DNA of 41,911 nt from Candidatus Chisholmbacteria bacterium (GTDB taxonomy: Bacteria > Patescibacteriota > Microgenomatia > UBA1400 > JACOWY01). This document shows positions 1-41,911 of this stretch, in pieces (position 1 is the stretch's first letter; each line of letters begins with the position of its first letter). The translations under genes were made by a program, and so were the position numbers. The stretch is from positions 1 through 41,911 of the forward strand of contig JACOWY010000025.1 of assembly GCA_016176555.1 (NCBI GenBank), read 5' to 3'. The notes beneath the pieces are model-generated. The model saw only the letters and a program-made list of their open reading frames with translations, ran no database searches and was not told where the DNA came from.

Positions 1-48
1 ATTATCGGCAGTCCGGCTCAACCGGACAACGTATAATTTGAGCGTAAT

Positions 49-462
49 TTATTCCGCTGGTTTTTCTTTTTTAGCGTCTTCCAGTTTTTGCGCCTCTTTT
101 TTCTCCAACGCTCCGACTGTCTTACGTTTGCCCCGCTTGGTGCGAGCGTTGGTGCGGGTGCGTTGGCCTCTGGCTGGAAGGCCGGCGGCGTGACGGGAAC
201 CACGATACGAACCTATGCGCTTGAGGCGTTCAATATTTTCGCGAATTTGTTTTCTAAGTTCTCCTTCGGTGTTAATGCGTTCGATGACGTGTTGAAGACG
301 AGAAATTTCTTCGGTGGTTAGCAAATGCGCCCGTTTATTGGGATCGACGCTACTTTCTTTAATGATCTTTTTGACGTTGCTGCGACCAATGCCGAAAATA
401 TAGGTGAGGGCGATATTGGTTTTTTTCTCAGCTGGTATATCTACTCCGGCGATTCGAGGCAT
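49..462 (-). CDS. rpsM: 30S ribosomal protein S13
   Basis: [30 protein letters not shown]...[28 protein letters not shown]-like S13 signature; charged C-terminal extension. Confidence 0.98.
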
Positions 463-467
463 GATAC

Positions 468-618
468 AAATTTCTAAATCCTAATTTCTAATTTCTAAAC
501 AATACCAAAATTCTAAGTACAAAACTTTAAATTTATGTTTTTAATTTTGACCATTTGGGTTTTGAATTTATTTAGAATTTAGTGCTTGGAATTTGGGATT
601 TACCGAGCTATGCTCGGT
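468..618 (-). repeat. F-type intercistronic cassette: AT-rich 'taatttctaatttctaa ... tttagtgcttggaatttgggattt' plus stop-proximal hairpin ACCGAGC-TAT-GCTCGGT (602-618)
   Basis: Same consensus and orientation recurs at 6063-6172, 8866-8962, 9677-9838, 27716-27852 and partly at 29291-29337. Confidence 0.8.
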
Positions 619-732
619 TTACCCTTGTCTTTGTTTGTGCCGGGGATTGATGCACAAAACAAATACCCGCCCCTTGCGGCGGACTATTTTACAATTTTTA
701 CAAATTTTTTTGACCGAGGCTTTGACTTTCAT
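619..732 (-). CDS. rpmJ: 50S ribosomal protein L36
   Basis: Absent from the ORF track (37 aa); minus-strand translation [37 protein letters not shown], with CxxC...C...H zinc ligands. Confidence 0.97.
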
Positions 733-740
733 CGTAGTGT

Positions 741-983
741 TTACTTGAATCGGAAGACGATGCGGCCTCGGGAATGGTCGTATGGACTGACTTCAATTTT
801 GGTTTTATCTCCAGGCATGACGCGAATGTGAAACATTCTCATTTTGCCCGATAAAGTGCACAAAATTTCCTGATCTGCTAAGTCTTCCGGGGCATTTTGG
901 TCGAGTTTGACCCGAAACATGGTGTTGGGCAAAGCTTGGGTAACTGTGCCTTCAACTTCGATGACCTCCTGTTTTTGCCCCAT
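741..983 (-). CDS. infA: Translation initiation factor IF-1
   Basis: [27 protein letters not shown]...[24 protein letters not shown]; likely start at internal Met. Confidence 0.95.
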
Positions 984-1091
984 TGTTGGTGGTGTTGATG
1001 TTGATGTCAAAAGTTTGATTTGAAATTTCGCTTGGGTTATTCTATCAAAATTTCCAGGCTATAGCAATTTTTCTTTGCCTGGTACTTGGTT

Positions 1092-1753
1092 TTATTTAGT
1101 AAGAATTTCTGGGCCGTTTGGACCCACTAAAATAGTGTGCTCGAATAGTCCGGCGGGGCGACCATCTTTTGTGGCGATAGTCCAACCTGGAGCTTCCCGT
1201 GGAGAAGGCAGGGAATCATGGGGCTTTGGTGGAGGTTTTGGCCGATACCGTGGCCAGTGAGATGGCGAGCGCAGTTGAAACGGGCTGCTTCGATGATTTT
1301 CTGCATGGCTTGGGAAATGTGGCCGATCCTTTTGCCTGGTTTTGCCTGAGCGATGCCTTGGCTTAGGGCACGTTTGCCTGTGTCCAGAAAATGCTGCTGC
1401 TCTTGGCTGGGCTTGCCGACGACAACGGTGGTAGATGTATCGGTGTGAAATCCTTGATAGAAGAGACCAGTATCGAGGCTAACTAGGTCACCCTGCTTGA
1501 GAGTGAGGTGAGGATGAGGAATGCCATGAACCACGCCGGCGTTGACGTTGATGCAGGTGGCCCAGCGGTAACCGGGGACGCGTTTAAATCCTGGTTCACC
1601 TCCGGTTTGAGTTAAGAGGGTATCTGCTAGAGAATCGAGCTCGTGGAGACTGACGCCTGGTTTTGCGCTGGCAACTACTTGGTTGAGGATGCGGCCAAGC
1701 ATTTTCCCACCCTCGCGCATGGCTTCTCTCTGCTGGTCATTGGTTGGTGTCAC
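1092..1753 (-). pseudogene. map: Methionine aminopeptidase type I, internally deleted and frameshifted as read
   Basis: N-terminal part is intact through TGHGIGQNLHQSPMIP. The expected C-terminus GWTIATKDGRPAGLFEHTILVGPNGPEILTK* is in a different frame, and the segment with the AIEPM motif is missing. Confidence 0.85.
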
Positions 1754-2313
1754 TGAGGTAAAGGCCGCTTGGTTTTAGCTTTAAGTTGGGCGAGGATGTC
1801 TTGGAAGATAGTATCGATGTCGCGCTCGCCATTTATTTGCAGAAGGAGATGGCGTTTTTTGTAATAATCAATTAACGGTTGGGTGTGGGTGTGGAAATTC
1901 TCTATTCGTTTTCTGATGGCTTGGAGTGTATTGTCCTCTCTAACACCCTCTTCGACGCGGCCGCTTAGGCGCCATAGAGCTTCTTTGTCGGAGACATCTA
2001 GATGGATAACAGCGTCTGGCTCCTTAAAAGCTTGAGCTTGCTTCGGGGTTCTGGGGAAGCCATCGAGGATGTAGCCATTGGTGTATTCTGGCTTTTTCAA
2101 GTATTCCTCTATGATCTCGATGGTTTTGTCATCTGGAATGAGGAAGCCAGCATTGATGGTTTCTTTAATGTATCGGCCTAAAGGCGTTTTCTCTTTGGCC
2201 ATGTTGCGGAAAATGTGGCCGCTAGAGAGATAAGGGATGCCGAGTTTTTTAGCCATTAAGTTTCCTTGGGTGGATTTGCCCGATCCTTGAATGCCAATTA
2301 AAACTATTTTCAT
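1750..2313 (-). CDS. adk: Adenylate kinase
   Basis: MKIVLIGIQGSGKSTQGNLMAKKLGIPYLSSG...GYILDGFPRTPKQA; overlaps map by 4 nt. Confidence 0.97.
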   Translation of the reverse strand: MKIVLIGIQGSGKSTQGNLMAKKLGIPYLSSGHIFRNMAKEKTPLGRYIKETINAGFLIPDDKTIEIIEEYLKKPEYTNGYILDGFPRTPKQAQAFKEPDAVIHLDVSDKEALWRLSGRVEEGVREDNTLQAIRKRIENFHTHTQPLIDYYKKRHLLLQINGERDIDTIFQDILAQLKAKTKRPLPQ

Positions 2314-2338
2314 ACTATCGACCTCCTTATTTTAATAA

Positions 2339-3625
2339 CTATTTTAAGAAAGCATCGTAATTGCGCATGACGAGCATGGACTCGAGTTGCTTGGTGGTTT
2401 CCAAGACCACCGAGACAACGATGAGAATCCCGGTGCCGCCAATGGTGAGAGTTTGGATGTTGGTAAATTGCTGGGCCAGCGAAGGCAAAATGGCGATGAG
2501 ACCTAAGAAAAGAGCGCCGGCGAGGGTAATGCGGCTTAGGATGTGGGAAAGATAGCCGGCGGTCGGTTTACCGGGCCTGATGCCGGGGATAAAACCGCCA
2601 TATTTTTTAATTTCGTCGGCGATTTTTTCGGGGTTAAAGACCACGGCGGTATAAAAGTAGGTAAAGCCAATGACGAGGACAAAATAGGTGAGGTTGTAGA
2701 TGAGACTGCCGGGGGTAAACCAGAGTGTAGCTGTGGTAGCGGCATTCGCAATACGAGGCTCCGGCACGGTAGCCAGAAAGCGGCCGACAAGAGAGGGCAA
2801 AAGCACCAGAGAGACGGCAAAGATGATGGGGATGACTCCAGCTTGATTGACCCTGAGAGGCAGATGAGTGGTTTGACCACCAGCAAAGCGCCTACCAGTG
2901 ATGCGGCGAGCGTATTGAATTTTGACTTGGCGAGTGCCTTCGTTGACTACCACCACGGCGGCGATGACGACCAGGGACAAGGCAAAGAAGACGAGCATAT
3001 TGGTGATGTTTTCGGCTTGCGTGAGCGAGGCAGTTTGGAAGAGCGAGACGGGTAGCTGCCCGACGATACCAGCAAAAATGAGCATGGAGATACCATTGCC
3101 AATGCCGTATTCAGAGATGAGTTCGCCAAGCCACATGACAAACAAAGTGCCGGTGGCCATGGTGATGATGATGGCGATGAGCTCGAGGAAACTGAGGCCG
3201 GTGATAATGCCTTGACTTCTTAAAAGAGCGACCATGCCAAAGCTTTGAATGATGCTTAGGGGGACGGTGAGGAATCTAGTGTATTGATTGATCTGCTCTC
3301 GACCGCTTTCGCCTTCTTTGGAGAGTTCTTCAAGCTTGGGAAAGACCATGGTCAAAAGCTGCATGATGATGGAGGCGTTGATATAGGGAGTCAAACCTAA
3401 AGCGAGGATGGAGAAATTGGCCAGCGTCCCCCCAGAAAAAATGTCGAGCAAACCTAAAAATTGATTTTGAGAAAACAAGGCTTGAAGCTGGGTACTATCC
3501 ACCCCAGGAGTCGGAATGTGAGCGATGAAGCGAAAGACGACTAAAATGAGGGCGGTGAAAAGCAGTTTGTCTTTGAGCTCTTTGACTTTAAAGGCGTTGA
3601 TGAGGGGAGTGAAGAAGTGACTCAT
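2339..3625 (-). CDS. secY: Preprotein translocase subunit SecY
   Basis: [43 protein letters not shown]; likely start at internal Met of the 454-aa ORF. Confidence 0.97.
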
Positions 3626-3629
3626 GGCT

Positions 3630-4181
3630 CTAGCGGCTTTTCTTTCTTGGTTGGCGAGTGGGAGTTTTGGCTTTTGCCTTAGGTGCCTTTTTGGCTTTCG
3701 CAAGGGTCTGATTTGATTGTGGTTCAGCTGACTTTTTTTCGGTGGTTATCGTGCCGCCGGCTTTGGCAATGAGCTGGCCTGCCTTTTTAGAAATTGGGAC
3801 AGCGATGGTGAGCGCGTTTTTCACCTCAGCGTTGCCTAGGAGCTTAACGCCATAAGTGCGGGCGTCTTTTTCCCGGACTATTTTGCGGGCAATCAGAGAC
3901 TGGAGAGTAACTACCTCCCCTTTCTTAAAAACATGGAGATACTTAAGGTCAATGATGAGGGGATCTTTCTTTAATGATTTAAATCGGCCTTTGCCGCGTT
4001 GAAACGGCAATCTTTTGGTAAGGGGTAGTTGGCCGCCTTCAAACCACAGCTTTATTTTGTTGCGAGCTTTTTGGCCTTTGACACCGCGACCGACCGTGTG
4101 ACCGCCTTTACCTGAACCATAGCCGCGACCAAGGCGTTTTTTGGTTTTGGTCGTACTTTTGGGGAGATTATCTAGTTTCAT
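3630..4181 (-). CDS. rplO: 50S ribosomal protein L15
   Basis: [42 protein letters not shown]. Confidence 0.97.
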
Positions 4182-4198
4182 ACTATTATTTTAAATGT

Positions 4199-4726
4199 TT
4201 ATCTTGACTTAGTCATGGCTGCTTTTTTGCGGCTAATGAGTTTCATTTGTTGGAGGGCCGCAAATGTGGCGTAGACGTTTGAGGCTTGATTTTTGGTACC
4301 TAAAATTTTAGACACAATATCTTTGATACCGGCTGCCTCCACCACGGCTCTGACTGCCCCGCCGGCGATGACGCCGCTGCCTTGGGGAGCGGGCTTGAGT
4401 AAGACTTTGGCGGCACCTCTTTTGAGCAGCACCTCGTAGGGCACGGTAGTGCCCGACATGGGAATTTTGACGAGGCGTTTACGGGCTTTTTTGGTCCCTT
4501 TCTTGATGGCGGCGATGACTGTGGGGGCTTTACCCAAGCCCACGCCGACACGGCCTTTTTTATCGCCGACTACCATGAGCACAGAAAAGCCAATGCTGTT
4601 GCCGCCTTTGGTTTTCTTGCTGACTCGATTGACCTGGACAACTTTCTCGTCGTACGGGGACTCTGAGCGGTCGCGACGATTTGATGGTCTTCTGTCCCTT
4701 GGTTGAAACCCACTAAATCCTGTCAT
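4199..4726 (-). CDS. rpsE: 30S ribosomal protein S5
   Basis: S5 motifs: VVQVNRVSKKTKGGNSIGFSVLMVVGDKKGRVGVGLGKA. Confidence 0.97.
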   Translation of the reverse strand: MTGFSGFQPRDRRPSNRRDRSESPYDEKVVQVNRVSKKTKGGNSIGFSVLMVVGDKKGRVGVGLGKAPTVIAAIKKGTKKARKRLVKIPMSGTTVPYEVLLKRGAAKVLLKPAPQGSGVIAGGAVRAVVEAAGIKDIVSKILGTKNQASNVYATFAALQQMKLISRKKAAMTKSR

Positions 4727-4730
4727 AGGG

Positions 4731-5087
4731 TTAGACTTTTAAGCCTTTACTTCGGGCGCCTGCGGCTATAGCTTTGATGCGACCGTGATACTTGTAAGCG
4801 CCACGGTCAAAAACAGCTTGGGTCACTTTATGTTTGAGGGCCCGTTGGGCAATTAGTTCGCCCACCTTGAAGGCGGCGGCGGTGCGGCTTTGGGCTTTGG
4901 CTTTGGCTTGGGGTTTGACTTCTTTGGTTGAGGCTTGAGTAAGGGTGACGCCTTTGGTGTCGTCGACTATCTGGGCGTAGGTAGCTTGGTTGGACCTAAA
5001 GACCGTTAAGCGAGGATAAATGCTACGGTGGCGCAATTTTTTGCGAATCCGAGCTTTTTTCTGGTGTTTAATCATTGAAGGACTCAT
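4731..5087 (-). CDS. rplR: 50S ribosomal protein L18
   Basis: RKKLRHRSIYPRLTVFRSNQATYAQIVDD...FDRGAYKYHGRIKAIAAGAR. Confidence 0.96.
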   Translation of the reverse strand: MSPSMIKHQKKARIRKKLRHRSIYPRLTVFRSNQATYAQIVDDTKGVTLTQASTKEVKPQAKAKAQSRTAAAFKVGELIAQRALKHKVTQAVFDRGAYKYHGRIKAIAAGARSKGLKV

Positions 5088-5111
5088 GTGATTTTTCTAT
5101 GCGAAGCGGAG

Positions 5112-5669
5112 TTATTCTCCCCCTGCAGCACCCACTTTAGCAGCTTTGCCTGCCTTGCGGCGGACGACTTCATTGGCATAGCGAATGCCTTTGCCTTTAT
5201 AAACTTCGGGAGGGCGGAAGCTTCTAATTTCGGCGGCTATCAGACCGACTTGCTGCTTATCGATACCTAAGACGGTAATTTTATTGTTGCCTTCTACTTC
5301 GAATTTGATGCCTTCGGGACTTTGGATCTCGACAGGGTGAGACAGACCTAAGGAAAAAACTAGTTTATCCCCCTGTTTGACGACGCGAAAACCCGTGCCG
5401 ACGAGCTCGAGGTTCTTTTTGAAGCCTGCCGTAACACCAGTAACCATGTTGTTGATTAAGGCTCTGGTTAAACCGTGCAACGCCCGCGACTTGGGAGTGT
5501 CATCTAGACGAGAAAGCTTGAGGGTTTTATTTTCCAGCGTGGGGCTAACGGCAGCGGGAATTATGTGTTTTAACTCTCCCCCAGGGCCGGTGACGGTGAC
5601 AACTTTGCCTGCTAATGTCAGGGTGACGTTTTCAGGGATGGTGATGGGTTTTTTGCCGATTAAAGACAT
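5112..5669 (-). CDS. rplF: 50S ribosomal protein L6
   Basis: MSLIGKKPITIPENVTLTLAGKVVTVTGPGGEL...RPPEVYKGKGIRYANEVVRRKAGKA. Confidence 0.98.
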   Translation of the reverse strand: MSLIGKKPITIPENVTLTLAGKVVTVTGPGGELKHIIPAAVSPTLENKTLKLSRLDDTPKSRALHGLTRALINNMVTGVTAGFKKNLELVGTGFRVVKQGDKLVFSLGLSHPVEIQSPEGIKFEVEGNNKITVLGIDKQQVGLIAAEIRSFRPPEVYKGKGIRYANEVVRRKAGKAAKVGAAGGE

Positions 5670-5670
5670 A

Positions 5671-6060
5671 TTACGAAACAGTACAGAGGAGCTCTCCGCC
5701 TAACTTTTGTTTTTTAGCTTCTTTGTTGCTGATTAATCCCTTAGAGGTAGAGATGATGGCGATACCTTGACCAGACAGAATGGGTTTGAGTTGGCTTTGG
5801 CGAATGTAGACTCGCCTGCCTGGCTTGGAAACGCGTTTAATTTCGGTAATGGCGGGAAACTTATCCACATAAAGTAAGGTGACTTGGAGCTGGCGTTGTG
5901 GTGCTTGGTCGATGACTTTTACCTCACTCACATATTGCTCTTTTTGGAGTAAGCGCATTAGGGCTTCTTTGAGTTTTGAGTGCGGCATGGAGATTTCGCT
6001 CCGGCGAGCCAGGTAAGCATTTCTGATTCTGGTGAGGGTATCGGCGATAGGATCGGTCAT
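5671..6060 (-). CDS. rpsH: 30S ribosomal protein S8
   Basis: MTDPIADTLTRIRNAYLARRSEISMPHSKLKE...GQGIAIISTSKGLISNKEAKKQKLGGELLCTVS. Confidence 0.98.
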   Translation of the reverse strand: MTDPIADTLTRIRNAYLARRSEISMPHSKLKEALMRLLQKEQYVSEVKVIDQAPQRQLQVTLLYVDKFPAITEIKRVSKPGRRVYIRQSQLKPILSGQGIAIISTSKGLISNKEAKKQKLGGELLCTVS

Positions 6061-6062
6061 AC

Positions 6063-6172
6063 TTGCAAAATTCTAAATTCTAATATCGAAATTCGAAACC
6101 TGCCTGCCGGCAGGCAGGGATTTCGAATTTGGTGCTTGGGATTTCTACAGTTGGCAATATTGCCAACTGTAG
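6063..6172 (-). repeat. F-type cassette with inserted 20-nt palindrome (6099-6118) and 28-nt perfect palindrome CTACAGTTGGCAATATTGCCAACTGTAG (6145-6172)
   Basis: Fills the rpsN-rpsH gap; same orientation as the other F copies. Confidence 0.8.
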
Positions 6173-6173
6173 T

Positions 6174-6359
6174 TTACCAGCTGGCTTTAGTAACTCCAGG
6201 TAATTCACCTTTATGGGCCAGTTCTCTAAAGCACAAGCGACAGAGACCAAACATACGGATATAGGCCCGGGGGCGACCGCATAACTTGCACCGATTTTCT
6301 TGGCGGCTGCGGAATTTTGGTGTTCTTCGGGCTTTAACTTCTTTTGATTTCTTGGCCAT
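6174..6359 (-). CDS. rpsN: 30S ribosomal protein S14, zinc-binding (type Z)
   Basis: [38 protein letters not shown]. Confidence 0.97.
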
Positions 6360-6364
6360 AAATC

Positions 6365-6411
6365 ATTCTGAGGGGAAAACCAAGGTTTTCCCCTTCAGTA
6401 CTCCCCTTTCC
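6365..6411 (-). repeat. C-type cassette hairpin: tGAGGGGAAAACC-aa-GGTTTTCCCCTTCAGTACTCCCCTTTCC
   Basis: Copies at 7114-7161, 15167-15211 and (variant) 18855-18896, each upstream of a minus-strand start codon. Confidence 0.75.
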
Positions 6412-6477
6412 TTATACGTCGTTTTGCTCTCGCAAAACTTCCGATAATCTCATTCGCAGCAGCTCACTCGATTATAA

Positions 6478-6519
6478 GGTATGCTCCTGCGCGCAAAGCG
6501 TGCTCGGAGCATGATTTAG
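6478..6519 (-). repeat. B-type cassette hairpin B1 (arms ATGCTCC/GGAGCAT)
   Basis: Arms 6481-6487 and 6506-6512 around 18-nt core tgcgcgcaaagcgtgctc. Confidence 0.85.
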
Positions 6520-6536
6520 ATTGCTGAGGAGTGAAT

Positions 6537-7109
6537 TCATACTGATTGTTTTTTTTGTTGCTCGGTATTTTTCTCAAACGGAAAGCCAAAAAGTTCTAAA
6601 AGGCGCTTGGCCTGCTTATCGTCTGGTGTTGAGGTGACAATGGAAATTTGCAAACCCCGAACTTTATCAATTTTATCATATTCTACCTCTGGAAAAATGA
6701 TTTGCTCGGTAAGCCCCAAGTTATAGTTACCGTGACCGTCAAAACCTTTGAGGCTGACGCCTTGAAAATCTTTGACTTTAGGCAGAACGATGCTCACCAA
6801 TTTATCAAAAAACTCATACATGCGCAGGCGGCGAAGAGTTACTTTGAGCCCAACGGCGTCACCTTCACGGAGTTTAAAATCGGCGATCGATTTTTTGGCC
6901 TTCGTGATAATAGGAGTTTGACCGGTGAAGAGCCCCATTTGCTCTTTCATGTTTTTTATAGCTTCATGGCGGTGCTGCTCATCAGTCACGCCAGCGGCGA
7001 TAATAATTTTGGCAATTTTGGGAACGGCAAAGTCATTTTTAATTCCCAGTTCCTTTTTAAGTTTGGGAAGCACTTCTTTTTGGTATTTGGCTACAAGTCT
7101 ATTTGTCAT
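6537..7109 (-). CDS. rplE: 50S ribosomal protein L5
   Basis: MTNRLVAKYQKEVLPKLKKELGIKNDFAVPKIAKIIIAAGV...GHGNYNLGLTEQIIFPEVEYD. Confidence 0.98.
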   Translation of the reverse strand: MTNRLVAKYQKEVLPKLKKELGIKNDFAVPKIAKIIIAAGVTDEQHRHEAIKNMKEQMGLFTGQTPIITKAKKSIADFKLREGDAVGLKVTLRRLRMYEFFDKLVSIVLPKVKDFQGVSLKGFDGHGNYNLGLTEQIIFPEVEYDKIDKVRGLQISIVTSTPDDKQAKRLLELFGFPFEKNTEQQKKQSV

Positions 7110-7113
7110 AAAA

Positions 7114-7161
7114 TATTCTGAGGGGAAAACCGAGGTTTTCCCCTTCAGTACTCCCCTTTCC
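7114..7161 (-). repeat. C-type cassette hairpin C2
   Basis: attctgaggggaaaaccgaggttttccccttcagtactcccctttcc. Confidence 0.75.
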
Positions 7162-7166
7162 TACAA

Positions 7167-7206
7167 GGTATGCTCCTGCGCGCACAGCGTGCTCGGTGCA
7201 TGGATT
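7167..7206 (-). repeat. B-type cassette hairpin B2 (ATGCTCC/GGTGCAT, one mismatch)
   Basis: Arms 7170-7176 and 7195-7201; 18-nt core tgcgcgcacagcgtgctc. Confidence 0.8.
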
Positions 7207-7239
7207 TGTGGTGTTAGCGCCTGATATTTATTAGTCATA

Positions 7240-7584
7240 TTACTTTTTCTTTTCTGATATGGGTAAGGGCATATTGGTGGAAACGCTGACGCGTTGTTTT
7301 TGACCTCCTTGGTCAACAATGAATTTGGCTCGAGTTGGTTGGTTATTTTTGGGATCGAGGTGAGCAATATTGGCAGTGGGAATAGGTCGCTGCCGGTCAA
7401 TAATTTTGCCTTTGCCACCCGTTTGTTGTGGTTTGAGGTGTTTTTTGTACAGCCCGACCCCCTCTACGACAACTTTTTGCCTTGAGGGGTAGACGCGAGT
7501 AATTTTGCCCTTTTTACCCTTATCTTTGCCGCTGGTTATGATGATAGTGTCGTTGACTTTAAATTTTTTCATACCAATCTTCAA
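7240..7584 (-). CDS. rplX: 50S ribosomal protein L24
   Basis: [44 protein letters not shown]. Confidence 0.97.
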
Positions 7585-7955
7585 AGAACCTCCTGCGCTA
7601 AGGAAGCAATTTTGCTAAACCCCGCGTCTTTAACTTCGCGGGCGATGGGGCCGAAAATCCGCGTGGCTCTGGGGGTGGGGCTCTCTCTGCCCTCGATAAT
7701 AACGGCGGCGTTGTCGTCGAAGCGAATGAAACTGCCATCAGGTCGGCGGGTTTCTTTTTTGGTGCGGACAATGACCGCTTTGACTTTTTCACCTTTTTTA
7801 ATTGGGCTTTGGGGGTCGGCTTGAATGACAGACGCGGAGACGACGTCGGCCAGCCCTCCGAACTTTCGCCCTGAACCGCCGTGCACGAGAATCACTCGGA
7901 GTTTTTTAGCTCCAGAATTATCGGCCAGTTTTAAGGTGGTGCGAAGTTGGATCAT
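7581..7955 (-). CDS. rplN: 50S ribosomal protein L14
   Basis: [43 protein letters not shown]. Confidence 0.98.
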
Positions 7956-8188
7956 TGGTTTTTATCTACTATGGCTGTGATCTTAAATTTCTTTTTTTTG
8001 CTGATGGGTCTCACTTCTTTAAAGGTAACGATGTTTCCGACTTTGGCGCCCATTTCGTCATGAACTAAATATTTCTGGCTGCGTTTGACTCTTTTCTTAT
8101 AGATGGGGTGCTCGACAAAGCTGTCGACCTTGACCACGACGGCTTTGGGGACGTTTTTTTTGATGACTTTGCCAGAAAATTGCTTCAT
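7952..8188 (-). CDS. rpsQ: 30S ribosomal protein S17
   Basis: [45 protein letters not shown]. Confidence 0.97.
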
Positions 8189-8191
8189 AGC

Positions 8192-8443
8192 TTACTTTCC
8201 TTTCTGCTCGCTCGGTTTTGTTTTTGTGGAGGCGGGCTTTTTTGGGGTCAGTTCTTTTTCCCTCAAAATCGTTTTAATGATAGCTATAGTGTGGGCAGTA
8301 GTTTTGGCACCGTGCAAATTTTTTTCTTTACCAATTTTGGTATTTAAGCTTTTCTGAATTTTTTCCTGTTCAAGTTTTTTCACTTCTGCTTGGAGGGAGG
8401 TCTCTGTTTCTTGGCGAAGTTTTTGCTTATCTTTTAGTTTCAT
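8192..8443 (-). CDS. rpmC: 50S ribosomal protein L29 with C-terminal extension
   Basis: MKLKDKQKLRQETETSLQAEVKKLEQEKIQKSLNTKIGKEKNLHGAKTTAHTIAIIKTILREKE; position between rpsQ and rplP; start at internal Met. Confidence 0.9.
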   Translation of the reverse strand: MKLKDKQKLRQETETSLQAEVKKLEQEKIQKSLNTKIGKEKNLHGAKTTAHTIAIIKTILREKELTPKKPASTKTKPSEQKGK

Positions 8444-8450
8444 GGGTTTT

Positions 8451-8858
8451 TTATTCACGACTAACAACTTGAGTTCTGAGGGGCATTTTGTGGCCGGCGC
8501 GGGTGAGGGCTTCGATGGCTTCAGATTCCGGCACCCCACCTATTTCATACAGAATTCTGCCTGGTTTGACGACGGCGACATAGCCTTCGATGTCTCCCTT
8601 ACCGCTGCCCATTCTGGAACCGGCTGGTTTTTTGGTAATGGGTTTATCGGGAAAAATGCGAATCCAAGTTTTGCCGGCGCGTTTGGTGAAGTGGACTACG
8701 GCTCGACGGCCGGCTTCTATCTGGCGAGCGGTAATCCACCCAGGCCCGAGGGCCTTAAGGCCATATTCGCCAAAACTGACGCTGCTGCCCCGAGTGGCTA
8801 GGCCACCTCGCGAGCCTCTAAATTGTTTGCGATATTTTTGTTTTTTTGGCTGCAACAT
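8451..8858 (-). CDS. rplP: 50S ribosomal protein L16
   Basis: [37 protein letters not shown]. Confidence 0.98.
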
Positions 8859-8865
8859 ACTTTGA

Positions 8866-8962
8866 CAAATTTCTAAGTTCTAATTTCTAATTTCTAAATA
8901 TTTTGTATTTGTGGCTTTGATCATTTGATGTTATTTGGAATTTGGTGCTTGGGATTTATTTA
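8866..8962 (-). repeat. F-type cassette in the rpsC-rplP gap
   Basis: aatttctaagttctaatttctaatttctaaat...tttggaatttggtgcttgggattt. Confidence 0.75.
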
Positions 8963-8998
8963 GATCAATTAGGTTAATTAGAATAATTAGGTTACTTG

Positions 8999-9655
8999 CT
9001 AGTTGGTTTGTTTTTCTCCCCGGTAAATCCAGACTTTGACGCCGATATAGCCAAATTTGGTGAGAGAAGGAAATTGGGCATAATCGATATCGGCCCGAAT
9101 AGTTTGGGTGGGGACTGAGCCTTCTGAATACTTTTCTCTGCGACCAATCTCAGAGCCGCCGATGCGGCCGGAGAGGACGATCTTCACCCCTTTAGCTCCG
9201 GCAGACATGATGCGCTCTAGGGCTTGAGAGACGGCGCGGCGGTGAGGATAGCGATGGGCGAGTTGCTCTGAGATGCGTTGGGCAACTAAGTAAGCCGACA
9301 GCTCAGCGTCTTTGACTTCCATTACTTCGACTTCGACTTTGGATGATTTGGCATCGGTTTTCTTGGTGTGTAATTGACTAGCGATTTCCTGTTTGAGCTC
9401 TTCGAGGGCAGAGCCTCCACGACCAATGACCACGCCTGGACGAGCCACGTGCAGAATGATTTTGGTGGTATTGATCGAGCGTTCGATTTCAACCTCTCTA
9501 ATGCCGGCAAGCTTGAGCCTAGCCATGAGGAATTTCCGCAGTCTTGCGTCCTGAAGCACAAAGTTTTGATAGCTTTTATTATCGGCAAACCAGCGGGATT
9601 TCCAGGTGTAGAGAGGCCCAAGACGGAAGCCGAATGGATTTATTTTTTGTCCCAT
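8999..9655 (-). CDS. rpsC: 30S ribosomal protein S3
   Basis: MGQKINPFGFRLGPLYTWKSRWFADNKSYQ...PGVVIGRGG. Confidence 0.98.
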   Translation of the reverse strand: MGQKINPFGFRLGPLYTWKSRWFADNKSYQNFVLQDARLRKFLMARLKLAGIREVEIERSINTTKIILHVARPGVVIGRGGSALEELKQEIASQLHTKKTDAKSSKVEVEVMEVKDAELSAYLVAQRISEQLAHRYPHRRAVSQALERIMSAGAKGVKIVLSGRIGGSEIGRREKYSEGSVPTQTIRADIDYAQFPSLTKFGYIGVKVWIYRGEKQTN

Positions 9656-9676
9656 ATGCCCGCCTCCGGCGGGAAA

Positions 9677-9838
9677 TTTTTAATATCTAATTTCTAATTT
9701 CTAAACAAATTCAAATTTTTTTAATGTTAAATTTTTAAACATTTTGTTTTGTTTTTTGGGCCTTAGATATTTGAGTTTGTTTAGGGTTTGGTGCTTGGGA
9801 TTTCGGATTTGAAGTGCTTTCAAGCACTATCTTGATGT
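9677..9838 (-). repeat. F-type cassette, partly inside the rplV 3' end, with hairpin AGTGCTT-TC-AAGCACT
   Basis: taatttctaatttctaaacaaattc...tttggtgcttgggatttcgg, adjacent aagtgctttcaagcact. Confidence 0.75.
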
Positions 9839-10142
9839 GGCTGGTGCGTTTAAAGATGGAGTGGGCCCGACCTCGAGAGACTGGCTGCCAGCGTTTAAGG
9901 GTAGCGCCCTCGCCCACCTGAATTGACTTAAGGGCAAGCGTATCTTCTTTTAGGCCGTGGTTATTGACCGCGTTGGCTATGGCTTGGCTGAGGGTTTTGC
10001 GGACTGGAAGGGCGGCATATTTGTTCATTCTCTCCAAGGCAACTAAAGCGGCGTTAAGGGGTAGACCGCGGAGGCTTTGGGCCACTAGTCTCACTTTGCG
10101 AGGACTCATTCTGATGTATTTCTGTTCGGCCTTGATTAGCAT
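9735..10142 (-). CDS. rplV: 50S ribosomal protein L22 with repeat-derived C-terminal tail
   Basis: MLIKAEQKYIRMSPRKVRLVAQSLRGLPLNAALVAL...FKRTSHIKIVLES then TSNPKSQAPNPKQTQISKAQKTKQNV, which is translated F repeat. Confidence 0.95.
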   Translation of the reverse strand: MLIKAEQKYIRMSPRKVRLVAQSLRGLPLNAALVALERMNKYAALPVRKTLSQAIANAVNNHGLKEDTLALKSIQVGEGATLKRWQPVSRGRAHSIFKRTSHIKIVLESTSNPKSQAPNPKQTQISKAQKTKQNV

Positions 10143-10148
10143 AATAAT

Positions 10149-10193
10149 GCGTACTTTTTCTTTGGAAAAGAAAAAGTTACGGCAAAAAGAAAT
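10149..10193 (-). repeat. A-type cassette hairpin A1: gcgtaCTTTTTCTTTggaAAAGAAAAAGttacggcaaaaagaaa
   Basis: Recurs at 11424-11467, 15215-15258, 18760-18802 and (split) 22814-22916. Confidence 0.85.
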
Positions 10194-10195
10194 GT

Positions 10196-10237
10196 GGAGA
10201 AACTCTGCGCGCAAAGCGTGCTCGAGTTTCTGATTTA
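10196..10237 (-). repeat. B-type cassette hairpin B3 (AGAAACTC/GAGTTTCT)
   Basis: Arms 10198-10205 and 10224-10231; 18-nt core tgcgcgcaaagcgtgctc. Confidence 0.85.
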
Positions 10238-10296
10238 GAGAAGCCTTTGGCTTCTATAATGCTGATTAAATAGTAGTGATTTCTTGTTTCAAACAT

Positions 10297-10581
10297 CTAG
10301 GTTTTACTTAAGATTTGTTTGACCATGCGACCGTGGCCACGGAACGTACGCGTAGGGGAAAATTCTCCCAAGCGGTGGCCGACCATGGCTTCGTTGACAA
10401 ACACTTCTTTAAAGATCTTGCCATTGTGGACGAGAAAGGTGTGGCCGACAAATTCGGGCGGGACCTGACTCCCTCTGGCCCAAGTTTTAATGGGTTCTTT
10501 GATACCAGTGGCCTTTTGCTTTAGCACCTTTTTGATCAGTTTTTGGTCGACGTAGGGACCTTTTTTAGTAGAACGACTCAT
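10297..10581 (-). CDS. rpsS: 30S ribosomal protein S19
   Basis: [20 protein letters not shown]...[39 protein letters not shown]. Confidence 0.98.
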
Positions 10582-11414
10582 TATTTTTTCCTCCGGTCTT
10601 TGACGATATACTTATCAGAATACTTTTTATCGCGGCGGGTTTTTTTGCCGAGGGTGGGTTTGCCCCAAGGGCTCTTGGGCGAAGGCAGCCCCACGCCAGA
10701 ACGACCTTCACCGCCACCGTGGGGGTGGGAATCCGGGTGTTGAGCCACACCGCGGACAGTGGGGCGCCAGCCCAGGTGCCGGCGGCGGCCGGCCTTGCCA
10801 AAACTCAACGTTCGCCGCTCAGGATTACTGAGCTGGCCGATGGTGGCAAAACACTCATTAGAAATGAGGCGAATTTCTTTGGAAGGAAGCAGCACTGCAG
10901 CAAAATCTTTTTCTTTTGATTGGATAAAGGCTTGGGCGCCCGCCGAGCGAACTAATTGGCCCCCTTTTCCTGGAGTCAGCTCGAGGTTGTGAATGGGAGT
11001 ACCAATAGGAATATTTTTTAAGGGCAAGGTATTGCCAGGCTTAATGTCTGCTTGGTTACTGGTTTTAATTTTGTCGCCGACTTTAATCCCGTAAGGCGCT
11101 AAGATATAGCGTTTCTCTCCGTCAGCATAGAAAACGAGGGCGATCGCGGCGGTGCGGTTAGGATCATATTCGAGGGCCATAATTTTCCCGGGAACGTCGA
11201 TTTTGTCTCGTTTCCAGTCTATGAGCCTCAACTGGCGTTTGGCTCCCCCGCCGTGGTGACGAACGGTGACTCGGCCTGTGTAGTTGCGGCCGGCGGATTT
11301 TTTAACCGGGCCTTTAAGAAGAGCTTTTTCAGGTCTTCCCTTAGTGACAACTCTCGCCAGATTTACCTGATGGCGGCGGCCGGCGCTGGTGGGGTTTATG
11401 GCTACGATTGTCAT
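10581..11414 (-). CDS. rplB: 50S ribosomal protein L2
   Basis: [30 protein letters not shown]...[31 protein letters not shown]. Confidence 0.98.
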
Positions 11415-11423
11415 AACTTCACG

Positions 11424-11467
11424 CGTACTTTTTCTTTGGGAAAGAAAAAGTTACGGCAAAAAGAAAC
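11424..11467 (-). repeat. A-type cassette hairpin A2
   Basis: gcgtactttttctttgggaaagaaaaagttacggcaaaaagaaa. Confidence 0.85.
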
Positions 11468-11471
11468 TTAA

Positions 11472-11511
11472 GGTATGCTTCTGCGCGCACGGCGTGCTCG
11501 AAGCATGATTA
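11472..11511 (-). repeat. B-type cassette hairpin B4 (ATGCTTC/GAAGCAT)
   Basis: Arms 11475-11481 and 11500-11506; core tgcgcgcacggcgtgctc. Confidence 0.85.
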
Positions 11512-11520
11512 ATAACTCTT

Positions 11521-11817
11521 TCATGGTTCTTTTGTTTCAAATAAATCAATTTTTTCGCCGGCTTTTAATTGGACTATGGCCTTTTTGGTGGGGGTGATTT
11601 TGAGCTCGCGGCGATACTTACCGACTCTTTTAATCCCCCCGGGTTGAATCGCGGTGTGAACGTTGGTCACTACCACGCCGAAGGCAGTCTCGACGGCTTT
11701 TTTAATTTCGTGTTTGTTAGCCGAGAGAGCAACCAGGAAGGCGTACTTGCCGGTTTGAGCTAACTGGGTTGATTTTTCGGTGATCAAGGGTTTTTTGATG
11801 AGGTGGGTAAGCATCAT
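11521..11817 (-). CDS. rplW: 50S ribosomal protein L23
   Basis: LIKKPLITEKSTQLAQTGKYAFLVALSANKHEIKKAVETAFGV. Confidence 0.96.
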   Translation of the reverse strand: MMLTHLIKKPLITEKSTQLAQTGKYAFLVALSANKHEIKKAVETAFGVVVTNVHTAIQPGGIKRVGKYRRELKITPTKKAIVQLKAGEKIDLFETKEP

Positions 11818-11819
11818 GG

Positions 11820-12482
11820 TTAGTTTTTAGTTTTAATTTTGGCTCTGAGAATTTCTTTCAGAATGTCAAGGCTCTCTTTGGCAAAAATGAGGAGGCCACC
11901 ATTTAAGACGTCGTAGGCCGTAAGTTGGCGAGCTTGACGGATTTGGGTATGGGGAAGGTTGCGCGTGGCGAGAATGACGTTTTTTTGGGGGTTGGCAAGA
12001 ATAAGACAGTATTTATTGGATTTGGGGGCGGTGGCTTTTGGCCCAACTCTGGCTAAGAACTCATGCATGATTTTGGTTTTGGGTTTGAGACTCTCGAGTT
12101 TATCGACGATGACTATGTTTTTGTCTTTGGCTTTGAGAGATAAAGCGCTCACTAGAGAGGCACGTTTTTGATTCAGGCTTAAGCGGCGACTATAGTGCTC
12201 GTGGCCAGTCGGGCCGTGAGCGATGCCACCGCCGACAAAAATGGGGGCATAGCGGGCGCCATGACGAGCACGGCCAGTGCCTTTTTGGCGGTAGATTTTA
12301 ATCGTAGACCCCTGTACCTCTCCTCTGGTTTTGGTCTTCTTGGTACCTTGGCGAAGTCTGGCGCGATATACTCGGATGGCTTGGGCTAAGAGACTGGGAT
12401 TAATTTTGCCTGCGAAGATCTCTTTGGGAAGAATGAGAGTACCTCTTTTTTGGCCGGTGGAGCTAAAGACGGTGACGTTCAT
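11820..12482 (-). CDS. rplD: 50S ribosomal protein L4
   Basis: QGSTIKIYRQKGTGRARHGARYAPIFVGGGIAHGPTGHEHYSRRLSLNQKR. Confidence 0.97.
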   Translation of the reverse strand: MNVTVFSSTGQKRGTLILPKEIFAGKINPSLLAQAIRVYRARLRQGTKKTKTRGEVQGSTIKIYRQKGTGRARHGARYAPIFVGGGIAHGPTGHEHYSRRLSLNQKRASLVSALSLKAKDKNIVIVDKLESLKPKTKIMHEFLARVGPKATAPKSNKYCLILANPQKNVILATRNLPHTQIRQARQLTAYDVLNGGLLIFAKESLDILKEILRAKIKTKN

Positions 12483-12485
12483 AGG

Positions 12486-13246
12486 TTACTTCACTTCTAG
12501 TTTTTCTGGGTTTGGCTGGGCTTCTTCGGCAGTTGGCAACTTCTCGGTTATTGGTTCTGGCGCTAGTTCTTGTTTGGCTGCCTTTTGGGGGTTTAGGGGG
12601 TCAATGAGGGCGAGAGTGTTCTTTAAGTGGCCGATCTTTTTGACTTTGACTAGACTTTGGTGGGTCCCCGGGATTTGACCCTTGAGCCAGAGTTCGTTTT
12701 TCGTTTCATCAATTTTAAGAACGATGAGGTTGCGGACAGTGGCGGTTACGTTCCCAAAATGCCCCGGCATTTTTTTACCTTTGTGAACCCTCCCGGGGCT
12801 AGTGCCCTGACCGATGGAACCAACGGCGCGGGCGCGGTCGGATTGACCGTGGGTTTTGGGGCCACCCCTAAACCCCCAGCGTTTCATCGCCCCGGCAAAG
12901 CCACGGCCGCGGCTAAGGCCGGTGACGTTGACTTGATCACCGACAGAAAAGACTTTGTCGATGCTGACTGCGTCCCCTAGTTTAAAAAGCGCGGCCCCAT
13001 TTTTGAAGTGGTGCCGCTTAAATTTTCTTGACTTTTTTTGAGATGACCCTTGAGGGGTTGGCCCATTTTTTGCCATTTTTTGGCGCCAAAACCAAATTGG
13101 ATACTCTCATAGCCATCCAAGTCATTTGTTTTTACTTGCGTCACCGTCATGGGATTGACTTTGACAATGGTGACGGGCAGACGAATTCCAGCCTCATTCC
13201 AGGCCTGGGTTTGGTGGAGTTTGGTGCCAAAAAAAGTATCAATCAT
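12486..13246 (-). CDS. rplC: 50S ribosomal protein L3, split by a frameshift in the 13033-13039 homopolymer
   Basis: N-terminal half in ORF 12977-13246 (TIVKVNPMTVTQVKTNDLDGYESIQFGFG...PLKGHLKKS). C-terminal half in ORF 12486-13076 (KKSRKFKRHHFK...GLSRGRGFAGAMKRWGFRGGPKTHGQSDRARAVGSIGQGTSPGRV). Confidence 0.93.
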
Positions 13247-13263
13247 AGTTTACTTGGGTTAGC

Positions 13264-13335
13264 ACCCGCCGGCGTAACACTGCTTCGCGCAGACTGCCTA
13301 TTCGGCCGTTTCGCGAGCCGGTTACTTTGGCGGGT
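13264..13335 (-). ncRNA. Candidate structured leader RNA (three-way junction) upstream of rplC
   Basis: Closing stems ACCCGCC/GGCGGGT (13264-13270/13329-13335) and GTAAC/GTTAC (13274-13278/13321-13325) enclose hairpins CTGC(13280-13283)/GCAG(13289-13292) and CGGC(13303-13306)/GCCG(13317-13320). Confidence 0.6.
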
Positions 13336-13353
13336 TTCGGTTTTTCAAACCTC

Positions 13354-13380
13354 AAAAAAAGAGTGCTAAGAGCACTCTTT
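13354..13380 (-). terminator. Intrinsic terminator/attenuator between rpsJ and rplC
   Basis: Minus-strand AAAGAGTGCT-CTT-AGCACTCTTT followed by a T7 run overlapping the stem end. Confidence 0.85.
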
Positions 13381-13440
13381 GTAGCGAGTATGCCCTGATA
13401 ATTACAAACGCTTATGATGGCACTGCTGACATCGGAATTG

Positions 13441-13469
13441 ATTTTAACAAAACCAGAGGGAAAATTCAA
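13441..13469 (-). promoter_or_regulatory. Candidate sigma70-like promoter for the rplC operon
   Basis: Minus strand TTGAAT (13464-13469), 17-nt spacer, TAAAAT (13441-13446). Confidence 0.55.
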
Positions 13470-13496
13470 CTTGAGGAACGAGAGGGAGATTACATT

Positions 13497-13527
13497 TTTA
13501 TTTCGATGCCGACTCCGGCCCCAAAAG
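13497..13527 (-). pseudogene. Relic of a second rpsJ 3' end
   Basis: Minus strand gcc gga gtc ggc atc gaa ata aaa atg taa = AGVGIEIKM*, same terminal peptide as rpsJ (gct gga gtc gga att gag ata aag atg tga). Confidence 0.7.
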
Positions 13528-13601
13528 CTCTTCCCATTCGCCTTTTTAGTACTATTCGTACACGGCTCATGGAGCGAGCGACGGGGCTTTCGTCGGAAAG
13601 G

Positions 13602-13910
13602 TCACATCTTTATCTCAATTCCGACTCCAGCCGGGAGCTGGAGGTGCATGAGGGAATCAATGGTTTTGGAGGTGGGCTTGACGATGTCGACTAAACGTTT
13701 GTGGGTGAGGACTTGAAAGTGCTCGCGGGCATCTTTATCGGTGTGGGGAGAGGTGGTAACGGTAATGACTTTGCGGTTGGTGGGCAGGGGAACGGGGCCC
13801 ACAATCTGGGCACCGGTGGCCAGGGCCGTTTCGAGAATTTTTTGGGCAGCTTCGTCAATGACCCGGTGGTCGTAGGATTTTAATTTAACTCGAATGCGAC
13901 TGGCTGCCAT
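13602..13910 (-). CDS. rpsJ: 30S ribosomal protein S10
   Basis: [51 protein letters not shown]. Confidence 0.98.
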
Positions 13911-13967
13911 ATTTTGCTCTTGGAAAAGTGCAGAGAATAAGTTAGCTCCGATAGGGGTGTTAACTCT

Positions 13968-15158
13968 CTACTCAAGAATCTTGGTGATAGCTCCCGCACC
14001 AACGGTTTTGCCGCCTTCGCGAATAGCAAAACGAAGGCCTTCTTCCATGGCCACGGGTTGAATCAAGGTGGCGGTCATTTTGGCGTTGTCACCAGGCATG
14101 ACCATCTCGACCCCTTCTGGGAGCTTGACCTCGCCAGTAACGTCGGTGGTGCGGATATAAAATTGAGGCCGGTAGCCAGAGAAGAAGGGGGTGTGACGAC
14201 CACCTTCCTCTTTGGTGAGAATATAAATTTGGGCCTCAAACTTGGTGTGCTGTTTGACGCTGCTGGGCTTGGCCAGGACTTGGCCCCGCTCCACGTCCTC
14301 TTTTTCTATACCTCGAAGGAGGATACCAGCGTTGTCACCTGCCTCACCTTCATCGAGTTGTTTACGAAACATTTCGATGCCGGTGACCACCGTCTTGGTG
14401 GGCTCCTTTTTGAGCCCGACGATTTCTACCTCTTCGTTGAGCTTGACTTTGCCGCGCTCAATCCTACCGGTGACGACGGTGCCACGGCCTTTAATGGAGA
14501 AAACATCCTCAATAGCCATGAGGAAGGGTTTCTCGATATCCCGCTTAGGAGTGGGGATTTCTTCGTCTACTGCTTTCATGAGCTCGAGAATTTGCTTCTC
14601 GGCTTCGGCGTCGCCTTCGATGGCTTTGAGGGCAGAACCTCGAATAATTTTGATTTTGTCGCCGGGGAACTCGTATTTAGTGAGAAGTTCCCTGACTTCC
14701 ATTTCGACGAGGTCAAGGAGCTCTTTGTCGTCGACGGCGTCGACTTTATTGAGAAAGACCACCAAGGCCGGGACGTTGACTTGGCGGGCGAGGAGAATGT
14801 GCTCCCGCGTTTGGGGCATAGGGCCGTCGGTGGCAGCGACGACTAAAATGGCGCCATCCATTTGGGCGGCGCCGGTAATCATGTTTTTGATGTAATCGGC
14901 GTGACCAGGAGCGTCGATGTGGGCATAATGCCTTTTTTCGGTTTCGTACTCGAGGTGAGAAATGTTAATCGTCACGCCCCGTTCTTTTTCTTCGGGAGCG
15001 TTGTCGATCTGGTCGAATTTCATGGCTTGGGTAGTGTTGCCGGGTTGTTTGGCAAGAACCGTGGTGATAGCGCTACTTAACGTCGTTTTACCGTGGTCGA
15101 CGTGACCAATGGTACCAACATTAATGTGGGGTTTAGTTCTTTGGAACTTGTCTGCCAT
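13968..15158 (-). CDS. tuf: Elongation factor Tu
   Basis: [27 protein letters not shown]...[31 protein letters not shown]. Confidence 0.99.
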
Positions 15159-15166
15159 GTTTCCTC

Positions 15167-15211
15167 CTTCTGAGGGGGCAACCGAGGTTTTCCCCCTCAG
15201 TACTCTCCTTT
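15167..15211 (-). repeat. C-type cassette hairpin C3
   Basis: ctgagggggcaaccgaggttttccccctcagtactctcctttt. Confidence 0.75.
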
Positions 15212-15214
15212 TTA

Positions 15215-15258
15215 GCGTACTTTTTCTTTGGAAAAGAAAAAGCTACGGCAAAAAGAAA
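15215..15258 (-). repeat. A-type cassette hairpin A3
   Basis: gcgtactttttctttggaaaagaaaaagctacggcaaaaagaaa. Confidence 0.85.
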
Positions 15259-15267
15259 TTATTAATA

Positions 15268-15307
15268 GTACAGGCGCTGCGAGCTAAGCTTACTCGCGCC
15301 TGAGATT
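15268..15307 (-). repeat. B-type cassette hairpin B5 (CAGGCGC/GCGCCTG)
   Basis: Arms 15271-15277 and 15296-15302; core tgcgagctaagcttactc. Confidence 0.85.
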
Positions 15308-15333
15308 TATAGAATTAATAATATTTTAATAAT

Positions 15334-17487
15334 TTAGTTTGATTTTTCGACTGTTGCCTGGGGTTTGTTTTGAGCGACGATGGGGGCCGCGATATTGGCG
15401 GGCACTTCTTCATAGTGAGAAGGCTCCATGTAATACGCCGCTCTCCCCTGGGACATGCTTCTCAATATTGTAGCATACCGAGATAATTCTGCCAAGGGAG
15501 CCTGGGCGGTGATGATGCGAGTTTTGCCGCGACTTTTGGTACCTAAGATCTGGGCGCGTTTACTGGAGAGGTCACCAATGATGTCGCCCATAAATTCTTC
15601 GGGGCTCGTCACTTCGACTTTCATGATGGGTTCGAGCAGTACCAGATCGGCTCTTTTGGTGGCGTTTTGCAGCGCCATGGAACCAGCGATTTTGAAAGCA
15701 ATTTCTGATGAGTCGACTTCGTGGTAGCTGCCGTCGTAGACAGCCACCGAAAGATCAACCAAAGGGTAGCCGGCCAGAACGCCATTTTGGACGGCCTCTT
15801 TAACACCTTTCTCTACGGCAGGGATAAATTCTCGGGGGATAGCGGCGCCTTTAATCTCGTTTAAGAACTTAAAGCCTTCGCCTCGAGGCAATGGTTCGAC
15901 TCTTAAGAGGCAATGCCCATATTGACCGCGGCCGCCTGATTGGCGGATATATTTGCCTTCCCCTTGGGCAATCTGCTTAATAGTTTCTTTGTAGGCAACC
16001 TGGGGATTGCCAGTGTTGGCGGCGACATGGAACTCTCGCTTCATGCGATCAACGATGATCTCGAGATGAAGTTCGCCCATACCAGAGATGATAGTTTGGC
16101 CGGTTTCGAAGTTGGTTTTGATTTTAAACGTTGGGTCTTCATCAGCTAGTTGGGTGAGGGCGGAGCCCATTTTTTCCTGGTCGCTTTTGGTCTTAGGTTC
16201 GATGCTTAAGGAAATGACTGGCTCGGCAAATTCAATGCCTTCAAAAACGACAGGGTGATTTTCATCGCAGAGCGTATCGCCGGTACTGGTTTTTTTGAGG
16301 CCGACGACGGCGACGATCTCACCGGCGGTGGCTGATTTAATTTCTTCACGTTGGTTGGCGTGCATGAGCAAAATCCGGCCGATGCGTTCTTTTTCTTTTT
16401 TGGTGGCGTTGTAGATGTAGCTACCGGAATTAATGATGCCTGATTGCACCCTAATGTAGGTAAGCCTACCCACGTGGGGATCGGTTTGGATTTTGAAAGC
16501 CAGGGCCGAGGCGGGCTCGCTGTCTTTGGGGTGGCGGATTTCCGGTTGGCCCGTTTTGGGATGGAGGCCTTCGGCTGCCTGGACATCTTCAGGTGAGGGA
16601 AGGTACTCGACGATGGCGTCGAGTAGGGGCTGGACGCCTTTGTTGCGTAGACTCGAGCCACAAAAGATGGGGACAAGCGAGCCTTTAATCGTGGCCTGAC
16701 GGAGGGCTAGTTTCAATTCGGTGACAGCGGGTTTTTGATCGCCCAGGTATTTCTCGAGAAGTTTGTCGTCTGTTTCAGCGATTTGCTCGATCAATTTTTG
16801 GCGATACTTGGCCACATCTGCTTTTAGGTCTTGCGGAATTTCGATCACGTTGTACTTGGCCCCAGTTTCGTCACCTTCCCAGATCACCGCTTGTTCCTCG
16901 AGAAGGAGGACGACGCCTTTGAATGAGGCTTCGACGCCAATCGGTAGGGTCATGATGGCGGGGTGGGCACCGAGTTTATCTTTGACGTCAGCGACGGTAG
17001 CGAGAAAGTCGGCCCCTAATTTATCCATTTTGTTGGCAAAACAAATGCGGGGGACGTTGTATTTGTCGGCTTGGCGCCAAACTGTTTCGGATTGAGATTG
17101 GACGCCTTCTTCGGAATCCAAAACGGTGATACCGCCATCAAGCACTCGGAGCGAGCGTTCGACTTCGGCGGTGAAATCGACGTGACCGGGAGTATCGATG
17201 ATGTTGATGCGGTGGGGTTCTTTGTTGATGGCTTGGGGGAGGACTGGGGTCCAAAAAGTGGTGGTGGCGGCAGAAACGATGGTGATGCCGCGCTCTTTTT
17301 CTTGCTCCATCCAGTCCATCTGGGTAGTGCCCTCATCGATATCGCCCAGTTTATAGCTTTTGCCGGTGTAGTAGAGGATGCGTTCGGTAGTGGTGGTTTT
17401 ACCGGCATCGATATGGGCGATGATGCCGATGTTGCGGATGTGGTCTTTGGGGAGGTTGCGGTCTTGAGTTTGAGTGGGTTGAGCCAT
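15334..17487 (-). CDS. fusA: Elongation factor G
   Basis: [54 protein letters not shown]. Confidence 0.99.
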
Positions 17488-17505
17488 ATGGGTAAGCTTT
17501 AGTTT

Positions 17506-17754
17506 TTAAGTTGATAGCGATCTTAAACCGAGCTCTTGCATAACTTCATTCGGATCAAAACCTGCCTGGATGAGGTCAATTCCAACTATTAAGCGTAGAT
17601 ATCTCTCAGCAAAATCAGGATGAATTTCTGCTAGTTTGAGTGCCAATTCAGCTGCTGATCCTAGGGGGCCGTCAAACCCTGTTGTGTCGTCATTTGCGGC
17701 TCTTAGCAACTTAATTAGTGGAAAAAAGTTGAAACCTCCTTCTTGATCAGACAT
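17506..17754 (-). CDS. Hypothetical 82-aa protein between rpsG and fusA
   Basis: Open frame on the operon strand filling the rpsG-fusA gap; no recognised domain. Confidence 0.6.
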   Translation of the reverse strand: MSDQEGGFNFFPLIKLLRAANDDTTGFDGPLGSAAELALKLAEIHPDFAERYLRLIVGIDLIQAGFDPNEVMQELGLRSLST

Positions 17755-17766
17755 CTTTGATTCCTG

Positions 17767-18243
17767 TTACCACCTAAAGTGTGCAAACGCTTTGTTGGCT
17801 TCGGCTTGGCGATGGGCATTCAGTTTGCGACTAATAGCGCCACCCTCATTTTTGGTGGCGTCGAGAATTTCGGCTGAAAGTTTTTCTGAGAAAGTGTGAT
17901 AGGTTTTACTGTCTCGATTCTGCGCTTCGATAATGAGCCACCTGACGGCAATGGAAAAACCCCGAGTGTCTTTGACGGGCATGGGCACTTGGTAGGCGGC
18001 TCCGCCGACGCGGCGGGATCGGACCATCATTTGCGGAGTGATGTTTTTAATCGCCTCTTCGAAGACTAAAACAGGGTCTTTTTTAGTGTTAGTTTTGATG
18101 AGATCCAAAGCTTTATAGACTTGTCTTTGGGCGACACCCTTTTTGCCGTCTTTCATGACGCGGTTGATGAGCTTGGCCAGCCTCGGGCTGCCATAGAGAG
18201 GATCGGGTTTGATGGAACGGGGTTTAAATTTGGTGGCGCGCAT
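17767..18243 (-). CDS. rpsG: 30S ribosomal protein S7
   Basis: LINRVMKDGKKGVAQRQVYKAL...RVGGAAYQVPMPV...KLNAHRQAEANKAFAHFRW. Confidence 0.98.
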   Translation of the reverse strand: MRATKFKPRSIKPDPLYGSPRLAKLINRVMKDGKKGVAQRQVYKALDLIKTNTKKDPVLVFEEAIKNITPQMMVRSRRVGGAAYQVPMPVKDTRGFSIAVRWLIIEAQNRDSKTYHTFSEKLSAEILDATKNEGGAISRKLNAHRQAEANKAFAHFRW

Positions 18244-18269
18244 ATAAAAGTCTAGAGAAATTAATCGCC

Positions 18270-18749
18270 TTAGGCCGTAGGTGTTGGGGCTGGTTGAGCT
18301 TCAGGCGTGGGGGCGGGAGTGGTGACTCCGCCACCAGCTTCGCCACTTTTGGTGGTGCCGTATTTGGAGCGACCTTGTTTTTTGCCGGCGACACCCGTTG
18401 TGTCGAACTTACCCCGGACGATATGGTACTTGACTCCAGGAAGATCTTTGACCCGACCGCCCCTAACGAGGACGATGGAGTGCTCGGCGAGATTATGGCC
18501 TTCTCCAGGAATGTAGGCGGTAATCTCTTGTTTATTTGAAAGGCGAACCCGGGCAATTTTACGCAGCGCAGAGTTGGGTTTTTTGGGAGTGGTGGTTTTG
18601 ACGATGACGCAGACTCCTCTTTTTTGCGGGTTCGTGGTCATGACCATGCGGCGAGCCACCGAGTTATACGAGCGCCTGAGCGCCGTGGCTTTGACCTTCT
18701 TGTTGGGGCTTTTACGCCCCTTGCGGATGAGCTGGTTAATTGTAGGCAT
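18270..18749 (-). CDS. rpsL: 30S ribosomal protein S12 with Ala/Pro/Thr-rich C-terminal tail
   Basis: [13 protein letters not shown]...[62 protein letters not shown]; tail [21 protein letters not shown]. Confidence 0.98.
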
Positions 18750-18759
18750 AAATTCTCTT

Positions 18760-18802
18760 CGTACTTTTTCTTTCAGAAAGAAAAAGCTACGGCAAAAAGA
18801 AA
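18760..18802 (-). repeat. A-type cassette hairpin A4
   Basis: cgtactttttctttcagaaagaaaaagctacggcaaaaagaaa. Confidence 0.85.
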
Positions 18803-18807
18803 CTAAT

Positions 18808-18847
18808 GGTACACGTGCTGCGCACAAAGTTTGCTCGCACGTGAATT
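18808..18847 (-). repeat. B-type cassette hairpin B6 (CACGTGC/GCACGTG)
   Basis: Arms 18812-18818 and 18837-18843; core tgcgcacaaagtttgctc. Confidence 0.85.
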
Positions 18848-18854
18848 CAAGATC

Positions 18855-18896
18855 ATTAAGGGGAAACCATGGTTTTCCCTTAAGTATCCCTTTCCT
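18855..18896 (-). repeat. C-type cassette hairpin C4 (variant stem TTAAGGGgAAACC/GGTTTTCCCTTAA)
   Basis: attaaggggaaaccatggttttcccttaagtatccctttcc. Confidence 0.7.
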
Positions 18897-18926
18897 TCAA
18901 GGCCTCGCGGGCCCCCTTTCCTAATA

Positions 18927-18966
18927 GGTATGTTCCTGCGCAAACAGTTTGCTCGGAACATGATTT
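18927..18966 (-). repeat. B-type cassette hairpin B7 (ATGTTCC/GGAACAT)
   Basis: Arms 18930-18936 and 18955-18961; core tgcgcaaacagtttgctc. Confidence 0.85.
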
Positions 18967-19090
18967 AAAGATTTAAAAAAACAGTCCGAAGACTGTTTTT
19001 AATATCAGCTTCGCATTACTCCATCGAGTCGAACTCGACTGGGACCTTCATGCTGGCAAGAGGTAGTTTACCACAGATTTGGGGTTTTAA

Positions 19091-22000
19091 CTACTCTTTG
19101 ATCATGGCTCTTTCGGGACTAACTGGAATGAGGCGACCGATGATGACGTTTTCTTTAAGGCCTAAGAGATGATCAACTTGACCAGTCGAGGCGGCGTCGG
19201 TCAATTTGTTGGTGGTTTCTTGGAATGAAGCCGACGAGAGCCAGGAGTTGGTGAAGAGTGAGGCACGGGTGATACCGAGCAGGGTCACCTGAGCGGTGGC
19301 GGGTTCGCCACCTTCAGCCAGAATTTTTTCATTTTCTTCTTCGAAGGTAGCTTTGTCGGCGAGTTCTCCAGGCAGGAGTGAGGTATCACCTGGTTCTTCG
19401 ATGAGGACTTTGTCGCTCATTTTGCGGATGATGACTTCGAAGTGGCGGTCGTTGATGGGAATACCTTGAGATTCGTAGACGGCTTGGACTTCTCCTAGAA
19501 GGTACATTTGGGTGGGGCGCAAGCCTTTGAGTTTGAGGAGTTCTTGCAACTCGAGGGAACCTGAAGCGAGTTGGGTGGCGGGGTCGACGACGTCGCCCTT
19601 TTTGACTTTGAGAGTAGAAGTTAAGGGAATGAGGTAGGTTTTGGCTTCGATCGGCTTGGTTTTACTCAAGATAGTGACTTGGTAGCCTTCGTCAGTTTCT
19701 TCAACATCAATTGTCCCTCCAATTTCAGCCAGGGGCGACATATTTTTAGGGGTACGAGCCTCAAAAAGCTCTTCTACCCTCGGTAAACCCTGGGTGACGT
19801 CCAGCCCCACGATGCCACCGGCGTGTTTGACGCGCATGGTGAGCTGAGTACCTGGTTCACCAATGCTTTGGGCAGCGATGACGCCGGCGGGGGTGCCGAT
19901 TTCAATGGGTTTTTTAGTGGAAAAGTCCCAACCATAGCAGGTGGCACAAAGACCATAGCGGTTTTCGCAAGTTAGGGGGGAGCGAACCGAGACACTTTTG
20001 ACCGACGCCACGACGATGGCTTTGACATGATCGTCGTCGATGATGCCTCCACCTTCGACAATGACTTTTTTGGTTTTGGGGTGGATGATGCGTTTGTGGG
20101 CGACGCGGCCTAAGATGCGGGCAGCGAATGAACGGGCGCGGGGGCCGCTCGCCTCAATTTCGATGCCTTTTTTAGTACCACAATCTTCGCTTCTGACGAT
20201 AGCGTCATGAGCCACGTCGATTAATCTTCTGGTTAAGTAACCGGCGTCGGCAGTTTTGAGAGCTGAGTCGGTGAGGCCTTTGCGAGAACCACGAGTGGAG
20301 GTGACGTATTCGAAAATAGACAGCCCTTCGCGGAAGTTACTTTTGGTAGGCATTTCGACAATTTTTCCCAGGGGATCGACGACTAGGCCGCGCATGGCAG
20401 CCAGCTGTTTGACCTGGTCTTTGGAGGCACGGGTACCGCCAGAATCGATACTCATCTTAACGGCGTTTTCGTCCTCAAAGTTTTCCCAGGTACGATCGGC
20501 GATTTCGTCGGTGGTGTCCATCCAGACTTCGTTGACTAAGCGGCGTTTTTCTTCGGCGGTAATCAGCCCCAGTTTAAAGTTCTGCTCGACTGTTTCGGCT
20601 TTCTTGTTGGCTGCCTCGATGAGTTCGCCTTTCTCAGGAATAATTTTGCAATCGGAGACGGCGATGGAAATGCCAGAGAGGGTGGCAGCTTGGAAGCCAG
20701 TTTTTTTAATGGCGTCGATGAGTTTGGTCGTCGCTGCTTTGCCCTCCGTGGCAATGGAGCGCCGAACCAAATCTTTGATGGCCCCAGCGGTGACTGGTTG
20801 GTTGATAAAGCGGAGGCTTTCGGGAAGGATTTCGTTAAACAAGATGCGGCCAACGGAAGTTTTGACGATAGTGGGGGCAATTTTGGCTTTGAGGCGCATG
20901 CGGACTTTAACTTCTTGCCTGAGGGTAATGTATTTGGCTTGATAGGCCCTGATGGCTTCTTGGGGATTTGAGAATATGGTGGTGGGTAATTGGCGGGTTT
21001 TATCAAGTGACGTTAAGTAGAAACTCCCTAGAGCCATTTCTTTGTTGGGCACGGTGATGGGCGAACCATCCGCTGGTTTGAGGAGATTATTTTCGGGCAT
21101 CATTAAAGATTTGGCTTCTTCCCTGGCGACTTTACCTAAGGGAACATGGACGGCCATTTGGTCGCCGTCGAAGTCGGCGTTGTAACCATTGCAGACACAG
21201 GGGTGAATCCGAATGGCGTTACCCTCGATTAAAATGGGATAGAAAGCTTGAATGCCAAGTTTATGCAGGGTGGGGGCACGGTTTAAAAGGACGGGGTGGT
21301 CGTGGATGATACCTTCGAGGATGTCAAAAACTTCTGGGGTGTGGCGTTCTAAGACGTGTTTGGCGGACTTGACGTTTGGGGCAATCCCTTGCTTGATGAC
21401 TTCCCGGAGGACATAAGGTTTAAACATTTCCAAGGCCATTTCTTTGGGAATGCCACATTGGTTGAGACTCAATTCCGGGCCGACGACAATGACTGAACGC
21501 CCGGAGTAGTCGGTGCGTTTGCCCAGGAGGTTTTGGCGAAAACGGCCTTGTTTACCCCGGAGCATATCAGAGAGGGAGCGAAGTTCTTTTCTAAGCCTCC
21601 GGCGGCGCTGGGTGCGGGATTGAGAGGCGTCGATCAGAGAATCAACTGCTTCTTGGAGCATGCGTTTTTCGTTGCGCAAAATCACTTCAGGGGCACCGAG
21701 GTCAATCAGGTGTTTGAGGCGGTTGTTGCGGTTTAAGACGCGGCGGTAGAGATCGTTGAGGTCTGAGGTAGCAAAGCGACCCCCTGAGAGCTGAACCATA
21801 GGACGAAGGTCGGGAGGAATGACGGGGACGAGGCGAAAGATCATCCAGCTGGGGTCGACGCCGGCTTTTTTAAGGCCTTCGACCACCCTGAGTCTTTTGG
21901 TGGCTTTGAGGCGCCGGGCGCCGGTGAGCTCTTTGGTTTCGAGTCTTAGTTTAGCGGTGAGTTTGTCGAGATTGATGTCTTTAATGATCTCTAAAAGAGC

Positions 22001-22801
22001 TTCGGCGCCCATGCCCACTTTGAGGTGAGAAACGGCATCGTAATCGAGGAGTTTGAGGTACTCATCTTCGGTGAGGATAGAGCGCTTTTTGAGTTTTTTG
22101 ACCATGGAGCGAATGGCTTTGAAGATTTCTTCGGCAGTAGCCTTTTCGGCGGCGAGATTTTCCCGAATGGTGGCGATTTCTTGTTTGGTCTTGAGCTTTT
22201 GCTCGCTAAGGGCGAGATCCCGTTGTTCTTTGGTTTTAATTTTTTGGCGAATTTCGGCTAGACTAGATACCCCTTTTTGTTCGGTTTGGGTGATTTTTTC
22301 TTTGGTGTCTTTTTCCAGTTCTTGGTGTTTCTTTTGGAGATTGGCTTCGAGACGATCCAAAACTTTGATTTTTTCTTCATTATCAACGCTCAAGCAGACA
22401 AATTTGGCAAAATAAATGACTCCGGTTAAGCTTCTGGGGGGAATGTTGAGGAGTAATGATAGTTTAGAGGGGGCGCCTTTGAAAAACCAGACGTGAGCTA
22501 CGGGCGAGGCTAAGGAGATATGGCCCATGCGCTCGCGGCGAACTCGGCTTTGGGTGACTTCGACGCCACACTTATCGCAAATAATGCCGCGGTAGCGAAT
22601 CCTTTTGTATTTGCCACAGTAGCACTCCCAGTCTTTGGTGGGGCCAAAAATGCGCTCACAAAAGAGGCCGTCTTTTTCGGGTTTGAGGGTGCGGTAGTTG
22701 ATGGTTTCTGGTTTTAAGACCTCGCCGTGCGACCAGGAGCGCATGGTTTCTGGTGAGGCGACGGAGAGGCGAAGGGCTTCAAAATCAATAATGTTTTTCA
22801 T
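19091..22801 (-). CDS. rpoC: RNA polymerase beta' subunit
   Basis: [19 protein letters not shown] catalytic motif; N-terminal zinc finger [23 protein letters not shown]. Confidence 0.99.
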
Positions 22802-22813
22802 AAACAGTCATTC

Positions 22814-22916
22814 ATACTTTTTCTTTGGGAAAGAAAAATTAGAGAAGCCTACGGCTTCAGAAACGCTTTGTTTTTAAGTTTTTTTTAATGGTTCTCTTGT
22901 TTTGGCAAAAAGAAAT
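22814..22916 (-). repeat. A-type cassette A5, interrupted by about 65 nt carrying hairpin GAAGCC-TAC-GGCTTC
   Basis: catactttttctttgggaaagaaaaa ... ggcaaaaagaaa separated by ttagagaagcctacggcttcag... Confidence 0.65.
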
Positions 22917-22920
22917 TAAC

Positions 22921-22980
22921 GGTATGCTTCTGCGCGCCTGCCTACCGGCAGGCAGGCAAAGCTTGCTCGAAGCATGATTT
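22921..22980 (-). repeat. B-type cassette hairpin B8 (ATGCTTC/GAAGCAT) with 20-nt palindrome in the loop
   Basis: Arms 22924-22930 and 22969-22975; core tgcgcg[cctgcctaccggcaggcagg]caaagcttgctc. Confidence 0.85.
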
Positions 22981-22984
22981 AGAT

Positions 22985-25900
22985 TTAGTTTTTTTCATCG
23001 GCTTCATTGGTTGCAGTTTGATTGTCTGCAGCCGGGGGTGGCGTGGTTTGGTCGTCGGTAGTTTGAGGGCTGCTGCCTTGATCGTCGGTGGTTTGATCGT
23101 CTTGTCGGGCCGAGGTAGTAGGTTGGTCGGATTCCCCCTCTCCGGTTTTGATCTTGTCTTCTTCCACCTCATCGTAATCAAGGTCTTCTAAGTCTTCGGT
23201 GACTTCGTCTTTTTCGACTGAACCGATGGGAGTGACGTCTAGCCCGAGGCTATTGAGCTCTTTGACGAGAACTTTGAAGGACTCGGGAACGGTTGATTCA
23301 GGAATTTCCGTCCCTTTGACGATGGCTTCGAAGGCTTTGGCCCGACCGATGACGTCGTCTGATTTGATGGTGAGCATTTCTTGTAAGGTGTGAGCGGCGC
23401 GGTGGGCCTCGAGCGCCCAAACCTCCATTTCGCCCAATCTTTGACCCCCACGTTGGGCTTTACCCCCAAGGGGCTGCTGAGTCACGAGCGAGTAGGGGCC
23501 AGTGGAGCGGGCGTGAGTTTTGTCTTCGACCATGTGAATGAGTTTGAGGATGTAGGCCACGCCCACGACTACAGGAGTTTCAAACGGTTCACCGGTGCGA
23601 CCGTCGTAGAGAGTGACTTTACCTGTTTTGGGCAGACCTGCTTTGGTAAGCTCGGTTTCGATGGCTTGTTCTTCGATCTTTTCAAAGACTGGAACGGCGA
23701 TACGGAGCCCAAGCTTACGGGCAGCCCACCCGAGGTGAGCTTCGAGGAGTTGACCCAAATTCATCCGAGCCAGAACGGAGAGAGGCGAGATGATGACGTC
23801 GACCGGGGTACCATCTTCGAGGTGAGGCATGTCGGCGACGGGGATGATTTTGGAAATGACGCCTTTGTTACCGTGACGGCCGGCGAGTTTGTCGCCGACG
23901 GTGACTTTGCGCATCTGGGCGACCCTGACTACCACTTTTTTGTTGACGCCGGGGTCGAGCTCGTCGCCGACTTCTTTATCGAGGATTTTGACGTCGATGA
24001 CCGTGCCGAATTCTCCATGAGGCATCCTGAGGCTGGTGTCGCGCACCTCGCGGGCTTTTTCGCCGAAAATGGCGCGCAGTAACCTTTCTTCGGCGGTGAG
24101 TTCGGTTTCGCCTTTGGGGGCGATTTTACCGACCAAGATATCATTGGGGCCGACTTCGGAGCCAACGGCCACGATGCCTTCTTCGGTGAGGTTTCTGAGA
24201 TCGGTTTCGCTGACGTTGGGGATGTCTCGGCTCAATTCTTCGGGCCCGAGCTTGGTGTCCATGACCTGAGCTTCATATTCGTTGATGTGGACTGAGGTGA
24301 GGAGGTCTTGTTTGACGAGATCGGCGGAAATGATGATGGCGTCTTCGTAGCCTAAGCCCTCAAAAGACATGTAGGCAATGGTGAGGTTTTGCCCGAGAGC
24401 AATTTCCCCTTTTTCAGCGGCTGGGCCGTCGATCAAAAGGTCACCGGCCTCGACTTTCTGCCCAATTTCGACCACAGGCCTTTGAGTATAGGCGGTGGAT
24501 TGAGCCGTGCGGACAAATTTTTGAACCTCGTAGATTTCTTCATCGCCCCGGACGGTAATAAATTGGAGGTCGAATCCCCCCTTCGCGTTTTTGAGCTTTT
24601 TTCTTTCAGAAACATCGACTTTGACGATGATTTTTTGGCCGTCAACATAGGTGATTCTCCCCCCATGGCGGGCTTTGATAACCCGATTCATGCTTTCGAT
24701 GACTGGTTTTTCCATGCCGGTACCGATGATGGGGGCTTGGGGTTTGAGGAGGGGGACGGCTTGACATTGCATATGGGTACCCATGAGAGCCCGGTTGGCT
24801 TCGTCGTGGGCGATGAAGGGAATGAGCGAGGCTGAGGTGCCGACAACTTGGCGGGAAACGACGTCGATATACTCGACTTTCTCCGGGGCGGCCTCCAGAA
24901 ATTCGCTTTGGTAGCGAACGGGCACCCACTCTTGGGTGATAAACCCATCTTTATCAATGTCGATTTCGGCTGCGGTGACATAGTGATCTGCTTCATCGTC
25001 AGCAGAAAGAAACACAATCTCGTCAGTAACTTTCATTTTGGGTTTTTTGTCGGTGCCTTTGTTGACGACGCGGCGATAAGGGGCTTCCAGGAACCCATAG
25101 GAATTGATGCGGGCATAGAGAGCCATGTAGGTAACGAGACCAATATTTGGCCCCTCGGGAGAGCGAACGGGGCAGATACGACTATATTGGGAGGCGTTGA
25201 TATCACGCATGGAGAATGAGGCCCTTTCGCGGGTGACACCGCTTGGACCCATGACGGAAAGGCGACGCAGATTGTCGAGTTCGGATAAGGGGTTAGTTTG
25301 ATCGAGAATGGTGGAGAGGCGATTGCGGCGGAAGAACTCGTTGACGGTGGCAATGATAGGCCGAGCGTTGACTAACTGAGCGGGAGTGATGCGCTCATCT
25401 GATTTGGCAAGGCTCATTTTCTCGCGAATAGAGCGTTCGAGCCTCAAGAGCCCAACCCGAAAAGCGGTAGTGGCGACTAGTTCCCCGACGCAGCGGACGC
25501 GACGGTTAGAGAGATGGTCAATGTCATCGACGCGGCCAAGACCATTTTGGAGATTAATGAGATATTTGACTACGGCAATGATATCGTCATTTTGCAACAC
25601 GGTGTATTGTTTTTCTTCTGGAATTTTGAGGCTTAGGCGTTTGTTGAGTTTGTAGCGACCCACGCTACCTAAGTCGTAGCGACGAGGGTCAAAGAACATT
25701 TGATAGAGGAGCTCTTGGGCGTTTTCCAGCACCGCTGGTTCACCCGGACGCATTTTTTCGTAGAGTTCGATGAGGGCTTCTTCTCTGGTTTTGGTGCTGT
25801 CTTTGGAGAGTGTGGTTTCTATATATTGATGTTCTTTGTCGGTGTCTATATTTTTGAACTCTTCCAGAATGGAAGTGTCAGAGGAGAGGCCAATGGCGCG

Positions 25901-26473
25901 AAGGAGGACGGTAATAGGGAATTTGCGGTGGCGGTCAATTTTGACCGAAATGACGTTGTTTCTAGCCACTTGAAACTCCAACCAAGAACCACGAATGGGC
26001 CTTAACTCCCCTTTGTAGAGCATGCGGCCGGTGGATTGATCAATTTCTCCAGAGTAAAACACACCTGGCGAACGAACTAATTGGTTGACAACGGCGCGTT
26101 CGATGCCGTTGATGATAAATGTACCGGTGGCGGTCATTTGGGGGATGTCGCCTAAGAACACTTCTTGCTCGGTGGTTTCACCTGTTTGGAGGTTTTGAAG
26201 TTTTACTTTGGCCTTGAGGGGAGCTTCATAGGAAAGACCTTTTTCTTGGGCAAACTGGGGAGACCATTTGGGTTTGCCGACGGTGTGCTCGCCGATAGTG
26301 AGCTGCCAGTTTTTGCCAGTAAAATCTTCGATGGGTGAGATGGCTTCGAGAGATTCTTTGATGCCTGCAGATAAAAACCAGTCATACGAGTCTCTTTGAA
26401 CGGCAATGAGGTCCAGTTCGGGGAGTTTGACGTTTTGTTTGCCCCAATAGAGACGAGTGATCTTTTGTACCAT
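22985..26473 (-). CDS. rpoB: RNA polymerase beta subunit
   Basis: RpoB motifs: SQFMDQTNPL-like LSTILDQTNPLSELDNLRRLS, EGPNIGLVTYMALYARIN, GDKLAGRHGNKGVIS; acidic TTDDQ-rich C-terminal tail. Confidence 0.99.
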   Translation of the reverse strand: MVQKITRLYWGKQNVKLPELDLIAVQRDSYDWFLSAGIKESLEAISPIEDFTGKNWQLTIGEHTVGKPKWSPQFAQEKGLSYEAPLKAKVKLQNLQTGETTEQEVFLGDIPQMTATGTFIINGIERAVVNQLVRSPGVFYSGEIDQSTGRMLYKGELRPIRGSWLEFQVARNNVISVKIDRHRKFPITVLLRAIGLSSDTSILEEFKNIDTDKEHQYIETTLSKDSTKTREEALIELYEKMRPGEPAVLENAQELLYQMFFDPRRYDLGSVGRYKLNKRLSLKIPEEKQYTVLQNDDIIAVVKYLINLQNGLGRVDDIDHLSNRRVRCVGELVATTAFRVGLLRLERSIREKMSLAKSDERITPAQLVNARPIIATVNEFFRRNRLSTILDQTNPLSELDNLRRLSVMGPSGVTRERASFSMRDINASQYSRICPVRSPEGPNIGLVTYMALYARINSYGFLEAPYRRVVNKGTDKKPKMKVTDEIVFLSADDEADHYVTAAEIDIDKDGFITQEWVPVRYQSEFLEAAPEKVEYIDVVSRQVVGTSASLIPFIAHDEANRALMGTHMQCQAVPLLKPQAPIIGTGMEKPVIESMNRVIKARHGGRITYVDGQKIIVKVDVSERKKLKNAKGGFDLQFITVRGDEEIYEVQKFVRTAQSTAYTQRPVVEIGQKVEAGDLLIDGPAAEKGEIALGQNLTIAYMSFEGLGYEDAIIISADLVKQDLLTSVHINEYEAQVMDTKLGPEELSRDIPNVSETDLRNLTEEGIVAVGSEVGPNDILVGKIAPKGETELTAEERLLRAIFGEKAREVRDTSLRMPHGEFGTVIDVKILDKEVGDELDPGVNKKVVVRVAQMRKVTVGDKLAGRHGNKGVISKIIPVADMPHLEDGTPVDVIISPLSVLARMNLGQLLEAHLGWAARKLGLRIAVPVFEKIEEQAIETELTKAGLPKTGKVTLYDGRTGEPFETPVVVGVAYILKLIHMVEDKTHARSTGPYSLVTQQPLGGKAQRGGQRLGEMEVWALEAHRAAHTLQEMLTIKSDDVIGRAKAFEAIVKGTEIPESTVPESFKVLVKELNSLGLDVTPIGSVEKDEVTEDLEDLDYDEVEEDKIKTGEGESDQPTTSARQDDQTTDDQGSSPQTTDDQTTPPPAADNQTATNEADEKN

Positions 26474-26524
26474 ACCAATAGGGTCTCCAAATTTCGGCTT
26501 CTTTGGTAACGACGGCAGTAAAAC

Positions 26525-26547
26525 AGGGTTCTTGGTGAGAACCCTGG
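26525..26547 (-). promoter_or_regulatory. Second hairpin in the rpoB leader (CAGGGTTCT-CACCA-AGAACCCTG followed by TTTTAC)
   Basis: 9-bp perfect stem with short T tract on the minus strand. Confidence 0.5.
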
Positions 26548-26611
26548 TTTGTAGAATTGCTAGCTTAAGAGGTGAATGAGCGGCAAAATATTTCTTCCCT
26601 TGAATTGATGT

Positions 26612-26649
26612 AAAAAAGAACAGACGACGTAAAAAATACGCCTTCTGTT
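26612..26649 (-). terminator. Intrinsic terminator/attenuator in the rpoB leader
   Basis: Minus strand AACAGAAGGCGTA-TTTTT-TACGTCGTCTGTT-CTTTTTT; about 12 pairs with one A-G mismatch and one G-T wobble. Confidence 0.75.
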
Positions 26650-26662
26650 TCAGGTTATGACT

Positions 26663-26691
26663 ACTATAACCTAGGAAGACCTGGTTGTCAA
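26663..26691 (-). promoter_or_regulatory. sigma70-like promoter upstream of rpoBC
   Basis: TTGACA (26686-26691), 17-nt spacer, TATAGT (26663-26668) on the minus strand. Confidence 0.75.
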
Positions 26692-26693
26692 GG

Positions 26694-27704
26694 TTATTTT
26701 CCTAGGTACTGGGCAATATTCTGGTTGTGTTCTTCGATGCTTTCTGCATAGTGAATGTTTCCTTGTAAATCGGAAATATAAAACCAATAGGGAGACGATT
26801 GTGGGTTGAGCGCGGCCTCTATCGAACTGATTCCGGGGTTGGCGATTGGTGCAGGAGGCAAGCCTACATTAACGTAGGTATTATAAGGAGAGGTTTGGGC
26901 TATGTGATCTTTGGTCAGATTAGGTTCCCACCAGCTACAGTTGGGGTCTGCGGGCTCGCACCTTTGGGTACCTACAACGTATTGAATGGTAGCGTCGGCT
27001 TGGAGGGGCCAACCAGCTTCAAGGCGTTTGAGGAGGATGCCAGCAACAAGGGGGCGATCTCGGTCGGTTCTGACTTCACGCTCGAGGATGGAAGCCAAAA
27101 TAACGACCTGACTAGGGGTGAGACCCGACTCATTGAGGGTTAAATCAACTTTTTGATCGAAGGTATCGCGGAGTAATTTGACTATGGCTGAGCCTGAGGC
27201 AGTGCGAGGAATAAGATAGGTATCGGGAAAAAGATAGCCTTCCTGACCTTGGGAAGCGCTCAGAAACTCCGAGGCGTCAAAATCTAACTCCCGAGCGGTG
27301 AATTCTTGGGCCAGTTCGGCGGCCATCTGTTCGCGGCGCCAACCTTCGAGTAGTGTCACCCAAATATCTAACGTCCCGTGGGTCAGCTCTGCGGCGATGG
27401 TGGGGGTGTCCATGGAACTACGGAGTCTGAAGTCGCCTGCCTGAATTTTTCTGGCCAGGCCTTTTTTGAGGACGACGAGTTTGAAGGCTACCTTGGAGCG
27501 GATGAGACCTGCCTCTTTGAGGCGGCGGCCGATAACGTCAATGGCTTGACCTTCGGGAATGACGAAAACGGTGGAGGTTTCCCCTTGAGGATCGACGGGG
27601 GAGGTAGCCACACGCCACCATAAAAACCCAAGAGTACCAACAGCGATGGCGCCGGTGGTAACTAGGAGAGTAATTTTACTAGAGAGTCTTTGGGGACGAA
27701 TCAT
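26694..27704 (-). CDS. mltG: Endolytic murein transglycosylase MltG (YceG-like)
   Basis: EGYLFPDTYLIPRTAS...ILASILEREVRTDRDRPLVAGILLKRLEAGWPLQADATIQYVVG...SPYNTYVNVGLPPAPIANPG. Confidence 0.97.
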   Translation of the reverse strand: MIRPQRLSSKITLLVTTGAIAVGTLGFLWWRVATSPVDPQGETSTVFVIPEGQAIDVIGRRLKEAGLIRSKVAFKLVVLKKGLARKIQAGDFRLRSSMDTPTIAAELTHGTLDIWVTLLEGWRREQMAAELAQEFTARELDFDASEFLSASQGQEGYLFPDTYLIPRTASGSAIVKLLRDTFDQKVDLTLNESGLTPSQVVILASILEREVRTDRDRPLVAGILLKRLEAGWPLQADATIQYVVGTQRCEPADPNCSWWEPNLTKDHIAQTSPYNTYVNVGLPPAPIANPGISSIEAALNPQSSPYWFYISDLQGNIHYAESIEEHNQNIAQYLGK

Positions 27705-27715
27705 GTACGCTTGGT

Positions 27716-27852
27716 AAATCTCAAATTCTAAATCGCAAACAAATCCAAAATTCCAATATCAAAAATGTAAAAACTATTTTTAAATTTATGATTTTGGTAT
27801 CTGATATTGTTTCGAATTTGGTGCTTGATGCTTGGAATTTCCAGCTCGCTGG
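27716..27852 (-). repeat. F-type cassette with stop-proximal hairpin CCAGC-TC-GCTGG
   Basis: aaattctaaatcgcaaacaaatccaaaattcc...tttggtgcttgatgcttggaattt. Confidence 0.75.
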
Positions 27853-27854
27853 CA

Positions 27855-28082
27855 CTAGACTTCTTCGAAGAGGGCACGGCGATACTTCTGCGTGGCTTTA
27901 TCGAAAATAAAAATGCGGCCACATTTACAGATAACTTTTTCTTGGGAGGAGATTTTGGTGGGGATTCTTTTGCCTTTAGTTAGGGGGGTACCACAACCGA
28001 CACACTGATGGCGAGACAGCAACCAGGCTTGGATGGGAGCAATGATGTTTTTAAACATAGGGTGGAGTGGACGCCTGTTCAT
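27855..28082 (-). CDS. Small zinc-ribbon protein
   Basis: CVGCGTPLTKGKRIPTKISSQEKVICKCGRIFIFD. Confidence 0.7.
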   Translation of the reverse strand: MNRRPLHPMFKNIIAPIQAWLLSRHQCVGCGTPLTKGKRIPTKISSQEKVICKCGRIFIFDKATQKYRRALFEEV

Positions 28083-28474
28083 TCTAGCATAGGTTTGATC
28101 TTGGGATGAGTATCAAGGAAATCCTGGAGCATCAGGGCTGCCTGATAGGCATCTTGGGGCTTCCTGCGTTTGGATTTCTTGTGGTGGAGAAGCTTAAGAT
28201 TGGCCTCATAGCTTGTTAGGGTTTCGTCGTGAAGATAGAGAGGGGCTTTAAGGTGAGCCTTAAGAAGTTTGGCAAACTCTCTCGTTTCTTGGGCCATTTT
28301 GCCTTCGGAAATACCGAGAACGATGGCGTGACTTCGATATTTTTGGTAAAGCGAAATTATTTTCCTGGTTACTTGGGGATTGTTGGCTAAAACAGTGAGG
28401 GGTGTGGCGAGGGTTTTTTCTGCAAGGGCAACACCAATCCTTTTGCGACCATAATCAAGACCCAGAAAAGTCAT
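28079..28474 (-). CDS. ruvX: Putative pre-16S rRNA nuclease / Holliday junction resolvase YqgF
   Basis: MTFLGLDYGRKRIGVALAE...LYLHDETLTSYEA. Confidence 0.94.
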   Translation of the reverse strand: MTFLGLDYGRKRIGVALAEKTLATPLTVLANNPQVTRKIISLYQKYRSHAIVLGISEGKMAQETREFAKLLKAHLKAPLYLHDETLTSYEANLKLLHHKKSKRRKPQDAYQAALMLQDFLDTHPKIKPMLE

Positions 28475-28476
28475 AG

Positions 28477-29289
28477 TTAGCTTTGGACGAGTTGGGCTTC
28501 GATGACGCCACGGCGGAGGTAAGTCCCTTCGGGGACACAGGTAATCAGCTTGAGGGATTGACGGTCGAAGCGTTGCCCCAGGACTTCAACCTGTTCGGGC
28601 TTAACTTCATATTTATCGCTGACTTGATAGGTATACTCAATGCCGTCAAAATTGACAAAAATTTTATCTCCCTCCTCGAGCGTCATGATGGTAGAGAACA
28701 TGGAGATATAGCGGTTGGGATTGGATTCGCTGGGATTGTAGAACTGACGCAAGATAGAATGGCCAAAAATGACGGGGGAGCCAAACTCGCCTGGATTGGC
28801 GGTTTCGGGGTATTGAATCAGGCTTTGCATGAGATCGTCGCCGCCGATAGAGACGACGGCATTTTTGATGTTGATTTTCGGAATATTAATAGTGTAATGA
28901 GTAATTTTTGAGGGATTGGGTTTTCCAATTGGGGCAGTGGGAAACCAATTTGAGGCTTTGGTGTAATCAGTTTGAGAGGCGGTGGCTTGGGTTTGGGGGG
29001 TACCGGTTTCAGGCATGGCGGTGGTGGTGCCGGCGACTTGGGCGAGGCTGCGACTTTCTTCAAGTGAAGTCGGCAGAGGGCTAAGGATTTGGGCTCTAGT
29101 GAGCTGAGGGGAAACAACCAGCAGGTGGTAGATGATGGGAGAGACGACACCTAAGACTAAAAAAGAACCAAGGGCCATAAGAAGTAGAGGAATAAGACGG
29201 TGTAACTCGAAGCGGCGCGGCAGGGGGACAACGATGCTTGGCTCGTAGGGGATTTGCGCTGGGGCTTTGAGGTAACGGTAGAGAGCCAT
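28477..29289 (-). CDS. Sortase family protein
   Basis: N-terminal TM; VIFGHSI and LKLITCVPEGTYLRRGVIEAQLV match the catalytic His, Cys and Arg motifs. Confidence 0.88.
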   Translation of the reverse strand: MALYRYLKAPAQIPYEPSIVVPLPRRFELHRLIPLLLMALGSFLVLGVVSPIIYHLLVVSPQLTRAQILSPLPTSLEESRSLAQVAGTTTAMPETGTPQTQATASQTDYTKASNWFPTAPIGKPNPSKITHYTINIPKINIKNAVVSIGGDDLMQSLIQYPETANPGEFGSPVIFGHSILRQFYNPSESNPNRYISMFSTIMTLEEGDKIFVNFDGIEYTYQVSDKYEVKPEQVEVLGQRFDRQSLKLITCVPEGTYLRRGVIEAQLVQS

Positions 29290-29366
29290 AACCCGAAAAT
29301 TCTAATGTCTAATTACTAATTTCTAATTACTGATTACTTTTCTTCAGTGTAGCTATGCTTGATTTA

Positions 29367-31499
29367 TTACTCCTCTACTTCGATAGTCACAGTGATGTTT
29401 TGCGGGCGACGGGGAAATGTAGCCAGGGGTTTGGGGAGTTTGGGGGAAAGGGTGATGTCGACCCTCGAAAAGTTGGGAATTGATTTGAGGAAACTTTCGG
29501 TTTCCTCCGGACGCTTGCCTTTGAGGTGATTTTTGAGGGCGGCTTCGTCTATTTTGGGAATGAGTTTGGTAGTGAGGGTAGCAGAGACCGTGCCTCCGGA
29601 TTCATCGATGTCGGCTGAAGTGACTTCGATTTCAGAGGCATCGGCCACGGGAGAAAATCCCTGGGTGTCGGTTGAATCTGCGGCAACGAGGAGCAAGATA
29701 TCGGTGGTTTTGACCTTGAATGTCGTCAGGCGCAGTCTTAAGGTCAGACCCAGAGTTTCTGCCTCTTCGTCAACGGCTTTGGTAAATTCTTGGTCAACTG
29801 CCTCGGTTTCGTACCCACTTGGTAAAATTGTGGCGTCATTGGTGGCGCTGTTTTTGAGTTCTTCAAGCGCTTTTTGGGTCAGCTCTTCGGTGAGTTCGGT
29901 TTCGAGCTTTTCTTGATCATCTTTGGAAACGCTCTTGACACTGCGGCTGCTGCCACCTTCAAAGTTGGCGGTAGCTCTGGCGCTGTAAGTCGAGCTCCCA
30001 AAACCTTCGAGACTTAAAAGAGCACCTTGAGAAATATTGGCGTCGCTGCCTACCGAGACAGCGGTGGCGGCGACTTCTTCTTTGCCGAAGGTAATGCCGG
30101 TATCGGTAGCGCTTTGGGAGGCGATTTCGACGTCGCTGTCCAACTCAAATTTAATTTCGTTAGAATCAGCGAGCACGGTGCCAGCGGGGAATTTTTTAAG
30201 GCTATTAGTTTTGTTGAAAATTTCCACGGCGCCTTTGGCTTTATCGCCGACTAACGTTTCTCCGCTTGTTTGGGTTTCTTTTTGGCCATCCACTTCGACC
30301 TCAACTCGCTCACCTTGGATGCGCCCCTCGGCAATGTCGGTTGGCTCTCTAGCGCTTAGGGCAAATTCGAGATCTTGCTTAACCTCTCGGGGATCAAGGT
30401 AGAGAGTAATGGAGGCTTTGGGAATGGCCCAAGCCATAAAGGTTAACAGCACGATGACGACGAAGAGAGCACCCAGACTCAGAAGAAGACGGGGAGTAAC
30501 CAGGGGGCCACCAAAGTTGGCGGTGGGGCGGCGGTGGAAAACATTCGTCAGGCTTAACAGGCGAGCCATAATTCGACTGCCGAGGGAAAGCGGAAGGTCT
30601 TCTGGCGTGACATCGGGAGTGAGTTGTTGGGCTTCGGGTTTGGGGGGTGGAGGGGGTGGAGGCAAACTTGGATTTTTTTCCAGGATATCTTGATCTTGGT
30701 AAAAGCCGTGGGCGGCTAGATTATTCGTTTCTTGATCTAGAGCTACCGCGGCAGCGGGGGTAGATTCGATAGCTTCAGCAGCTGAGGCAACGACGAGGGC
30801 TTCGGGGAGGCTCTCGGGGTCGAGAATTTCTATTTTGGGAATGTGGAGAAAGGAGAGTTTTTCTTGCCAAGCATAGGATAAGAGGGTTTGGCGTTCGGAT
30901 TCCAGATCGAGATGGCTGTCGTAGAGGATCATGCGTGATGGAAAGGGATCGGTAGTTTCGAAACGGGCGAGGCCCTCTTCGACGTCTGCTCCCAGATCCT
31001 CGCTTCTGCCGACCGTGTGACTACCTAAGATTTTGCCGAGTCTAACTAAGGTGACGACAACCTCATCGCTTTGGAGCCCAAGGATGATGGCGGTCGGGGG
31101 GGTGCCTTCTTTGGTTTTGAGCCAGTTGACAATGGCTTCTGAGGTGACGATAAAGCCAATGGGTTTGAGTGAGAGCGCTTCACTCAAATTTTTGATGAGG
31201 ACCTTTTTTTGGGAAGTGATACTATCTTGTTCGACCCAACTTTCCGGCAGACCTAAAACAACTTGGTTTGGTTCGTTTTTTAAGCCTTCAAGGGCGGTAG
31301 AGATGGATCTATCGGCGGCGGGGATGAGCTCGTCGTCTTTGGACCAGTCTTCGAGAGAGCCGGGGGCAACGATACGAGCGCCTTCAGTGGTCTTTTGCCA
31401 GACCGCACTATGAACTGATTCGCTACCTAAGACGAGCGCTAATAAAATTTCTGAGTCGGGCGATTTGCCGAAACGATTGAGCAGGCTATCGAATTGCAT
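29367..31499 (-). CDS. Actin-like ATPase domain + TM + baseplate J-like domain protein
   Basis: N-terminal FtsA/PilM-like region, Pro-rich linker, TM LLSLGALFVVIVLLTFMAWAI, then extracytoplasmic VEIFNKTNSLKKFPAGTVLADSNEIKFELDSDVEIAS... Confidence 0.6.
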   Translation of the reverse strand: MQFDSLLNRFGKSPDSEILLALVLGSESVHSAVWQKTTEGARIVAPGSLEDWSKDDELIPAADRSISTALEGLKNEPNQVVLGLPESWVEQDSITSQKKVLIKNLSEALSLKPIGFIVTSEAIVNWLKTKEGTPPTAIILGLQSDEVVVTLVRLGKILGSHTVGRSEDLGADVEEGLARFETTDPFPSRMILYDSHLDLESERQTLLSYAWQEKLSFLHIPKIEILDPESLPEALVVASAAEAIESTPAAAVALDQETNNLAAHGFYQDQDILEKNPSLPPPPPPPKPEAQQLTPDVTPEDLPLSLGSRIMARLLSLTNVFHRRPTANFGGPLVTPRLLLSLGALFVVIVLLTFMAWAIPKASITLYLDPREVKQDLEFALSAREPTDIAEGRIQGERVEVEVDGQKETQTSGETLVGDKAKGAVEIFNKTNSLKKFPAGTVLADSNEIKFELDSDVEIASQSATDTGITFGKEEVAATAVSVGSDANISQGALLSLEGFGSSTYSARATANFEGGSSRSVKSVSKDDQEKLETELTEELTQKALEELKNSATNDATILPSGYETEAVDQEFTKAVDEEAETLGLTLRLRLTTFKVKTTDILLLVAADSTDTQGFSPVADASEIEVTSADIDESGGTVSATLTTKLIPKIDEAALKNHLKGKRPEETESFLKSIPNFSRVDITLSPKLPKPLATFPRRPQNITVTIEVEE

Positions 31500-31517
31500 A
31501 CGGAAACAAGATGAAAG

Positions 31518-33389
31518 TCAGTCGGTAAGCTCTGCGTACAGTCGTCTGATCCCGCCGCCGACCGACTGCTGCTTTATGATTTTAACAGGGCCGATCTTGC
31601 CTGTCGAGGCAACGTGGGGGCCGCCACAGAGCTCTTTACTCCACCAATCGGTCTTTGGGTCTTTACCGATAGTGTAGACGCTGACTTTATCGGGATATTT
31701 CTCTTTAAAGAAGGCCAAGGCGCCAGATTTTAGGGCTTCATCCTGGCTGGCAATGGTTTTGTGAACGGGAAGATTTTCTTTAACTTTTTGGTTGACTAGT
31801 AACTCGACTTTTTTGATTTCGTCTTCTGAGAGGGACTGGTGGTGGCTAAAGTCAAAGCGCAAACGGGCGGCGGTGATGTTACTCCCCTCTTGGCGGACCT
31901 CACCGCCCAAGACTTCGCGGAGGGCTTGGTGTAAAAGGTGGGTGGCGGTGTGGAGACGAATGACTTTGGCAGAATGGTCAGCGAGACCACCGGCGAATTT
32001 CTTACTCGCGCCAGAACGAGATATGGCTTGATGTTTTTTAAACTCTTCAGTGAACGTGTGGCGATCAACTCTCTGGCCCATTTGAGCCAGGAGTTCTTCT
32101 GTCATTTCCAAAGGGAGGCCATAGGATTGATATAAATCGAAAGCAACTTTGCCGTCGACTTCTTTTAGTGATTCAAGTTTTTTGATACCACGATCCAACG
32201 CCGTAGAAAACTGTTGACTTTCTTGAGCCATAACGTCACCTATGTGTTTCTGCTGCTGTAGGACTTGGGGGTAGGCGTGCTTATAGATAGTGGCCGTAGC
32301 TTGAACTAATTCGCCGATGAGGGTGGTGTCTTTGTAGTTGAGACTAATTTTTCTCATGGAAATCATGGCCTTACGAATTAAGCGGCGCATGACGGAACCC
32401 TGATCTTTATTTGAGGGAATAACTCCATCGGCAGCCATCATCACGGCGCATTTAAAGTGGTCGGAGATGCGCCGGAGCGAGGGGGCTTCTTTCTGGTAGC
32501 TGACGTCAGCTGCTGTCTCTAACTTATCTAGCAAGGGGAGAAATAGGTCTGTTTGAAAGACGTCGGGATTGTGGTTGGTTACGGCAGCAAGGCGTTCGAG
32601 GCCACCGCCGAAGTCGACGTTTTGTTGAGGTAACTCTTTAAAGCTGCCGTCAGTTTGCTTTTGGTAGGCCATGAAGACTGAATTGCCAATTTCAAGAAAT
32701 CGGCCGCAGTTGCAATTGGGATGACAGTGGGGGCCGTATTTGGGGTCGTGTTTGACTTCGTCGAAGAGAAAGAAAACTTCCGAATCAGGGCCACCGGGCT
32801 CGCCGGAGGGCATGTTTTGGGGGACACCGCTTCTGCTCCACCAATTCTTTTTGGCTTCGTAGTAAAAGATTCGGCCATCCTGCATGCCATGTTTGTAACC
32901 CTGCTTCTCGGTAACGAGTTCGACGGTTGAGGCGGCGATATTTTTTTGGCTAAATAACTTTTGCCAAATTTCAACTGATTCGCCGTCACGGGGGATTTTA
33001 TTTTGGGGATCGCCAGAAAAAACGGTGACGTATAGACTTTGAGGATTTATGTTTAATACTTCGGTCAGAAATTCAAAGAACCAGCCGAGTTGCTCTTTTT
33101 TCCAGTAACTCCCGAGCGACCAATTACCGAGCATTTCAAAAAAAGTGGTGTGGCGATTGTCCCCTACCTCTTCGATGTCTTCGGCGCGGAAACATTTTTG
33201 GGAATCGGCGATGCGATTGCCTAAAGGGTGTTTTTCGCCCAGGAGATATGGCAGCATGGGCTGCATACCAGAACCGGTGAATAACGTCGTGGGGTCGTTT
33301 TCGGGGACGAGTGAGGAGGAGGGAATGATTTTATGACCGCGATTGGCAAAAAAATTGAGATATTTTTGACGAATGTCATCGGCTTTCAT
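31518..33389 (-). CDS. alaS: Alanyl-tRNA synthetase, short form (catalytic and editing domains)
   Basis: MKADDIRQKYLNFFANRGHKIIPSSSLVPENDPTTLFTGSGMQPMLPYLLG; HTATHLLHQALREVLG; CGGPHVASTGKIG; ends after SVGGGIRRLYAELTD. Confidence 0.96.
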   Translation of the reverse strand: MKADDIRQKYLNFFANRGHKIIPSSSLVPENDPTTLFTGSGMQPMLPYLLGEKHPLGNRIADSQKCFRAEDIEEVGDNRHTTFFEMLGNWSLGSYWKKEQLGWFFEFLTEVLNINPQSLYVTVFSGDPQNKIPRDGESVEIWQKLFSQKNIAASTVELVTEKQGYKHGMQDGRIFYYEAKKNWWSRSGVPQNMPSGEPGGPDSEVFFLFDEVKHDPKYGPHCHPNCNCGRFLEIGNSVFMAYQKQTDGSFKELPQQNVDFGGGLERLAAVTNHNPDVFQTDLFLPLLDKLETAADVSYQKEAPSLRRISDHFKCAVMMAADGVIPSNKDQGSVMRRLIRKAMISMRKISLNYKDTTLIGELVQATATIYKHAYPQVLQQQKHIGDVMAQESQQFSTALDRGIKKLESLKEVDGKVAFDLYQSYGLPLEMTEELLAQMGQRVDRHTFTEEFKKHQAISRSGASKKFAGGLADHSAKVIRLHTATHLLHQALREVLGGEVRQEGSNITAARLRFDFSHHQSLSEDEIKKVELLVNQKVKENLPVHKTIASQDEALKSGALAFFKEKYPDKVSVYTIGKDPKTDWWSKELCGGPHVASTGKIGPVKIIKQQSVGGGIRRLYAELTD

Positions 33390-33563
33390 GCCTTGTATTG
33401 TACGTTGTTTTTGCTAAAGCAAAAACCACCGATAAGTGCTGCGCATTTTAGCGGATCGAAGTGGGAGATACCAGAACTGAGAAACTTATTTGAGACTCTC
33501 GCCGTTTTTTTGGAAGTAGCTACGCCTCTCCTTCGACTTCGCTCAGGATCGGCCGCTGTTTCG

Positions 33564-33630
33564 CTTTGTACGGGCCAATGGCCCGATTATTTGTATCGGC
33601 TCCATCCACCCCTTCTTAGTCGGGGTGGAT
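33564..33630 (-). repeat. D-type paired hairpins: CGGGCCAATGGCCCG plus ATCCACCCC/GGGGTGGAT
   Basis: Counterpart at 34333-34390: CGGGCCATTGGCCCG plus ACCACGGCT/AGCCGTGGT, with shared flanks cgcttt..a and attattt. Confidence 0.7.
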
Positions 33631-33984
33631 TTCGCCTATCTTAAAATAGTGGGCGGCGGCGGCCCGGCCTTTGGCTTGGAGTTTTTTGATGTAGGAGAGT
33701 TGTTTACGGGCTTTGGAGGTTAGTTCTTTTTTGCCTGATTGGGCTTTCTTCTCGAGCTCTTTGGTAACCTTTTGAGCCTCTTTGGCAAACGTTTCACCTT
33801 TGACTTCGATTTCGGCGGCGAGTTTTTTAAGATCCTTAAGGCCACTGACACCTTCTTGTTGCATCAGCGTGGCTACTCTTTTACCTTTTTTGGTGCCAAA
33901 GAAAAATACTGCCGCAGCACCAATGAGGGCGCCCATCATGAAACCAGAGAAGTATCCCCCACCACTTTTTTCTGCTTCAGGCAT
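33616..33984 (-). CDS. YtxH-like small membrane protein
   Basis: MPEAEKSGGGYFSGFMMGALIGAAAVFFFGTKKGKRVATLM followed by coiled-coil Lys-rich region. Confidence 0.75.
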   Translation of the reverse strand: MPEAEKSGGGYFSGFMMGALIGAAAVFFFGTKKGKRVATLMQQEGVSGLKDLKKLAAEIEVKGETFAKEAQKVTKELEKKAQSGKKELTSKARKQLSYIKKLQAKGRAAAAHYFKIGEIHPD

Positions 33985-34273
33985 CTTTTTTTTCCTCCTC
34001 GTCATCCTCGTCTTTGTTTTTGCCGGCAAAGCGGCTGATGGCCTCAAAAACTTTGACGCCGCTTTTGAGCCCCATGAAGAGGTCGGAAAGGCCAGAAACT
34101 GGTTTGGCGATGGAGCCGGTGATAGTACCCATGTCATCGAGGATTTTATTCATTTTGGCCAGTGTCTGGCGCAGTTCATTTAAGATACGAAAAACGTAGA
34201 CAGAGAAAATGATAATTAAAACCGTGAGGGTGGAAATGAGAATGGTAAGAAAGAGCTGCTGAAAGTTAATCAT
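33977..34273 (-). CDS. Small membrane protein (DUF948-like topology)
   Basis: MINFQQLFLTILISTLTVLIIIFSVYVFRILNELRQTLAKMNKILDDMGTI; charged C-terminus. Confidence 0.65.
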   Translation of the reverse strand: MINFQQLFLTILISTLTVLIIIFSVYVFRILNELRQTLAKMNKILDDMGTITGSIAKPVSGLSDLFMGLKSGVKVFEAISRFAGKNKDEDDEEEKKDA

Positions 34274-34332
34274 GGACAGAAAGACAAGTGTAACAGATAT
34301 AGATTCCACGCGTAAACGCGTGTTTTCTGTAA

Positions 34333-34390
34333 CGCTTTGACGGGCCATTGGCCCGACTATTTATAGCTTCACCACGGCTGAAGCCGTGGT
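34333..34390 (-). repeat. D-type paired hairpins, second copy
   Basis: cgctttgacgggccattggcccgactatttatagcttcaccacggctgaagccgtggt. Confidence 0.7.
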
Positions 34391-34460
34391 TTGCTTTCTT
34401 GTTATCAGTTAATCAGTTAATCAGTTTGGTTGTCAATGAAACTTACTCTTGCTTTCAGGA

Positions 34461-35096
34461 TCATTCTCTAACAACGACCGGGCGTTGGATGGTGGTGGTA
34501 TGGCCACTTCTGTCGGTGGCTTCGATGATGATGGTGTGGGGGCCTTGAGAAAGGCTAATGGTTTCAGTGAATTTGCCATCATCCCCGACAGTAATTTGCT
34601 TGTTTTGGATAGTCAGGGTGGCTTGGGGATGGGTGATGCCTTGGATAGAGATTTGGGGACCGACGATGGCGTTTGCAGTGGGACTGTGGATGGTCAGATT
34701 TGGGCCACCAGCGAGTAAGCGAAATTGAAGAATAAGATAGCTGGTGACGACGAGGATAATGACCGCAAAAGAGACAACGGCAGTCACTTTGGGGGTCCAG
34801 CGGAGTCTCGGTTGGTTTAAGGGATCAGTGAGGCCGCGAGGGACGACTTTGCCTTTGGCGTCTTCGCTGTAATCGCGGCGAAAGACGGCCAGTAACATCT
34901 TGGGGTCTTCTCCCAAACTTAGGGCGTAATTGCGGATAAAACCTTTGACAAAGGCTGATTCGGGCAGAGCATGATAATTATCTGCCTCAAGGGCACGAAT
35001 AAATTTTTCTTGAATTTTAGTGCGATCGGCCACTTCCATAAGGCTTAAAGCTTTTTTTTGGCGGGCAGTTTTTAAGAGCTCTCCAATAGTTTTCAT
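34461..35096 (-). CDS. RodZ-like helix-turn-helix membrane protein
   Basis: MKTIGELLKTARQKKALSLMEVADRTKIQEKFIRALEADNYHALPESAFVKGFIRNYA, TM, Ig-like C-terminal domain. Confidence 0.88.
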   Translation of the reverse strand: MKTIGELLKTARQKKALSLMEVADRTKIQEKFIRALEADNYHALPESAFVKGFIRNYALSLGEDPKMLLAVFRRDYSEDAKGKVVPRGLTDPLNQPRLRWTPKVTAVVSFAVIILVVTSYLILQFRLLAGGPNLTIHSPTANAIVGPQISIQGITHPQATLTIQNKQITVGDDGKFTETISLSQGPHTIIIEATDRSGHTTTIQRPVVVRE

Positions 35097-35120
35097 ACGA
35101 TCAAGTTAACAGGTAGATCC

Positions 35121-37244
35121 TTAGCCAGAATAACTGCTCAGGAATTCTTCGGCATTTCTGATGAGGACGTCGCGGGGTTTGCTCCCTTCCGGAGGAGAGA
35201 CGACGCCAGCGGCTTCTAACTGATCGAGCACTCGGGCGGCCCGAGCGTAGCCGATGGAGAGCCGGCGCTGCAGGAGAGAGGCTGAGGCACGGTCATATTC
35301 GCAGACGACCCTGACGGCGGGTTCGAAAAATTCGTCGCGCTCGCCATCTTCTCCTTGAGTGCCTCTTCCCTGGCGCTTAGCGGTGTATTGGGTGGTGACT
35401 TCTTCGGTGTATTGGGGTTGGACGCCAGTATCCCTGAGGAAATTGATGAGCTCACGAATTTCTGGCTCGGAGACGAAGGTGCCTTGGATGCGGGACGGTT
35501 TAGCGACGTCGGGAGGGATGTAGAGCATATCGCCGCGGCCGAGGAGCTTTTCGGCACCGGGAGTATCAATGATGACCCGGGAATCAACCATGCTGGTGAC
35601 GTTGAAGGCAATGCGGCAGGGAATGTTGGCTTTGATGAGCCCGGTGATGACATCGACAGAGGGTCTTTGGGTAGAGATGATGAGGTGGATGCCGGTGGCT
35701 CTGGCCATTTGGGCAAGCCTGGTGATGGCGTCTTCGACTTCGGAAGGAGCAAAAAACATAATGTCGGCGAGTTCGTCGATGATGATGACGATAAAGGGCA
35801 TGGCCTGAAAACCAGAAAGCTCGTTGTAGCCTTCGATGTTGCGGACTCCGACTTCGGCAAAGAGTTTGTAGCGCCGATCCATTTCGGCCAGGGCCCATTT
35901 GAGGGCAGAAATGACTTTTTCTGGCTCGACGATGACGGGGGTGAGGAGGTGGGGGATGCCGTTATACTGGGTGAGTTCGACGCGTTTGGGGTCGACGAGG
36001 ATAAATTTAACCTCTTCGGGCGAAGCTCTAAAAAGCATGCTGGCGATAAAGGCGTTGACGCAAACCGATTTACCTGAGCCAGTGGCGCCGGCGATGAGCA
36101 TATGGGGCATGCGAGCCAGGTCAACGACGAGGGGTTCACCCGAGACGTTGAGACCCAGGGAGAGGGCGAGTTTGGATTTATTGTTTTTCATGGCGTCAGA
36201 TTCGAGCATTTTCTTGAGGGCCACAAATTCTGCGGAGCGGTTGGGGGTTTCGATACCGACCAAGTTTCTGCCAGGAATTGGAGCTTCGATGCGAATTTGA
36301 CCGGTGGGAGCAGCCAGAGCTAGGGCGAGGTCGTTTTGGAGCGCGGTGACTTTGGAGAGTTTGGTGCCCAGGGCGATTTTGAGGGCATATTGGGTGACCG
36401 CGGGCCCGAGATTGACTTCGACTACTTGGGCTTTGATGCCAAAAGAATCTAATGTCCCTTCGATGATGGTGGCTGATTCTTTTAAATCACCCCTGTCGGC
36501 TTTACCAGAAACAGAATCTTGGAGCATAGCGATGGGCGGGTACTTCCACACCCTCGGCGCAGCGGGGGCATTGGAGACTATTTGATCGGCCAAGGGCTCA
36601 GTGGTTTTGCCAGGGCTTTTTTGGGGTGAGGGGGTTTCTCCTCGAGCTTTCACATTTTCTAAGGTTCTTTTATCTACTTCTTCGGTCATACCTTTGATGG
36701 TAATGCTGCCAGTTTGAGTGAGGGTAAGTGGTTTGGGATGGCGCATAAGAGAGGAAGCAAACCTTTGCAGCGAGGCGACAATGGAGGCTCCGAATAAGAG
36801 CATCTCGTCGAGGGTGGTTTCGGTGGCAATGACGTAACCGACAAAAAAAATGCCGGCGAGGATGATGGCTGCACCCGGAGTAGTAATGAGGTCAGCAAGT
36901 TCGAGCCAAAACTTTTGGCCGAGGTTACCTGCTTTAGTGAGGCCAACGAGGCCGACAAAACTGACTAAGGAACCAAGAAAGGTGTTGGGGCGGGTTATCT
37001 TCCATTTAAGCTTGGTGAGCATGAGGCCGGCGACGATGAGAAGATACGGGATGAAAATGGCACTCCAGCCAAAATTGAAGGTTATAAGGTCACTCAAGCG
37101 AGCGAAGATAACACCTTGGCGCGAAAAAGAGAGGATGACAAACACGCCAAGGCTGACGAGACCAATGGCAGTCAATGAATGAATGGTATCGGTTTTGAGT
37201 TTGACTTTAAAAGGGGCGCGGCGGCGCCCGCGACGACGAGACAT
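35121..37244 (-). CDS. ftsK: DNA translocase FtsK/SpoIIIE
   Basis: MPHMLIAGATGSGKSVCVNAFIASML; PFIVIIIDELADIMF; C-terminal gamma winged-helix; start at MSRRRGRRR. Confidence 0.97.
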   Translation of the reverse strand: MSRRRGRRRAPFKVKLKTDTIHSLTAIGLVSLGVFVILSFSRQGVIFARLSDLITFNFGWSAIFIPYLLIVAGLMLTKLKWKITRPNTFLGSLVSFVGLVGLTKAGNLGQKFWLELADLITTPGAAIILAGIFFVGYVIATETTLDEMLLFGASIVASLQRFASSLMRHPKPLTLTQTGSITIKGMTEEVDKRTLENVKARGETPSPQKSPGKTTEPLADQIVSNAPAAPRVWKYPPIAMLQDSVSGKADRGDLKESATIIEGTLDSFGIKAQVVEVNLGPAVTQYALKIALGTKLSKVTALQNDLALALAAPTGQIRIEAPIPGRNLVGIETPNRSAEFVALKKMLESDAMKNNKSKLALSLGLNVSGEPLVVDLARMPHMLIAGATGSGKSVCVNAFIASMLFRASPEEVKFILVDPKRVELTQYNGIPHLLTPVIVEPEKVISALKWALAEMDRRYKLFAEVGVRNIEGYNELSGFQAMPFIVIIIDELADIMFFAPSEVEDAITRLAQMARATGIHLIISTQRPSVDVITGLIKANIPCRIAFNVTSMVDSRVIIDTPGAEKLLGRGDMLYIPPDVAKPSRIQGTFVSEPEIRELINFLRDTGVQPQYTEEVTTQYTAKRQGRGTQGEDGERDEFFEPAVRVVCEYDRASASLLQRRLSIGYARAARVLDQLEAAGVVSPPEGSKPRDVLIRNAEEFLSSYSG

Positions 37245-37250
37245 AGACTT

Positions 37251-37328
37251 AGCGTATAGCGTATATCTGAGCCTCACAAGAGTTCGGCCGATGTTTCTCG
37301 CAGGCTCGAAATAGCGTATAGCGTATAG
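37251..37328. repeat. Tandem heptamer AGCGTAT arrays flanking hairpin GAGCCT/AGGCTC
   Basis: agcgtatagcgtat (37251) and agcgtatagcgtatag (37313), stem arms 37269-37274 and 37302-37307. Confidence 0.7.
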
Positions 37329-37472
37329 AAATAAGGAAAGAGTCGGCCAGTGCTTGCATGTGGGCAGTTTCTATTAAATCACAACGAGGGCTTCGATAAA
37401 TTGATACTTTCAAACTATACTAATTGCCCCATAAAGTCAATACTATAGGACTAGAGACTTTGGGTGTCTACT

Positions 37473-37585
37473 CTTGTCATGCTGAATCCTGAAATAAATT
37501 CAGGACAAGTTTTAGTTCAGCATCTAGTAACCATTTAAGTCGATCCTGAAACCTGCCTCGCCGGCAGGCAGGCGAGTTCAGGATG
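37473..37585. repeat. Nested palindromic intergenic repeats (CATGCTGAATCCTGAA... and ATCCTGAA[...]TTCAGGAT)
   Basis: Second element carries cctgcctcgccggcaggcaggcgag in its loop. Confidence 0.7.
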
Positions 37586-37623
37586 ACTATATTAAGAACG
37601 TTATTTATTAATAGTATCTTGAT

Positions 37624-39306
37624 CTATACTTCCATGATGACGGTGAGGATGAGGGGTTGACGCTGGGTTTCTTTATAAAGAAGTTTTTCAAGGCTTCGTT
37701 CAATTTGTTGACGGACTATGGCCCAATCCTCTAGCACTCTGCCGGGTTTGAGGCTGGCTTTGACAGTGGTGGCCATTTTTTTGACTAGATGGCGAGATTG
37801 CTTCATGAAGACAAACCCTCTGGAAATGATTTCGACCGTGCCTTTAATTTTGCCTGTTTGCTGAGAAATGGGGACGACCACGACGACGATGCCGTCTTCT
37901 GCCATGGTCTGGCGATCCCGGAGCACAATAGTACCAACGTCGCCGATGCCGAGGCCATCGACCATGATGTTGCGGAGCGGAATTGTTTCGGCCAGGGTCA
38001 AAGACTCCTGAGTCAAGCGCACGACTTGACCATTTTCAAGTAGGGCGATGTGGTGACGAGGGAAGCCAAGAGACTCAGCCATTTTACGGTACTGGACCAT
38101 GTGCCTGAAGCTGCCACCAATGGGGATTAAGAACTTGGGTCGGGTTAAGGCAATGAGATCCTTTTGTTCATCACGATAAGCATGGCCAGAAACGTGGAGC
38201 TGGTCGTCCACGTCGCTGTAGGCAACGTCGATACCCAGCCTCGAGAGGTCGTCGATGAGGGAGTAAACGGGGGTTTCGTTGCCGGGGATGGGGTCGGCAG
38301 AGAAAACGACTTTGTCGGGGGGTTTGATTTGGATGTCTTTGTGGTCGGAGGCGACGGCGCGGGTCAGCGATGAACCTTCTTGCCCTTGGCTGCCGGCGAT
38401 GATGATGCCCACTTGCCTCGGGGGGAGGTGTTTGATCTGGCGTTTGTTAATGATCATTTTTTGAGGCAATTTGAGGAAGCCCAGATTGACGGCGGTTTTG
38501 ACATTGGACTCGACGCTGCGGCCGACAAAGGCAATGCGGCGGCCATGTTCGGCCATGACATTGACTGCTTGTTGAATGCGGTGGACGTTTGAGGACATGA
38601 TGGTGACGATGAATTTACCTTGAGCGTCTTTGATTTCGCGGCGGAAGGTGTCAGTGAGCATGCTTTCGGAGAGCGAGCGACCTTCTTTTTCACTTCTTAA
38701 GCAATCTGAGAGGAGACAGAGGATGCCTTCGTGACCGAGGCTGGCGATTTTGTCTTTCTCCGTAAGTACCCCATCAACGGGGTGGTCGTCAAATTTGAAA
38801 TCTGAACCGTGATAGATGGTGCCGACTGAGCTTCTAATGGCAAAGTGGCGGCCGTCGGGGACAGAATGGGTAATTTTAATGGGGGTGATGGTAAAAGAAC
38901 CAACACTGAATGGCCTCTCGTCAATTTCGGTGATATTAGCGGGAAGGGAATATTCTTTGAGCCGATCGAGGGCAAAGCCGCGGGTGAGTTTGGAGGCGTA
39001 GATGGGGATATTCCCCAGCTTGGGCAGAACATAAGGCAGGCCGGCGAGGTGGTCGTCATGGCCGTGAGTGAGGAGGAGGCCGGCGATTTTATTTTTTCGA
39101 GCCTCGAGATAGGAAACGTCGGGAACGAGAAGATCTACGCCCAGCATGGTCGAATCGGGAAAACCGATGCCGCAATCGACGATGAGAATTTCATCCCCAA
39201 CTTCATAGGCGTACATATTTTTAGTGACGGTGCCAATGCCGCCTAGGGGAATGAGGCGGATTTGGGATGGACTGGCGAATTGAGGTTTGGGAGAAGTGAC
39301 GGTCAT
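37624..39306 (-). CDS. rnj: Ribonuclease J
   Basis: IRLIPLGGIGTVTKNMYAYE; LLTHGHDDHLAGLPY; AGSQGQEGSSLTRAV; LHVSGHAYRDE. Confidence 0.94.
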   Translation of the reverse strand: MTVTSPKPQFASPSQIRLIPLGGIGTVTKNMYAYEVGDEILIVDCGIGFPDSTMLGVDLLVPDVSYLEARKNKIAGLLLTHGHDDHLAGLPYVLPKLGNIPIYASKLTRGFALDRLKEYSLPANITEIDERPFSVGSFTITPIKITHSVPDGRHFAIRSSVGTIYHGSDFKFDDHPVDGVLTEKDKIASLGHEGILCLLSDCLRSEKEGRSLSESMLTDTFRREIKDAQGKFIVTIMSSNVHRIQQAVNVMAEHGRRIAFVGRSVESNVKTAVNLGFLKLPQKMIINKRQIKHLPPRQVGIIIAGSQGQEGSSLTRAVASDHKDIQIKPPDKVVFSADPIPGNETPVYSLIDDLSRLGIDVAYSDVDDQLHVSGHAYRDEQKDLIALTRPKFLIPIGGSFRHMVQYRKMAESLGFPRHHIALLENGQVVRLTQESLTLAETIPLRNIMVDGLGIGDVGTIVLRDRQTMAEDGIVVVVVPISQQTGKIKGTVEIISRGFVFMKQSRHLVKKMATTVKASLKPGRVLEDWAIVRQQIERSLEKLLYKETQRQPLILTVIMEV

Positions 39307-39310
39307 AACA

Positions 39311-39958
39311 CTAGATCAGGTTTAGTTGCTCGTCCAGTTCTGGCTCAGGTGTTTTTGTGGCAGTAGCTTGAATTGGAGGATGGGTAGCTAGTTTAAGAAA
39401 GTGGGGCAATTTGGCAAAATCGGCTGCAAAATCGGCCATGACTCTCCCCGCCCGCAGGGCGGCGGCGGGATGATACATGGGAACAATGAGGATTTGCCGG
39501 CCTTCCCAACTAACCCAGCGCGGTGACCCATGGATTTGAGAAATGCGGACGAGGGGCCCGAAGAATTTAGCCATGCTAAAGCGGCCGAGGGTGACGATAA
39601 CTTTGGGTTTAATGATGCGGATTTCGGCGTCTAAATATGGTTTGTAGGCAGCGATTTCAGCAGGCTCAGGATCACGATTGTTGGGCGGGCGAACTTTGAG
39701 GATGTTAGAGATGTAGACGTCGGAACGGCGGAGATTGACTGACTCGAGGCAGCGGGAGAGGAGCTTGCCGGCAGGGCCAACAAAAGGACGACGCTCGATA
39801 CTTTCATAATAGCCGGCGGCTTCGCCGATAAACATGATTTCAGCTTCGGGATTGCCTTCTCCGGGCACAGTGTCTGAGGTTTTGCGGGCGAGTGGGAGTT
39901 TGGCGGCGTTCTCCTCAAGTTTTCTTCTGACTTCCAGGAGTTTTTCGGTTTTGTCCAT
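39311..39958 (-). CDS. Family-4-like uracil-DNA glycosylase lacking the Fe-S cysteines
   Basis: VPGEGNPEAEIMFIGEAAGYYESIERRPFVGPAGKLL; ISNILKVRPPNNRDPEPAEIAAYKPYLDAEI; MYHPAAALR. Confidence 0.9.
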   Translation of the reverse strand: MDKTEKLLEVRRKLEENAAKLPLARKTSDTVPGEGNPEAEIMFIGEAAGYYESIERRPFVGPAGKLLSRCLESVNLRRSDVYISNILKVRPPNNRDPEPAEIAAYKPYLDAEIRIIKPKVIVTLGRFSMAKFFGPLVRISQIHGSPRWVSWEGRQILIVPMYHPAAALRAGRVMADFAADFAKLPHFLKLATHPPIQATATKTPEPELDEQLNLI

Positions 39959-39982
39959 CAGGCTTACCCTACACTCTCAAAC

Positions 39983-41035
39983 TCACGCCGGCAAGTACTC
40001 CCGGAGGTTAGAGTCGGTGAGAGTGAGATGGTGGGTTTTACCCTCGACGACTTCCAGAGCAAGTTTGCGGGTGATGCTTTTAATGTTGCGCTGTAGGGTA
40101 CGAATACCGGCGTCGAAACCAAGGGGGCGAACGATTTTAGGCCAGAGAGATTCGTCAAAGGAAAGATTTTCGGAACTAAGGCCAGCTTCTTCAAGAGCCT
40201 GGGGGAGGAGATAGTTTTGGCCGATTTGGATTTTTTCTGCGTCGGAATATGAGGGCATGGAATGGACTTCTAATCTATCCATGACAGCGGTGGCGACTGA
40301 GGTAGTGTTGTTGGCAGTGGCGAGAAACAAAACTTCGGAAAGATCAAAGGGGTAATCGATATAGTGATCGACAAAAGCGGAGTTTTGCTCTGGATCAAGG
40401 AGCTCGACCAGGACCCCCATGATATCGGCCCTCGCAGAATCGCTGACGCGGTCAATTTCATCGAGCAAAATGACGGGGTTTTTGACCTGAACGCGGCGCA
40501 GGGCTTTGATGACGTAACCGGGTTCGGCCTCTAAGTGCAGTCGGCTTTGGCCGCGGAGGTCGCGGGCAGAGCCCATGCCGCCAAAGGGAATGCGGGCGAG
40601 TTTGCGGCCTAAGGCTTGAGCTAAGGAGGCGGCAAAGGTGGTTTTGCCGGTGCCGACGAGGCCGACGAGGCAAATGATGGGGGCACGGGCAGAGTGGGTG
40701 GGATTTTTTTGGGTGGTTAATTTAATGACGGAGATAAATTCGAGCATGCGTTGTTTAATTTCCTCCAGGCCATAGTGGTGGCGATCAAAGACCTCTTTGG
40801 CTTTGGTAAGATCGAGGCTGTCGTCAGAGCGAGAGTTCCACGGCAGGTTGACGATCCAATCGATGTAGTGGGCGGTGCGTTCGTACTCGGTAGTGTAAGT
40901 GCCGCTTTCGCCCAAACGCTCGAGGCGCTCGAGCATGTCGGCAGTTTTTTGTTGGAGCTCTTCGGGAAATATGCCCGCACCGAGTTTGCTTCTTAATTTG
41001 GCGACTTCTTGGGCGACGGCAGTGTTGGCAGGCAT
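39983..41035 (-). CDS. Lon-like AAA+ ATPase without protease domain
   Basis: YIDWIVNLPWNSRSDDSLDLTKAKEVFDRHHYGLEEIKQRMLEF; GLVGTGKTTFAASLAQALGRKLARIPFGGMGSARDLRG; PVILLDEIDRVS; ends LTDSNLREYLPA*. Confidence 0.9.
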   Translation of the reverse strand: MPANTAVAQEVAKLRSKLGAGIFPEELQQKTADMLERLERLGESGTYTTEYERTAHYIDWIVNLPWNSRSDDSLDLTKAKEVFDRHHYGLEEIKQRMLEFISVIKLTTQKNPTHSARAPIICLVGLVGTGKTTFAASLAQALGRKLARIPFGGMGSARDLRGQSRLHLEAEPGYVIKALRRVQVKNPVILLDEIDRVSDSARADIMGVLVELLDPEQNSAFVDHYIDYPFDLSEVLFLATANNTTSVATAVMDRLEVHSMPSYSDAEKIQIGQNYLLPQALEEAGLSSENLSFDESLWPKIVRPLGFDAGIRTLQRNIKSITRKLALEVVEGKTHHLTLTDSNLREYLPA

Positions 41036-41040
41036 AGAAT

Positions 41041-41071
41041 TAGCGAATAGCGAATAGCGAATAGCGAATAG
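41041..41071. repeat. Tandem heptamer AGCGAAT x4
   Basis: tagcgaatagcgaatagcgaatagcgaatagg directly upstream of the Lon-like gene start. Confidence 0.9.
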
Positions 41072-41181
41072 GAAAAACTATGTGCTATGAGCCATATGCC
41101 ATTTGCTAAGGCAAGTATAAACTGATTCCCGAGCTAAAGTCCAAAATGAAGAACTGAGAAATTTACCTGCAAAGAATTCGC

Positions 41182-41466
41182 TTAGACGTTATACCCTTTT
41201 TCTAAAAAGGTCTTTCTAGCTGCTTCTGCTTGATCATGCATACCTCGACTCTCAAAAAACTGGATTTGCATTTTGGCGACGTATTCCCGCGAAATTGGGT
41301 CATCAGGTATGGTTAATCCCACTATTGCTACTGCTGCTTTGACTGCCTGAGCGGCCTCAGCCTGTCCTTCTTCATGTAAATCTTGTAAAGCTAGCTGAAT
41401 CATGGGTATTGCGAAGCTATCGGGGATTTGATCTAGACGGCGAAGTTCTAGGTTGGCTTTGATCAC
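41182..41466 (-). CDS. Hypothetical helical protein (94 aa)
   Basis: Open frame on the main coding strand with plausible composition; no recognised domain. Confidence 0.5.
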   Translation of the reverse strand: MIKANLELRRLDQIPDSFAIPMIQLALQDLHEEGQAEAAQAVKAAVAIVGLTIPDDPISREYVAKMQIQFFESRGMHDQAEAARKTFLEKGYNV

Positions 41467-41798
41467 TAGAAACGCGCATTGACTTTTTCTCTATCCATAA
41501 TGTACTCACTTAGATTCTATTGCTATTTTTGCGGCTTAGTTTATCACTCGGTAGCAGGTGACACAATATTTAGAACTTTTTGCGGTCGTGGAACTCACGG
41601 CCAGATACCAGCCGGCATCTGGCTAACACGACCTAGAACTCGTTTCAAAACTCTTTTTTCGTCACGAAATGTTGATATTTTGAGCGAAAACAGCGCATCG
41701 TGACACAGTAGTAGCAGTAGCTACTTCAAGGAACGATAAGCTGTTTGCAGCCAAAATAGCTACATTGCAGTAGAAAAGGAGGGTTTTGAAATGAGTTC

Positions 41799-41911
41799 CT
41801 AATATCTGTTTCTCTCGTGATGCTCTCTGCGGGGGGAGAATTTGGGGTGATCGCGACGACCAAAGTCGCCACCGAAGCGAGGTCTATTTTCGCCTTTGGT
41901 GCTGGTCTCGG
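41799..41911 (-). CDS. C-terminal fragment of an Arg/Gly/His-rich protein cut by the window edge
   Basis: Minus-strand frame ...ETSTKGENRPRFGGDFGRRDHPKFSPRREHHERNRY*. Confidence 0.4.
   Translation of the reverse strand, partial: ETSTKGENRPRFGGDFGRRDHPKFSPRREHHERNRY

Follow-up and report, generated by a model that had tools for sequence, protein, structure and literature searches.

The window, a 41,911-nucleotide stretch of DNA from Candidatus Chisholmbacteria bacterium (contig JACOWY010000025.1), carries a gene that most probably (probability ∼0.86) encodes a working uracil-DNA glycosylase (UDG) derived from family 4 and lacking the [4Fe-4S] cluster, a reading that draws on sequence comparison and structural modelling. 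Loss of the cluster ligands is recurrent in Patescibacteria-type bacteria, where it probably leaves the enzyme unharmed.

Family assignment and cluster ligands

The gene (39311–39958, − strand) starts with ATG, translates to 215 aa and was identified as a clusterless family-4-type UDG from profile scores, alignment, a structural model and fold matches. Its product scores 171.8 bits against the NCBIfam family-4 model TIGR00758, above the cut-off of 125.3, and 106 bits against the Pfam UDG model, while remaining below the curated cut-off of the type-4 UDG equivalog NF040953 (184.5 vs 250 bits). The top PDB matches are family-4 enzymes, and the protein resembles T. maritima TM0511 (1l9g/1vk2), T. 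thermophilus UDGA (1ui0) and the S. tokodaii enzyme (4zbx) in sequence, predicted fold and catalytic residues, but differs from them in having all four [4Fe-4S] cysteines replaced and a motif A of the form GEAAG. Because family 4 is defined by a [4Fe-4S] cluster held by four cysteines, the window UDG is classed from its sequence as a family-4 derivative that lacks the cluster rather than as a canonical member. It is the one UDG-superfamily gene found in its genome, which is 80% complete, so that a second could be missing from the assembly. An Rfam search across the window returned no matches.

The preliminary description had proposed that all four cluster cysteines are replaced, and a phmmer alignment to TM0511 (1l9g), free of gaps from residue 4 to past residue 105 and at zero offset, bears this out. 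Cysteines 18, 21, 89 and 105 of the Thermotoga enzyme, ligands 1 to 4, align with Ala18 (codon 39905–39907, −), Leu21 (39896–39898, −), Val89 (39692–39694, −) and Tyr105 (39644–39646, −). The only cysteine of the protein, C70, lies neither at nor beside any ligand position; together with the gap-free alignment, this rules out misalignment and a shifted cluster, the case of cysteines displaced but present that had been raised at the outset. A homologue alignment, suggested earlier as a check for clade-wide loss, found that 21 of 21 members of the window clade lack a complete ligand set. With the close orthologues L093 and L100 sharing the same residues (ALVY) and the 20 other clade members likewise lacking the full set, an isolated mutation, sequencing accident or assembly error is ruled out.

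Motifs A and B, described initially as remaining, are both present. The usual motif A is GE(A/G)PG; in the window protein it reads G45-E46-A47-A48-G49 (39812–39826, −), keeping the Glu and both Gly and replacing Pro with Ala, a substitution found in 7 of 110 ligand-losing and 0 of 100 ligand-keeping sequences. Motif B, assigned by sequence comparison, comprises H163-PAAAL-R169 (39452–39472, −). Also present are F59, N85 (39704–39706, −), R90-P91-P92, N94-R95 and H163 itself, within YHPAAALR. G45, E46, G49, E52, P58, F59, G64, R95, P97, E101 and H163 are identical throughout the 110 ligand-losing and 100 ligand-keeping sequences, and N85 is kept in 107 and 96 of them, respectively (203/210). 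By comparison with UdgX, where activation of the nucleophile or water and binding of uracil fall to E52, N91 and H178 (PMC10359453), E46 corresponds to the catalytic Glu (UdgX E52) and N85 to the uracil-contacting Asn (UdgX N91). Clusterless UDGs are under strong purifying selection: close pairs have dN of 0.12–0.22 at dS of 1.8–2.8, the latter near saturation.

The genomic setting is conserved as well. Upstream of the UDG gene lies a Lon-type AAA+ ATPase without a protease domain (39983–41035, −), and downstream are ribonuclease J (37624–39306, −), whose start is 4 bases past the UDG stop, and FtsK/SpoIIIE (35121–37277, −), the third gene of the conserved block. Where the sequence stretches reach, the order Lon-type AAA, UDG, RNase J, FtsK is common to genomes whose UDG has four cysteines (CCCC; L006/L136, L113, and L125), three cysteines and a His at ligand 3 (CCHC; L122, L124, and L140) or no complete ligand set (L093/L270, L100/L271, L091, L004, L011, and L274). 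This shared order identifies the clusterless UDG as an orthologue at the same place and rules out a paralogue. The Lon-type ATPase, 350 aa long with its lid kept, sits beside UDG in many of the class genomes.

Predicted structure and proposed function

Structure prediction, another check proposed in the preliminary description, yielded a confident AlphaFold model of a family-4 fold (pLDDT 94.8 overall) that includes the former cluster loop, with residues 81–110 at 96–99 per ten-residue block. Among solved structures, family-4 UDGs match it best, with TM0511 reaching a TM-score of 0.89 on target. Ligand loss, retained catalytic residues, recurrence, purifying selection, predicted fold and synteny thus all favour the earlier reading of a clusterless enzyme.

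From these sequence and model data, we infer that the protein excises uracil. By the family-4 route, the nucleotide would be flipped out and the uracil stacked on F59, with N85 and H163 holding the base and E46 activating water. The cluster normally serves as a structural staple that ties the loop between ligands 3 and 4 to the N-terminal CxxC segment; in the window protein, the small or hydrophobic A18, L21 and V89 and the aromatic Y105 may pack the space instead. In all 93 losses of Cys 4 the replacement is F, Y or W, and ligand position 2 is mostly Leu (71/110 ligand-losing sequences). The regular appearance of an aromatic residue at Cys 4 in separate lineages suggests that an aromatic plug fills the cluster space, making the former site a packed side-chain core.

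Published mutants bear on whether such an enzyme could work. Cys-to-Ser mutants of the Pyrococcus and Archaeoglobus family-4 UDGs lost only ∼40% of their activity, according to PMC5295032, which summarizes Kiyonari 2008 and Engstrom 2012; the same site was thus disturbed with activity mostly kept, but these are laboratory proteins with Ser at the ligands, whereas the window protein is natural and has a proposed packed core. The same source describes the family-4 cluster as mainly steadying a loop anchored by two of its cysteines. Counting against our reading are the GEAAG form of motif A and the lowering of both activity and thermostability by cluster disruption in a related family-5 enzyme (PMC5295032).

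The protein ends in QLNLI (39314–39328, −), which resembles a β-clamp-binding peptide. Terminal motifs of this type (QLxLF-like) occur in 109 of 155 relatives, compared with 2.7 in shuffled tails. An archaeal family-4 UDG binds PCNA, as stated in the title of Kiyonari 2008 (cited in PMC5295032), and by analogy it is plausible that QLNLI binds the clamp; it would probably tether the window UDG to the sliding clamp. In part of the order clade, tails end in ALL, ALY or TLF instead.

We weighed two other interpretations of the altered site. One is that the protein binds uracil but is non-enzymatic, decaying or repurposed, perhaps along the lines of UdgX, which is related in fold and motifs; the UdgX model TIGR03914 matches it at 105 bits, and motif A has one altered residue. 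That score is, however, well under the UdgX cut-off of 189.95, and both hallmarks of UdgX are missing, namely the covalent-His KRRIH loop and the motif-A Gln (GEQPG), whose place A47 takes. Score and motifs rule out UdgX identity, and with all catalytic residues kept under strong purifying selection, any non-enzymatic role is very unlikely. Binding of another metal or cluster through non-Cys ligands is more improbable still: ligand 3 is His or Asp in some lineages (DLHY, LSDY) and the CCHC form is common, but A, L, V and Y are no plausible metal ligand set and C70 is outside the site.

Distribution and history of ligand loss

The UDGs that we compared came from three samples. Named genomes supplied 80 relatives; a survey of 53 genomes belonging to the same order yielded UDG-superfamily genes in 44 (some of a more distant type outside family 4); and family-4 genes were collected across the class, with matches in 141 of the 281 genomes sampled. 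Roizmanbacteria and Woesebacteria are among the nearest relatives that have names. Among 231 aligned sequences, 100 are CCCC or CCHC, 110 are ligand-losing and 21 form a separate CCY-type group. All ligand-losing sequences belong to Patescibacteria or the window's class, in a sampling that was seeded by the window protein and does not imply absence elsewhere. Their states at ligands 1 to 4 include DLHY, DLFF, LSDY, FLFC, ALVY and YLVF, with KCYF, ATYW, NCYC and IEVY occurring in Saccharibacteria, Nomurabacteria and Dojkabacteria.

A quick tree, computed without bootstrap after removal of the four ligand columns, places the window protein among 21 sequences of its class that form one clade (SH-aLRT 99) and are all ligand-losing. 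Two of them, L091 and L092, are YLCF and keep the third Cys, indicating graded loss within the clade. The ligand-losing sequences require at least five changes, three of which are forced by well-supported branches, and the AU test rejects a single ancient loss (p = 0.007), though not, at the 0.05 level, a grouping of just the LSDY and window clades (p = 0.08). LSDY sequences adjoin a CCCC sequence (L063) and FLFC/FLYC sequences adjoin a CCHC one, as fits stepwise, separate losses. YLCF, with its remaining third Cys, and DLHY, which shares with CCHC the His at ligand 3, may be leftovers of such steps, judging from the residues at these positions.

The CCHC form was found in 46 sequences (including L118, L003, L122, L019, and L043) from the window's class and from Chloroflexi such as Roseiflexus, and represents a possible 3Cys-1His cluster in a family-4 UDG; for L118, AlphaFold gives a confident model. 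In a separate group of UDGs from the window's class (L097, L218–L237), the first two cysteines are kept, ligand 3 is Y and ligand 4 mostly G, and ITSPVKYLP stands in place of the family-4 sequence ITNVVKCRPP. In families f5 and f12 of the order (e.g. L104–L107, L109, and L110), the genomes tested yield no hit to TIGR00758, and their UDG-superfamily gene is a distant one that may belong to family 1; the type of UDG thus switches within the order.

Iron-sulfur assembly and significance of the loss

Ligand loss could also be passive, occurring in reduced cells that can no longer build Fe-S clusters. SufB/D and cysteine desulfurase were not found in the window genome, although at 80% completeness their absence from the assembly decides nothing; in the separate DL clade, 35 of 39 genomes also lack SufB/D, as do the Saccharibacteria and Nomurabacteria tested among the named genomes. 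Against this, full SufB/D is present in 19 of the 22 genomes tabulated for the group to which the window belongs, and the window genome encodes two radical-SAM proteins (CxxxCxxC), one of the MiaB family. In five genomes (G008, G013, G019, G023, and G033), a clusterless UDG coexists with an endonuclease III-like protein whose four-Cys cluster motif is complete (C-x6-C-x2-C-x5-C). Across the class, SufB/D is present in 37 of 90 clusterless and 17 of 32 retaining genomes with a clear result (Fisher p = 0.30), a comparison that is descriptive because the genomes are related and that covers only one assembly route. Lost Fe-S assembly as the cause thus has no overall support from the SufB/D counts or the endonuclease III pairs, and we regard it as unlikely, though relaxed Fe-S dependence may have helped in the DL clade. 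MutY-like proteins missing the cluster motif also occur among relatives of the same order (L253, L261, L263, and L266), while L265 keeps it; the genomes of L263 and L266 (G035 and G039) have both a clusterless UDG and SufB/D.

The literature searched, which excluded most subscription papers, yielded no description of a family-4 UDG that is clusterless by nature. Clusterless MutY offers a parallel, being likewise a natural loss of [4Fe-4S] in a glycosylase family (Trasvina-Arenas 2016, cited in PMC5295032; also mentioned in PMC11078426), but it has an unrelated helix-hairpin-helix fold and, unlike family-4 UDG, holds its cluster elsewhere.

On balance, we consider it reasonably likely that the [4Fe-4S] cluster has been lost several times among Patescibacteria-type family-4 UDGs, with an aromatic residue at the lost fourth ligand, and that neither uracil repair nor any role in DNA charge transport requires it, even in cells that still make a cluster-type endonuclease III. 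A clusterless, probably oxygen-tolerant UDG could serve as a laboratory enzyme. The role of the iron-sulfur cluster in glycosylases is debated, as either a structural staple or a redox sensor acting over DNA. Its repeated natural removal from one glycosylase, in some genomes beside another that keeps it, provides matched natural pairs, and the CCCC, CCHC and partial states could be used to test what the cluster does.
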